Below, piece by piece: positions 1 through 48,927 of a stretch of DNA of 48,927 bases. Both the position numbers and the translations under genes were made by a program. Source of the DNA: Actinomycetes bacterium (GTDB lineage Bacteria; Actinomycetota; Acidimicrobiia; Acidimicrobiales; Acidimicrobiaceae). Under the pieces are notes generated by a model. The model was not told the DNA's origin and searched no databases. It saw only the letters and a list, made by a program, of their open reading frames with translations. Position 1 is the stretch's first letter. The number at the start of each line of letters is the position of its first letter. Location: the NCBI GenBank assembly GCA_021786375.1, contig JAJYNL010000057.1, forward strand, positions 1 to 48,927. The letters are read 5' to 3'.

Positions 1-111
1 CGCAAGCTGGACACGCACGTGGTGCACGATTTCCGAGTCGAGGGCGGGAAGATCGCCGAGGTTACCGAATACGCTTCGGAGCCGACCAAGATTCGTGACT
101 TCTGGTCCTAA
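1..111 (+). CDS. C-terminal end of a SnoaL-like (NTF2-fold) protein, truncated by the window edge
   Basis: Frame 1 is open from the first base to a TAA at 109-111 and gives 36 residues. The pattern 'hydrophobic-H-x-aromatic-R-V-x-G-G-K-I-x-E-V-x-E-Y' (VVHDFRVEGGKIAEVTEY) is typical of the last beta strands of SnoaL/ketosteroid-isomerase-like proteins, where a polar sheet is followed by a short tail. The catalytic part lies outside the window, so no substrate can be named. Other NTF2-fold families would look similar at this end. Confidence 0.5.
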   Translation, partial: RKLDTHVVHDFRVEGGKIAEVTEYASEPTKIRDFWS

Positions 112-339
112 CCGAACCGGCTTGGCCCTCCAGGTAATTCGAAGGCCGCGCGGATCTCCGATGGGCGATGTGCCAATCGTGGGTCGTCTCGCGGGTTCCG
201 TCCTGTTCGTACGGCTTCTTATGCCGTCAGGGCATTGCGCGCGTGCCTGGCCCGGGTGTGGTCATTAGCGAAGCGGTGAGTCGCGCGACCCCATCCGGTA
301 GTTGCGCGATGGCCATTCGTACGGAATGCACCGAGAGCT
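112..339. other. Non-coding stretch between the SnoaL-like gene and the tRNA-Pro terminator
   Basis: I see no convincing coding frame. A perfect 15-bp dyad CATTC-GTACG-GAATG lies at 314-328, and the 9-mer TTCGTACGG within it recurs at 206-214. A small hairpin ACGGC/GCCGT at 211-227 might end the upstream gene but lacks a T tract. No function can be assigned. Confidence 0.3.
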
Positions 340-384
340 AAGAAAGGAAATGCACGGGACGGATCGGCTGATCCGTCCCGTGCA
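340..384 (-). terminator. Intrinsic terminator of the tRNA-Pro transcript
   Basis: A perfect 15-bp stem (TGCACGGGACGGATC, 351-365, pairing with 370-384) closes a 4-nt loop. On the minus strand it lies 45 nt downstream of the tRNA-Pro 3' end and is followed by TTTCCTTTCTT, a pyrimidine-rich tract as expected for Rho-independent termination. Confidence 0.8.
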
Positions 385-429
385 GTCAATTGGCACCAAG
401 GCCGGAACGCCCAAACTTGGTCCAGATGG

Positions 430-503
430 TCGGGAAGGCGGGATTTGAACCCGCGGCCTCAGCGTCCCGAACGCTGCGCGCTGCCAAACTGCGCTACTTC
501 CCG
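430..503 (-). tRNA. tRNA-Pro (anticodon CGG)
   Basis: On the minus strand the acceptor stem begins CGGGAAG and closes with CTTCCCG, with discriminator A at 430. The D arm contains GCGCAGTTTGGCAGCGC, and the T loop is GTTCAAATC. The anticodon loop TTCGGGA, flanked by CAGCG/CGCTG, puts CGG at positions 34-36, which reads proline codon CCG. CCA is not encoded. It follows the ArsA/receiver operon on the same strand and has its own terminator. Confidence 0.95.
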
Positions 504-558
504 TGACTGCATCATTCTATTTCCCTTGCGCCACCGCGTGTCGCCCGGGCTTGAGGAG

Positions 559-975
559 TTATGGTACCGGGACGCTCACGGGCTTGAAGCTCGGATCCTC
601 ATAGGTGCCACCCGACAGTACCGCCTTGGCCGCGTCAGCGATCCGGAATGAGTCGAGTGGCTTGACCAGGAACCCTTCCACCTGCGAGCGGCGCGCGAGG
701 AAGACGTCGGCCCGCCGGTCGAGCAGAAGAATCACCGGGATGTGCGGCAGGCGCCCGCCAGACTCCTCGAGATGCAGGTCCATGGCGATCGCCATCCCGC
801 CCATATGTCCGACTTGCATGTCGGCCACCACCAGGTCGGGAGCCGACTGCTTGCAGGCATCCGAGAGCGCATTGTAGTTCGGGAAGCGGCTAACACTCTG
901 GCTTACGAATTCGAGAGCCGAGCCAACCTCTTCCAAAACTTGCCTGGCGTCGCTCACCACGTAGATCTTTGACAT
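559..975 (-). CDS. Stand-alone response-regulator receiver domain protein
   Basis: The 138-residue protein is a single CheY-like receiver with no output domain. The probable phospho-acceptor is the Asp in LVVADMQVG, and the conserved lysine is in FLVKPLD. The N-terminal acidic pair is only half present (VVSDAR instead of D-D). I chose the ATG giving MSKIYVV, since the GTG 11 codons upstream adds a sequence unrelated to receivers; neither has a clear Shine-Dalgarno. It is last in a same-strand row after the two Get3-like ATPases, 51 nt downstream of the second. A single-domain receiver normally acts by protein-protein contact, so it may signal to or from its neighbours, but that is inference. 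Confidence 0.8.
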   Translation of the reverse strand: MSKIYVVSDARQVLEEVGSALEFVSQSVSRFPNYNALSDACKQSAPDLVVADMQVGHMGGMAIAMDLHLEESGGRLPHIPVILLLDRRADVFLARRSQVEGFLVKPLDSFRIADAAKAVLSGGTYEDPSFKPVSVPVP

Positions 976-1026
976 CGTGGCAATCTTAGTGGCGCCCGGG
1001 TGCCGCACACAAAGCGGACTGAGCAG

Positions 1027-2133
1027 CTAGAGGAGCGACCGCGCCATCTGTGCCAGGTCCTCGATTGATGCGATATCCCCTTCGAGCAGGGGAACTCGCG
1101 CCAATCGGGGTGGTTCCAGTTCTGTAAGCAATCGCGAAAGCTCGGCGTCCTCGGCACTTCGCAGCAGCTCCATGCGAGCCAGGTTGTTCTCCAGCGCGTC
1201 CCGGTCCCTGGCCTCCAAGGCCTGCTCCAACGAGGTGCTTCTACTTCCGGTTGCGAAGGCCGGGGTGTGCCGGTTGGAGATTATCCCGGCGATGCCAAAG
1301 CCGAAACCGGAGAGCTTCTCCCCGAACGAGAGAGCCTCCGACACGGTGTCGCCCCGAGGTGCCGAGACCATCACGAAGGCGGTGGCGTCCTCGTGCAGGA
1401 GGGCTTGCACGCTTTGGGCGCGCTCGCGGAATCCGTCCTCCATGCCCTCGAAGTCCTGGAAGAAGGCGACAGCCTCGTCAACCACCTCGGCTCCGACCAC
1501 CCGGGATATGGTTTTCAGTACCGCTCGCGCCGCGAATGAGACCGGTCGGAGAAGGGCGGGCCCCGGCCTCATAATCAACCTGAAGACTCGATTGTCGAGA
1601 AAGCTGATCAGCCGGCGAGGCGCGTCGAGGAAGTCGAGGGCGTTGGCGCTGGGCGGAGTATCGACCACCAGCAGCTCGAAGCGCGGGTCGTTGTGGAGCT
1701 CGAAGAGCTTCTCCATCGCCATGTACTCCTGCACGCCAGAGAGATTGCGTGTCAGGTTTTGGTAAACGCGGTTTGAGAGGATCCTGCCCGCCTGCTCCTC
1801 GCTCTTGGCATAGCGGACAACCAGCTCATCGAAGGTGGCGTCAGCATCCAGCATCACAGCCCACAGCTTTCCCGCGCCAACCGCTTCGATCTCGACCGGG
1901 TCGTTACCAATGTGCTCGATGCCTAGCGCGTCTGCAAGCCGTTTTGCCGGGTCAATGGTCACTACGCAGGTTCGCACTCCTGAGAGCGCCGCACCCACGG
2001 CGATGGCCGCCGCCGAAGACGTCTTGCCAACGCCGCCGGGGCCGGCCAGAAGGACCACCTTGCAATTGCCGATCAGGTCTCCTAGTCCTTCCAAGGGCTT
2101 AGCCCGAACCGCCGAAGGCACTTCAATTGTCAT
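1027..2133 (-). CDS. Get3/ArsA-family ATPase, second of a pair (BagB/Rv3680-like)
   Basis: This 368-residue soluble P-loop ATPase belongs to the ArsA/Get3 (SIMIBI) class. The P-loop is GPGGVGKT at residues 31-38. The signature lysine of deviant Walker A (GKGGVGKT) is replaced by Pro32. Switch I (TIDPAKRL) keeps the catalytic Asp, and switch II is DTPPS. The ATG used overlaps the end of the upstream partner by 11 nt, implying translational coupling. Actinobacteria carry such pairs (Rv3679/Rv3680, BagA/BagB in mycobacteria), thought to act together. The partner keeps the lysine this one lacks and lacks the Asp this one keeps. Arsenite export is unlikely because no ArsB/ArsR is present. Substrate unknown. 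Confidence 0.85.
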   Translation of the reverse strand: MTIEVPSAVRAKPLEGLGDLIGNCKVVLLAGPGGVGKTSSAAAIAVGAALSGVRTCVVTIDPAKRLADALGIEHIGNDPVEIEAVGAGKLWAVMLDADATFDELVVRYAKSEEQAGRILSNRVYQNLTRNLSGVQEYMAMEKLFELHNDPRFELLVVDTPPSANALDFLDAPRRLISFLDNRVFRLIMRPGPALLRPVSFAARAVLKTISRVVGAEVVDEAVAFFQDFEGMEDGFRERAQSVQALLHEDATAFVMVSAPRGDTVSEALSFGEKLSGFGFGIAGIISNRHTPAFATGSRSTSLEQALEARDRDALENNLARMELLRSAEDAELSRLLTELEPPRLARVPLLEGDIASIEDLAQMARSLL

Positions 2134-3055
2134 CGGACGCCTCCGAGAGCAAGTGCTCGGCCAGTCCGGCGAGCTCGTTGACTCCCAGACCGGTCGCAAA
2201 GATGAAGGGCACCCGGGCCATCCGGCAACCAGGAAGCCGCCTGCGTAATTCAGCCAGGTTCTCCCCCTGGAGGCGGGCCTTGGAGGCTACGAAGCGGTAC
2301 GCATCTGCACGGTCGTCCTTCTCCTCCAGCTTCTCGAGGGCCTTGTGAGCCTCTGGGCTGAGTGGGGTCAATCCCTGCAGGGCGTTAGTGATCACCGGCC
2401 CGAGTGCGATGGCGCCTTGTGACTCGACCTCGGAGTAGGTCTGGGAGGTCTCCGAAACCGGGGTCTCCTCCGCCAGGGTTACCAGCACCAGCTTGGACCT
2501 TGAGGGATCCGCCAGCAGCGCCTGGACGTCATCCGACTGGGAGCGGAGGAGGCCGACGTTGGCTATGTCGGCGAGGCCCTTTGGGCTGGACAAGAAGGTC
2601 AGAAGGTGGCCCGAGGCCGGCGCGTCGAGGATGATGCTGTCGAACTCGCCGGAGCGCTCCATCTGCTTTAGCTTCGCCAGCACCAGAAGCTCACGGATTC
2701 CCGGGATAGCAGTCGATACCACCGACACAACCCCGGTGGAGATCAGCCGCCTTCCCAGGCTGGCCATGCCGTGGTCCTCCAGATACTCGACGAGGATCTC
2801 TTCCGGGCGTAGCTCGAAGATGCGGAGTTTGGGTGAGATGGCCGCCATCACCGGTGCATCCTCGCCCAGAGCTCGCATCAGCTCGGCGGCCGGCCGCGAA
2901 TGCGCCAGGCCAACCAAAGCGGTTCGCCTGCCCAAGCCGGCGGCCGCAATGGCGGCTGCGGCGCTGATGGTTGACTTGCCCACGCCGCCCTTGCCGGCAA
3001 TGATGAGCACAGTCGCCGACTCGATGGCTTCTATTAGTGGCGGCTTCCCTGCCAT
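2123..3055 (-). CDS. Get3/ArsA-family ATPase, first of a pair (BagA/Rv3679-like), switch I degenerate
   Basis: This is a 310-residue protein with a full deviant Walker A, GKGGVGKS at residues 21-28, including the signature Lys22. The switch I segment that should read T-D-P-A-H is V-G-L-A-H, so the residue equivalent to the catalytic Asp57 of yeast Get3 is Gly. Switch II reads LDAPASGH, close to the Get3 form. It starts 24 nt after the DUF929 gene and overlaps the second ATPase by 11 nt, so the three look co-transcribed. It is expected to bind nucleotide but hydrolyse poorly on its own, and probably forms a heterodimer with the next gene product. Cargo or membrane target is unknown. Confidence 0.85.
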   Translation of the reverse strand: MAGKPPLIEAIESATVLIIAGKGGVGKSTISAAAAIAAAGLGRRTALVGLAHSRPAAELMRALGEDAPVMAAISPKLRIFELRPEEILVEYLEDHGMASLGRRLISTGVVSVVSTAIPGIRELLVLAKLKQMERSGEFDSIILDAPASGHLLTFLSSPKGLADIANVGLLRSQSDDVQALLADPSRSKLVLVTLAEETPVSETSQTYSEVESQGAIALGPVITNALQGLTPLSPEAHKALEKLEEKDDRADAYRFVASKARLQGENLAELRRRLPGCRMARVPFIFATGLGVNELAGLAEHLLSEASDDN

Positions 3056-3079
3056 GTCCTTATCCGGAGGAATGCCCGG

Positions 3080-3973
3080 CTACTTGAGGCTTGCCTCGAT
3101 CGACTTCACCGGGGGTATTGAGCATACTGAGCCGGGCTTGTTGCCGTCGGTCTTGCAGATGGTGGCGATGATCAGGTTGGCGGAGGGAAGGATGGCCCCG
3201 TTGGTAACCGTGCCTGGAATGGTCAGGCTCCCTGCGATGCTGTTGCGCGAAAGGCCGGCGAGCAGCCCGGGAGAGTACGAAGGCCCGGAGACGATGTACT
3301 TGTTCGCGAAATCGATAAAGGGAATTCCCGCCGCCAGCGATGTGTACGGCGGCTTGTCGTACTGGTTGAAATACTTCTGCTGCAGCGGAGTCGGGGTCAT
3401 AAGTGTTGGGTAGTTGCCGTTGACCTGCTTGTTGGCGGTCATCTCGACGCCCTGGAAGTCGATGTAGGGGCTCGAGTAGCTGGAGCCGTAGAAGCTGAAG
3501 GTCTGGGTGTTGGGGTAGACGTCGCTGGAGGAGGAAGAGGTGACGTGGAGGTTCTTGAAGGTCCCGAACTTGGAGAGCGCAATAATGAGCGGCCACCGCT
3601 CGGCGGCGCAATAGGGGCAGTAGTCGGCTCCCATGTAAAGGACCACCGGCTTGCCCGCGCTCTCGAAGGTGGGCCCGCCCGTGATCTTGTAGGGCATCGT
3701 GATGCTTCCGGCGGGCACCGTCGCCGAGGCGAGGGCACTGTTGGGCACACCGGTCACGGCGGCGACCAGGGAGGGGGACGCGAGCTGATTCGTGCCGCTC
3801 GAGTTGGAGCCGGAGCTTGAGCTGTTGAGTTTCACCAGCACAAGTGTGGCCACGACGGCCACGACCACCACCAGGGATATAGCGGCGACAATGAGGCCGG
3901 TCTGGGAGCCCTTCCCCTTGCTTGCCGGACCCTTGCCCCGCGAGGACGAGTTCCTCTTCACCTGCTGAGCCAT
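3080..3973 (-). CDS. DUF929-family membrane-anchored thioredoxin-like protein
   Basis: The 297-residue protein has a Lys/Arg/Ser-rich N-terminus (about residues 1-25), one strong transmembrane helix (about 26-48, rich in V/A/L), then a Ser/Asn/Gly linker and a globular domain outside the membrane. The globular part has a thioredoxin-like core with [15 protein letters not shown], so a CPYC redox motif, as in DUF929 proteins. The ATG is chosen because AAGGAGAT lies 8 nt upstream. It is the first gene of the row leading into the two Get3-like ATPases. Likely an extracytoplasmic thiol-disulfide protein; partner and redox direction are not visible from sequence. Confidence 0.85.
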
Positions 3974-4219
3974 GCGTAGATCTCCTTGGGCGCTGTCCAC
4001 TGTGGCGCGCTGCGATCGCCTGCACTGGCGCAGACGCACTTGTATTAGAAGATAGCCCGCTTCGCCGGTGTCGCTAAGCTGCCCAGCCCTTGGACCTAGT
4101 GGCCGGCCTTCCCAGCCTGCGAGCCATGCGGTCTCGGCGGTAACATATGATCCAGCCCGCAGTTCAGGCTTGGCTGGATTTGGCCCAATCGGGTGGGGTG
4201 GTCCTCGCGGGGGGATGGA

Positions 4220-5029
4220 ATGGCCTTGGAGTTGCCGGCGCTCAATCTTCGCGCCGCATCGATAGGGGTGGAGGGAACCCGGGTCGGATACGCCGAGGCC
4301 GGCGAGGGGCGGGAGGTGCTCCTTGTTCCCGGCTGGTCGCTACCTGCGCGCACCTACGCACATTCCGTTGCCTGCCTCGCTTCGCGAGGCTTTCGGGTGG
4401 TGATTCCGGAGATCTATGGGTCCCGTGCGCGCTTCGACCTTTCCGGGGGCATCTGCACCGCGGCGGGCCTGCTCGCCTCCTTCGCTTCTGCGGTGTTCCG
4501 GGGGCGGAGCTTCGACCTGGTTGGCCATTCGCTCGGCGGTGGATTCTCGGTATGCCTGGCTGCACACCATCCGGAGGAGATCCGGCGCCTGGTGCTCGTC
4601 TCCTCGATTGGGGATCCGACTTGGACCGACCGTGCTGGGCGACCCTCTCGGCTCTCCCAGCGCCCTTTACAGGACTGGGCCGGAGCTTTCGTTGCCGACA
4701 TGGTCAAGACCAGGGAGCGCGGGCGCAACGTTCCTCGCGTAATCGCGGGATCCCTTGGAGAGCTGGGGCGCAACCCCGGGCGCGTCTTACAGTGCGCCAT
4801 GCTCGCAAGGAGAGCCGATCTCCGTCCCGAATTGGGCAAGATCGCATCGGCAGGAATTCGTTCGTTGGCCATCTGGACTAGGGATGACGTGGTCATCCCG
4901 CGGGAGAGCTTCGTGAGCCTGGCCGGCCAGCTAGGCGCCTCCACCTTGGAGTTGCCTGGGTCGCACGGCTGGATCTTCACCTCCGCGGAGGAGTTCGCCG
5001 CGGTCGTGGGAGACTTCCTTCTCGATTGA
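4220..5029 (+). CDS. Alpha/beta-fold hydrolase
   Basis: The 269-residue protein has the alpha/beta hydrolase fold: oxyanion strand VLLVPGWS, nucleophile elbow GHSLGG, acid in TRDDVVIP, and histidine in GSHGWI near the C-terminus, so the Ser-Asp-His triad is complete. No signal peptide is seen, so it should be cytoplasmic. The ATG giving MALELP is preferred because a purine/G-rich run (GCGGGGGGATGGA) sits just before it; an in-frame ATG 9 codons upstream is possible. It is divergent from the DUF929 operon across 246 nt and precedes the Nudix gene by 53 nt. Substrate cannot be predicted (esterase, epoxide hydrolase and haloperoxidase-like members share these motifs). Confidence 0.85.
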
Positions 5030-5082
5030 GCCGGTTCTTTGGCCCGCCCGCTTGTTCTTTTGGCATCGGGTAGCTTGGTTTC

Positions 5083-5931
5083 ATGGAACCACGCCAGGCT
5101 GCGACCGTCATGCTGCTACGCAACTGCAAGGGCCCGGGAGTCGAGGTCTTCATGCTGCGCCGCAATCTCACCCTTGACTTCGTGGGAGGCGCGTACGTCT
5201 TTCCGGGCGGGGCAGTGGACCCCCGGGACGAGGCCATTGCTTTGGACGGTTCACTCTTCGGTGGAAGTGACAACTCGTGCTCCGCGATACTCGAACTGCC
5301 CGCCAAGGGTGGCAGCTTCTGGGTGGCGGCTATCCGCGAGTGCTTCGAGGAGGCCGGGATCCTGCTTGCCTCGCGCAGCGGTAAGCCGCTTTCATTCGAT
5401 GACCTGGCAGAGCGAGTGCTTTTCGACGGCTACAGGCGCGCTCTCAACGCCAAAGAGTCCAGCTTCGAGGCGATCCTTCGCGCCGAGGGGCTCCGCCTGG
5501 AGACGGAAGGGGTGGTCTACTTCAGCCATTGGATCACTCCGGAGGGCGCGCCGCGGCGTTACGACACGCGCTTCTTTGTCGCGGCTGCCCCGGACCACCA
5601 GGTGGGCCTGCACGACAACGGTGAAACGGTGGCGAATGTCTGGATCGCCCCCGCTGAGGCCCTCGAGCGCTACCGCGCAGGAGAGTTCGACCTCATTCTG
5701 CCGACGATTAAGAATCTTGAGGCCCTCTCCCGCTATGCGGACGTTGCCTCCGCCCTTACCGATGCGAGGACCTTCAAAGACCTTCCGGCCATCACTCCCC
5801 GCTTGGTGATGGACGAGGAGCAGATGCGCGTGCTACTGCCGGGTGAGGACGGCTACGACGAGGCCTCAACCAAGGGCCTTCGGGCCGGGTCGCCACTGCC
5901 CGGCCGGCCAGGTGGCCCTGCTATCAACTGA
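5083..5931 (+). CDS. Nudix hydrolase with a split Nudix box (NUDT19-like)
   Basis: The 282-residue protein starts with a beta-strand typical of Nudix proteins, then FPGGAVDP, and completes the Nudix box with RECFEEAG, the metal-binding RExxEExG helix. Between the leading GG and the helix there is an insertion of roughly 40 residues, a layout known in the NUDT19/RP2p group of CoA-diphosphate or related hydrolases. The product should be a cytosolic Mg-dependent nucleoside-diphosphate-X hydrolase; CoA or acyl-CoA cleavage is plausible by subgroup but unproven. The last 8 nt overlap the 3' end of the convergent mrp gene. The C-terminus is Gly/Pro-rich and probably disordered. Confidence 0.85.
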   Translation: MEPRQAATVMLLRNCKGPGVEVFMLRRNLTLDFVGGAYVFPGGAVDPRDEAIALDGSLFGGSDNSCSAILELPAKGGSFWVAAIRECFEEAGILLASRSGKPLSFDDLAERVLFDGYRRALNAKESSFEAILRAEGLRLETEGVVYFSHWITPEGAPRRYDTRFFVAAAPDHQVGLHDNGETVANVWIAPAEALERYRAGEFDLILPTIKNLEALSRYADVASALTDARTFKDLPAITPRLVMDEEQMRVLLPGEDGYDEASTKGLRAGSPLPGRPGGPAIN

Positions 5932-7096
5932 GGCCGGGCCGACCGGAGAGCATCCGCCTTTCCAGGGCGGCAAGGCGCGAGGTACACCCGGACATGTCAG
6001 CGATGGGAGCCACGTGCTGGGCCAATTCCCGCGCTAGCTCGCTTATCGAAACCAGGTCCTCACCGGGATTGTCGCTTTCGAATCTCTGTGGGAGTGTTGC
6101 GCTGGTGCGGCCCTCCTCGCTTCCCAGCGGGATGCGTGCAAGCAGCGGAAGCGAGAGGCGGCTGCACAGCTCTTCGGTGGAGCCCCGCCCAAAGATGTAG
6201 TGGCGCTCGCCATGCTCACAGACGAAGTAAGCCATATTCTCCACAACGCCGAGCACCGGCAGGCTGCCCTTGCGCGCCATGTCGACCATGCGCATGGCAA
6301 CCTCACCGGCGTTGTCGTGTGGGGTGGTGACCACCAGGACGCCGGCGTGAGGGAGCAGGCGGGCCAGTCCCATCTGAATGTCCCCGGTGCCGGGCGGCAT
6401 GTCGATCAGTAGATAGTCCACATCGGACCAGTCCGTATCTTCCACGAAATGTTGGAAGGCCCGGTTCAGGACCAGTCCTCTCCACATGATCGCCGAAGAC
6501 TTGTCCTCGGTGAGAAAACCCATCGAGACGACGCGCAGTTCACCCTCACCCACCTTCATCCGAACCGGATCGATCCGCCACTTGTCGGTGGTCCCGCTGG
6601 CCGCAGCGCGCGCCTCCACGCCGAGAAGCTTCGGAAGGGAGAACCCCCAAATGTCCGCATCGAGCAGTCCGACTGTGTAGCCGGCCCTGGCCAGCGCGAC
6701 GCCGAGGGCGGCAGTTAGTGTGGACTTGCCCACTCCGCCCTTGCCCGACGCCACCGCTATCACCTGGCTCCCGGCCGGTATCGACGTGGTCGGCGCCGCT
6801 TCAGCGGCTTTGGCCCGGGCCATGGACATGGCTCGGGCGCGCTGGGCCGCGTCCATCTGCACGACCTCGAATTCAACTTCCAGCCCGGGGTGCGCCGAGG
6901 TGACCTTGGAGCGTATCTCGTCCTGTATGCGCGTGCGCAGTGGGCAGGCGATGGTGGTGAGGGCAAGCTGAACGATTGCGCGCCCCTGGTAGACCTTGAC
7001 ATCACGAAGCATGCCAAGTTCTATGATCCCAACGCCCAACTCTGGATCGACGACGTTGGAAAGTGCGGCTCTTATCGCCTCTTCCGGCTCAGTCAC
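5924..7096 (-). CDS. mrp: Mrp/NBP35-family Fe-S cluster carrier ATPase
   Basis: The protein has an N-terminal MIP18 (DUF59) domain (about 1-75, with VVDPELG) and a ParA/MinD-type ATPase domain with deviant Walker A GKGGVGKS at 118-125, LLDADIWG, and switch II IDMPPGTGD. This is the Mrp/ApbC/NBP35 family that carries Fe-S clusters to apoproteins. The C-terminal CxxC cluster motif of the family reads C-E-H-G here, so its second cysteine is missing. I use GTG 7096 (VTEPEEA), which matches the usual MIP18 start; a TTG six codons upstream is possible. It is divergent from the A-type carrier gene at 7323, so Fe-S assembly functions sit back to back. Confidence 0.9.
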   Translation of the reverse strand: MTEPEEAIRAALSNVVDPELGVGIIELGMLRDVKVYQGRAIVQLALTTIACPLRTRIQDEIRSKVTSAHPGLEVEFEVVQMDAAQRARAMSMARAKAAEAAPTTSIPAGSQVIAVASGKGGVGKSTLTAALGVALARAGYTVGLLDADIWGFSLPKLLGVEARAAASGTTDKWRIDPVRMKVGEGELRVVSMGFLTEDKSSAIMWRGLVLNRAFQHFVEDTDWSDVDYLLIDMPPGTGDIQMGLARLLPHAGVLVVTTPHDNAGEVAMRMVDMARKGSLPVLGVVENMAYFVCEHGERHYIFGRGSTEELCSRLSLPLLARIPLGSEEGRTSATLPQRFESDNPGEDLVSISELARELAQHVAPIADMSGCTSRLAALERRMLSGRPGLS

Positions 7097-7322
7097 TGGA
7101 CGTCTCGGTTGCAAGTGCCCTGCTTAGAATCGGGGCCGGGGATGTCATCCGGCGGCCTCGTGTACCTTCCAGCCTACCGGGGCTCTGTCGCGAGGACAGA
7201 ATTTCTCCTACCGGTATAGAATTATTTGCCAGAGGCGGACAATGCGCTAGCGCGACGGTCCGCTCTTCGGATATCGTCTTTATTCGAAGATCCATGTTGT
7301 TTTAGGCCAAGGTGGGTAAAAG

Positions 7323-7700
7323 TTGTCAGTTGGTACCGCTATCAAGATTGGGAAGAAGCCGACCTCTATCATCGTCACGCCGTCGGCGGCCTCCAAGGTT
7401 GTCGAGCTGCTGGCCGAGGAGGGGGGGACAGAGGCCCTCTTTCTCCGCGTAGCCGTCAAGCCTGGTGGATGCTCCGGTTTCTCCTATGACATGTTCTTCG
7501 ACTCCGAGATCGCCGACGACGACATCGTCAGCGAAGTGGAGAGTGAGAAGGGCCTTTTCAAGGTGGTAGTGGATGCCAGCTCGCTGGCCCACATCAAGGG
7601 TTCCACGCTCGATTACCGCGATGGCCTGCAGGGCGCCGGATTCCATATCTCCAATCCCAACGCCACTCGCACCTGCGGGTGCGGCTCTTCCTTCTCCTAG
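7323..7700 (+). CDS. A-type Fe-S cluster carrier (HesB/IscA/ErpA family)
   Basis: The 125-residue protein is of standard family length with the three invariant cysteines: Cys50 in GGCSGFSY, and Cys118 and Cys120 in TCGCGSSF at the C-terminus. These bind the [2Fe-2S]/[4Fe-4S] cluster delivered to target enzymes. The start is TTG, supported by AAGGTGG six nt upstream; no better in-frame start exists. It is followed by a strong terminator and appears monocistronic. Likely clients in this window are the molybdoenzyme complex and its four-cluster subunit, although that is only inference. The name erpA is often used in actinobacteria but I cannot separate it from iscA. Confidence 0.92.
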   Translation: MSVGTAIKIGKKPTSIIVTPSAASKVVELLAEEGGTEALFLRVAVKPGGCSGFSYDMFFDSEIADDDIVSEVESEKGLFKVVVDASSLAHIKGSTLDYRDGLQGAGFHISNPNATRTCGCGSSFS

Positions 7701-7734
7701 GAGAGGTGCCGGGTATACAAGGTGAGTCAGCTCG

Positions 7735-7769
7735 AAGGGCGGCCCGACATGGGTCGCCTTTCCCGTTTT
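7735..7769 (+). terminator. Rho-independent terminator after the A-type carrier gene
   Basis: An 11-bp stem (AAGGGCGGCCC, 7735-7745, pairing with 7751-7761 using two G-U pairs) closes loop GACAT and is followed by CCCGTTTT. It lies 35 nt after the carrier stop codon and between convergent genes. The T tract is on the plus side only. Confidence 0.8.
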
Positions 7770-7865
7770 AACCTGTAGCAGAGGAGCTTGGCCGGGACGA
7801 TAAGCCGTCAGACCCACTTCATCAACACAATCCAGTGCGCAAATCAGGGTCTTTCCCCGGCGTGG

Positions 7866-8543
7866 TCAGTGGCGTGGGTTGCGGCCAAAGCGATATCCGA
7901 CGCTTCGCACGGTTTCGATGAGAGATTCGTGCTGGTCGCCGAGCTTTGCTCTCAGGCGCCGGATGTGGACGTCCACCGTGCGAGCGCCGCCGTAGTACTC
8001 GTAGCCCCAGACTCGGGAGAGCAGGGTCTCCCGATTGAAGACACGACCGGGATGTGAGGCGAGAAAAGTCAGCAGCTGATATTCCATATAGGTCAGATCC
8101 AAGGAGCGGCCGCCGATGCTTGCCTGGTAGGTCTCCAGGTTGATGGAGAGCGGGCCATAGGCGATGACCTCTTTGGACAACCCGCGACCGGTTCGGTAGA
8201 AGAGCCGCTGAAGCCGCACCTCGAGTTCGCGTGCGTCGAGCGGCAACGTAACGAAGTCGTCGAAGAGGTCTTCCCTGAGTTCAAGCTTGGCGAGGCTTTG
8301 CCGGTCCACCACCAGGAGAGTTGGAGAGACGTTCAACTCCTTGGAGCGCAGTTGCCTGCAGGCGATAAAAGCGTCCTCGAGGCTCGAGTCCGCGCACACG
8401 ATCGCTCCCGACCACCCCTCCTCGGTTTCGTCCTTGGAGGCCTGCGCCACGTTCTTGACCGCTACAAAGGGATAACCTCCGTCCTGAAGGGCTTTGACCA
8501 CGTGGAACGGCGGCTCCTCAGGATAGAGGATCAGTGGCTCCAT
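7866..8543 (-). CDS. GlnR-like orphan response regulator (degenerate receiver plus OmpR/PhoB winged helix)
   Basis: This 225-residue protein has an atypical receiver (1-120) and a C-terminal OmpR/PhoB winged helix (about 125-222) with RSLDLTYMEYQLL, RETLLSRVWG, RTVDVHIRRLRAKL and RSVGYRFG. In the receiver the N-terminal acidic pocket is P-E-E and the conserved lysine is Leu (VTLPLD); an Asp remains in IVCADSS. A receiver lacking Lys resembles actinomycete GlnR, which controls nitrogen genes without a partner kinase. Its ATG follows the glnA stop codon directly, so it is co-transcribed with an alpha-type glutamine synthetase. That supports a role in nitrogen control. An unrelated atypical regulator of this architecture remains possible. 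Confidence 0.8.
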   Translation of the reverse strand: MEPLILYPEEPPFHVVKALQDGGYPFVAVKNVAQASKDETEEGWSGAIVCADSSLEDAFIACRQLRSKELNVSPTLLVVDRQSLAKLELREDLFDDFVTLPLDARELEVRLQRLFYRTGRGLSKEVIAYGPLSINLETYQASIGGRSLDLTYMEYQLLTFLASHPGRVFNRETLLSRVWGYEYYGGARTVDVHIRRLRAKLGDQHESLIETVRSVGYRFGRNPRH

Positions 8544-9887
8544 TTATAGGTGCCCCAGATATCGGTCGAGCTCGAACTGCGAGACCTGCACCTTGTAGCC
8601 GTTCCACTCGTCACGCTTGTTGCGCACGAACCACTCGAAGACGTGCTCTCCGAGAATGTCGCGCATCAGCTCCGATTTTTCCATCTCGCGCACCGCCTCT
8701 TCGAGGTTGCCCGGCAGCGAGCTTATGCCGCGGCGGGCAACCTCCTCAGGGGTCAGCGCGAAGAGGTTCTCCGAAACTTGCGCTGGCAGCTCATAGCCGT
8801 TTTCGATTCCGTCGAGGCCGGCGCCGAGAACCACCGCGAAGGCGAGATACGGATTGGCCGCCGGATCGATGGCGCGGTACTCGATGCGAGTCGACTGGGG
8901 CTTGGTGTGGCGTGGATTGGGTACCCGGACCAGGGCGGAGCGGTTGTTCTGCGCCCATGACACGTAGACCGGCGCTTCATAGCCGGGGACCAGCCGCTTG
9001 TAGGAGTTGACCCACTGGTTGGTGACCGCCGAGATCGCCGCGGCGTTCCTGAGAATGCCGGCAATGAAATGTCGTGCCACCTCAGAGAGGCCCCACTCCG
9101 CCTTCTCGTCGTAGAAGGCGTTCTGGTTCCCGCGGAAGAGCGAGAAGTGCGTGTGCATCCCCGATCCCTGCACCCCGGCTATGGGCTTGGGCATGAAGGT
9201 CGCCATGACCCCGCTGGCGGAGGCGATCTCCTTGGTGATCAGCCTGGTGGTCATCACGTTGTCGGCCATGGTCAGGGCATCGGTGTAGCGCAGATCGATC
9301 TCATGCTGTCCGGGGGCGTCCTCATGCTGGGAATATTCGACCGGAATGCCCATGTCCTCGAGAGCCAGCACCGTTCGCTTGCGGAGCTGGGTGGCCAGGT
9401 CGGAGACGGTTAGCTCGAAATATGAGCCCGAATCGAGCGGGGTGGGCACGGTACCCGGCTCGGACTTGGTGAAATAGAAGTATTCCAGCTCCGGCGCTGC
9501 GAAGAACGAATAGCCCAGCTCGTGGGCCCGGTCAAGCGCGTGGCGAAGCGTGTTTCGAGGACACCCGGCAAAGGGGCTGCCGTCGAGATTGGTTATGTCG
9601 CAGAAGATGCGCGCCATCGATGTGTCCGTCGGAAGCAGCGAGAAGGTGGTTGGATCCGGCACCGCGATCACGTCGCTCTCCTGGACTCGCGAAAAACCGT
9701 CGATTGCCGACCCGTCAAAGGTCATCCCCTCGGTTAAGGCGTTCTCGAGCTCGGCCGGCGTTATCTGCAGGCTTTTGGGCGTGCCGAGCACATCGGCGAA
9801 CCAGAGCTGGATGAAGGCGACCTTGCGCTCCTCTGCGGTCCTGAGGACGTATTCGATCTTGGCGCGGGTGTTCGGTCGTGTTGGCAC
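8544..9887 (-). CDS. glnA: Glutamine synthetase, GSI-alpha type
   Basis: This 447-residue type I glutamine synthetase makes glutamine from glutamate, ammonia and ATP as a cytosolic dodecamer. Visible signatures are FDGSAIDGFSR near residue 60, the ATP-binding KPIAGVQGSGMHTHFSLF, the glutamate-binding [15 protein letters not shown], and RIEYRAIDPAANPYL. Length and lack of the 25-residue insertion mark the alpha subtype (Bacillus GlnA, mycobacterial GlnA2). The adenylylation-loop region reads ENLFALTPEE, with no modifiable Tyr. Arg67 sits where alpha enzymes have the Arg that mediates glutamine feedback inhibition. Start is GTG; no good SD is seen. It is divergent from a second GS and directly followed by the GlnR-like regulator. 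Confidence 0.92.
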   Translation of the reverse strand: MPTRPNTRAKIEYVLRTAEERKVAFIQLWFADVLGTPKSLQITPAELENALTEGMTFDGSAIDGFSRVQESDVIAVPDPTTFSLLPTDTSMARIFCDITNLDGSPFAGCPRNTLRHALDRAHELGYSFFAAPELEYFYFTKSEPGTVPTPLDSGSYFELTVSDLATQLRKRTVLALEDMGIPVEYSQHEDAPGQHEIDLRYTDALTMADNVMTTRLITKEIASASGVMATFMPKPIAGVQGSGMHTHFSLFRGNQNAFYDEKAEWGLSEVARHFIAGILRNAAAISAVTNQWVNSYKRLVPGYEAPVYVSWAQNNRSALVRVPNPRHTKPQSTRIEYRAIDPAANPYLAFAVVLGAGLDGIENGYELPAQVSENLFALTPEEVARRGISSLPGNLEEAVREMEKSELMRDILGEHVFEWFVRNKRDEWNGYKVQVSQFELDRYLGHL

Positions 9888-10078
9888 ACATATATCACTA
9901 GCGGCGGTCGGTGCGAATAAGTGACCCCTCCCCGTTGTCTCGCCCCAGTTAATGAAGTGTTCACACTACCCTCTTTGCGTACCTGCGGCCGACCCTAGCC
10001 TGTTTGACGGTTTGGAAGTGGTGCGACCAGTGCAGCCCGCGCCAGCCCGCCGAGGCTTTTAGCTACGAAGGAGCACGA

Positions 10079-11506
10079 ATGACGGAGAATACTCCTGCCG
10101 GTGTGATCCGGATGGCCAAGGACGAGGGGGTCGAGATCGTCGACCTCCGGTTCTGCGACCTCCCGGGTGTTATGCAGCACTTTTCGGTGCCTATCAGGCA
10201 GTTGACGGAGGACTCCTTTGCCGAGGGCTTCGGCTTCGACGGCTCGTCGATCCGTGGCTTCAAGGCGATTAACGAGTCGGACATGATCCTGTTGCCGGAT
10301 CCCGCCACTGCGGTGATCGACCCGTTTCGCCAGCACAAGACGCTGAACCTCAACTGCTTCATCCACGATCCGCTGACCCTCGAGCACTACGACCGGGACC
10401 CCCGATTCATCGCCAAGAAAGCCGAGGACCACCTGGTGTCGACCGGCATTGCCGACACCGCGTATTTTGGGCCGGAGGCGGAATTCTTCATCTTCGACGA
10501 TGTGAAGTTTCATCAGGACACCCATTCGGCCTCCTACTCGGTCGACTCTGTCGAGGGCATCTGGAACTCCGATCGCGACGAGGGCCCCAACCTGGGCTAC
10601 AAGCTGCGTTATAAGGAGGGCTACTTCCCCGTTCCTCCCTCGGACAAGTTCCAGGACCTCCGCTCCGAAATGGTGCTGGTGATGGAGCAGATGGGCATCG
10701 ACATCGAGGTGCAGCACCATGAGGTGGCCACCGCGGGCCAGGCCGAGATCGATATGCGTTTCGACACGATGCTGCGCATGGCGGACAAGGTCATGCTTTA
10801 CAAGTACATCGTGAAGAGTGTGGCTTACAAGAATGGCTATACGGCAACGTTCATGCCCAAGCCGCTCTTCCAGGACAACGGCTCGGGGATGCACACGCAT
10901 CAGTCCCTCTGGATGGATGGCCAGCCGCTCTTCTTCGATGCCAATGGCAAGTACGCCCAGCTGTCCGATCTTGCCCGCTGGTACATTGGCGGACTCCTCA
11001 AGCACGGCTCGTCGATCCTCGCTTTTGGCGCCCCCACCACCAACTCCTACAAGCGTCTAGTCCCTGGCTATGAGGCTCCGGTCAACCTGGTCTACAGCCA
11101 GAGGAATCGATCCGCGGCCTGCCGGATTCCGACCTACTCCCCGAGCCCGAAGGCGAAGCGCATTGAGTTCCGCTGTCCGGATCCGATGGCCAATCCCTAT
11201 CTTGCCTTCGCCGCGATGCTGATGGCCGGGCTGGACGGGATCAAGAACCAAATCGAGCCGGCCGCTCCCGCCGATTACGACCTCTTCGAATTGAAGGGCG
11301 CGGCTGCCAAGCAGGTGCCGCAGGTGCCGTCCTCCCTGGAGGGCGCGCTGCAGGCCCTGGCGGACGACCACGACTACCTGCTGCAGGGCGATGTGTTCAA
11401 CCAGGACCTGATCGACACCTGGATCGACTACAAGCTCTACCAGGAAGCGGATCAGATTCGCCTGCGTCCGCATCCGTGGGAGTTCATGATGTACTACGAC
11501 ATGTAG
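10079..11506 (+). CDS. glnA: Glutamine synthetase, GSI-beta type, with Phe at the adenylylation site
   Basis: The 475-residue enzyme matches GSI-beta (mycobacterial GlnA1) in length and sequence: [56 protein letters not shown], and the C-terminus [13 protein letters not shown]. The ATG has a strong GAAGGAG five nt upstream. Beta enzymes are normally switched off by GlnE adenylylation of a Tyr in D/N-L-Y-D/E-L-P-P-E-E. Here the aligned segment is D-L-F-E-L-K-G-A-A, so the Tyr is Phe403 and the PPEE loop is lost. The enzyme therefore cannot be adenylylated at that site. It is divergent from the alpha GS and ends in a strong terminator. Confidence 0.95.
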
Positions 11507-11528
11507 CTCCGGCCATCCATGTCCTATT

Positions 11529-11569
11529 AGTGGGGCGGCTGCCGAAAGGTGGCCGCCCCACTTTTCTTT
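11529..11569 (+). terminator. Strong intrinsic terminator after the beta-type glnA
   Basis: A 15-bp stem starts with AGTGGGGCGGC (11529-11539), extends inward with two G-U pairs, and is capped by a GAAA tetraloop. It is followed by TTTTCTTT. It lies 23 nt past the glnA stop and separates it from nadE. Confidence 0.92.
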
Positions 11570-11640
11570 GCGCCTCCAAGCTGTGCCTACTATGGCGCCG
11601 CCCCTGGGGTCGGAGCTAGCATTCGAGAGGTGATCGAGCC

Positions 11641-13452
11641 GTGATCGACGAAGCAGTATCGCTGAATGTTGGGATATGCCAGATAAACCTCAAGGTCGGA
11701 GACCTGGAGGGGAACGCCGCCAAGATCGTCGAGTCGGCCCGTGTCGCGGCGCGGCAGGGGGCGGACATCATCACCTTTCCTGAACTGGCTCTGACCGGCT
11801 ATCCCCCGGAAGACCTGCTGCTCAAGCCGGCGTTCATCCGTGCATGCGGCTACTATCTCGAACAGATTGCCGCGGAGCTTCCCGAGCTGGTCCTCCTGGT
11901 GGGCTTTCCCGAGCAGCTCAGAAGGCTGCACAACGCGGCGGCATTTGTCCACGGCGGCGTGGTCCAGGCGGTTTATCACAAGAGGCTGCTCCCGAACTAC
12001 GCGGTCTTCGACGAGCAGCGCTATTTCGTTCCCGGCTCCGGCGAGCATAAGCTCTTCGACGTTGGCGGGGTGAAACTCGGCGTGTCGATCTGCGAAGACA
12101 TCTGGAGTCCGACCGGGCCGGCCCTCGACCAGGTGCGCGGCGGTGCCGACGTGATCCTGAACATAAACGCCTCGCCCTATTTCCTGGGTCGGCGTTGGCA
12201 GCGGTCCGCCATGCTCTCCACCCGAGCCAGCGACATGTCGACCCCCATCGTTTATGTAAATATGGTCGGCGGCCAGGACGAGCTGGTCTTCGACGGCGGC
12301 TCGCTGGTCTATGACAGCTATGGCACCCTCAAGTACAGCCTCCCGCAATTCGAGGAGCTGATCGAGACGGTCCGAGTCCCGCTCGGCGCGGCCGGCCGTA
12401 AGTATCAGCTCGATCCGCGTGGCCTGGTCGCAGACGAGGTCTTGGACACGGTGCCGATCGCCCCCTCCCTCCCGGTCGGCTCCTCCCACGTCGCCTTCCA
12501 TTCAAGCGACCATCCCCCATTCCTCTTCGAGCCGAGCCCGAGCTTCGACAAGAACTGGGTTTCCGACCTCAGCGACTTCTACTTGGACGAGATACTCGGC
12601 GCACTGAAACTCGGCCTAGGTGACTACGTGGAGAAGAACAGCTTCGCGCGCGTGGTCATCGCCCTTTCCGGGGGTATCGACTCCAGCCTCTGCGCCGCCT
12701 TAGCGGTGGCTGCCATAGGACCCGACCGGGTGACCTGCATCTCCATGCCCTCGCGTTACAGCTCGGAGGGTTCGGTCTCCGACGCACAGAAGCTGGCCGA
12801 CAACCTGGGCATCGAGCTTCTCACAGGCGAGATCGAGCCCATGCATAGCGCCTTCTCGGGCGTGCTGGCCAAAGTTCTCGGTGCGGCGCCGGAGGGTCTT
12901 ACCGACGAAAACCTGCAGAGCAGGATTCGCGGCGTTCTCATCATGGCCTATTCGAACGCGACCGGCGCACTGGTCATCACTACGGGCAATAAGTCTGAGA
13001 CGGCCACTGGCTATTCCACCCTCTACGGGGATTCGGCTGGTGGATTTGCCCTCATAAAGGACATCCCCAAGTTGCTCGTCTACCGCCTGTGCGAGCGCAT
13101 CAATACCCTTGAGGGCAAGGAGGTGGTTCCAACCGAGGTGCTCCTCAAACCGCCTTCGGCGGAGCTTCGCCCTGGCCAGCGCGACGTGGATTCCCTGCCG
13201 CCGTACGAGGAGCTGGATCCGATCTTGATGGCGCTGGTGGAGCGGGACATGACCCCTATGGAGCTCGTGCGCGCCGGCTTCGACTCCAAGCTTGTGGCCA
13301 GGGTCGCGGGCCTGATCGATCGCAGCGAGTACAAGAGGCGCCAGGTGGCTCCCGGCGTCAGGATCACCCCTAAGTCCTTTGGCAAGGATCGGCGTATGCC
13401 CATCACCAACGGTTTCGATCCCGAGGAGGTCGGCTTTCTTGAGGAGCCGTGA
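11641..13452 (+). CDS. nadE: Glutamine-dependent NAD+ synthetase
   Basis: This two-domain enzyme of 603 residues makes NAD+ from deamido-NAD+, ATP and glutamine. The N-terminal nitrilase-fold glutaminase has the Glu48, Lys114 and Cys151 triad (FPELALTGYP, HKRLLPNY, SICEDIW). The C-terminal synthetase has the PP-loop SGGIDSS at 343-349 and GNKSETATGYSTLYGD. The GTG start is preceded by GAGAGGTGAT. Its dependence on glutamine makes sense beside the glutamine synthetases, though a terminator separates them. The next ORF starts 10 nt after its stop and probably shares the transcript. Confidence 0.95.
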   Translation: MIDEAVSLNVGICQINLKVGDLEGNAAKIVESARVAARQGADIITFPELALTGYPPEDLLLKPAFIRACGYYLEQIAAELPELVLLVGFPEQLRRLHNAAAFVHGGVVQAVYHKRLLPNYAVFDEQRYFVPGSGEHKLFDVGGVKLGVSICEDIWSPTGPALDQVRGGADVILNINASPYFLGRRWQRSAMLSTRASDMSTPIVYVNMVGGQDELVFDGGSLVYDSYGTLKYSLPQFEELIETVRVPLGAAGRKYQLDPRGLVADEVLDTVPIAPSLPVGSSHVAFHSSDHPPFLFEPSPSFDKNWVSDLSDFYLDEILGALKLGLGDYVEKNSFARVVIALSGGIDSSLCAALAVAAIGPDRVTCISMPSRYSSEGSVSDAQKLADNLGIELLTGEIEPMHSAFSGVLAKVLGAAPEGLTDENLQSRIRGVLIMAYSNATGALVITTGNKSETATGYSTLYGDSAGGFALIKDIPKLLVYRLCERINTLEGKEVVPTEVLLKPPSAELRPGQRDVDSLPPYEELDPILMALVERDMTPMELVRAGFDSKLVARVAGLIDRSEYKRRQVAPGVRITPKSFGKDRRMPITNGFDPEEVGFLEEP

Positions 13453-13462
13453 CTCAGGGCTC

Positions 13463-13921
13463 ATGGATGGCCCTGAGGCGTTAGAACCCATCTCGCTGGT
13501 GGAGACGGCGCGGCTGGCCGATCAGCTGAAGCGCCTGCTGTTGGCGGCCCTGGATGTAGCAAGTGGGCTCGAACGGGTGGACCACGCCTCGGCCGAGGCG
13601 GTGGAGGCACGTGTCGCCTTGGCGGTTTGTGCGCGCTCACTGGCCGAGCTCTCGTTCGCCGCGGAAGAGCTCTTCCCGACCACGGTGCCTCCGCTGGCTT
13701 TCGAACCGGCCGCGGTTGGCGCTCTTCCGGCCGGGCTCCCGATCGCTGAGCGTGCCGGCTTTCTCTTGGAGCAGGTCATCGGTCCGATGGAGGAGATCCG
13801 CGCTACGGTGATGGCAAGGGCGCGGCGATATCAGGATCATAACCTCGCCTCGTTTCTGAGCGATGCGGGCGGCGCAATCAGCGAGTGTCGGGAGCTTCTC
13901 AAGCCTGTCACTAAGATTTGA
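13463..13921 (+). CDS. Hypothetical helical protein downstream of nadE
   Basis: The 152-residue product is not recognised. It is Ala/Leu/Glu-rich and looks all-helical, with no signal peptide, no transmembrane helix and no cysteine cluster. It begins MDGPEALEPIS, 10 nt after the nadE stop; the SD is weak (CAGGG). Reading-frame composition matches its neighbours, which supports real coding. The helical content would suit a small bundle or a protein-interaction module. No function is offered. Confidence 0.6.
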   Translation: MDGPEALEPISLVETARLADQLKRLLLAALDVASGLERVDHASAEAVEARVALAVCARSLAELSFAAEELFPTTVPPLAFEPAAVGALPAGLPIAERAGFLLEQVIGPMEEIRATVMARARRYQDHNLASFLSDAGGAISECRELLKPVTKI

Positions 13922-13951
13922 CCGCGGGGGAGTCCACGGTGAAGGGCAGTA

Positions 13952-13979
13952 GGGAATCTGCGCAGCACTGCCTAAGGTT
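13952..13979 (+). promoter_or_regulatory. Putative SigR/SigH-type promoter upstream of the group 2 sigma gene
   Basis: GGGAAT at 13952-13957 and GTTG at 13977-13980 are 19 nt apart. The SigR/SigH consensus is GGAAT-N18-GTT, so the match is good but one base longer. It lies about 165 nt before the sigma-factor start. The same motif with exact N18 spacing precedes sigR in this window. Confidence 0.5.
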
Positions 13980-14144
13980 GTCATATACGCCACTGTTGAC
14001 GCTCGGCGCGCAGCCGGGCAACGGCGGGAAGCGGAATTTCGACAATGGCCGGCAGCCGATTGCCAATTGATTCAATCGTACGACTGAGGGTGCGTCCGAT
14101 CGTGGCCGACCCGATGGTCGTGGATGTCAAGAGAGGTTTTGCGC

Positions 14145-15083
14145 GTGGCCAAGGACCGGATTGACAAGGACGAAGAGGACTTGGTCAGGATGTACCTGTC
14201 CGATATCGGCCAATATCCACTCCTTACCAAAGACGACGAAGTCAAGCTGGCCAAGGACATTGAGCGGGGCACCCGGGCGCAGAAGGAACTCTCTTCCAAG
14301 ACCAAGGAGATGACTCCTCAGCGGCGCCAGGAGCTGTTGCGTGACGTCCGCCAGGGCAAGACCGCCCAACGGTACTTCGTGCAGTCGAACCTGCGCCTGG
14401 TGGTCTCCATTGCCAAGAAATATCAGGCATCAGGCCTTCCGCTTCTCGACCTGATCCAGGAGGGCAACCTGGGACTCATGCACGCGGTCGAGAAGTTCGA
14501 CTGGCGCAAGGGGTTCAAATTCTCCACTTATGCGACATGGTGGATACGCCAGGCGATTACTCGCGGCATCGCCAATACCGGGCGCACCATCCGACTGCCG
14601 GTGCACGCGGGCGATACGCTCTCCCGTGTCCAGAAGGCGCAGGCCCGCTTGGAGATCACCCTTGGCCGTCCACCCTCGCTGGCTCAGCTCGCCCAAGAGG
14701 TCGAGATCGAAGAGTCCAAGCTGCTGGAGGCGCTCAAATTTCGCTCCGAGCCCCTTTCTCTCTCCGAGCCACTACGTGAGGACGGCGACGCCGAACTGGG
14801 GGATGTGGTCGAGGACCGGGCGGCCGAGTCGCCGTTCGAGATGGCCGCCACCTCTCTGCTTCCGGTTGAAATTGCGCGTCTGCTCGCACCGCTCGACGAT
14901 CGCGAGCGCGAGATCCTCAAACTGCGCTTTGGCCTTGATCGAGGCGAGCCGCGCACGCTGGAGGAAGTAGGCGAGCACTTCAACCTCACCCGTGAGCGCA
15001 TTCGCCAGATCGAAGCGCGCGCCATGTCCAAGCTGCGCCATCCTTCTTCCGATACCGGCGCACGCGACCTGCTCGCTCTCTAG
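14145..15083 (+). CDS. Group 2 sigma-70 factor (SigB/HrdB-like)
   Basis: This is a 312-residue RNA polymerase sigma factor with region 1.2 (MYLSDIGQYPLLT), region 2 (LRLVVSIAKKYQ, LDLIQEGNLGLMHAVEKFD, FSTYATWWIRQAI), region 3, and region 4 with the helix-turn-helix LEEVGEHFNLTRERIRQIEARAM. The long acidic N-terminal region 1.1 of a primary SigA is absent, so group 2 (SigB-like) fits best, although a short primary factor cannot be excluded. GTG 14145 is preferred because AAGAGAGG lies 9 nt upstream; an ATG 7 codons earlier has no SD. A SigR-type promoter upstream suggests control by thiol stress, as for sigB in mycobacteria. Confidence 0.88.
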   Translation: MAKDRIDKDEEDLVRMYLSDIGQYPLLTKDDEVKLAKDIERGTRAQKELSSKTKEMTPQRRQELLRDVRQGKTAQRYFVQSNLRLVVSIAKKYQASGLPLLDLIQEGNLGLMHAVEKFDWRKGFKFSTYATWWIRQAITRGIANTGRTIRLPVHAGDTLSRVQKAQARLEITLGRPPSLAQLAQEVEIEESKLLEALKFRSEPLSLSEPLREDGDAELGDVVEDRAAESPFEMAATSLLPVEIARLLAPLDDREREILKLRFGLDRGEPRTLEEVGEHFNLTRERIRQIEARAMSKLRHPSSDTGARDLLAL

Positions 15084-15089
15084 CTTCCG

Positions 15090-15914
15090 TCAGCCCATCG
15101 GAGCCAGGATCGCCAGCTGGCGGGATTGCGCCACCATTCTTCCGTCTGCGGTAAAAACCTCGCCGTCCTCCTCGATGAATCCCCCACTTGCCATCCGGGT
15201 TCGGAAGCGGACGAGGCAGTAAGCGTCGTCGGCGATCGGGAGCGGATCATCGGTTGCCCGAAAGTGCACGCTCAGGTCCACCGTTGGAGTGGCGTAGCGG
15301 CCGGGGAGCTTCGAATAGACCGCCGGAAGCCAGCCATCCGTATAGACGACCAGGGCGAGCGAATCGGTGGGCCTGTCCTCCGCCAGCCGCATCCATCCTC
15401 CGGTTTCCGCGGCCGGACTTTCGGAGAAGGGCGGGTAACCGGTCGCGAACCTCGCCTTGAACTGACTTCTCATCTCTACGAGAGGCTCCACGTTATCGCC
15501 GAGGGGTGGGCATTCCTCCGGAGGCGCCACCCTGGGCGCCTCCACGTCCTGGAAGTCCGGGCCCGGCTGCGGGGTGATGAAGGCGGCCATTGCCTTGGCG
15601 ACGAGCCTGTCGTCCTGGAACATGCGCCCGCTGATGAAGGTGGCCGAGCGTCCGGTCTTCTCCACCGTGGTCAGCACTTGGAAAGGCTTCGTCGCCGGTG
15701 GAGCCAGATAGTGGACGGTGAACGAGCGAACGCGCCGGAACGGGTCTCCCACCCGGTCGGTCAGCGACCGCAGTATGCAAGCGGCGATGTAGCCACCGTT
15801 GGGGCCGCGGCCGGTGGACCAGCCGGGGACGATGATGCCGGCAAAGGCGTCATCTCTTATTCGCGTTACCGAGGTCTCCTGGTCGAACCGGGTGTCGAAC
15901 GGCAGGTTGGCCAT
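15090..15914 (-). CDS. Acyl-CoA thioesterase-like protein, double hotdog
   Basis: The 274-residue protein looks like a TesB-like/thioesterase-family protein with two hotdog repeats. The N-terminal half has GPNGGYIAACILRSL, where the helix of the first hotdog begins, then RSFTVHYLAPP; the second half has VDLSVHFRA and CLVRFRTRMASGGFIEEDGEV. Such enzymes hydrolyse acyl-CoA thioesters in the cytosol. The ATG is preceded by AAAGGAAAG. It converges on the sigma-factor gene with a 6-nt gap. Chain length specificity is not predictable. Confidence 0.8.
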   Translation of the reverse strand: MANLPFDTRFDQETSVTRIRDDAFAGIIVPGWSTGRGPNGGYIAACILRSLTDRVGDPFRRVRSFTVHYLAPPATKPFQVLTTVEKTGRSATFISGRMFQDDRLVAKAMAAFITPQPGPDFQDVEAPRVAPPEECPPLGDNVEPLVEMRSQFKARFATGYPPFSESPAAETGGWMRLAEDRPTDSLALVVYTDGWLPAVYSKLPGRYATPTVDLSVHFRATDDPLPIADDAYCLVRFRTRMASGGFIEEDGEVFTADGRMVAQSRQLAILAPMG

Positions 15915-16153
15915 GATGCTTTCCTTTGCGGATCTTGGTCGGCTGTGGCATAGAAGTTATCCGAGCCAGGCGCTACCGCGCTGTCGTTGCAGCCATTGGG
16001 GCCGTGACGGAGGGTCAGTGAGCTGCGATAACGAGACATGGGTCGCCTTGCGGCGTCAAAGGCCCAGGTACGCCCTAGGCTCTAACCTGCCTGGGCGCAC
16101 CGGTTATGCGGCTGCCTACCGGGCAGCCTTTCTCTCGGTACAGTGAGGTTGCA

Positions 16154-16231
16154 ATGAAGAAAGTGTTCTTTCTCTTGGTTTTGGTCGCGCTGGGCGCTTT
16201 GGCTGCCAAGAAGCTCAAGGCGTCTGCCTGA
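16154..16231 (+). CDS. 25-residue single-helix membrane peptide
   Basis: ATG at 16154 opens a 25-codon frame ending in TGA. GTGAGG sits six nt upstream. The product starts M-K-K, has a hydrophobic core (VFFLLVLVALGALAA), and ends in K-K-L-K-A-S-A: one short membrane helix between basic ends. The start resembles the N-terminus of actinobacterial DLW-39-type small proteins, but the diagnostic DLW tail is absent. It is isolated, with 239 nt of non-coding DNA before it. If real it would be a membrane-inserted microprotein. Confidence 0.5.
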   Translation: MKKVFFLLVLVALGALAAKKLKASA

Positions 16232-16317
16232 TCCAGTGACTGGCCGCTTCGAACGGGCGCTTCTCGGCGGGTTTGCCGCAGGGGAGCGCCTTCGGCTTTA
16301 ACGGCGTGACCCGCCGC

Positions 16318-17145
16318 CTAATCCTGGATCGGAAGCATCAGGGCGGCACGCAATTGCTCCGAGAGGTGCCTCACTCTGACCAGAAGGTAGACGCTGGCGG
16401 CGGAGACGGAGACAATGCCCGCGCTGAGGACTATCAGGCCAATCGGGGCCGACGAGCGGATCTCCCCCTCACGGACTCGCACCGGATTGGAGAATGACTC
16501 CACCGGCCAGTTGCGCTCCTTGGCGATCTTTGCCAGTACGCGGTCGGGATTCACTGCGATCGGATGTCCGACCGCCTCCAGCATGGGCAGGTCGGTGTAG
16601 GAGTCCGAGTAGGCGTAGGCGTCCTCGAGCGAGAAGCCGTAGCGATGGGCAATCGATGCCATAGCCTCAGCCTTGTAGGGGCCATAGGCGTAAAACTCCA
16701 TCTCCCCGGTGTAGCGACCGTTCGCATCCACCTTCGAGACCGTGGCTATGACCCCGTCGACGCCCAGCCTCTCACCCAGCGGGGCGACGATCTCCTCCGG
16801 GGAGGCGGAGACGATATAGACCAGATCACCCTTGGCCTTGTGCTCGGCGATGCGGTCGAGTGCCTCCTTGAAGATGAGCGGCTCGACGATCTCGGTCATG
16901 GTCTCGGCGACGATTGCCGAGACCAGCGAGCGCTCCCACCCCTTGGTGAGGGAAAGCACCGTCTCGCGCAATTTGTTGAGCTGCTTCTCGTTCGCACCCG
17001 TGTACTTGAAGACCAGCTGCGCATAGGCCGAGCGCAGGATGCTGCGTTTCGAGAGCAGCCCCTCCTTGTAGAAGGTGCGTCCGAAGGCAAGCATGGATGC
17101 CTTCGCAATTACCGTCTTGTCGAGGTCGAAGAAGGCGGCGTTCAC
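16318..17145 (-). CDS. HAD-IB phosphatase (SerB-like) with C-terminal membrane helix
   Basis: The 275-residue HAD hydrolase has motif I FFDLDKTVI, where the first Asp is the nucleophile, motif II IVSASPEEIV, and motif III/IV YGPYKAEA followed by YAYSDSYTDLPMLEAVG. This is the subfamily IB pattern of phosphoserine phosphatase-like enzymes (CicA/SerB1 group). A helical cap lies between motifs I and II. A hydrophobic segment near 243-262 (IGLIVLSAGIVSVSAASVYL) suggests C-terminal membrane anchoring, which is unusual for true SerB but seen in actinobacterial relatives. Substrate could be phosphoserine or a lipid phosphate. It is 22 nt after the pseudo-helicase gene on the same strand. Confidence 0.85.
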   Translation of the reverse strand: MNAAFFDLDKTVIAKASMLAFGRTFYKEGLLSKRSILRSAYAQLVFKYTGANEKQLNKLRETVLSLTKGWERSLVSAIVAETMTEIVEPLIFKEALDRIAEHKAKGDLVYIVSASPEEIVAPLGERLGVDGVIATVSKVDANGRYTGEMEFYAYGPYKAEAMASIAHRYGFSLEDAYAYSDSYTDLPMLEAVGHPIAVNPDRVLAKIAKERNWPVESFSNPVRVREGEIRSSAPIGLIVLSAGIVSVSAASVYLLVRVRHLSEQLRAALMLPIQD

Positions 17146-17167
17146 GCTTCCATCCTAACTAGGCGAG

Positions 17168-19435
17168 CTAGGGCCCGGATGGGCCGAGTCCGGCTACCAG
17201 CGCTCTGGCTAGCTCGGTTGCGCCCGCCTTCGAGAGCGGCTCGTTGTTGTTCCCGCATTTGGGACTGACGATGCAGGAAGGGCAGCCTCTTTCACAGGGG
17301 CAGGTCTCCAGCACCGAAAGAGTGGCGCGCGCCAGGTCGGCGAGCCGATCGTAGGCCAGGTCGGCTATGCCGCTTCCGCCCTGGGCGCCATCGTAAATCG
17401 CGACCAACCCCTGCGGTTCGGCCACCGAGATACCCATACCTGGCATCATCTCCTGCACTGCCGGGCTCGAAACCCCACCTACGTCCCACCGGTCGCAGAT
17501 TGCCACCAGTCCCAGGACCCCGATTGCGGTGTGCTCGAGCGCGTGCAGGGCACCGGGCAGCCTTTCGCCGTCCATGGCGGCCTCCAGCTCTCCGCCGAAG
17601 ACTATGAAGAGGGCGTCGGTGTCCAGGCGTCGCGGCGGAAGGTGCGACTCGACCACTCCGCGAAGAGCGCCGTCATCCCCGATTACCTCGTGTCCGACGT
17701 GCATTTCGAGCACCGCAAGTCTGGAAGTCCCGGTCTGCACACCGGCGCGTGAAACGCCCAGTTTGCGCGCTTCGTAGAAGCGGTAGTGCGATTCCGTGAC
17801 CACCTTGGTGTGCACCGGCTCATCCAGCTCATCCACCATCACGGTTCCGGTGTGCTCGTCGATGGCGGTCACGAGGTACCGCCCTCCGCGATGGCGATAG
17901 ACGGCGCCGAGGTAGGCACTCGAGGCGATCCGCTCCTCGTCCAGTTCCTCCAACACCTCGCCGCCGCCGGTGACCAAGAGGTAGCGGCGATGCTGCTTCC
18001 CTCGGAGGCTGCGGTTGCGCTGGGGCTGGGTGGCGCCGGTGAAGACGTAGCCATCGGGAGTTGCGGCCACCTGGCGCCGCTCTTGCAGCACCCGGAAGGC
18101 CGACTCGATGAGCGCCGTCATCGTGGCGTCGCCGCCGGACCACGCGCCAGGGTCGACGCTGGATTCCGCGGACGCGCATGTCAGTTGGTAGAGCAGCACC
18201 TCCTGGTTCCACGGGTTGATCGCAGCCTGCTCGTTGGGGCGCACCCCCAGCTCCTGGGCATGCGCGGTCATCCAGGAGTCGAGCAGGTCGCTCTCGGCTA
18301 TGAAGATTCCCAGCCCCAGTCCTCCCCCGAGGCGTGCGAGGTCTCGCCTGAAGCGGCTCAGGACGCCGGGAAAGCCGACCTCCACCAAGACGTCGAAGTC
18401 GCCGATCCCCTCGGGTAGGGCGGAGGTGGCAACCGCCACCGCAACGTCCTGGCGTTCTATCAGTTGCTCCAGCTCGGCCCTGGTCTCCTCCAGGTATCCA
18501 CCCCGATAGGAGATCACGCGCCCCGCGAGTTCTTCGGGAGCGCGATCGATCGTGTAGCCGGCGATCAGCTCGGCCTGCAGCCTCGACTGCGTTAGCACCA
18601 GCACCCTCTCACCCAGCCGGGCCGCGGTGGCGGCCACCGCCGAGGCGATAGTTGCCGGAGCCTTGGACTCGGCCATTCTTGCCGGGTCGACCATCGCCAC
18701 CAGCACTTCGGTTGACTGGGCCCTGGTCAAACGGATCCTGTGCGCCGGGCGGCGCAAGAGGGTCTCGAAGAAGCGTTCGGGCTCGCCCAGCTCACTTCCG
18801 GTGGCCGCGAACGCGATCTCGCGACCGAAGTCGGCGCGTATAGCGTGCTCAAGGCGGGCGATGATGTGGTGCAGGTGGGAGCCGAGGAGGCCCCGCATGG
18901 AGGTCAGGTCCCAAACCCATACCTCGGCCAAGGACTCGAGCAGCGCGCCAAAACGATACCGGTCCGGCAGGATGTCGCGGTGGAGGTTCTCCGGCGTGGC
19001 AATAACCAGGTCGGAGCGCGCGCTCATGACCGGGCCCGCCTTGCGTGAACGCAGCCTGGCGAGCTCGGCGACAACCAGGCCAGGAGCTGTAATCGACAGC
19101 GTTGTCGCAAGGCTGCGGCTGGCTGGCAAACCGGATGTCACCACCATCAGGCGCATTCCCTCCGCGCGCAACGCCTGCGCCCTTTTCACCAATGCCTCGG
19201 TTTGGCCGGAGTTGGGCGGGCCGTAAAGGAGTTGGGATCCGCTGTCGTTTTGGGGGCCCTCCGGCTCCCACGCCGGCGAGAAGCCGCCGATCAGCAGCGC
19301 CGCCGTAGCGGGCTCGCCTCCCGCCTCGATGGCCAGTGCCTCCAACAGTGCCGAGAACCGTGCGTCGGCTGTTTTCGGCTCGGCGTCGAACACCGGGCCG
19401 GAGCCGCCTCTCTCTTGCTCGCTCTCGGAGCCCAT
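17168..19435 (-). CDS. MrfA/YprA-type DUF1998 helicase homologue with inactivated ATPase motifs
   Basis: This 755-residue protein aligns in layout with MrfA/YprA-type DEAD/DEAH helicases (Bacillus MrfA is about 750 residues). The helicase core includes VIATPENLHRDILP and GSHLHHIIARL. The C-terminal DUF1998 zinc domain is intact, with cysteines at 712, 714, 718, 721 and 727 (CPCERGCPSC). Motif I reads GPPNSGQT (72-79), with Gln in place of the essential Lys. Motif II reads DLTS (176-179) instead of DEAH, and motif VI (GRAGR) is not recognisable. It should therefore not hydrolyse ATP. Length and frame are intact, so it is not a simple pseudogene. DNA or partner binding through the zinc domain is the most sensible remaining role. 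No mrfB-like nuclease is adjacent. Confidence 0.8.
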   Translation of the reverse strand: MGSESEQERGGSGPVFDAEPKTADARFSALLEALAIEAGGEPATAALLIGGFSPAWEPEGPQNDSGSQLLYGPPNSGQTEALVKRAQALRAEGMRLMVVTSGLPASRSLATTLSITAPGLVVAELARLRSRKAGPVMSARSDLVIATPENLHRDILPDRYRFGALLESLAEVWVWDLTSMRGLLGSHLHHIIARLEHAIRADFGREIAFAATGSELGEPERFFETLLRRPAHRIRLTRAQSTEVLVAMVDPARMAESKAPATIASAVAATAARLGERVLVLTQSRLQAELIAGYTIDRAPEELAGRVISYRGGYLEETRAELEQLIERQDVAVAVATSALPEGIGDFDVLVEVGFPGVLSRFRRDLARLGGGLGLGIFIAESDLLDSWMTAHAQELGVRPNEQAAINPWNQEVLLYQLTCASAESSVDPGAWSGGDATMTALIESAFRVLQERRQVAATPDGYVFTGATQPQRNRSLRGKQHRRYLLVTGGGEVLEELDEERIASSAYLGAVYRHRGGRYLVTAIDEHTGTVMVDELDEPVHTKVVTESHYRFYEARKLGVSRAGVQTGTSRLAVLEMHVGHEVIGDDGALRGVVESHLPPRRLDTDALFIVFGGELEAAMDGERLPGALHALEHTAIGVLGLVAICDRWDVGGVSSPAVQEMMPGMGISVAEPQGLVAIYDGAQGGSGIADLAYDRLADLARATLSVLETCPCERGCPSCIVSPKCGNNNEPLSKAGATELARALVAGLGPSGP

Positions 19436-19534
19436 CCGGCCGAATCTAGCAAGCCGGCGAAGGGCGCGCGCTTGCCCAGCTTGAGGCGGGACTCTGAAGA
19501 ATTTTTAGGTGCATTATGTCGAATATAGAGATGT

Positions 19535-19560
19535 TTTATTGGACGTTCCGGTCAAATAAA
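19535..19560. promoter_or_regulatory. Inverted repeat, likely operator of the molybdoenzyme operon
   Basis: TTTATTGGAC (19535-19544) and GTCAAATAAA (19551-19560) form a dyad with one mismatch in 10 and a 6-nt centre. It lies in an AT-rich island (about 19501-19580) between the divergent pseudo-helicase and the Fe-S/NrfD gene, 40 nt before the latter's ATG. It is not a classic FNR (TTGAT-N4-ATCAA) or CRP site. I infer an operator for a dimeric regulator. Confidence 0.5.
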
Positions 19561-19600
19561 GAGAGCATATAGAAATTCATTGTCGCATGGGGGGTTTTGC

Positions 19601-21193
19601 ATGAGCCAGCAGCAGGCGCGTCCAGGGACGCGGCCGGCGACCCGCCCTGACGGGGGACATCCGGTCGCGCTGCGGCGGCGCGAAGGGGAACGCTGGGTAA
19701 AGGTCTTGGACCAGAGCCGCTGCATCGGCTGTCATGCGTGTACCACCGCTTGCAAGAGCGAAAACGAGGTGCCCCTGGGCGTTACGCGCACCTACGTGAA
19801 GTCCGTCGACGTCGGAACTTTCCCCTACGTGCGGCGAAACTTCCAGGTGACCAGGTGCAACCAGTGTGACAACCCCCCGTGCGTGGCCGCATGTCCCACC
19901 GGAGCGATGTACCAACGCCCCGACGGGATCGTCGACTTCGACAAGAAGATCTGCGTGGGCTGCAAGGCGTGCATGGCGGCTTGTCCTTACGACGCTATAT
20001 TCATCAATCCGGAGGACCACTCCGCCGAGAAGTGCAACTTCTGTGCGCACCGGCTTGACGTTGGCCTCGAACCCGCCTGTGTGGTGGTTTGCCCGACCGA
20101 GGCGATCTTCGTTGGCGACCTCAATGATCCCACCTCCAAGGTTTCGCGGGTTATCAACCGTGAGGCCGTCTCGGTGCGCAAGCCGGAAAAAGGCACCGCG
20201 CCCGGTGTCTTCTACAAGGGCGCACACAAGTCCACGCTCGATCCCCTGGCCGCCAGGAGGCCGGCTGGATCGACCTTCATGTGGTCCGAGAAGATCGAGA
20301 ACCACAAGGTGACGAACTCAGGCGCACCGGTAGGTGCGCACGTCAACTCCTCCGCGAGGGCGGTGGTCTCCTACGACATGACACACGCCGTGCCCTGGAG
20401 TTGGAAGGTGAGCCTCTACACCTGGACCAAGGGCATTGCCGCCGGGGTGTATCCGGTGGTGCTGGTCATGACGCTGCTCGCGGGTCAACCCCTCTCCGGG
20501 AACCTGGTGCGCTACGTTGCACCGGCCATCTCGCTTCTGGCGCTGATCGTAACCGGGGTACTCCTGGTCGCGGACCTAAAGCACCCGGAGCGCTTCCTGC
20601 TTATCCTGATCCGGCCTCAGCCGCGGAGTTGGCTCGTCAAGGGCGGCTTCGTTCTTACGGGGTACGGCGCGGCGCTCGCCCTGGCCCTGGTCTTGGGATA
20701 TCTGGGCAACCAGGGCGCACTCAGGATCGTGGGAATCGCCTCGGTCCTGCTCGGCGCGGCAACCGCCGGATATACCGCGTTCCTCTTCTCCGAGTCGAGG
20801 GGTAGGGACCTCTGGCAGAGCCCGCTACTGCTCCCACAGCTGCTGGTGCAGGCCGCAATGCTGGGCGCGGGGTTCGCGGTGCTCGACAAGGGCGGCCTCG
20901 CCGGGAGTGCCTCTCATGCGGCTGTCCCCCTCTTTGTCGGGCTGGTGCTGCTGCACTCGCTTCTCGTCTCGGCGGAGGTCTTTACTGGGCATCCGAGCGC
21001 GAACGCCAAACTCGCGCACTGGGAGATGACCAGGGGTTCCATGTCGGGCTGGTTCTGGCTCGGGAACATGGGAGTACTGGCCGGATTGGCAGTGCTTCTT
21101 CAACCGGATATCGGCGTCGCGCTCTGCTACGTGGGGATGATCGCCTACGAGCACAGCTACGTCCGCTCCGCCCAACTCGTTCCGCTCGCCTGA
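19601..21193 (+). CDS. Fe-S subunit fused to NrfD-type membrane anchor of a molybdoenzyme complex
   Basis: The 530-residue fusion has an N-terminal ferredoxin-like part (about 1-200) with four clusters' worth of cysteines: CIGCHACTTACK, CNQCDNPPCVAACP, CVGCKACMAACP, and CNFC...CVVVCP. This is the DmsB/PsrB/NrfC type. The C-terminal part (about 265-530) has eight predicted transmembrane helices of the NrfD/PsrC type, which exchange electrons with quinone. ATG 19601 has GGGGGG six nt upstream. No signal peptide precedes the Fe-S part, so it faces the cytoplasm. In most systems these are two genes. It is the first gene of an operon with the catalytic subunit and a chaperone. Confidence 0.9.
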   Translation: MSQQQARPGTRPATRPDGGHPVALRRREGERWVKVLDQSRCIGCHACTTACKSENEVPLGVTRTYVKSVDVGTFPYVRRNFQVTRCNQCDNPPCVAACPTGAMYQRPDGIVDFDKKICVGCKACMAACPYDAIFINPEDHSAEKCNFCAHRLDVGLEPACVVVCPTEAIFVGDLNDPTSKVSRVINREAVSVRKPEKGTAPGVFYKGAHKSTLDPLAARRPAGSTFMWSEKIENHKVTNSGAPVGAHVNSSARAVVSYDMTHAVPWSWKVSLYTWTKGIAAGVYPVVLVMTLLAGQPLSGNLVRYVAPAISLLALIVTGVLLVADLKHPERFLLILIRPQPRSWLVKGGFVLTGYGAALALALVLGYLGNQGALRIVGIASVLLGAATAGYTAFLFSESRGRDLWQSPLLLPQLLVQAAMLGAGFAVLDKGGLAGSASHAAVPLFVGLVLLHSLLVSAEVFTGHPSANAKLAHWEMTRGSMSGWFWLGNMGVLAGLAVLLQPDIGVALCYVGMIAYEHSYVRSAQLVPLA

Positions 21194-21218
21194 GTGTAGT
21201 CAAAGCCAGGAGGACGGC

Positions 21219-24152
21219 ATGCTGAAGAAATCCGACGAGGGGCTGGGCCGCAGGCTTCTGAAACTGCGCGCCGAGGCCGAATCGCGCGGGGAGACCTTCT
21301 ATCAGGGCCCTTCTAAGGGGGCATTAATGGCTTTCCCGCCCATCGAGCGATGGGACGACTGGGAGGAGCTTGACTCAAAGGCGTGGCCCGAAAGGCGCAA
21401 ACGTAGCTACACGCTCATCCCCACCACCTGCTTCAACTGTGAGTCCGCGTGCGGCCTTCTTGCCTACGTGGACAACGAGACCGGAGCGGTGCGTAAGTTC
21501 GAGGGCAACCCGATCCATCCCGGCTCGCGCGGACGCAACTGCGCCAAGGGGCCGGCGACCTTGAACCAGATTCAGGACCCTGATCGCATCCTCTACCCGC
21601 TCAAGCGGGTGGGGGAGCGCGGAAGCGGCAAGTGGGTCAGGGTGAGCTGGGACGAGGCGCTGGACGATCTTGCCGCACGTATACGCACGGCCATCCAGGA
21701 AGGTCGCACCGACGAGGTCATGTGCCACATCGGGCGTCCGGGCGAAGACGGCTTCACTGAGCGGGTTCTCGCCTCCTGGGGTGTTGACGGGCATAATTCG
21801 CACACCAACGTCTGCTCCTCGGGTGGGCGCGCCGGCTGGCACTACTGGGCGGGAATCGACCGCCCCAGCGCCGACTACGCAAACGCAAAGGTGATAGTGC
21901 TGATCTCGGCGCACTTGGAGACGGGACACTACTTCAACCCACACGCGCAGCGCATCACCGAGGCCCGGGCCAAGGGCGCCAAACTCATCGTGATGGATAC
22001 CCGGCTCTCCAACACCGCCACGCATGCCGACTACTGGCTTTCTCCTCAACCGGGCAGCGAGGCGGCCATCAACCTCGCGATCGCAAACCACATCATCGCC
22101 ACCGGCCGTTACAACCGGGAGTTCATAAGGCGGTGGTGGAACTGGGAACAGTACATGCGTGAGGCTCGGGGAGTGGCCGATCCCACCTTCGAAGCCTTCG
22201 AGGAGGTGCTCCGCGACCTGTACGCGGAGTTCACCTTCGACTACGCGTCGGCCGAGTCCGGGGTGGACGCTTGGGTCCTTGCCGAAGTTGCCGAGGTCGT
22301 CGCGGGCGCGGGCACAGCCCTGGCGGCCCACACCTGGCGCTCCGCCAGCGCGGGCAACCTGGGGGGTTGGCAGGTTTCGCGAACGCTGCTACTGCTCAAT
22401 GCGCTGCTCGGGGCGATCGCCACGCCGGGCGGGACATTCCCCAACGCCTGGAACAAGTGGGTTCCGAGGCCAATGCACATGCCACCACACCCGACCAAGT
22501 GGAACGAGCTGTCCTGGCCGATCGAGTACCCGTTGGCGATGAACGAGCTTTCCTTCCTCTTGCCCCACCTGCTCAAGGATGGGCGGGGCAAGCTCGATGT
22601 CTATTTCACGCGGGTCTACAACCCGGTTTGGACCAATCCGGACGGCATGAGTTGGGTGGAGGTCCTGCGTAACCAGGCCATGGTCGGATGCTACGTCTCG
22701 CTCACCCCAACCTGGAACGAGACGGCCTACTTCGCCGATTACGTGCTGCCGATGGGCCACTCATCCGAACGCCACGACCTTATGTCCTATGAGCAGTACG
22801 ACGGCCAGTGGATCTCGTTCCGCCAGCCGGTAATGCGTGCCAAGGCGCTTGCCGAGGGTAAGGAGGTCATCGATACCCGGGAGGTAAACCCGGGCGAGGT
22901 GTGGGAGGAGAACGAGTTCTGGATGGAGCTTTCCTGGCGTATCGATCCTGATGGATCGATGGGGATCAGGAAGTTTTACGAGTCCCCCGTGGATCCCGGC
23001 AGACGCATGAGCGTCGATGAGTATTACGCCTACATCTTTGAGAACTCGGTTCCGGGCCTTCCCGAGGCGGCGGCAGCCGAAGGGCTGACTCCGCTCGAGT
23101 ACATGCGCAAGCGGGGAGCGTTCGAGATTGCACGTAACGTTGGCAAGGTTTACGAGCAGCCGCTTGAGGCCGAGGAGATCGACGGCGCCTTCATCGATGC
23201 GGTCACAAGGCGGGTTTACTCGCCCACTCCCAAGCCCGCCGCAAAGAACATCGTCCCAACGGGCGACCCTGACCCCGACGGCGAGGGGCGGCGCCCGGTT
23301 GGCGTCAACGTGGACGGCGAGCTATTTAAAGGCTTTCCCACCCCGAGCGGCAAGCTGGAGTTCTACTCTTCCACGCTCGCCTCGTGGGGTTGGCCCGAGC
23401 ATGCCATTCCCGGCTACATCAAGAGCCATGTGCACCCGGAGAACATGGATCCCGACCAGTTGGTGCTGATCAGCACTTTCCGTCTGCCCGTACAGATCCA
23501 TACCCGAAGCGCCAACTCCAAATGGCTGGACGAGATCGCCCACACCAATCCCCTTTGGATCCACCCTCAGGATGCGGAGCGCCTTGGGATAGACGCCAAC
23601 TCCATGGTCAGGGTGGAAACCGAGATCGGCTACTTCGTGGTGAAGCCCTGGATCACCGAGGGGATCCGCCCGGGTGTGGTCGCCTGTTCCCACCACATGG
23701 GCCGCTGGAAGCTGCAGGGCCACGGCCAACGGCAGCTCATGCGTACTGTGGAGCTGAACAACGAGGAAACCCGCTGGCATCTCGAGCCCAAAGAGCCTGT
23801 CAAGCCCTATGCGAGCGAGGACCCTGACACCCAGCGCATATGGTGGGGCGACGTAGGTGTCCACCAGAACCTGACCTTCCCGGTCCACCCTGACCCTATA
23901 TCGGGGATGCACTGCTGGCACCAGGCGGTTCGAATAACCAAGGCGGCCTCCGACGACCTGCACGGCGAGGTCTACGTCGATACGGCTCGCTCCCGTGAGG
24001 CCTACAAACGTTGGCTGGAGATAACCCGCAGCGCCTACGGGGTCTCTCCCAACGGCACCAGACGCCCTCGCTGGCTGATGCGGCCCTTGAAGCCCTCCGT
24101 GCAAGCCTTCGCCCTGCCTGCGCGCAACGAAGAGGAGGCGGCACGGCCATGA
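21219..24152 (+). CDS. Molybdopterin oxidoreductase catalytic subunit (CISM family, substrate unknown)
   Basis: The 977-residue protein is a Mo/W-bisPGD enzyme of the DMSO reductase superfamily. It has an N-terminal [4Fe-4S] site at Cys71, Cys74, Cys78 and Cys108 (CFNCESACG...NCAKG), then the molybdopterin domain. The probable metal ligand is Cys199 in HTNVCSSGG, pointing to the thiosulfate/polysulfide/arsenate reductase and sulfite dehydrogenase side rather than Ser-ligated DMSO reductases. A molydopterin-binding C-terminal domain ends the chain. The N-terminus has no Tat signal (GRRLLKL is not followed by a hydrophobic stretch), so it should be cytoplasmic, as in SoeABC. Its gene overlaps the chaperone start by 4 nt. 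The substrate is not determinable from sequence alone. Confidence 0.9.
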   Translation: MLKKSDEGLGRRLLKLRAEAESRGETFYQGPSKGALMAFPPIERWDDWEELDSKAWPERRKRSYTLIPTTCFNCESACGLLAYVDNETGAVRKFEGNPIHPGSRGRNCAKGPATLNQIQDPDRILYPLKRVGERGSGKWVRVSWDEALDDLAARIRTAIQEGRTDEVMCHIGRPGEDGFTERVLASWGVDGHNSHTNVCSSGGRAGWHYWAGIDRPSADYANAKVIVLISAHLETGHYFNPHAQRITEARAKGAKLIVMDTRLSNTATHADYWLSPQPGSEAAINLAIANHIIATGRYNREFIRRWWNWEQYMREARGVADPTFEAFEEVLRDLYAEFTFDYASAESGVDAWVLAEVAEVVAGAGTALAAHTWRSASAGNLGGWQVSRTLLLLNALLGAIATPGGTFPNAWNKWVPRPMHMPPHPTKWNELSWPIEYPLAMNELSFLLPHLLKDGRGKLDVYFTRVYNPVWTNPDGMSWVEVLRNQAMVGCYVSLTPTWNETAYFADYVLPMGHSSERHDLMSYEQYDGQWISFRQPVMRAKALAEGKEVIDTREVNPGEVWEENEFWMELSWRIDPDGSMGIRKFYESPVDPGRRMSVDEYYAYIFENSVPGLPEAAAAEGLTPLEYMRKRGAFEIARNVGKVYEQPLEAEEIDGAFIDAVTRRVYSPTPKPAAKNIVPTGDPDPDGEGRRPVGVNVDGELFKGFPTPSGKLEFYSSTLASWGWPEHAIPGYIKSHVHPENMDPDQLVLISTFRLPVQIHTRSANSKWLDEIAHTNPLWIHPQDAERLGIDANSMVRVETEIGYFVVKPWITEGIRPGVVACSHHMGRWKLQGHGQRQLMRTVELNNEETRWHLEPKEPVKPYASEDPDTQRIWWGDVGVHQNLTFPVHPDPISGMHCWHQAVRITKAASDDLHGEVYVDTARSREAYKRWLEITRSAYGVSPNGTRRPRWLMRPLKPSVQAFALPARNEEEAARP

Positions 24153-25003
24153 GCATCGCGGGTGCGGACGAGCGCGCCCGCGCCGAGGTCCTGCGCGCCT
24201 GCTCCGAAGTGGTTGCCAACGCCGGGCTCCACTCTGAGATCCGGGGGCTGTTCGGGTTGGAGGGGTTTAGCCCGGCCGATCACACCGAGGTCTTTGCACT
24301 CGAGCTGCTTCCGGACGCCTGTGTTTACCTGAACCCCGGGGCGCAGCTCGGTGGGGAGCCCGCCGAGCGCGTCAGCGGCTTCCTGGTGGCTGCCGGATTG
24401 GAGCCGATACGGGAGGCGACATCGCTCGCCAACCAGTTGGTCATGATCGCCGACTTGATCGACCAGCTCCTCAAGGCGTCGGCCGGCAGCCAGGAGGCGG
24501 CGGCTTTGGAGAAGGTTCTGGCGGTGCTGCTTTTCGAACACGTCCTGCCCTGGGCGCCCGCGTATGCGACGGCGACGACGCGTCTGGAGCCTCGCCTCTC
24601 CGCTTGGGCCGGTGCATTGGTCGGGACACTGGCCGAGTTGGCCGCATGGCTGGAGCTGCAGAACTGGGAGATGACACCGTCGGTTCTAGGTGGGAGGAGC
24701 AAGGCTGCCGAGGACGCCTCGGACTTTGCGGCGATGGCGGCCTCACCGTTCCTCTGTGGGACCTTTCTGACCAAGCGCATACTCTTCGAACGTGCTTACG
24801 ACGCCGGGTTGGCTCCTCGCATCGGTTCACGGAAGTTCATAATCGCATCACTTCTTGAGCAGTCCCCCGCGGCAGCCGCGGTGGTGCTGCGCGAGGAGGC
24901 GGAGTTTCAGGCTGAGCGCTGGACGGAGCTTGCCTTCGCCTTCGGGGTGCCGCTCGCCTCTTGGGCCGACAGTGCGGCGGCCTTCTCGGCTTCTCTCGCG
25001 TAG
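24149..25003 (+). CDS. TorD/DmsD-family molybdoenzyme assembly chaperone
   Basis: The 284-residue protein is all-helical and Ala/Leu/Glu-rich. It overlaps the catalytic subunit gene by ATGA, and GAGGAGG lies upstream. Size, helical makeup and operon place match TorD/NarJ-like chaperones, which hold the apo-catalytic subunit until cofactor is inserted. The region with LLFEHVLPWAPAYA resembles the family's E-H-x-x-x-W-x-P motif, which supports the call. Because the catalytic subunit lacks a Tat signal, the chaperone would act in cofactor insertion rather than export proofreading. Confidence 0.82.
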   Translation: MSIAGADERARAEVLRACSEVVANAGLHSEIRGLFGLEGFSPADHTEVFALELLPDACVYLNPGAQLGGEPAERVSGFLVAAGLEPIREATSLANQLVMIADLIDQLLKASAGSQEAAALEKVLAVLLFEHVLPWAPAYATATTRLEPRLSAWAGALVGTLAELAAWLELQNWEMTPSVLGGRSKAAEDASDFAAMAASPFLCGTFLTKRILFERAYDAGLAPRIGSRKFIIASLLEQSPAAAAVVLREEAEFQAERWTELAFAFGVPLASWADSAAAFSASLA

Positions 25004-25071
25004 CACCACCGCGGCCGGGGCGCCCGGTCCCTCTCAGGCCGTGGTTACACGAAGGCTGCGCAGTGCCTTGG

Positions 25072-25752
25072 CTATTGCCTTGGGAGCGCCTTCTCTCCGA
25101 CGAGGATTGTCTTGATCTCGGCCTCGGAGTCCTCGGTGACCAGCGCAACCACCTCGTCGCCATCGTGGAGCATGGTGTTCCCGCGTGGCACGATCACGTT
25201 GTCCTGACGGATTATCGCCACGATGGACGCGGTTTTGGGCAGCCCGAGTTGCGCGATTTCGAGACTGTTGGCGGGGGAGTCCTCCGCCAGGGTTACCTCC
25301 ACCAGCCGGGCACCGCTCTTCTCGAAGGAGAGCAGGCGAACCAGGGTTCCAACCGAGACCGCCTCTTCGACCAGCGAGGAGAGCAGGTGGGGGGTTGAGA
25401 CCGAGACATCCACGCCCCAGGTCTTGTTGAAGAGCCAATGGTTCTTGGGGTTGTTCACCCTTGCGACCACGCGTGGGACCATGAATTCCTGCTTGGCCAG
25501 TAGCGAGACGACGAGGTTGTCCTCGTCGTCACCCGTGGCGGCCACCACCACGTCGGCATCCGCAAGGCCGGCCTGCTGCAGGGAGGAGACCTCGCATGCG
25601 TCGGCTACGAGGAAGCGGCAGGGAATTTGCTCGGCGAGCTTTTTCACTTCCTGCTCGTTCTGCTCGATGACCAGCACGTCGTGCCCTGCGGCCTGCAGAT
25701 CTTCCGCGATGAAGGAGCCGACGCTCCCGGCTCCGGCAATTACAACCTTCAT
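25072..25752 (-). CDS. TrkA-family potassium uptake regulatory subunit (CeoC-like)
   Basis: The 226-residue protein has a TrkA-N (RCK) Rossmann domain starting MKVVIAGAGSVGSFIAE, with the GxGxxG nucleotide loop, acidic residues ending beta 2 (VIEQNE) and VVVAATGDDEDN. A TrkA-C domain follows (about 145-215, with PRGNTMLHDGDEVVALV). Such subunits gate K+ channels in response to NAD(H) or ATP. It overlaps the preceding TrkA gene by 4 nt. Two adjacent TrkA genes next to an APC permease is the mycobacterial CeoB/CeoC arrangement. No TrkH/TrkG channel is in the window. Confidence 0.9.
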   Translation of the reverse strand: MKVVIAGAGSVGSFIAEDLQAAGHDVLVIEQNEQEVKKLAEQIPCRFLVADACEVSSLQQAGLADADVVVAATGDDEDNLVVSLLAKQEFMVPRVVARVNNPKNHWLFNKTWGVDVSVSTPHLLSSLVEEAVSVGTLVRLLSFEKSGARLVEVTLAEDSPANSLEIAQLGLPKTASIVAIIRQDNVIVPRGNTMLHDGDEVVALVTEDSEAEIKTILVGEKALPRQ

Positions 25753-26411
25753 GGCCGATTCTCCTTGCCGCCAAGCACGCTGTCCAATGCAACCATGGCG
25801 CTCCGTTCGACCATGAAGTGCATGACGTCGCCCTCCTGGGCGACGATGTCAGCTTGGAAGAGGCGCGTGCTGGTGCCTCGGGTGAGAAGCACGGGCTTCA
25901 CACCGCTGATCTCGTCCAGGCGGCCTAGCCGTTTGCCCAGGAGGTGCTGGGGCACCGTCTTTTCGACAAGGACCACACTGCCGTTCGGGTCGATCCAGTC
26001 GGGTTGGCTGGCCGAGTCAAAGATGCGGCGCATGGCTTGGTCCGTCGTCCAGGTGACAGTGGCGACCGTCTGGATGCCCAGCCTGCGGTAGATCTCCGCC
26101 CGGCGCGGATCGTAGATGCGCGCCACCACTTTTGGGACCCCGTAGACGTCGCGCGCAATCCTGGCGGTGAGGATGTTGGAGTTGTCCCCGCTGGTCACCG
26201 CGGCAAGAGCGCCGGCTGAACCGATATCCGCCATTTCCAGGTGTTGGCGGTCGAATCCCAGCCCGCTGATGGCCCTTCCTGAGAACTTTTCGCCGAGTCT
26301 ACGAAAAGCTGAGGCATTCTTGTCGATGATCACAACTGAATGTCCCTCGACCGAGAGGCGAGTAGCCAGTTCGGAGCCAACCCGCCCGCACCCGACGACG
26401 ATTATATGCAC
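25749..26411 (-). CDS. TrkA-family potassium uptake regulatory subunit (CeoB-like)
   Basis: The 220-residue protein has a TrkA-N domain (VHIIVVGCGRVGSELA, VVIIDKN, AVTSGDNSN) and a C-terminal TrkA-C domain. GTG 26411 is chosen because AGGTGG lies six nt upstream and the fold starts right there; longer frames add an unrelated N-terminus. Its last codons overlap the start of the second TrkA, so both are translationally coupled. It is divergent from the KimA-like transporter gene across 137 nt, which suggests shared control of potassium uptake. Confidence 0.9.
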   Translation of the reverse strand: MHIIVVGCGRVGSELATRLSVEGHSVVIIDKNASAFRRLGEKFSGRAISGLGFDRQHLEMADIGSAGALAAVTSGDNSNILTARIARDVYGVPKVVARIYDPRRAEIYRRLGIQTVATVTWTTDQAMRRIFDSASQPDWIDPNGSVVLVEKTVPQHLLGKRLGRLDEISGVKPVLLTRGTSTRLFQADIVAQEGDVMHFMVERSAMVALDSVLGGKENRP

Positions 26412-26548
26412 GGTAAACCACCTGGTTTTCTTCGTAGCCCGGCGATCAGCCGTCAAGGCTCCCCGGGCTCGCGGTCTACAGATGGGGAAGCCCACCCGCA
26501 CCGTCGATATAGTGTAGGTTTTGCAGCAGATAGCGGAGGCCGTTTACC

Positions 26549-28966
26549 TTGAACGACAGCGCTGCCGAGAACGGGGCAGCCTTAGAGCAGGAACAGGCGG
26601 GCACCAGGGTTGACGGCGCTGCGAGGTTCAGTGGTGCCAAAGGCCATGGTGGACGTCCGGAGGCGATGGCCCTACTGGGGTCGTACGACCTGCCTGAGAC
26701 GCGTAGCTACCGTCTAAAGAACTTCCTTCTTGGAAAACCCCTTGTCAACGAGCAGATGAAGGGCGAGCGACTAGGCAAGCCCACCGCCCTCGCCGTGCTC
26801 TCCTCCGACGTCATATCGTCCAGTGCCTACGCCACCGAGCAGATTCTGACCGTGCTGGTGCCGGTGGTCGGCTTGGCCGCCTTCTCGCTGGTGCTCCCGG
26901 TCAGTGTCCTGATCCTGGTCGTCCTGGCTGCGGTCGCCGCGTCCTACTTCCAGGTCGTGAAGGCCTACCCCAAGGCCGGCGGTGCGTATATCGTGGCGCG
27001 TGACAACTTCGGCCCCAAGATCGCCCAGATCGCCGCAGTCGCGATCATGATTGACTACACGGTGACGGTGGCAATCTCCGTCGCGGCCGGTGTCGACGCA
27101 ATCTCCTCGGCTGTACCGGCCTTGGCGCCGTACAATCTCGATCTGTCCATCGTCTTCGTGGTGCTGCTCGCCTACGGAAATCTGCGCGGCGTGCGTGAAG
27201 CAGGACGCATCTTCGCTCTGCCGGCCTATTTCTTTATGGTCAACATGGCCATCATGCTTGGCCTGGGCATCTATAGGGCGTTGACTCACCAACTTCACTA
27301 TCTTCCGTCCCACGTCCACGGTGCCCTGACCCTCGGCCACGCCGGATCGGGCTTATTGCTGGGTGCTTCGCTTTTCATCTTCCTGCAGGCCTTCGCCAAC
27401 GGCGGCACTGCGCTGACCGGCATCGAGGCCGTCTCTACCGGAATCTCGATCTTTAGAGCCCCACAGTGGAAGAACGCTCGTATCGTCCTAGTGGCCATGG
27501 CGACGATCCTGGGACTTCTCTTCTTCGGCCTCTCCTTCCTCGCCTCCCACATCCATCCGATTCCGCGTGTGAGCGGCACCCCGACCGTTATATCCATGAT
27601 CGGCCAGACCGTGTACGGGCAGAGTCTCCTGGGCAAGGTCTTCTACTACCTGCTGCAGACATCCACCTATTTCATCCTCATATTCGCCGCAAACACCAGC
27701 TTCAATGGCTTCCCCTTCCTGGTCTCCTTCGCTGCTGAGGACTCTTTCCTTCCTCGGCAGCTGGCTCGGCGCGGCCATCGCCTGGCGTTGTCGAACGGCA
27801 TCATCCTCCTTACGGTGGTCTCGGAGCTGATCCTGATCGCCACCCGGGCCAGGGTCTCGGCACTCGTGGCGCTGTACGCCATCGGCGTTTTCACCGGCTT
27901 TACCATGGCCAGCGGTGGGATGCTGAAGCATCATCTGAGGCTCCGTGAGCCCGGGTACCGCCGCGGCTTTGCTGTGAACCTGCTTGCCACCATTCTCTCC
28001 GCCATCGTCGTGGTCGTCTTCCTGGTCACGAAGTTCAAGGAGGGGGCTTGGGCGGTGCTCGCGGCCGGCATACCGCTCGTCTTCCTCTTCATCCGTCTCA
28101 ACCGCCGTTATGTCGCAGAGGAGGCGGAGCTGGAGCAGGGCGTTGCCAGGGCCTGCGAGGCGCCGGTGCTGCGCAGGCACAAGGTGATCCTCTTCGTCGA
28201 GAACCTCGACCTGGCAACTGCGCGTGCAATCCAATACGCACGCACCCTCACCCCGGACGAGATCCGTGCGGTTCACATTGAGATCGACGCGAAACAGGCG
28301 CGAGTGCTCGAGCAGGAGTGGTCGCGGCTTGGGGTGCGCCACCTCGACCTGGAAGTCGTCGAGTGCACCGACCGTCGGATTCGCAGGGCGGCCTTGGACG
28401 TGGTCGCCGAGGCGGCGCTGCCGGGCGACTCCGAGGTGACGGTGCTCCTGCCCAGGCGCGTATACCCCGGTTTCATGCAGCGAATCCTCCACGACCGAAC
28501 TGCCGATGCGATGGCAAAGGTGCTGTCGCAGCTACCACACGTGAACGCGACCATCATCCCCTTCGAGGTGGTGTTCGGGGGCACTGACAAGGTCATCTTC
28601 GAAACTCGCCCGAAGTTTCCCGGAGAGAGGGAGGCGGCCCTTCCAGCGCACGAGACGGAGGCCTTTGGCACGCGACTCCTGGAAGGCGCTGTTCCGATCG
28701 GGAACGTGGCATATCGTCGCCCGGCCAAGGTGGCCGGGCGTGTACGGTCGGTGCGCGTCCAACCCATGGATTCGGTTCCGTCGCTGGCGGTGCGCCTGGA
28801 GGACGGAACTGGCGGCATCCTCCTCGTCTTTGCGGGCAAGCGCCAGGTCCCGGGCATCGAGCCGGGCCGCCGTATGACCGCCGAGGGTACGGTGGGCGAA
28901 ATTGAGGGCCACATCGCCATGATGAACCCGACCTATGAGTTCGCGCCGGTCGAGGACGACGACTAG
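26549..28966 (+). CDS. KimA-like APC-superfamily potassium transporter with fused C-terminal OB-fold
   Basis: The 805-residue membrane protein has about 12 transmembrane helices (roughly 70-530). The lead-in LLGKPL and LAVLSSDVISSSAYATEQIL, then YPKAGGAYIVARDNFG, match the KimA (YdaO) K+ importers and their actinobacterial relatives such as Rv2690c. A soluble Rossmann/USP-like part follows (about 540-700). Residues about 721-800 form an OB-fold with VRLEDGTGGILLVFAG and QVPGIEPGRRM...MNPTYEF; in other actinobacteria this domain is a separate small protein in the same CeoB/CeoC locus (Rv2694c type). TTG start has GGAGG 9 nt upstream, and TATAGT at 26508-26513 may be its -10. Substrate as K+ is inferred from homology and the two TrkA neighbours. 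Confidence 0.87.
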   Translation: MNDSAAENGAALEQEQAGTRVDGAARFSGAKGHGGRPEAMALLGSYDLPETRSYRLKNFLLGKPLVNEQMKGERLGKPTALAVLSSDVISSSAYATEQILTVLVPVVGLAAFSLVLPVSVLILVVLAAVAASYFQVVKAYPKAGGAYIVARDNFGPKIAQIAAVAIMIDYTVTVAISVAAGVDAISSAVPALAPYNLDLSIVFVVLLAYGNLRGVREAGRIFALPAYFFMVNMAIMLGLGIYRALTHQLHYLPSHVHGALTLGHAGSGLLLGASLFIFLQAFANGGTALTGIEAVSTGISIFRAPQWKNARIVLVAMATILGLLFFGLSFLASHIHPIPRVSGTPTVISMIGQTVYGQSLLGKVFYYLLQTSTYFILIFAANTSFNGFPFLVSFAAEDSFLPRQLARRGHRLALSNGIILLTVVSELILIATRARVSALVALYAIGVFTGFTMASGGMLKHHLRLREPGYRRGFAVNLLATILSAIVVVVFLVTKFKEGAWAVLAAGIPLVFLFIRLNRRYVAEEAELEQGVARACEAPVLRRHKVILFVENLDLATARAIQYARTLTPDEIRAVHIEIDAKQARVLEQEWSRLGVRHLDLEVVECTDRRIRRAALDVVAEAALPGDSEVTVLLPRRVYPGFMQRILHDRTADAMAKVLSQLPHVNATIIPFEVVFGGTDKVIFETRPKFPGEREAALPAHETEAFGTRLLEGAVPIGNVAYRRPAKVAGRVRSVRVQPMDSVPSLAVRLEDGTGGILLVFAGKRQVPGIEPGRRMTAEGTVGEIEGHIAMMNPTYEFAPVEDDD

Positions 28967-29109
28967 CGCCAGCCCGGATGAAGCGGAGCGTGGCACTTGG
29001 TATGCCAATTTGAGCTCGGCGCGCCAGGCGGAGGCCGCTTGCACGTATGTTTGTTAGGGCAGAAGATGGCCGCGCCCGAAAGCGGGCTGCGGAATAGTTT
29101 GGGCAGCAG

Positions 29110-31842
29110 ATGGCGAAACCACTTGTCATAGTCGAGTCACCGGCAAAGGCGAAGACGATCTCCAAGTTTCTCGGATCCGGGTACATGGTCGAGTCCTCGA
29201 TTGGTCACATCCGTGACCTGCCTACCAGCGCCTCCGAAATTCCGGCCGCTCTCAAGAAGGAGAAGTGGGCCCGCCTAGGTGTCGACGTGGATAACGGCTT
29301 CAAGCCGCTGTACGTTGTCAGCGACAAGAAGCGTGCCCAGGTCAAGCGATTGAAGGACCTCGTTCGTGAAGCCAGTGAGCTCTATCTGGCGACAGACGAG
29401 GACCGCGAAGGCGAATCGATCGCATGGCATCTCGTCCAGGTGCTGGCGCCACGGGTGCCGGTGCGCAGGATGGTCTTTCACGAGATTACCGAATCCGCCA
29501 TAAACGAGGCCATCGAGCACACGCGCTCGATAGACGCCGATCTGGTAAGCGCCCAGGAGGCGCGCCGAATCCTCGATCGGCTGTATGGCTACGAAGTTTC
29601 TCCGGTTCTGTGGAAGAAGGTGAAGCCGGCCCTATCGGCGGGACGTGTCCAGAGCGTGGCGACACGTATCCTGGTGCAGCGCGAACGCGAGCGCATGAGC
29701 TTCTCCAGCGCCTCTTACTACTCGGTTCAAGCCGTCGGTGCCAAGCAGCGCTCCTCGTTCGAAGCCAGTCTGACGGCTTTGGACGGCGCGCGGGTAGCGG
29801 CCGGCCGTGACTTTGCCGCCGATGGCCACTTGGACCGGGCAAGGCTGAATAACGCCAAGGTGGTCGTGCTCGATGAGCGCTCCGCACAGGCGGTCGCCGA
29901 TACCCTGCGCTCCGGGACCCTCCATGTCGAGGCGGTCGAACAGAAGCCTTATCGGCGCTCCCCCGCTCCTCCTTTCAGGACCTCCACCTTGCAGCAGGAG
30001 GCCGGGCGCAAGCTCCGGTTCTCTTCCAAGAGGACCATGGCCGCGGCGCAGCGGCTTTACGAAGCGGGCCACATCACCTACATGAGGACCGACTCGACTT
30101 ACCTTGCCGAGGCGGCGGTGGCACAGGCGAGGTCGATCATCTCCAATACGTTTGGGCCTGAGTTCATGCCAAAGGCCGCCCGCAACTATCGCAATTCTGT
30201 CAAGAATGCCCAGGAGGCCCACGAGGCGATCCGCCCGGCCGGCGATCGCTGGGCCTCCCCTGCGGAAATTTCCAGGGCGGTCGGCTCGGACGAGGCCAAG
30301 CTTTACGACCTGATCTGGAAGCGCACCATTGCCTCTCAGATGACCGACGCCACCGGCACCTCGGTTTCTGTGCGTTTCTCCGCCCCGCTTGGCCTGAGCA
30401 GCCCGGTGGGGAGTCCTGAGGGCGAGGTCCTCACCCCGGAGACGGCCTACCTCGCGGCATCCGGCACCACCATCGCGCATCCCGGCTTCCTCCGGGTTTA
30501 TGTGGAGGACACGGATGACGGTGACGACTCCGGCGACGAGCGCGACGCCATTCTCCCCTCGTTTTCCGAGGGGGAGACCGTGGAAATATCCGAGGTAACG
30601 GCCGCCGGACACACCACTACGCCGCCGCCGCGCTTCACCGAGGCGTCCTTGGTGAAGGCGTTGGAAGAGCTTGGTGTGGGTAGGCCTAGCACCTATGCCA
30701 GCATCATCTCGACCATCCAGGATCGCGGGTATGTCTTCAAGCGGGGAACGGCGCTGGTCCCCTCTTTCGTGGCCTTCGCCGTCGTCTCTCTTCTCGAGCA
30801 GTATTTCGGCTCGCTGGTCGACTACAACTTCACCGCGGAGCTCGAGGACCGGCTGGATAAGATCGCCAATGGCGAGGAACCGGCGGTCCCGTACCTGGAG
30901 CAGTTCTACTTCGGCAATCACGCTCCGGGCTTGAAGGGCCTGGTGGAGAGCCAGCTGGAGGAGATTGATCCTAGGGCCATCAACACCCTTCCCCTCGGGA
31001 CCGGCCCGGACGGCAGCGAGTGCGTAATCAGGGTGGGCCGTTACGGGCCCTTTATCCAAATGGGTGAGCGTACCGCCCCGATTCCTGACGGGATCGCCCC
31101 TGACGAGCTGACCATGGACAGGGCACTGGAGCTGCTCGAGTCGGTACAGTCCGAGCGCTTCCTGGGCATTCACCCGGACCTCGAACAGCCCGTTTACGTC
31201 AAGGTCGGCCGCTTCGGCCCCTTCGTCCAGCTTGGCGACGCCGATACCATGCCGAAGGGGACCAAGCCGAAGACGGCGTCTCTCTTCTCGACGATGGCTC
31301 CACAGTCCATCACCCTTGAGCAAGCCGTCGAGCTGCTCTCCCTCCCGAGGGTGGTGGGAGTGGATCCCGAAGGCGGGCAGGAGGTGCTGGCAGCAAACGG
31401 CAAATTCGGCCCGTACATAAAGCGTGGTGCGACTTCAAGGAACTTGGAATCCGAGGAGAGGATCTTCTCGATAACCCTCTCCGAGGCCCTGGAGCTGTTG
31501 GCGACCCCGCAGGCCGGCCGAGGCCGTCGCAGCTCCACCTCGGTTGAGCTTGGCGTCGACCCCGATGGCCGCAAAGTGGTACTCCGCTCCGGCCGCTTCG
31601 GCCCCTACCTGAGCGATGGAGAGGTCAACTGCTCGGTGAAGCAGTTCGAGGTGGAGGAGGGTCTGAAGCTGGAGCGCGCGATCGAGCTCCTGGCCGAGAA
31701 GCGCGCAAGCACGCCCGAAGGGGTAGCAAAGGTGCCGCGCCGCAAGTTGGCCGGGACCACCACCCGGAAGACCGGTACCAGCGCCGCTACGAATAGAAGA
31801 ACCGGCAAGGCGTCGTCCGCTCGAAAGAGCAATGCCGACTGA
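29110..31842 (+). CDS. topA: DNA topoisomerase I
   Basis: The 910-residue type IA topoisomerase relaxes negative supercoils. The TOPRIM domain starts PLVIVESPAKAKTI, with TDEDREGESIAWH, and active-site Tyr324 is in TYMRTDST. The C-terminus carries several repeats of the form G-x-D-P-x-G...GRFGPY, seen near 31010-31650, then a Lys/Arg/Thr-rich tail. This C-terminal layout is common in actinobacteria. The last 11 nt overlap the tmk start, so topA, tmk and holB form one transcriptional unit. Confidence 0.97.
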   Translation: MAKPLVIVESPAKAKTISKFLGSGYMVESSIGHIRDLPTSASEIPAALKKEKWARLGVDVDNGFKPLYVVSDKKRAQVKRLKDLVREASELYLATDEDREGESIAWHLVQVLAPRVPVRRMVFHEITESAINEAIEHTRSIDADLVSAQEARRILDRLYGYEVSPVLWKKVKPALSAGRVQSVATRILVQRERERMSFSSASYYSVQAVGAKQRSSFEASLTALDGARVAAGRDFAADGHLDRARLNNAKVVVLDERSAQAVADTLRSGTLHVEAVEQKPYRRSPAPPFRTSTLQQEAGRKLRFSSKRTMAAAQRLYEAGHITYMRTDSTYLAEAAVAQARSIISNTFGPEFMPKAARNYRNSVKNAQEAHEAIRPAGDRWASPAEISRAVGSDEAKLYDLIWKRTIASQMTDATGTSVSVRFSAPLGLSSPVGSPEGEVLTPETAYLAASGTTIAHPGFLRVYVEDTDDGDDSGDERDAILPSFSEGETVEISEVTAAGHTTTPPPRFTEASLVKALEELGVGRPSTYASIISTIQDRGYVFKRGTALVPSFVAFAVVSLLEQYFGSLVDYNFTAELEDRLDKIANGEEPAVPYLEQFYFGNHAPGLKGLVESQLEEIDPRAINTLPLGTGPDGSECVIRVGRYGPFIQMGERTAPIPDGIAPDELTMDRALELLESVQSERFLGIHPDLEQPVYVKVGRFGPFVQLGDADTMPKGTKPKTASLFSTMAPQSITLEQAVELLSLPRVVGVDPEGGQEVLAANGKFGPYIKRGATSRNLESEERIFSITLSEALELLATPQAGRGRRSSTSVELGVDPDGRKVVLRSGRFGPYLSDGEVNCSVKQFEVEEGLKLERAIELLAEKRASTPEGVAKVPRRKLAGTTTRKTGTSAATNRRTGKASSARKSNAD

Positions 31843-32455
31843 GGTGAAACGCGGCCGCTTTCTGGTAATCGAAGGCGGAGACGGGGTCGGCAAGACGACC
31901 CAGGTGGCCGCGGTGGCCGCAGCGCTCAGCGCGGTGGGCAAGTCCATCAGGGCAACCCGGGAGCCAGGCGGCACGGAACTGGGAGAGCAGTTGAGGGCGC
32001 TCTTGGCCAGTGACCACGAGATCGACCCGATCGCCGAGGCGCTGGTCCTGCTCGCAGCCCGGGCCCAGCATTGCGCCCAGGTGATACGGCCGGCGCTTGC
32101 GCGTGGAGAGTGGGTGCTGTCCGATCGCTTCGAAGGTTCCTTCTTCGCGTATCAGGGATACGGACGTGGGATATCGCTCGCGGATCTCGAGACTCTGAAC
32201 AACTTCGCCGCCGGCGGCGTTAGGCCCGATCTGACCATCCTGCTAAGCAGCCAAGTGGTGGGTGGCCATCGCGAGCTGGACGGCTCTGATCGGTTCGAAG
32301 GAATGGGTGAGGACTTCCAGGCCCGTGTGGAGGCGGGCTACTTCGTGCTTGCCGAACGCCACGGCTGGGAGGTAGTGGACAGCCGGGGTAGCCGTTCGGA
32401 GGTCACTGAGCGCATCTTGGCGGCGATAGAGCGTCGTTTGGGGATCGAAGAATGA
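31832..32455 (+). CDS. tmk: Thymidylate kinase
   Basis: The 207-residue kinase phosphorylates dTMP to dTDP. It has P-loop EGGDGVGKTTQ, the DR motif SDRFEGSFFAYQGYGRG with TREPGGTELGE, and a C-terminal R-x-x-V-x-x-GY segment. It starts inside the end of topA (11-nt overlap) and overlaps holB by 4 nt. The tmk-holB pair is conserved in many bacteria. All diagnostic motifs are present, and length is standard. Confidence 0.95.
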   Translation: MPTEVKRGRFLVIEGGDGVGKTTQVAAVAAALSAVGKSIRATREPGGTELGEQLRALLASDHEIDPIAEALVLLAARAQHCAQVIRPALARGEWVLSDRFEGSFFAYQGYGRGISLADLETLNNFAAGGVRPDLTILLSSQVVGGHRELDGSDRFEGMGEDFQARVEAGYFVLAERHGWEVVDSRGSRSEVTERILAAIERRLGIEE

Positions 32456-33513
32456 GCAGGGTGGATGCCTCGTCACCTCCGGTGCTGCTCCGACTGGGAT
32501 TCCAGGCCACGCTCGCCCCGGTCCTGGCGGCGCACCTGGCCTCTCCGCGCCACGCATACCTCTTTGTCGGGCCGCCCGGCAGCGGCAAGGAGGAGTGGGC
32601 AACCGCCTTCGCGGCGGCACTGACATGCCCGAACGGAGGCTGCGGCGAATGTGGCGACTGCCGTTCCGTGGTTGCCGGCACCCACCCGGACGTCAACGTG
32701 TTCGCCAATCGTGACGGCTCGATGTCGGTGGAGGACGCACGCCGCGCCATCAGGTACGCCTCCCTCTCGCCATCGGGAGCCAGATACCGCGTGGTTGTTC
32801 TCGAGGAGTTCGAGAATATCGGACGCGTGGCGCCGGTCCTGCTCAAGGCCATTGAGGAGCCGCCGCCTTCGACGCTGTACGTGTTGGTCGCATCAGCGGC
32901 CGGAAACGAGATGGCCACCATCGCATCCAGGTGCGTAAAGGTCAACTTCCCGCCGTTCGACGCTCGGGAGATCGAGAGCCTTCTGATTGCGCGCGGCGCC
33001 GATACGGGCGAGGCCGCTAGTGCCGCCGAGCTGTGTGGGGGCAGCCTGGCCAAGGCGCAGGAGCTGGTGGCCGGCGGCTTCCTGCCCCGCCGGCTTTTCC
33101 TATGGCGTGCTGCGGCGAGCGAGCGACCGCGCAGCGGCTTTGAACTGATGCGCCAGGCCGGCGCCTTGACGGGCTTCGTGGACGAGGTGGTGGCCGATCG
33201 CAAGCGGGAAGGCGAGGCGGCCCTGGCGCAGCTTCGTGACCGCGTTGCAAAAGGGGGCGCGAGCCGTGGCGTTGTGAAGGAAGCGGAGGCGGACCTGGCG
33301 CGCGAGTTGCGGTGGCTGCGGCGTAGCGAGTTCGAGCTAGGCTTCGCCATCATGCTTGCCCAGCTACGGCCATCGCTTGGCGCGGGTGATCCGACGTCGG
33401 CTTACTTGGCCTACTCCCGCATGGAGGAGCGTGTGCGCATTGCAATGCGTCGGCTCGCGGCGGGCGTCAGCGAGGTCAGCGTGCTTGGCGCGCTGTTGGG
33501 GGACCAACCATGA
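32452..33513 (+). CDS. holB: DNA polymerase III delta-prime clamp-loader subunit
   Basis: The 353-residue AAA+ protein has a P-loop GPPGSGKEEW, a zinc module CPNGGCGECGDC, and VVVLEEFENIG with KAIEEPPPSTLYVL. The sensor region ATIASRC follows. This is the delta' clamp-loader subunit. The Walker A threonine is Glu (GKE), as expected for delta', which does not hydrolyse ATP. It overlaps tmk by ATGA. The C-terminal helical collar region is Arg/Ala/Leu-rich. Followed by tRNA-Thr 25 nt downstream. Confidence 0.92.
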   Translation: MSRVDASSPPVLLRLGFQATLAPVLAAHLASPRHAYLFVGPPGSGKEEWATAFAAALTCPNGGCGECGDCRSVVAGTHPDVNVFANRDGSMSVEDARRAIRYASLSPSGARYRVVVLEEFENIGRVAPVLLKAIEEPPPSTLYVLVASAAGNEMATIASRCVKVNFPPFDAREIESLLIARGADTGEAASAAELCGGSLAKAQELVAGGFLPRRLFLWRAAASERPRSGFELMRQAGALTGFVDEVVADRKREGEAALAQLRDRVAKGGASRGVVKEAEADLARELRWLRRSEFELGFAIMLAQLRPSLGAGDPTSAYLAYSRMEERVRIAMRRLAAGVSEVSVLGALLGDQP

Positions 33514-33538
33514 AGCTGGCTAGGATTAACGCATCCGG

Positions 33539-33614
33539 GCCCGGGTAGCTCAGTCGGCAGAGCAGCTCACTCGTAATGAGCAGGTCAGGGGTTCAAATCC
33601 CCTCTCGGGCTCCA
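33539..33614 (+). tRNA. tRNA-Thr (anticodon CGT), CCA encoded
   Basis: Acceptor GCCCGGG pairs with CTCGGGC (one G-U). The D arm is TAGCTCAGTCGGCAGAGCA. The anticodon loop is CTCGTAA between GCTCA and TGAGC, giving CGT for threonine codon ACG. The T arm is AGGGG-TTCAAAT-CCCCT, and TCCA is encoded at the 3' end. It starts 25 nt past holB on the same strand. Confidence 0.97.
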
Positions 33615-33644
33615 TTCTTTGCCCTTGCCCTTGCGTTTGACGTC

Positions 33645-34094
33645 TCAGTCCTCCGTGACGCCGTCTGCGGGCCTCGCCCGGCGGAAAGCCGCGGAGGCAT
33701 CGGCGAGAACAGCCAGCTCGGTGATGTGTAGCGCCGTGAGTTCTTCCAAAGCCTCTTCGCCCATCGGCTCCAGGGCGATTCGAACGATGCGCCGGTCGTT
33801 CCGGTCATGCACCCTCCGGATCAGCCCGGCCGCCTCCGCCCGATCGATCAGTCCGACGGCGGAATGGTGGCGCAGTTGTAGATGCTCCGCGATCTGGCCT
33901 ATCGTTGGAGCCTCGGCGGAAGGGTGACCGCGCACGGCTAGGAGAAGCTGATGCTGGGAGGGTGTAAGCCCTGCGGCCCGGCATTGCATCTCACTCCAGG
34001 CCAGAAAGCGGCGTAGCTGATTCCTGAAGGCGAGGATGTCCCGGTAGTCCTGGTCGCTAAAGCGGGTATTGCGGTCTGCGGTTGCGCCGTTCAC
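33645..34094 (-). CDS. MarR-family transcriptional regulator
   Basis: The 149-residue protein has the MarR winged-helix layout: LTPSQHQLLLAVRGHP, the recognition segment PTIGQIAEHLQLRHHSAVGLIDRAEAAGLIRR, and the wing VHDRNDRRIVRIALEP (D-x-R-x-x-R). The GTG start overlaps the stop of the ClC gene (GTGA), so the two are translationally coupled and the regulator follows its likely target. Ligand is unknown. Its co-transcription with a chloride channel is unusual for MarR proteins and might mean autoregulation of the unit. Confidence 0.9.
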   Translation of the reverse strand: MNGATADRNTRFSDQDYRDILAFRNQLRRFLAWSEMQCRAAGLTPSQHQLLLAVRGHPSAEAPTIGQIAEHLQLRHHSAVGLIDRAEAAGLIRRVHDRNDRRIVRIALEPMGEEALEELTALHITELAVLADASAAFRRARPADGVTED

Positions 34095-35779
34095 TCGGTT
34101 GCCTCGCCCTCCGGGAAGTTGCCGGCAAGGTCATCCGCCGGGTTTGGAGCCGCGCGGCGCCGGCGTAATTGGTCGATCGCCTTCCCTGGATGCAGAGTAG
34201 GTGGCTGGGGTTCGTTCTCGGACCGGCGCCGGACCAGCGCGTCCGTCAGCGCCGAGCGGGGCACCATCCCTACCGGCGTCTCTCCGTCGACCACCATAAC
34301 CTGTTCGGCACCGGTGGAGAGAAAGCAGTCGAGCACGTCCTGGAGGTAGGAAGTGGGGCGCACGATCGGGAGCGTGTCGCGATCGGGGACCCCAGCCACA
34401 GGCGTCATCACCTGTGCCGCCACTGCAGTGCGGAATGGGTTGACCTGAGTGTCGAATTCCACCCTGTAGCCACGCCGCACCAGCTTGTCGGTCATGATCC
34501 GCTCCGGCAGCATCCAGCCTGCAACCAGCTCGGCGATCGCGAGGCAGAGCAGCATCGGCACGACCAGGTGGTTGGCTCCCGTCACCTCAAGAGCGAAAAC
34601 TCCTCCTGTCAGCAGCGCGCGTGCTGCCGCGCCGAAGGTGGCACCCATGGCGACCAGTGCGAAGGCCCCAGGTTGGATGTGCAAGGCGGGGAAGAGGTGG
34701 GCGAAGCCGATGCCGATGGCCTCACCCATGGTCGAGGCGATGAGGAAGATCGGCGCCAGCGTCCCCCCGGAGGTTTTCGATGCCAGAGCGATCCACCATG
34801 ACAACAGCTTTGCGCCTGCCAGTGCAAGCGCCGCTCCTGCCAGGAAGCGCCCATTGACTGCGTCCGTGATGGCCCAGTAGCCGACGGAGAGCGACCCCGG
34901 CACGGCCAAGCCCACCAGTGCGAAGCCGAGCGCTCCGGCGACCGGATGCCAGAGTTCCGGGATACGCGAGTGCCGGAAGAGGCTTTCCCAGGCAAAGAGG
35001 CCTCGGCTGATGACCACCGCGAGCAACCCTGCGGCAGTCCCGAGCATCGCGAACAAGGGCAGCTGCTCGGCCCCGGGAGTCTGGATTCCTGCCGCGTGGA
35101 AGAGCGGCTCGGGACCCAAGGCGAGATAGTGGATCTCGGTGGCGATGGCGCAGGCGATGGAGAGAGGCAACAGCGCCCGCAGGGAACGTTCAAACAGGAG
35201 CAGTTCGAAGGCCATTATCACCGCGGCAATCGGGGTGGCGAAGACGCCGGCCATCCCGGCCGCGGCTCCAGTCGCGAGCAGGATGCGCCGCTCTGCCGTT
35301 GTCACCGGAAGGATCTGGCCGAGCAGCGATCCGATGCTGCCGCCCGTCACGATTATCGGTCCCTCTGCGCCGAAAGGGCCGCCCGTTCCCATGGCGATCG
35401 CTGCCGACAGCGGTTTGGCGATGACTACGCGAGGGCGTATACGGCTTTCGCGGAGCACGATGGTCTCGAGCGACTCGGGAATGCCGTGGCCCTTGATGAT
35501 CGGAGTCCAAAGCGAGAGGCCGACCACCGCGAGTGCGCCGACCATCGCGATGAGGATGAGCACCGGCCCAGGGTGGTAGTGGGACAGGTTTGGCAAGGAG
35601 AAACCTACCCGCTGGAACAGGGCGAGGTTACTGATGAGAGCGACAAGCTTTACCACGATGTAGGCGGCCACACCGCCAACGATCCCCAGCGAAAGCCCCA
35701 AAGTGGCCAGGAATGCCATACGCGCCGGGGTGGCGCCGAGGCTGACCTCGTGGCGAGGAGTCGGCCTGAACACGGTCAT
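34091..35779 (-). CDS. ClC-family chloride channel or H+/Cl- antiporter with C-terminal CBS region
   Basis: The 562-residue protein has ClC signatures GHGIPESLE, the GGPFGAEGP loop (with the gating Glu), and GGTLAPIFLIAS. About 10-12 membrane helices end near residue 425, then a cytoplasmic tail with CBS-type text (AQVMTPVAGVPDRDTLPIV..., VVDGETPVGMVPRSAL). The gating Glu is consistent with an antiporter. ATG 35779 (MTVFRPTPRH) has no SD; TATACT lies 8 nt upstream, which would suit a leaderless mRNA. The product moves chloride, and CBS suggests nucleotide sensing. Coupled to the MarR gene by a 4-nt overlap. Confidence 0.9.
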   Translation of the reverse strand: MTVFRPTPRHEVSLGATPARMAFLATLGLSLGIVGGVAAYIVVKLVALISNLALFQRVGFSLPNLSHYHPGPVLILIAMVGALAVVGLSLWTPIIKGHGIPESLETIVLRESRIRPRVVIAKPLSAAIAMGTGGPFGAEGPIIVTGGSIGSLLGQILPVTTAERRILLATGAAAGMAGVFATPIAAVIMAFELLLFERSLRALLPLSIACAIATEIHYLALGPEPLFHAAGIQTPGAEQLPLFAMLGTAAGLLAVVISRGLFAWESLFRHSRIPELWHPVAGALGFALVGLAVPGSLSVGYWAITDAVNGRFLAGAALALAGAKLLSWWIALASKTSGGTLAPIFLIASTMGEAIGIGFAHLFPALHIQPGAFALVAMGATFGAAARALLTGGVFALEVTGANHLVVPMLLCLAIAELVAGWMLPERIMTDKLVRRGYRVEFDTQVNPFRTAVAAQVMTPVAGVPDRDTLPIVRPTSYLQDVLDCFLSTGAEQVMVVDGETPVGMVPRSALTDALVRRRSENEPQPPTLHPGKAIDQLRRRRAAPNPADDLAGNFPEGEATE

Positions 35780-35787
35780 GAGTGGAG

Positions 35788-35793
35788 AGTATA
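35788..35793 (-). promoter_or_regulatory. Possible -10 element for a leaderless ClC transcript
   Basis: TATACT on the minus strand ends 8 nt before the ATG at 35779, and no Shine-Dalgarno lies between. No good -35 is visible at 17 nt. Leaderless mRNAs are common in actinobacteria, so the transcript may start at the ATG. Confidence 0.35.
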
Positions 35794-35985
35794 TCGTGAA
35801 GCGATAATTATGCCGGACGAGTGTCCCTTTTTGCGCACGGCCCAAGCAATCGGCATGATTCGCTGCGGCGGTCCTTGTACGTCCGGGCCGGCTGTGTCAA
35901 GATTATTTCAGGCCGGTGCTCGGTGGCCCGGCCTCGGTTGGAGGAGCGCGGCGGGAGTGTTCGCCGGGCCAGGGATGTGCATGGC

Positions 35986-36201
35986 ATGTTGCTCGGGATA
36001 TTTATCGGCGGAGCCTCCTTCCTGCTGTCAGGCTTTGGCTTGGTCGGGCTGCTGCTCTACTTCTTGCCGACGGTTGTGGCCCTACGGCGCAAGGTACCCA
36101 ACTCGATATCGGTGCTCGTGATCAACCTCTTCCTGGGATGGTCACTTATCGGCTGGGTGGTGGCGCTGGCCATGGCTGTACGAACCAAACCCACTTACTA
36201 G
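35986..36201 (+). CDS. Small membrane protein of the superinfection-immunity (T4 Imm-like) family
   Basis: The 71-residue protein has two membrane segments: one from about residue 14 to 31 and a second around LVINLFLGWSLIGWVVALAMA. The pattern L-L-Y-F-L-P-T-V-V-A-L-R-R followed by N-x-x-LGW-x-IGW matches the superinfection immunity family named for phage T4 Imm, also widespread in non-phage bacterial chromosomes. ATG 35986 has AGGGA about 10 nt upstream; longer frames add an unrelated N-terminus. No phage genes surround it. Role could be DNA-entry blocking or something unrelated to phage. Confidence 0.7.
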   Translation: MLLGIFIGGASFLLSGFGLVGLLLYFLPTVVALRRKVPNSISVLVINLFLGWSLIGWVVALAMAVRTKPTY

Positions 36202-36313
36202 GCGCGCCCGGTAGGTCATGTTTTCGTGCAGGGCCCCTCCTCGGGCCGAGCAGCTCAATTGCGCCTCCGGCTGCAGCTTGGCGTCCACGCGATCACGGCG
36301 CGTCCGGGTCGAC

Positions 36314-36340
36314 GGGAATACAGCTTGACTACCTGGCGTT
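36314..36340 (+). promoter_or_regulatory. SigR-type promoter of sigR (autoregulation)
   Basis: GGGAAT (36314-36319) and GTT (36338-36340) are separated by exactly 18 nt, the SigR/SigH consensus GGAAT-N18-GTT. It lies 39 nt before the sigR ATG. SigR genes are known to transcribe themselves from such a promoter. Confidence 0.75.
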
Positions 36341-36379
36341 AAAGCGGTTCCAAAACTGCAGACGTATGATGAAGGTTCT

Positions 36380-36955
36380 ATGGCGGATCAAGAGAGGTTT
36401 GCCGAGGACGCTATGGGTTACATTGACGCCCTGTTCTCGGCGGCCATGCGTATGACGAGAAATGTGGCCGAGGCCGAAGACCTTGTACAGGAAACGTATC
36501 TGAAGGCTTACAGGGGATACGGGTCGTTCCAGGAGGGAACCAATCTGAAGGCATGGCTGTATCGGATCCTTACCAACACCTTCATCAACTCCTACCGCGC
36601 CAAGAAGCGCCGTCCCGAGGAGAGTGACTTGGATGACGTGGAGGATCTTTACCTCTACCGTCGGCTCGGCGCCCTCGAGGCGGCTCAGGCGGGCCGCTCG
36701 GCCGAGGAAGAAGTTCTCGAGTCATTCACCGATGATGAAGTCAAAGGGGCGATAGAGTCGCTTCCCGAACAGTTCCGGCTGGCCGTGATACTGAGTGACG
36801 TCGAAGGGTTCTCCTACAAGGAGATAGCGGAGATCATGGATGTGCCGATCGGCACCGTGATGTCCAGGCTGCATCGCGGAAGAAAAGCACTGCAAAAGGC
36901 GTTGTTCGAGTTCGGAGCCGAACGTGGACTTGTAGCAGGTCGCAGTGGAAAGTAA
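36380..36955 (+). CDS. sigR: ECF sigma factor, SigR/SigH type
   Basis: This is a 191-residue ECF sigma with region 2 ([28 protein letters not shown]...[18 protein letters not shown]) and region 4 ([45 protein letters not shown]). These match the SigR/SigH group that controls thiol-oxidative stress. The anti-sigma gene overlaps its end by 11 nt. The upstream promoter fits self-recognition. GAAGG precedes the ATG. Expected output is thioredoxin, mycothiol and protease genes elsewhere, and perhaps the group 2 sigma gene at 14145. Confidence 0.93.
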
Positions 36956-37223
36956 TCATTCACACGATACATCTAGCGAATGCCGGGAAGTCCTGGCTCG
37001 GCTTTACAGCTTCCTTGACGGGGAATTGACGGAGACAAGACGTCAGAAGATCCGACACCATCTGGATCAATGTTCGCCGTGCTTGGAGGCTTACGAGTTC
37101 GAGGCCGAGTTGCGTCAGATGATCGCAAACAGGCTTCGTGATCGTGTCCCGGATCTATTGCGAGTCAAGATTGCTGCATTGATCGACGTTGAAAAGACGT
37201 CCAGGGTGCGGGGCAAGGAATAA
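36945..37223 (+). CDS. rsrA: Zinc-binding redox-sensing anti-sigma factor, RsrA-like
   Basis: The 92-residue protein has Cys13, His39, Cys43 and Cys46 ([10 protein letters not shown]-x3-C-x2-C), the zinc set of ZAS anti-sigma factors. Streptomyces RsrA has extra cysteines (a CC pair near the C-terminus) that are missing here, so only the minimal redox switch remains. GTG start; overlaps sigR by 11 nt for coupled synthesis. It should hold SigR until oxidation forms a disulfide and releases zinc. Confidence 0.92.
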
Positions 37224-37250
37224 TTTCTCCGAGGGTGAGTTAGTCCTAGC

Positions 37251-37445
37251 ATGGCAAACAGAACCGAAGCAGTAGGTGGAACGCCAGTCTCCGGGATGTC
37301 CCGGGCCTCGAGGGCATATCCCAAGGACCGGGTTTGCAAGGAGCCCAACTGCGGAACTCGGCTCTCCATCTACAACAGCGGCAAGTACTGCTTCGCCCAT
37401 CAGCCACTTACCGTGCCCAGAACCCGGGGGCGTAAGATCTCCTAA
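37251..37445 (+). CDS. Small zinc-finger-like protein downstream of rsrA
   Basis: The 64-residue basic protein has Cys29-x4-Cys34 and Cys47-x2-His50 (VCKEPNCGTRL and YCFAHQP), likely one zinc site. N- and C-terminal tails are Arg/Ser/Thr-rich and probably disordered. It follows rsrA by 27 nt and probably shares the sigR transcript. Similar short C-x4-C...C-x2-H proteins occur in actinobacteria without an assigned role. The SD is weak. Confidence 0.65.
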   Translation: MANRTEAVGGTPVSGMSRASRAYPKDRVCKEPNCGTRLSIYNSGKYCFAHQPLTVPRTRGRKIS

Positions 37446-37479
37446 CGGAGAGTCCACTCTCCTCGGGGAGGTGCGCCAA

Positions 37480-38538
37480 GTGATTGCGTGGACGACGGCC
37501 GCGAAGGTGGCCAAAGGCGTTATCGGAACCTTCCCGCCGGAGGATCTGGAGGTACTTAGGAGGACCGAGCAGGAACTCGGCGCCTTCAGTTCGGAAGCTC
37601 TTGCTCTTGTGTCAGCGGCTTCAGGTTTGCATCTTGATACCGAAGTCCTTCCGGTTTCGGTGGTTTCCCGCAGCCAGTGGGTGGATGCGAACGTACGATC
37701 CATGTCGTCGCTGCTCGATCCTTTGGCGGAGAAGCTGACACGCAACATGCCCGGGCCGCTAGGCACGCTCGGCGCCCAGGCGAGTGCTGTCCAGTTCGGG
37801 CTTTTGTTCGGGTGGATGTCCCGCAGGGTACTTGGGCAATACGACGCCGCCCTGTTTGCCAACGGAGATGGCGAGAGCGAGGGTTCAACCACTCCGATCT
37901 ACATTGTCGGCTCCAATATCATCACCCTCGAGGCCCGCTTCGGCTTCCCGCGCGAGCAGTTCGAACGTTGGGTGCTGCTGCACGAACTAACGCACAAGCT
38001 GCAATTCGAGGCCGTCCCATGGATGGTCGGTTATTACCGTGGCCTGGTAAGCAGCCTGATCGAGAACGTGAACCTCGGCCCTGGCGATGTATTCGAGGGC
38101 TTGACAAGGGTGGTCGAAGAGCTGCGGGTGGGCCGCAACCCGCTTCGCGAGTCGGGAGTGGCCGGACTATTCGTCAACGACCAGCAAAGAGCAATCCTGG
38201 CGCGCCTTGGCGGATTGATGAGCGTTCTCGAAGGCCACGGCGACCTGATAATGGGGAGGGCAGCGGCCGGGGTGATCCCCGAGGCGGAGCGCTTTGAAGA
38301 AGCTCTCCATCAGCGGCGGGAGTCGCCGAACCTGATGGCCAAGATCATCGGTCAGCTTTATGGGCTTGACGCGAAGTTGCGCCAATATGCAGCAGGCAAG
38401 GCGTTCCTCGAGGCAATCGAGGAGGCGGGTGGTCATGAGGCAATTGCAAAGCTCTTCGAGAAGAGCGAGTACATGCCCGACCTCGAGGAGATAAACACGC
38501 CCGATAAATGGCTTATAAGGGTGGGTGTCGGCGTCTGA
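37480..38538 (+). CDS. DUF2342-family zinc metalloprotease-like protein
   Basis: The 352-residue protein carries HELTH (168-172) in LLHELTHKLQFE, a zincin HExxH motif, with the Glu catalytic. DUF2342 proteins (once linked to coenzyme F420 biosynthesis by phylogenetic profile) sit next to tilS and hpt across actinobacteria, as here. GTG 37480 has GGGGAGGTG about 7 nt upstream. It appears cytoplasmic, without signal peptide. Substrate unknown; calling it a protease rests on the motif only. Confidence 0.85.
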   Translation: MIAWTTAAKVAKGVIGTFPPEDLEVLRRTEQELGAFSSEALALVSAASGLHLDTEVLPVSVVSRSQWVDANVRSMSSLLDPLAEKLTRNMPGPLGTLGAQASAVQFGLLFGWMSRRVLGQYDAALFANGDGESEGSTTPIYIVGSNIITLEARFGFPREQFERWVLLHELTHKLQFEAVPWMVGYYRGLVSSLIENVNLGPGDVFEGLTRVVEELRVGRNPLRESGVAGLFVNDQQRAILARLGGLMSVLEGHGDLIMGRAAAGVIPEAERFEEALHQRRESPNLMAKIIGQLYGLDAKLRQYAAGKAFLEAIEEAGGHEAIAKLFEKSEYMPDLEEINTPDKWLIRVGVGV

Positions 38539-38622
38539 AGCGCCTGCGCGTCCCCCGGCCCTAGCATTCATCCCGTGTTGGCAATCCTCACGGAGAATTC
38601 GATCCTCCAAAGCCGGGCGGCC

Positions 38623-39528
38623 ATGCGCCTCGCCATTTCTCGGAGCCTCCGGCCCGTGGAAGAGCTGCTTGCATGCTGCCGCTTTCCACCCCCTGGCCAG
38701 GCTTTGGACCTCGCAGTCTCGGGCGGCCCGGACTCCGTGGCGCTGGCAGCGCTGGCGGCCATGGCCGGCGTCCGGGGTTCGATTTGGCACGTGGATCATG
38801 GGTTGCGTTCCACCTCGACAGACGAGGCAGGCGCGGTGGAGGAGCTCGCGGGGGTCCTGGGCATGCCTTTCCATCTGGTGCGCGACCAGGTGACAAGCGG
38901 ACCCAATCTGGAGGCGCGGGCGCGTGCGTTGCGCCGCGACCGGATCCCGGCCGGCGCCGCGACCGGGCACACTATGGATGACCAGGCTGAGACTGTTCTA
39001 ATCAACCTGGCCAGAGGAGCCGGCCCCCGCGGTCTGGCGGGAATGAGGCCCGGACCCTCCAAGCCCTTGCTGGGCATCCGCAGAGCCGATACCGAGGCGA
39101 TCTGTGCCGCTCTGGGTCTCACCCCGATCCGGGATCCGAGTAACCAGAGCCCTGACTTCGTGCGCAACCGCGTCAGGCACGAGCTGCTCCCGCTACTCGG
39201 AGAGATCGCCAGGCGCGACCCGATACCAATCCTGGCCCGCAGCGCCGCCGTTTTCCGGGCGGATGACGACCTCTTAGATCTTCAGGCGTCTGAGCTCGAT
39301 GCAGGGGACGCCTCCGCCCTGGCCGCCGCCGCGCGCCCGCTCCGCATGAGGGCGCTTCGCCAAGCCGTCTCGGCCATATCCGGCTATCCTCCCGACCGCG
39401 CATCGCTCGAGCGACTGGAGGAGCTGATTGTTCGCGGCGGTCGCTTCCGGCTTCAGCTTTCCGGCGGGGTCGAGGTGCAGGGCGTGCGAGGGAAGATCGT
39501 TTACCGTCCTCTCGGTCCGCCCGGTTGA
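38623..39528 (+). CDS. tilS: tRNA(Ile)-lysidine synthase
   Basis: TilS modifies C34 of tRNA-Ile(CAU) to lysidine so that it reads AUA. The PP-loop SGGPDS lies at residues 33-38, WHVDHGLR and GHTMDDQAETVLINLARGAG follow, then RNRVRHELLP. ATG 38623 gives the usual N-terminus before CCRFPPPG; a GTG at 38575 in the same frame would add 16 residues, and neither has a clear SD. It follows DUF2342 by 84 nt and precedes hpt by 78 nt. The C-terminal domain is short, as in other actinobacteria. Confidence 0.9.
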   Translation: MRLAISRSLRPVEELLACCRFPPPGQALDLAVSGGPDSVALAALAAMAGVRGSIWHVDHGLRSTSTDEAGAVEELAGVLGMPFHLVRDQVTSGPNLEARARALRRDRIPAGAATGHTMDDQAETVLINLARGAGPRGLAGMRPGPSKPLLGIRRADTEAICAALGLTPIRDPSNQSPDFVRNRVRHELLPLLGEIARRDPIPILARSAAVFRADDDLLDLQASELDAGDASALAAAARPLRMRALRQAVSAISGYPPDRASLERLEELIVRGGRFRLQLSGGVEVQGVRGKIVYRPLGPPG

Positions 39529-39606
39529 GCCTCGCCCAATTCAGCAATTGACAGCGGCGGGGCGTATTATCCTCTTTGCGGTTTGGTGAGAGTGGATGGG
39601 AAGAAG

Positions 39607-40170
39607 ATGACATTAGGCGCCCGTGCGTGGAGCGATGAAGATCCGCATCTGTCGGGGGAGCTGATCTCCGCCGAGAAACTCTCCGGTAGGGTTGCCGAAC
39701 TAGGCACGGAGATATCGCGCGACTACGAGGGCAGGTCGATCCTGCTGGTGGGCGTGCTCAAGGGGGCCTTCCTCTTCATGTCCGACCTAGCCCGGCAGAT
39801 AGAGGTGCCGGTGGAGTTCGATTTCATGGCGGTGTCCTCCTATGGGGCGGCAACCCAGACTTCCGGCGTGGTTAGAATCCTCAAGGACTTGGACTCTGAC
39901 CTCGTGGGTAAGCATGTGCTTATCGTCGAGGACATTATCGACTCCGGCCTGACACTCTCCTATCTGATCCGTAACCTGAGGTTCCGCAATCCCGCAAGCT
40001 TGGCGGTGTGTGCACTGCTGGTCAAAGACGGAGCCACGTCCGCGGAGATGGATATCAACTACGTCGGCTTCAACATCCCCCCTGAGTTTGTTGTCGGTTA
40101 CGGACTGGATGTGGCCGAGCGATACCGCAACCTTCCTTACATCGCGACCTACCGGGAGACCCTTCCCTAG
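39607..40170 (+). CDS. hpt: Hypoxanthine phosphoribosyltransferase
   Basis: The 187-residue enzyme salvages hypoxanthine/guanine with PRPP. PRPP motif [25 protein letters not shown] near the N-terminus, and [20 protein letters not shown] with YRNLPY near the C-terminus are all classic. ATG 39607 has GGGAAG just upstream; GTG codons 5 to 7 codons earlier are possible. In many actinobacteria ftsH follows hpt, but here folE follows directly. Confidence 0.93.
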
Positions 40171-40240
40171 GGCCGCGCAAATCCCGAGCGGTATCGCGCG
40201 GTTAGTCTTGAAGCGTTGGGCTGGGGTTCGAGGATCGCGA

Positions 40241-40831
40241 GTGAGGCCGATGGATCATGAGCAAGTGAGGCTCGCAGTAGCCGGGTTGCTCGATGCGCTT
40301 GAACTCGATATGCTCCCCGAGGAACGCGAGCTCACCTCCAAGAGGGTCGCCGACCTTTGGGCCGAGCTGCTTTCCGGTGTAGGCGAGGAGCCGGCTGCGC
40401 TGCTCAGGGGTGGTTTTTCCGGCGGTCACCAGGACCTGGTGGCACTTCGGGAGATCCCCTTTTTCTCGATGTGCGAGCACCACTTACTGCCGTTCTTCGG
40501 CAAGGTCTCCATCGCCTATCTTCCCGGACCCAGCGGGCAGATCGCCGGTGCGTCCAACCTGGCCCGAGTGGTTTCGCTGGTGTCTCGCCGCCTTCAGATC
40601 CAGGAGCGGCTGACGTCCGAGATCGCCGAAGCGGTGATGGAAGGCGTCTCCGCGGCCGGCGCACTTGTTGTCGCCGAGGGCGAGCACCTCTGCATGACCA
40701 TGAAGGACCATACCGATGTCGGCTCCAAGTTGTTGACCACTTCGGCCGTGGGCGCCTTACGCGATGATCCGGATCTACGGCGCGAGGCGATGTCGCTCCT
40801 CAGGCGCGCCGAGCAGGAGTTTATGGGATGA
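40241..40831 (+). CDS. folE: GTP cyclohydrolase I with altered phosphate-binding residues
   Basis: The 196-residue protein should form dihydroneopterin triphosphate from GTP, the first folate step. Zinc ligands are seen in MCEHHLLPFFG and the Cys of EHLCMTM. QIQERLT is intact. Against E. coli FolE, K136 of the S-K-x-x-R motif is Asn (GASNLAR) and R185 after the last zinc Cys is Lys (CMTMKDH); both contact the triphosphate. GTG 40241 has GAGGAT upstream; an ATG 3 codons later is an alternative. It overlaps folP by 4 nt. The pathway order and synteny still support folE. Confidence 0.88.
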   Translation: MRPMDHEQVRLAVAGLLDALELDMLPEERELTSKRVADLWAELLSGVGEEPAALLRGGFSGGHQDLVALREIPFFSMCEHHLLPFFGKVSIAYLPGPSGQIAGASNLARVVSLVSRRLQIQERLTSEIAEAVMEGVSAAGALVVAEGEHLCMTMKDHTDVGSKLLTTSAVGALRDDPDLRREAMSLLRRAEQEFMG

Positions 40832-41604
40832 CCGCGCTCGTGATGGGGGTGGTCAATGTGACCCCTGACTCGTTCTCCGATGGCGGAGATTACTTCGACC
40901 ATGGCAAGGCGATCCAGCACGGGCTCGAGCTGACCGCACTGGGGTGCGACATAATCGACGTGGGTGGTGAATCCACCAGGCCGGGCTCCCTTCCCATCGA
41001 CCACAAGGAGGAGTTGCGCAGAGTGCTGCCGGTTGTGGCCGAACTCTCCAAGTATGTCCGGGTTTCCATTGATACGTTCAAGCCGACTGTGGCCAGGGAG
41101 GCCATCGGTGCCGGCGCGACGCTGGTTAACGATATCTCCTCCTCGCTCGCCGAGGTTGCCGCCTCGGAGGGGGTTGGATGGGTGGCTATGCACATGCAGG
41201 GTGAGCCGCGGACGATGCAGGAGAACCCCCACTACTCCGACGTGGTCGGCGAAGTGGCGCAGTACTTGACCGAGAAGGTCGCATGGGCCTCTGAGCTGGG
41301 CATCGAGGAGGTTTGGATCGACCCGGGTATTGGCTTCGGCAAGACGTTGGATCACAACGTCGAGCTGCTCGCCAACATCGACCGGATTGTTGAGCTGGGC
41401 TACCCCGTCCTGGTGGGAACTTCCCGCAAGACGTTCCTGGGGCGCATTGCCGCCCGCTTCGAAGGCGGGATGCCACCACCCCGCGACCGCCTTGAGGGTT
41501 CGCTCGCCACTGCCGCCTGGTGCTTCGCACACGGCGTCGCCGCCATGCGCGTTCATGATGTTCGCGAGTTGCTCCAGCTCCGCGCCTTGGCCGGATACAG
41601 GTAG
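40828..41604 (+). CDS. folP: Dihydropteroate synthase
   Basis: The 258-residue TIM-barrel enzyme joins pteridine and para-aminobenzoate. Signatures: MGVVNVTPDSFSDGG at the N-terminus, DVGGESTRPGS, VSIDTFKP, DPGIGFGKT and GTSRKTFLG. Start ATG overlaps the folE stop (ATGA). It is the sulfonamide target family. folB starts 6 nt downstream. Confidence 0.96.
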   Translation: MTALVMGVVNVTPDSFSDGGDYFDHGKAIQHGLELTALGCDIIDVGGESTRPGSLPIDHKEELRRVLPVVAELSKYVRVSIDTFKPTVAREAIGAGATLVNDISSSLAEVAASEGVGWVAMHMQGEPRTMQENPHYSDVVGEVAQYLTEKVAWASELGIEEVWIDPGIGFGKTLDHNVELLANIDRIVELGYPVLVGTSRKTFLGRIAARFEGGMPPPRDRLEGSLATAAWCFAHGVAAMRVHDVRELLQLRALAGYR

Positions 41605-41610
41605 CCGACG

Positions 41611-41982
41611 ATGATCGGCGTGGTCGAGTTGGAGCGCATCCGGGTGGAGGGATGCCACGGTGTGGGAGCGGAGGAGCGCAGCCGGCCCCAGGCATTTGAG
41701 GTGAGTGTCAGGGCCACGCTCGACCTGGCACGTGCCGCAGCCACCGACGACATCGGCGAGACGCTGGACTACTCACGCCTTGGCGCGCTGGTCGCCGACA
41801 TCGTCCAGGGTGAGAGTTATCACCTCTTGGAGGCCCTGTGTTGGAGGATTGCCTCCGCCACAGCCGAGCGTTTCCCCACCCAGCGTGTGTGGGTAAAGGT
41901 GGCAAAGCTGAATCCACCGATGCCCGTCCGGTTAGGGCATGCGGCGGTCGAGCTGGAGATCGAGGGACACGCGCCGCGGTGA
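41611..41982 (+). CDS. folB: Dihydroneopterin aldolase
   Basis: The 123-residue protein has the FolB pattern: LERIRVEGCHGVGAEER at the N-terminus, DDIGETLDYSRL, SYHLLEALCWRIA (the catalytic Glu of H-x-L-x-E) and VKVAKLNPPMP. It cleaves dihydroneopterin to the hydroxymethyl pterin. Stop codon overlaps the folK GTG by 4 nt (GTGA). Confidence 0.94.
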   Translation: MIGVVELERIRVEGCHGVGAEERSRPQAFEVSVRATLDLARAAATDDIGETLDYSRLGALVADIVQGESYHLLEALCWRIASATAERFPTQRVWVKVAKLNPPMPVRLGHAAVELEIEGHAPR

Positions 41983-42539
41983 GATACTTCGTTGCGCTCG
42001 GCTCCAACCTAGGGGACCCGCTCGCCAATCTGATCGAGGCCCTGCGTCGAATGCCGGGCCTGGTGCGCGCATCCTCCATCTACGTGACTTCGCCCGTCGA
42101 GATGGAGTCCGGTGCGGCACCCGTTCTCAACGCCGTGGCCGAGGTCAGCTTTGGCGCGGGAGCGCATGCTCTCTGGGAGGAACTCTCGCGCATAGAGCAG
42201 GATATGGGTCGGGAACGTCCTTACCGAAACGCTCCCCGCACTTTGGATCTCGACATCATTCTTGCTGAGGCCGGGGAATTGAACGACAAGGTGCTGACCA
42301 TTCCCCACCCTCGTGCCGCGGGCCGGCTCTTCGTGCTGGCGCCGTTGGCGGAGTTGGACATCGGAGCAGCCAGGCAGGTGGCAGGTTTCGACTTCGATCC
42401 CGCCCATCTGGGAGACGACGACCACCTCTCGCATTTCGAGGGCCAGGTGGCTGAAGTTCTGCTTTCCGCCCGAGCGGTCGCCTCGCGAGTATGGCCCAGA
42501 GTAAGCGAAGAAGGGAGCGCCGTTGCTCAGGGTGAATGA
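41979..42539 (+). CDS. folK: Hydroxymethyl-dihydropterin pyrophosphokinase
   Basis: The 186-residue enzyme begins RYFVALGSNLGDP and has YRNAPRTLDLDIIL with the Mg-binding D-x-D, plus IPHPRAAGRLFVLAPLAEL. It pyrophosphorylates 6-hydroxymethyl-dihydropterin for FolP. GTG start is coupled to folB by a 4-nt overlap. It overlaps panC by 17 nt. A C-terminal extension of about 40 residues follows the core. Confidence 0.94.
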   Translation: MRYFVALGSNLGDPLANLIEALRRMPGLVRASSIYVTSPVEMESGAAPVLNAVAEVSFGAGAHALWEELSRIEQDMGRERPYRNAPRTLDLDIILAEAGELNDKVLTIPHPRAAGRLFVLAPLAELDIGAARQVAGFDFDPAHLGDDDHLSHFEGQVAEVLLSARAVASRVWPRVSEEGSAVAQGE

Positions 42540-43380
42540 TCCGCTCGAGCTTTTCGCCCGGACCGAGGAGTTTCGTGGCCGGGGTGCGCGGGTTGGTTTG
42601 GTACCGACCATGGGAGCCCTGCACGAGGGGCACTTCAAGCTGGTGGAGGAGGCGAAGCGTTTGTGCGACGTAGTATGCGTCTCCATCTTCGTGAATCCTC
42701 TTCAATTCAACAACATCACCGACTTCGACCGCTACCCGCGCGACGTCGAGGCGGACGCGGCCGCGCTGGAGGCCATCGGTGTGGATGCGGTATTCCTGCC
42801 CCGGGTCGAGGACATCCATCCCTCCCCGGTAAACATGCACATCAGCACCGCCGGAATAGTCGAGCGGCAGGAGGGAGCGCACCGTCCCGGACATTTCGAC
42901 GGCGTGGCTACCGTCGTCTCCAAACTGTTCATCGCGGCCGGGAGGGCCAGTGTCTTCTTCGGGGAGAAGGATTACCAGCAGACGCGGGTCATCGCCGACT
43001 TGATAAGGGAGTTCCACTTTCCGGTGGAGATGGTGGTGGTGCCGACAGTGCGTGAGGTGGACGGGCTCGCGCTGTCCTCGCGTAACCGTTTGCTGACCTC
43101 CGCGGCTCGAAAAGCCGCCCCCGCCATGTACCGTGCGTTCCGTACGGGGCGCTCCCGCGCAGTTCCGGGAAGTGCCACGGCGCCGGTGATCGACGGCATG
43201 CGCGGCGCCATCGAGAGCGCCGCGCGCGAGGCCGGAGCTGAACTCGCCATCGATTACCTGGAGGCCGCGAGCGGGGTGGATCTTCGCCCAGTAGAACGTT
43301 TCGAGGCGGACACGAGGTTCTTCATTGCAGCTAGCTACGATGGAGTCCGCTTAATCGACAACGTCGCCGTCTTCGAATAG
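42523..43380 (+). CDS. panC: Pantothenate synthetase
   Basis: The 285-residue enzyme joins pantoate and beta-alanine with ATP. Motifs: VPTMGALHEGHF (HIGH-like), FVNPLQFN, HRPGHFDGVATVV, FFGEKDYQQT and LSSRNRLLT (KMSKS equivalent). The TTG start has AAGGGAG six nt upstream. It overlaps folK by 17 nt and is followed by coaX, so pantothenate synthesis and its first CoA step are neighbours. The segment near residues 198-210 is basic and Ser/Arg-rich. Confidence 0.94.
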   Translation: MLRVNDPLELFARTEEFRGRGARVGLVPTMGALHEGHFKLVEEAKRLCDVVCVSIFVNPLQFNNITDFDRYPRDVEADAAALEAIGVDAVFLPRVEDIHPSPVNMHISTAGIVERQEGAHRPGHFDGVATVVSKLFIAAGRASVFFGEKDYQQTRVIADLIREFHFPVEMVVVPTVREVDGLALSSRNRLLTSAARKAAPAMYRAFRTGRSRAVPGSATAPVIDGMRGAIESAAREAGAELAIDYLEAASGVDLRPVERFEADTRFFIAASYDGVRLIDNVAVFE

Positions 43381-43397
43381 TAGGAAGGCCCGGAGGA

Positions 43398-44219
43398 ATG
43401 CTGCTGGTAATCGATGTCGGCAACACGAATACCGTGATCGGCGTCTACGAAGCCTCCAGTCTGAACGGCCCCGAAGAAGCCCGCCAACGCCAGGCGGACA
43501 CAGGTCTCACCCACCACTTCAGAATCGCCACCGTCGAGGAGCGTACCGCCGACGAACAGGCGCTGCTCATGGTGCAATTGCTGGGCATGAAGGGCCTGGA
43601 TCACCTGAACTCGATTTCCGGCGTGGTCATCTCCTCCACGGTTCCGTCGGCCACGCAGGCTCTGAGGGAGATGGTCGAGCGGTGGTTCGGCACCACACCG
43701 CTCATCATCGGTCCTGGCGTACGCTCCGGCATGCCAATCCTCTACGACAACCCCAAAGAGGTCGGCGCGGATCGCATTGCCGACGCAGTGGCGGGGCGCG
43801 ATCTGTACGGAATTCCATTGGTGGTGGTGGATTTCGGTACCGCCACCACCTTTGACGCCGTCAGCAGCCGGGGTGAATATCTAGGCGGAGCAATTTGCCC
43901 GGGGGTTGAGATATCAATGAATGCGCTGGTGGCAAGTGCCGCAGCCTTGCGCAAGGTCGAGCTGACTCCGCCTCGAGGCGTGATCGGACGCTCGACGGTC
44001 GAGTCGATGCAGTCAGGTGCGATCTACGGTTTCGGGGCGCAGGCCGATGGCATGGTGAGGGCCTTCCGAGCTGAGCTTGGGCCGGAGACCAAGGTGATTG
44101 CCACTGGTGGCCTGGCGGCGGTGATCGCCCCGTTTTGCGACCAGATCGATGCGGTCGAGCCTTGGCTGACCCTGCACGGCCTCCGCCTCCTCTACGAGCG
44201 CAATATCCTGGCCCGCTAG
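43398..44219 (+). CDS. coaX: Type III pantothenate kinase
   Basis: The 273-residue ASKHA kinase phosphorylates pantothenate, starting CoA synthesis, insensitive to CoA feedback. MLLVIDVGNTNTVIGVY is the phosphate-1 motif, GADRIADAVAG and VVDFGTATTFDAV follow, then GGAICPGV. Between VY and HFRIAT there is a longer loop (about 20 residues) than usual. GGAGG is only one nt from the ATG, unusually close. Part of the panC-coaX-lysS run. Confidence 0.94.
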   Translation: MLLVIDVGNTNTVIGVYEASSLNGPEEARQRQADTGLTHHFRIATVEERTADEQALLMVQLLGMKGLDHLNSISGVVISSTVPSATQALREMVERWFGTTPLIIGPGVRSGMPILYDNPKEVGADRIADAVAGRDLYGIPLVVVDFGTATTFDAVSSRGEYLGGAICPGVEISMNALVASAAALRKVELTPPRGVIGRSTVESMQSGAIYGFGAQADGMVRAFRAELGPETKVIATGGLAAVIAPFCDQIDAVEPWLTLHGLRLLYERNILAR

Positions 44220-44296
44220 CCCCGCGGCCGCTTCCGGGCCTGTGCCTGCATCGCGAATAGACTCGGTGCGTCTGGCACAACGAGCATCGAGGGCAA

Positions 44297-45718
44297 ATGG
44301 CGGACCAGTTGAGCATTCCCTACCGGTACGAAGTGACCGCCCATGCCGCTGCGTTGGTGGCCGAGTACTCCGGTCTCGCGGAAGGCGAAAGCTCCGGCGT
44401 CAAGGTGTCCGTCGCTGGAAGGGTGATGCTGCTCAGGGTGCAGGGAAAAGTCGCCTTTGCCGAGCTTCGTGACGAGACCGGCTCTATCCAGCTTTTTGCG
44501 CGTGCGAACGACCTCGAGTCCTTTGGCGCGTTCTGCTCGCTTTCACTCGGGGATTGGATCGGCGCATCCGGAGAGGTGGCAAAGACGCGCCGGGGCGAGC
44601 TCTCGGTTTTCGTCGATTCCTTCGTGCTACTCGCCAAGGCGCGGCGCGGCTTCGGCGACAAGTGGCATGGCATCAACGATGTCGACACCCGCCACCGCCA
44701 GCGGTACGCCGACCTTTGGGCCAACCCGGAGGTGCGCGCGGCTCTCAGGACGCGCTTTCGAATTCTTTCGATCATGCGCAAGTCCCTGGAGGCACGCGGG
44801 TTCATCGAGGTGGAGACGCCGATGCTCCACCCGATATCCGGAGGTGCGCTAGCCCGGCCGTTCGTAACGCACCACAACGCGCTGGACATGGATCTGTTTC
44901 TGCGCATCGCCCCGGAGCTTTACCTGAAGCGCCTGGTGGTCGGCGGCTTCGAGAAGGTATTCGAAATAGGCCGGGTCTTCCGTAACGAGGGGATATCACC
45001 ACGGCATAATCCAGAATTCACCATGCTGGAGCTCTATCAGGCCTACGCGGACTATGGCGACATCATGGAGCTCACCGAATCGCTGGTCAACGAGATCGTC
45101 ACCACGCTCTACGGTGTATCCAAGGTCGTCTATCAGGGTCGCGAGCTCGACTTTGCGCCACCCTGGCGGCGCGCAACACTCGAGGAGCTGACCAGTGAGA
45201 CGGTGGGCGTCGAGGTGACCACAGACCTGGGGCGCGAGCGCCTGGCCGAGATCGCCAACGGGGTCGGTATCAAGGACGACCCGAGCTGGGGAGCGGGAAA
45301 GCTGATGCTCGAGATTTACGAGAAGACTACTGAGGCCACCCTTTGGGACCCGGTCTTCGTGACGGACTTCCCGACCGAGGTCTCTCCCTTGTCGAGAGAT
45401 CACCGTTCCAAGGCGGATCACGTCGAGCGCTTCGAGGCCGTTGTTGCCGGACGAGAACTCGCCAACGCCTTCTCCGAGCTGAACGATCCGGACGTGCAGC
45501 GCGAGCGCTTCGCTCATCAGGTCGAGGTGGGACGTGCAGGGGACGAGGAGGCCATGTCGATGGACGAGGACTACATCCGCGCTCTCGAGTACGGTCTTCC
45601 GCCTACCGGTGGGCTGGGAATCGGTATCGACCGGCTCGCGATGCTGCTCACGGACAGCTCCCAGATTCGCGAGATCATCGCCTTCCCGACGATGCGTCCC
45701 GAGCAGGAGCGCGACTAG
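44297..45718 (+). CDS. lysS: Lysyl-tRNA synthetase, class II
   Basis: The 473-residue class II LysRS has an N-terminal OB-fold anticodon domain ([23 protein letters not shown]), motif 1 ([11 protein letters not shown]), motif 2 ([18 protein letters not shown]) and motif 3 ([14 protein letters not shown]). GAGGGCAA precedes the ATG. LysS after coaX is the usual actinobacterial order. The call is secure. Confidence 0.96.
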
Positions 45719-45742
45719 GCGCGTTTCCAAACTGCGTGCCGA

Positions 45743-45776
45743 GTGGCCGGCCCGTTCTACGGGTTATCTCGGCCAC
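45743..45776. other. Nested hairpin downstream of lysS
   Basis: GTGGCCG (45743-45749) pairs with CGGCCAC (45770-45776), and inside it CCCGT (45751-45755) pairs with ACGGG (45759-45763). No T tract follows on either side. It could aid transcript 3' end formation or stability. Only the pairing is visible. Confidence 0.4.
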
Positions 45777-45922
45777 CCTGCACACCGAGGGACTTTGCAG
45801 AGGGCCGACCTGGCTGAAATGACCGGCACAAGGGTCGAGGCCCAGGGGACTCCACCGTTGGAGCGGCCCGGCGGATCCGGCTTGGGCCGGCCATCATGGG
45901 TTGCGTTAGCCTGGAGCGCACC

Positions 45923-46819
45923 ATGTCGCATGACCCCCGACCCGGTAATGAGTTCTTCGAGGCGAATCTTGCTTACTGGGAAGCCGCGGTGCCTGCGCAT
46001 CGTCGCTCCGCGTTTTACCGCATCGATGAATGGATAGCGGAGGGCGCACCTCCTCGTGCGTGGGAGCAAGCATTGCTCGGTGACGTCGCCGGCCTCGATC
46101 TCGTACATCTGCAGTGCCACTTCGGCAAGGATTCGCTCGCCTGGGCGAACGCAGGTGCGCGCATGATCGGAGTTGATTTCTCCCCTGCCGCCATAGATCA
46201 GGCGCAGAAGCTTGCCAAACGCCTCGGCCTCTCCTCCCAGGCCCGTTTCGCCCTCGGCGACGCCTATGACGTCCCGGAGCTGCTTCCGCCATCTTCCGCA
46301 CATCTGGTCTACGTCAGTCTGGGAGCCCTGATGTGGCTTCCTTCCATCGATCGCTGGGCATCCATGGTTGCTCATCTGCTACGGCCGGGTGGACGCCTGT
46401 TTCTCCACGAGGTGCACCCCATCGGGCTGATCCTCGACCGTGTGCAGGACGGGTGGATGCTCAGGGGGAGCTACTTCGAAAGCGGCGACCCGATGATTGA
46501 CACCTCCGAGGGTTCTTACACTGACGGCGCGGAGAGCGTGGGCACTCACACCACCTACTCCTGGAATCACAGCCTCTCCGAGGTGATCTCGGCTCTCCTG
46601 CGTCATGGCCTCGCGGTGACCCACCTAGAGGAGCATCCATGGACCTCCTTTGCCCGTTTCCCCGAGATGCGAGGTGGAAACGAGCACTTCGACACGCCGG
46701 CTGATTGGGCACCGATGCCCTTGAGCTATACCGTTCCTAAACACTGCGCGATAGTGAGTATCGCTCAGTGGGTGGCCCCGAACGGTCCTGGGCCACCTGG
46801 CGTTCTTCGCTTCCGGTAG
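45923..46819 (+). CDS. SAM-dependent class I methyltransferase, 3' end replaced by IS607-family DNA
   Basis: The 298-residue frame has a SAM-binding motif I-like segment LVHLQCHFGKDSLAWANAGARMIGVDFSP, then FALGDAYDVPELLP and LLRPGGRLFLHEVHP. ATG 45923 has GGAG 8 nt upstream. The family usually ends shortly after 'M-P-L-S-Y-T-V/L'. Here the frame runs on for about 27 residues (PKHCAIVSIAQWV...) that overlap the terminal hairpin and 3' end of the inverted transposase gene. I infer that the insertion removed the native last residues. It may still be functional. Substrate not predictable. Confidence 0.8.
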   Translation: MSHDPRPGNEFFEANLAYWEAAVPAHRRSAFYRIDEWIAEGAPPRAWEQALLGDVAGLDLVHLQCHFGKDSLAWANAGARMIGVDFSPAAIDQAQKLAKRLGLSSQARFALGDAYDVPELLPPSSAHLVYVSLGALMWLPSIDRWASMVAHLLRPGGRLFLHEVHPIGLILDRVQDGWMLRGSYFESGDPMIDTSEGSYTDGAESVGTHTTYSWNHSLSEVISALLRHGLAVTHLEEHPWTSFARFPEMRGGNEHFDTPADWAPMPLSYTVPKHCAIVSIAQWVAPNGPGPPGVLRFR

Positions 46820-48460
46820 GCACTGCGGTCTTACTGCCATCGCTCCTCGGGTGCCTCGTGGGCCCGTGCGGTGGTTGCCTCCTGCCCGTCCTTGGCTCTG
46901 GTTGCCTGGTACTTAGCGGCTCGGGCAGACCAGCAGCTGGGGCTGGTTCGGGCCACCCGGTGGAGACAGGTGCGGTAGCTCGTTCGTCATCCTCTGGTGA
47001 GGTCCGAGCGCACATGCCCCGTCGCCGGGCTCGCTGCCCAAGTCCGCGTCTCCCGATGACCACCGATGCTGCATGGTGGCCGGTGAGAGATCCTTGATTG
47101 AACTGCGCCTTCAATGGGGCGAGCCAGCGCTCTGCTCCCCACTTGGAGGTGTAGGCGGGGTCTACGGCTATGACGGCGACCCCTGTGTTGTAGGCCATCT
47201 GGGTCAAGCGGTTCCGCAGCTTGGCGGTCGGAAGGCCGGAGATGTGACGGCGGAACCTCTTGCCCCTCCTGCCATGCGACGGACGGTTGCCGCTCAGCTC
47301 GCGGCCCTCGGTGCGGGCAACTGCGAAGTCGAGGTTCCAGATGACGACGGCCCCGCAGTGGTTCAGCTCAGCGATCTGGAGGATCTGGGAGATCGCAGCC
47401 CTGATGCGCCCGTCTCTGGTGCCGGCCGGCAGACCGTCCAAGACGAGCGGGATCGTGCTCGGCACCCCGATCACGTTGCCGTAATAGTCGAGCACACAGA
47501 GCGCCAGGTGCCCGACGTTGAGGTCGACTGCTACCACCGGGCCACGGCGCAGTTGGTCCAGGGAGGCGATTGGTGTGGCAGCGGTCTTCCAGGAGGCGTC
47601 TATGTACCAGCGGGCCTTGGACGCGTCGTAGGAGATGTCGTAGCGGATGGCCGCCAGATGGGATTATTCCATGGCCGCCGACATGGGGCCAGGTGACCGG
47701 GCAGGAGAGTCGCCAGCGGCCGTGCGGCCGGTTGGCCAGGTGCACAAGCGGTGCGGGAAGCTTGATCTCGAGCCATCCCTCGCTCGGGTGCCACCGTATC
47801 GTCTCGTTGCCCCACGCCTTGTCGGCCTCGCCGTCTGCGGTGATGAAAAGCCGCGAGGACTCCCACTCCTCACGCCACTGCTGTTCGCTCCGGCCTGCTG
47901 CTTCCAAGTTGTGGCGGTTCTTCGCCAGCTTCTTGCCACCACGGCAGATGCTCAAGGAACCGGACTCGAGCTGCTCTAGGACCTCGGCCAAGCACCAGGA
48001 CAGGACCTGAAGGCGGCGCTGTTTCTCCCAGCGCTCCTCTGGGGTGGCATATCCGTGGACCTTGCCCTTCTTCTCACCTGCTCCCAGCTTGACCCGCTGG
48101 GTGATCCTTTTGATCCGGGCTTGGAGCGACACCTTCTCGGCAGCCAGGTTGCGCCGGGCGAGGCCATAGGCGTCCTCAGTGGTCCCTGGTGATCGCCCCT
48201 GCCCAACGAGACGACGAGGCCGCAGTCAACGCCTGCTTGCGAGCCTTGCGGGACCTGGCCCTCGCCTTCGCGTCGAGCGAGCCTTCCTTGACCCTGCAAG
48301 CCAGGTCCACCGAGGCCAGATACCCGAGGTGAGCCCCGAGGGCTTCGAGGACCTCGCCGTCACGGGCGTCCACCATCAGGCGCGTGCGGACTCTGGCACC
48401 GCCAGGTGGGGCCACGACGAACGGCGCCGCCATCTTGGGGAGCTTCCTCGTGTGGCTCAT
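46737..48460 (-). pseudogene. tnpB: Broken tnpB (IS607-associated TnpB nuclease)
   Basis: The N-terminus begins MSHTRKLPKMAAPF at 48460 and reads through SSSRWAGAITR, then a stop near 48176. Near 48182 an extra G shifts frame; the next frame continues with EDAYGLARRNL... and KVHGYATPEERWEKQRRLQ, down to SCPVTWPH near 47690. A second shift near 47680 moves to the frame AIRYDISYDASKARWYIDASW, then VVAVDLNVGHL and the end at 46737. RuvC Asp (AVDLNVG) and the last Asp (AVDPAYTSKWG) are kept, but the catalytic Glu segment reads VVIWNLDFA, where an E-D/N-LDF is usual. Two frameshifts and the lost Glu make it inactive. Confidence 0.88.
46742..46770. repeat. Terminal hairpin of the IS607-like element
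   Basis: CACTGCGCGATA (46742-46753) pairs with TATCGCTCAGTG (46759-46770), with one mismatch in 12 and a 5-nt loop. It lies just past the tnpB end. In tnpB elements this place often encodes the scaffold end of the guide RNA; that role is inferred. Confidence 0.6.
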
Positions 48461-48927
48461 GGGGACATTCTCGCGCTGCCCTGTGACAGCGCCATCGGCC
48501 CGACGTCGTGCTCGGCACAGCGAGGGCCTTCTCCGCCCGGTTCTTCGCGGAGCGCCGTCCCCAGAGGCGGGCACAGAAGCTGGTCAGCACCTCGGTCATG
48601 TCACGCACCAAGTCGTCGTCGACCTCCCCGGCTTCGATGACCACCAGGCGGCGACCGTGGGCCGACAGGGCTGCCTCGACGAGCTCTGCGTTCATCCGAG
48701 CCAATCCGTCCCGGTGCTCGACGACCGCCACGGTCACCTTCGGATCGGACAGCATGCGCCGCAGCTTCGAGCGGGAACCGTTCATTCCCGAGCCGACCTC
48801 AGCTTCCACCCGGACGACCGGGTGACCCGCCTTGGCAGCCCACTCCGACAGCCTCGCCGCCTGGCGGTCCAGGTCACCTCGCTGGTCGTGTGACGAAACC
48901 CGCGCATAGAGCCCGAGGGCTGCGCCG
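48360..48927 (-). CDS. tnpA: IS607-family serine transposase, N-terminus beyond the window
   Basis: The minus-strand frame is open from the window edge (48926) to 48360. It has the catalytic serine motif LYARVSSHDQ, the dimer-forming DLDRQAARL, EVGSGMNGSRSKLRRML, VAVVEHRDGLARMN and DDLVRDMTEVLTSFCARL, all typical of IS607 serine recombinases. The MerR-like helix-turn-helix that normally precedes them is outside the window. The C-terminal 50 residues run about 100 nt into tnpB in another frame and look non-homologous, so the tail may be frameshifted. Activity is uncertain. Confidence 0.85.
   Translation of the reverse strand, partial: GAALGLYARVSSHDQRGDLDRQAARLSEWAAKAGHPVVRVEAEVGSGMNGSRSKLRRMLSDPKVTVAVVEHRDGLARMNAELVEAALSAHGRRLVVIEAGEVDDDLVRDMTEVLTSFCARLWGRRSAKNRAEKALAVPSTTSGRWRCHRAARECPHEPHEEAPQDGGAVRRGPTWRCQSPHAPDGGRP

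Follow-up and report, generated by a model that had tools for sequence, protein, structure and literature searches.

The nearest described relative of the transporter considered here is KimA of Bacillus subtilis, a K+/H+ symporter of the KUP family with several solved structures (PDB 6s3k, 8b70, 8b71). Its K+-coordinating residues and the residues of its c-di-AMP pocket have been named, the pocket being poorly conserved among KUPs generally (PMC10284832). In the TrkAH and KtrAB systems, regulators with TrkA_N and TrkA_C domains serve an SKT channel. The mycobacterial "Trk system" has been described as two TrkA proteins only, and the available portions of these two sources name no membrane subunit for it (PMC13163235, PMC4553272). 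Deletion of ceoBC attenuates Mycobacterium tuberculosis (PMC12136442). As far as the accessible parts of the reports go, transposon mutants of ceoB and of the adjacent Rv2690c showed enhanced fitness in rifampicin in a M. tuberculosis screen (PMC12216072), rv2690c appears again in another paper (PMC10534295), and M. smegmatis evolved with rifampicin carried 11 mutations in the "OB-fold" gene MSMEI_2699 against one without the drug, second to rpoB, and four against none in trkB MSMEI_2701 (PMC10433840). The accessible parts of these three papers contain no link between the rifampicin phenotypes and a KimA-type transporter. A separate mycobacterial K+ channel, MchK, has the same rifampicin phenotype (PMC9025972). 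In Streptomyces, an OB-fold protein syntenic with trkA has been noted (PMC13118837). The neighbourhood of OB and trkA genes has thus already been noticed in part; we found no paper joining the OB-fold protein of this locus to KimA, and that link is new as far as we could find.

The window analyzed here is a stretch of 48,927 nucleotides, a contig of an Actinomycetes bacterium of the family Acidimicrobiaceae. It carries a KimA-type permease gene fused to an OB-fold domain, with a pair of TrkA genes divergent from it (Table 1). The true start of the KimA-OB protein is unsure because its N-terminal ~35 residues are poorly conserved among homologues. For TrkA2, comparison with a same-genus orthologue makes the GTG at 26411 a more likely start than 26501. 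The position of topA downstream of the fusion is a kept arrangement in the family of the window. Genes for a molybdopterin oxidoreductase and for a chaperone like NarJ (nitrate reductase delta) lie upstream of the TrkA pair (window 21219-25003).

Table 1. Features of the KimA-OB locus in the window
Feature	Position	Strand	Remarks
KimA-OB fusion protein, 805 aa	26549..28966	+	TTG start; possible alternative start at ATG codon 40, 26666
Transmembrane part, LeuT/APC-fold, KimA-type, residues 51-535	26699..28153	+	
Cytosolic domain, residues 541-690	28169..28618	+	Counterpart of the KimA c-di-AMP-binding domain
OB-fold domain, residues ~709-795	28673..28933	+	
TrkA2 (CeoB-like); TrkA_N, weak TrkA_C	25749..26411	-	Divergent from KimA-OB; extensible to 26501
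TrkA1 (CeoC-like); TrkA_N and TrkA_C	25072..25752	-	4-base overlap with the end of TrkA2
topA, DNA topoisomerase I	29110..31842	+	Downstream neighbour; context, outside the system

Residues 55-655 of the KimA-OB protein align to B. subtilis KimA (6s3k) with an E value of 6.5e-101. The residues D87, Y94, T290, and Y443 correspond to the K+-site residues D36, Y43, T230, and Y377 of B. subtilis and are conserved in 100% of the fused clade described below. Judged by its sequence, the gene is a KimA-type K+/H+ symporter, and proton-coupled K+ uptake is its predicted activity. On another contig (C27, ~21530-23340) the same genome encodes one more KimA-like permease, which is diverged, has neither OB nor TrkA pair, and sits on a long branch close to B. 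subtilis KimA in our tree. Many actinobacterial KimAs contain, between the transmembrane part and the cytosolic domain, a segment of ~150 residues that resembles a second, duplicated cytosolic domain (residues ~480-610 of KimA at locus L088, also at L083 and others).

Behind the cytosolic domain, which extends to ~690, a linker leads to the C-terminal domain; in fused proteins 26-72 residues separate the two profile ends. An earlier sequence-only reading had recognized an OB-fold here at residues ~721-800; the fold was identified correctly, and its boundaries have to be moved to ~709-795. The best Pfam hit was PF01336, "OB-fold nucleic acid binding", at E 2e-4 and under its curated cut-off, while phmmer matches of the tail to ubiquitin were judged to be spurious repeats. 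An AlphaFold2 model, built from a shallow alignment, gave an OB barrel with pLDDT 77, and structural comparison of this model retrieved OB structures at Z 10-12, with RPA-type domains and the RecG wedge (1gm5, Z 11.9) among the best and tRNA-synthetase OBs also among the matches. According to the model, the tail is a five-stranded OB barrel.

The sequence-only reading had also equated this domain with the small Rv2694c-type protein of actinobacterial ceoBC neighbourhoods and had proposed a profile search for the domain alone and in fusions. Comparison of the two forms revealed homology. In a single BLASTP comparison, the window OB was 35% identical to that of M. genavense over 72 residues (E 1e-13), and hhalign of the fused-OB profile against the mycobacterial OB profile gave a probability of 99.2 (E 1.8e-19). 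A query with a degenerate pattern connected the window OB to stand-alone OBs of named mycobacteria, with M. tuberculosis not among the hits. Both groups share the pattern DGT/S...GxRxxPGI.xGR...NPxYE. By these sequence criteria, the window OB is a fused variant of the Rv2694c-type family and not a plain member. Its conserved positions are R719 (nearly; 97/87%), G726, D748, G759, G765, G769, G776, N789, and P790; the polar or charged positions R719, D748, T/S750, R/K760, and N789 are invariant or nearly so.

Does this domain bind nucleic acids? It could be a nucleic-acid-binding regulator, acting for example on its own mRNA, so that its link to the transporter would pass through expression control and the fusion would tether it to the membrane. 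Such a role would be in accord with the PF01336 hit, with the RPA-type, RecG, and tRNA-synthetase structural matches, and with a slightly positive net charge (~+2.5), yet a whole clade has the domain fused to an integral membrane transporter, and the positions aligned to F204 and Y208 of the RecG wedge in 1gm5, which we take to have a junction-stacking role, are non-aromatic in the OB family. These non-aromatic positions argue against RecG-like junction binding and would still be compatible with single-strand or nucleotide binding. On balance we regard a regulator of this kind as very unlikely.

The fusion itself is real. Transmembrane part, cytosolic domain, and OB lie in one open frame throughout the genus and the family of the window and in several more families of its order, so chance or a sequencing artefact, the latter named in the sequence-only reading as what would undo it, was rejected as its source. 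A tree built from 125 KimA transmembrane regions groups the fused proteins into a single clade of 32 rows with an SH-aLRT support of 100. This clade also includes two loci (L035 and L040) in which the OB is encoded by an overlapping downstream cistron; at L040 the KimA and OB genes overlap at TGATG, and at L035 the frames overlap. Close outside the clade, at L057, KimA is followed after 2 bases by an OB gene of the same orientation. From these arrangements, the order of states looks like an OB gene beside the locus, then a downstream cistron, then fusion, and L035 and L040 are possible secondary splits of the fusion. At one locus (L048, 4796-9709), a single TrkA pair is accompanied by two KimA-OB fusion genes in tandem.

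At least a third of 78 Mycobacterium genomes encode a protein closely homologous to a KimA paralogue that ends in a divergent OB-like tail; its open frame is mostly ~780-850 residues long, and shorter paralogues without the tail occur alongside. One such Mycobacterium locus (L231) has a divergent OB (E 2e-6), yet its KimA groups within the fused clade, which points to lateral transfer. A separate fusion origin in Mycobacterium was set aside for the same reason. That the fusion is a local accident devoid of functional meaning is extremely improbable: it is mainly limited to one clade of one order, as an accident might be, but it stays in frame across several families, the paralogue is present in that third or more of the sampled Mycobacterium genomes, and the invariant OB positions are kept.

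In M. genavense the stand-alone OB gene lies in the order dUTPase - DUF3710 - hydrolase-like - OB - DUF3159 - TrkA1 - TrkA2 - KimA - TRAM/tRNA-methyltransferase. This matches the order of the segment Rv2697c to Rv2689c in M. tuberculosis H37Rv, and the Rv numbers used here rest on this synteny. From gene numbering and spacing, MSMEI_2699 would be the OB orthologue of the ceo locus, since it lies two loci from trkB as expected for the order OB-DUF3159-TrkA1. The gene of the DUF3159 membrane protein in M. genavense (L172, 7264-7932) overlaps the OB stop codon, and in mycobacteria DUF3159 possibly belongs to the system as an additional part. As a part of the window's system it was rejected, having no match in the window's own genome.

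If OB, KimA, and the TrkA pair belong together, then we can ask: How regularly do they travel together along different lineages? To answer this question we used a sample of 296 Actinomycetota genomes, of which 87 had a strong OB, 112 had KimA, and 84 had both. RecG-like hits, lying in frames of 700-800 residues, were removed from the OB count by an E value cut-off of ~1e-12 together with frame length, both chosen by inspection; one candidate OB locus (L109) was read as RecG and dropped. KimA was present in 84 of the 87 genomes with OB and in 28 of the 209 without it (Fisher 5.5e-45, a value that ignores kinship, is inflated by it, and is meant as descriptive). At the level of loci, which were chosen for OB or KimA and not for TrkA, a TrkA pair stood near KimA in 45 of 48 cases with a separate OB nearby, in 33 of 40 with a fused OB, and in 2 of 34 without OB. 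On the KimA tree, OB and the TrkA pair change the same way in ~8 independent pairs and the opposite way in none (median p 0.008; p 0.04 with the fused rows left out). Gains and losses of OB and the TrkA pair coincide. OB is placed differently from lineage to lineage, on the far side of TrkA1, immediately upstream of KimA, downstream of it, or fused to it, but stays with the locus. The proposal of the sequence-only reading that the stand-alone OB works with the permease therefore gains support from co-occurrence, from co-location in several gene orders, from overlapping cistrons, and from the fusion. This comparative evidence is strong, and on these sequence grounds KimA, OB, and the TrkA pair very probably make up one system.

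The TrkA pair deserves separate attention. TrkH was found neither in the window's own genome, which is 95% complete, nor in any of 26 genomes of its family, and the only strong TrkA_N pair of this genome is the one at the KimA-OB locus. The pair thus needs another partner, for which KimA-OB would be the obvious one. The tie to K+ control that had been read from the divergent TrkA pair is in fact stronger than first proposed, given the kept K+-site residues and the genome without TrkH. More broadly, TrkH is present in 19 of the 87 OB genomes (absent in 68) versus 155 of the 209 genomes without OB.

In those 19 genomes the TrkA pair could serve either transporter, and this touches a further explanation, by which the pair acts on a different K+ channel, KimA works with OB as a unit of two parts, and the locus is shared as a K+ regulon only. 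The rifampicin phenotype of MchK would fit it as well. Against it, the window genome and its family lack TrkH, 32 of 34 KimA paralogues without OB have no TrkA pair, and mutants of Rv2690c and ceoB have a common phenotype; we consider it unlikely. At one locus (L238, 8871-11402), OB stands with a TrkA pair in which TrkA2 is apparently broken into overlapping frames; its genome has TrkH and, at the cut-off used, no KimA, and the locus is possibly decaying.

The association between fusion and TrkA pair has exceptions. At seven fused KimA loci, a TrkA pair is missing from the surrounding 6 kb or from the examined sequence. Of 13 OB-KimA genomes searched for TrkA2, 12 have the gene, including genomes in which it lies apart from the fusion, and the other one (G260) gave no hit. 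The fusion may therefore work without the pair.

Such copies, the Mycobacterium KimA-OB paralogue among them, bear on the possibility that the OB is itself a sensor of a small ligand, a nucleotide, gating KimA directly, with the TrkA pair sensing in parallel on the same transporter. Nucleotides and short nucleic acids are ligands of OB-folds, and the domain has the invariant or nearly invariant polar and charged positions given above. The cytosolic domain also points this way, as its pocket is changed in nearly all of the fused clade, as though control by a ligand had been shifted or altered. In the window the altered pocket positions are F549, R637, D649, and R650, together with E524, where the transmembrane part ends; in KimA numbering V457E, P479F, F568R, N580D, and Q581R are changed, and R337, L461, and H579 of the c-di-AMP pocket are kept. 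Across the fused clade the changes are V457E (100%), F568R (97%), N580D (97%), and Q581R (75%), with R337 and H579 kept. Nevertheless, the OB showed none of the ligand-binding motifs of known sensor families, its closest folds are generic OBs, and a stand-alone sensor would not need the joint gain and loss of OB and TrkA pair. A direct nucleotide sensor thus seems rather doubtful.

DisA is encoded in the window's own genome, but the remodelled pocket makes c-di-AMP a less likely ligand of fused-clade KimA. The c-di-AMP signature of RCK_C domains, (I/L)(I/L)X2DXRX5N(I/L)(I/L), has been given in a study that also covers Vnz_27460, which by gene number adjoins the KimA-like Vnz_27465 (PMC10117811). 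The signature is absent in both window TrkA proteins, and a relaxed form is absent in all 346 TrkA ORFs of the examined loci, many of which are near-copies.

We therefore return to a single RCK-regulated K+-uptake system formed by KimA-OB and the TrkA pair, with the OB as a docking or gating subunit, and assign to this reading a probability of about 0.6. A K+/H+ symporter of KimA type would carry fused at its C-terminus an OB subunit that is separate in most Actinomycetota. TrkA1 and TrkA2, which are CeoC- and CeoB-like and have no TrkH to serve in this genome, would regulate the permease; that the pair acts on KimA is likely. By analogy with TrkA, their RCK domains would sense a nucleotide of the NAD(H)/ATP type. 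As a cytosolic docking or gating subunit, the OB would link the RCK proteins to the cytosolic dimer of KimA, a mainly docking role being slightly favoured, and the fusion would fix its stoichiometry and place. We infer here the physical contact, the direction of regulation, the ligand, and the binding of protein and not nucleic acid by the OB. At even odds, finally, we would place a previously unrecognized class of K+-uptake complex that is widespread among Actinomycetota, mycobacterial CeoBC included, and in which an RCK heteropair regulates an APC-fold KimA-type symporter, not TrkH or KtrB, through an OB subunit, the fusion being its one-chain form.

If Rv2690c, of KimA type, is the membrane subunit and Rv2694c, the OB, the third subunit, the gap left by the membrane subunit in the mycobacterial Trk system closes. 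It would then make sense that ceoB, Rv2690c, and the OB and trkB genes of M. smegmatis have screen phenotypes in common, and we would have a case of RCK proteins controlling an APC-fold symporter. This offers a testable answer to the question of which membrane pump mycobacterial CeoB and CeoC control.

Comparison with the known systems sets the locus apart in several respects. With B. subtilis KimA it has in common the alignment, the K+ site, and the cytosolic domain; it differs by the extra C-terminal OB, the remodelled c-di-AMP pocket, and the divergent TrkA pair, whereas the B. subtilis protein, 607 residues long, has no OB and groups in the tree with KimAs devoid of both OB and TrkA pair. 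With TrkAH and KtrAB it shares the TrkA_N/TrkA_C regulators, but its genome has no TrkH, its TrkA consists of two single-unit proteins, and the partner in place of the SKT channel would be an APC-fold symporter. The RecG wedge is the nearest named OB both in sequence (weak PF17191 hits) and in structure, but the window protein has no helicase and lacks the wedge aromatics. The Rv2694c-type OB of the mycobacterial ceoBC locus has the same fold, the shared pattern, and the same gene company, but is a stand-alone polypeptide, while in the window it is part of KimA.
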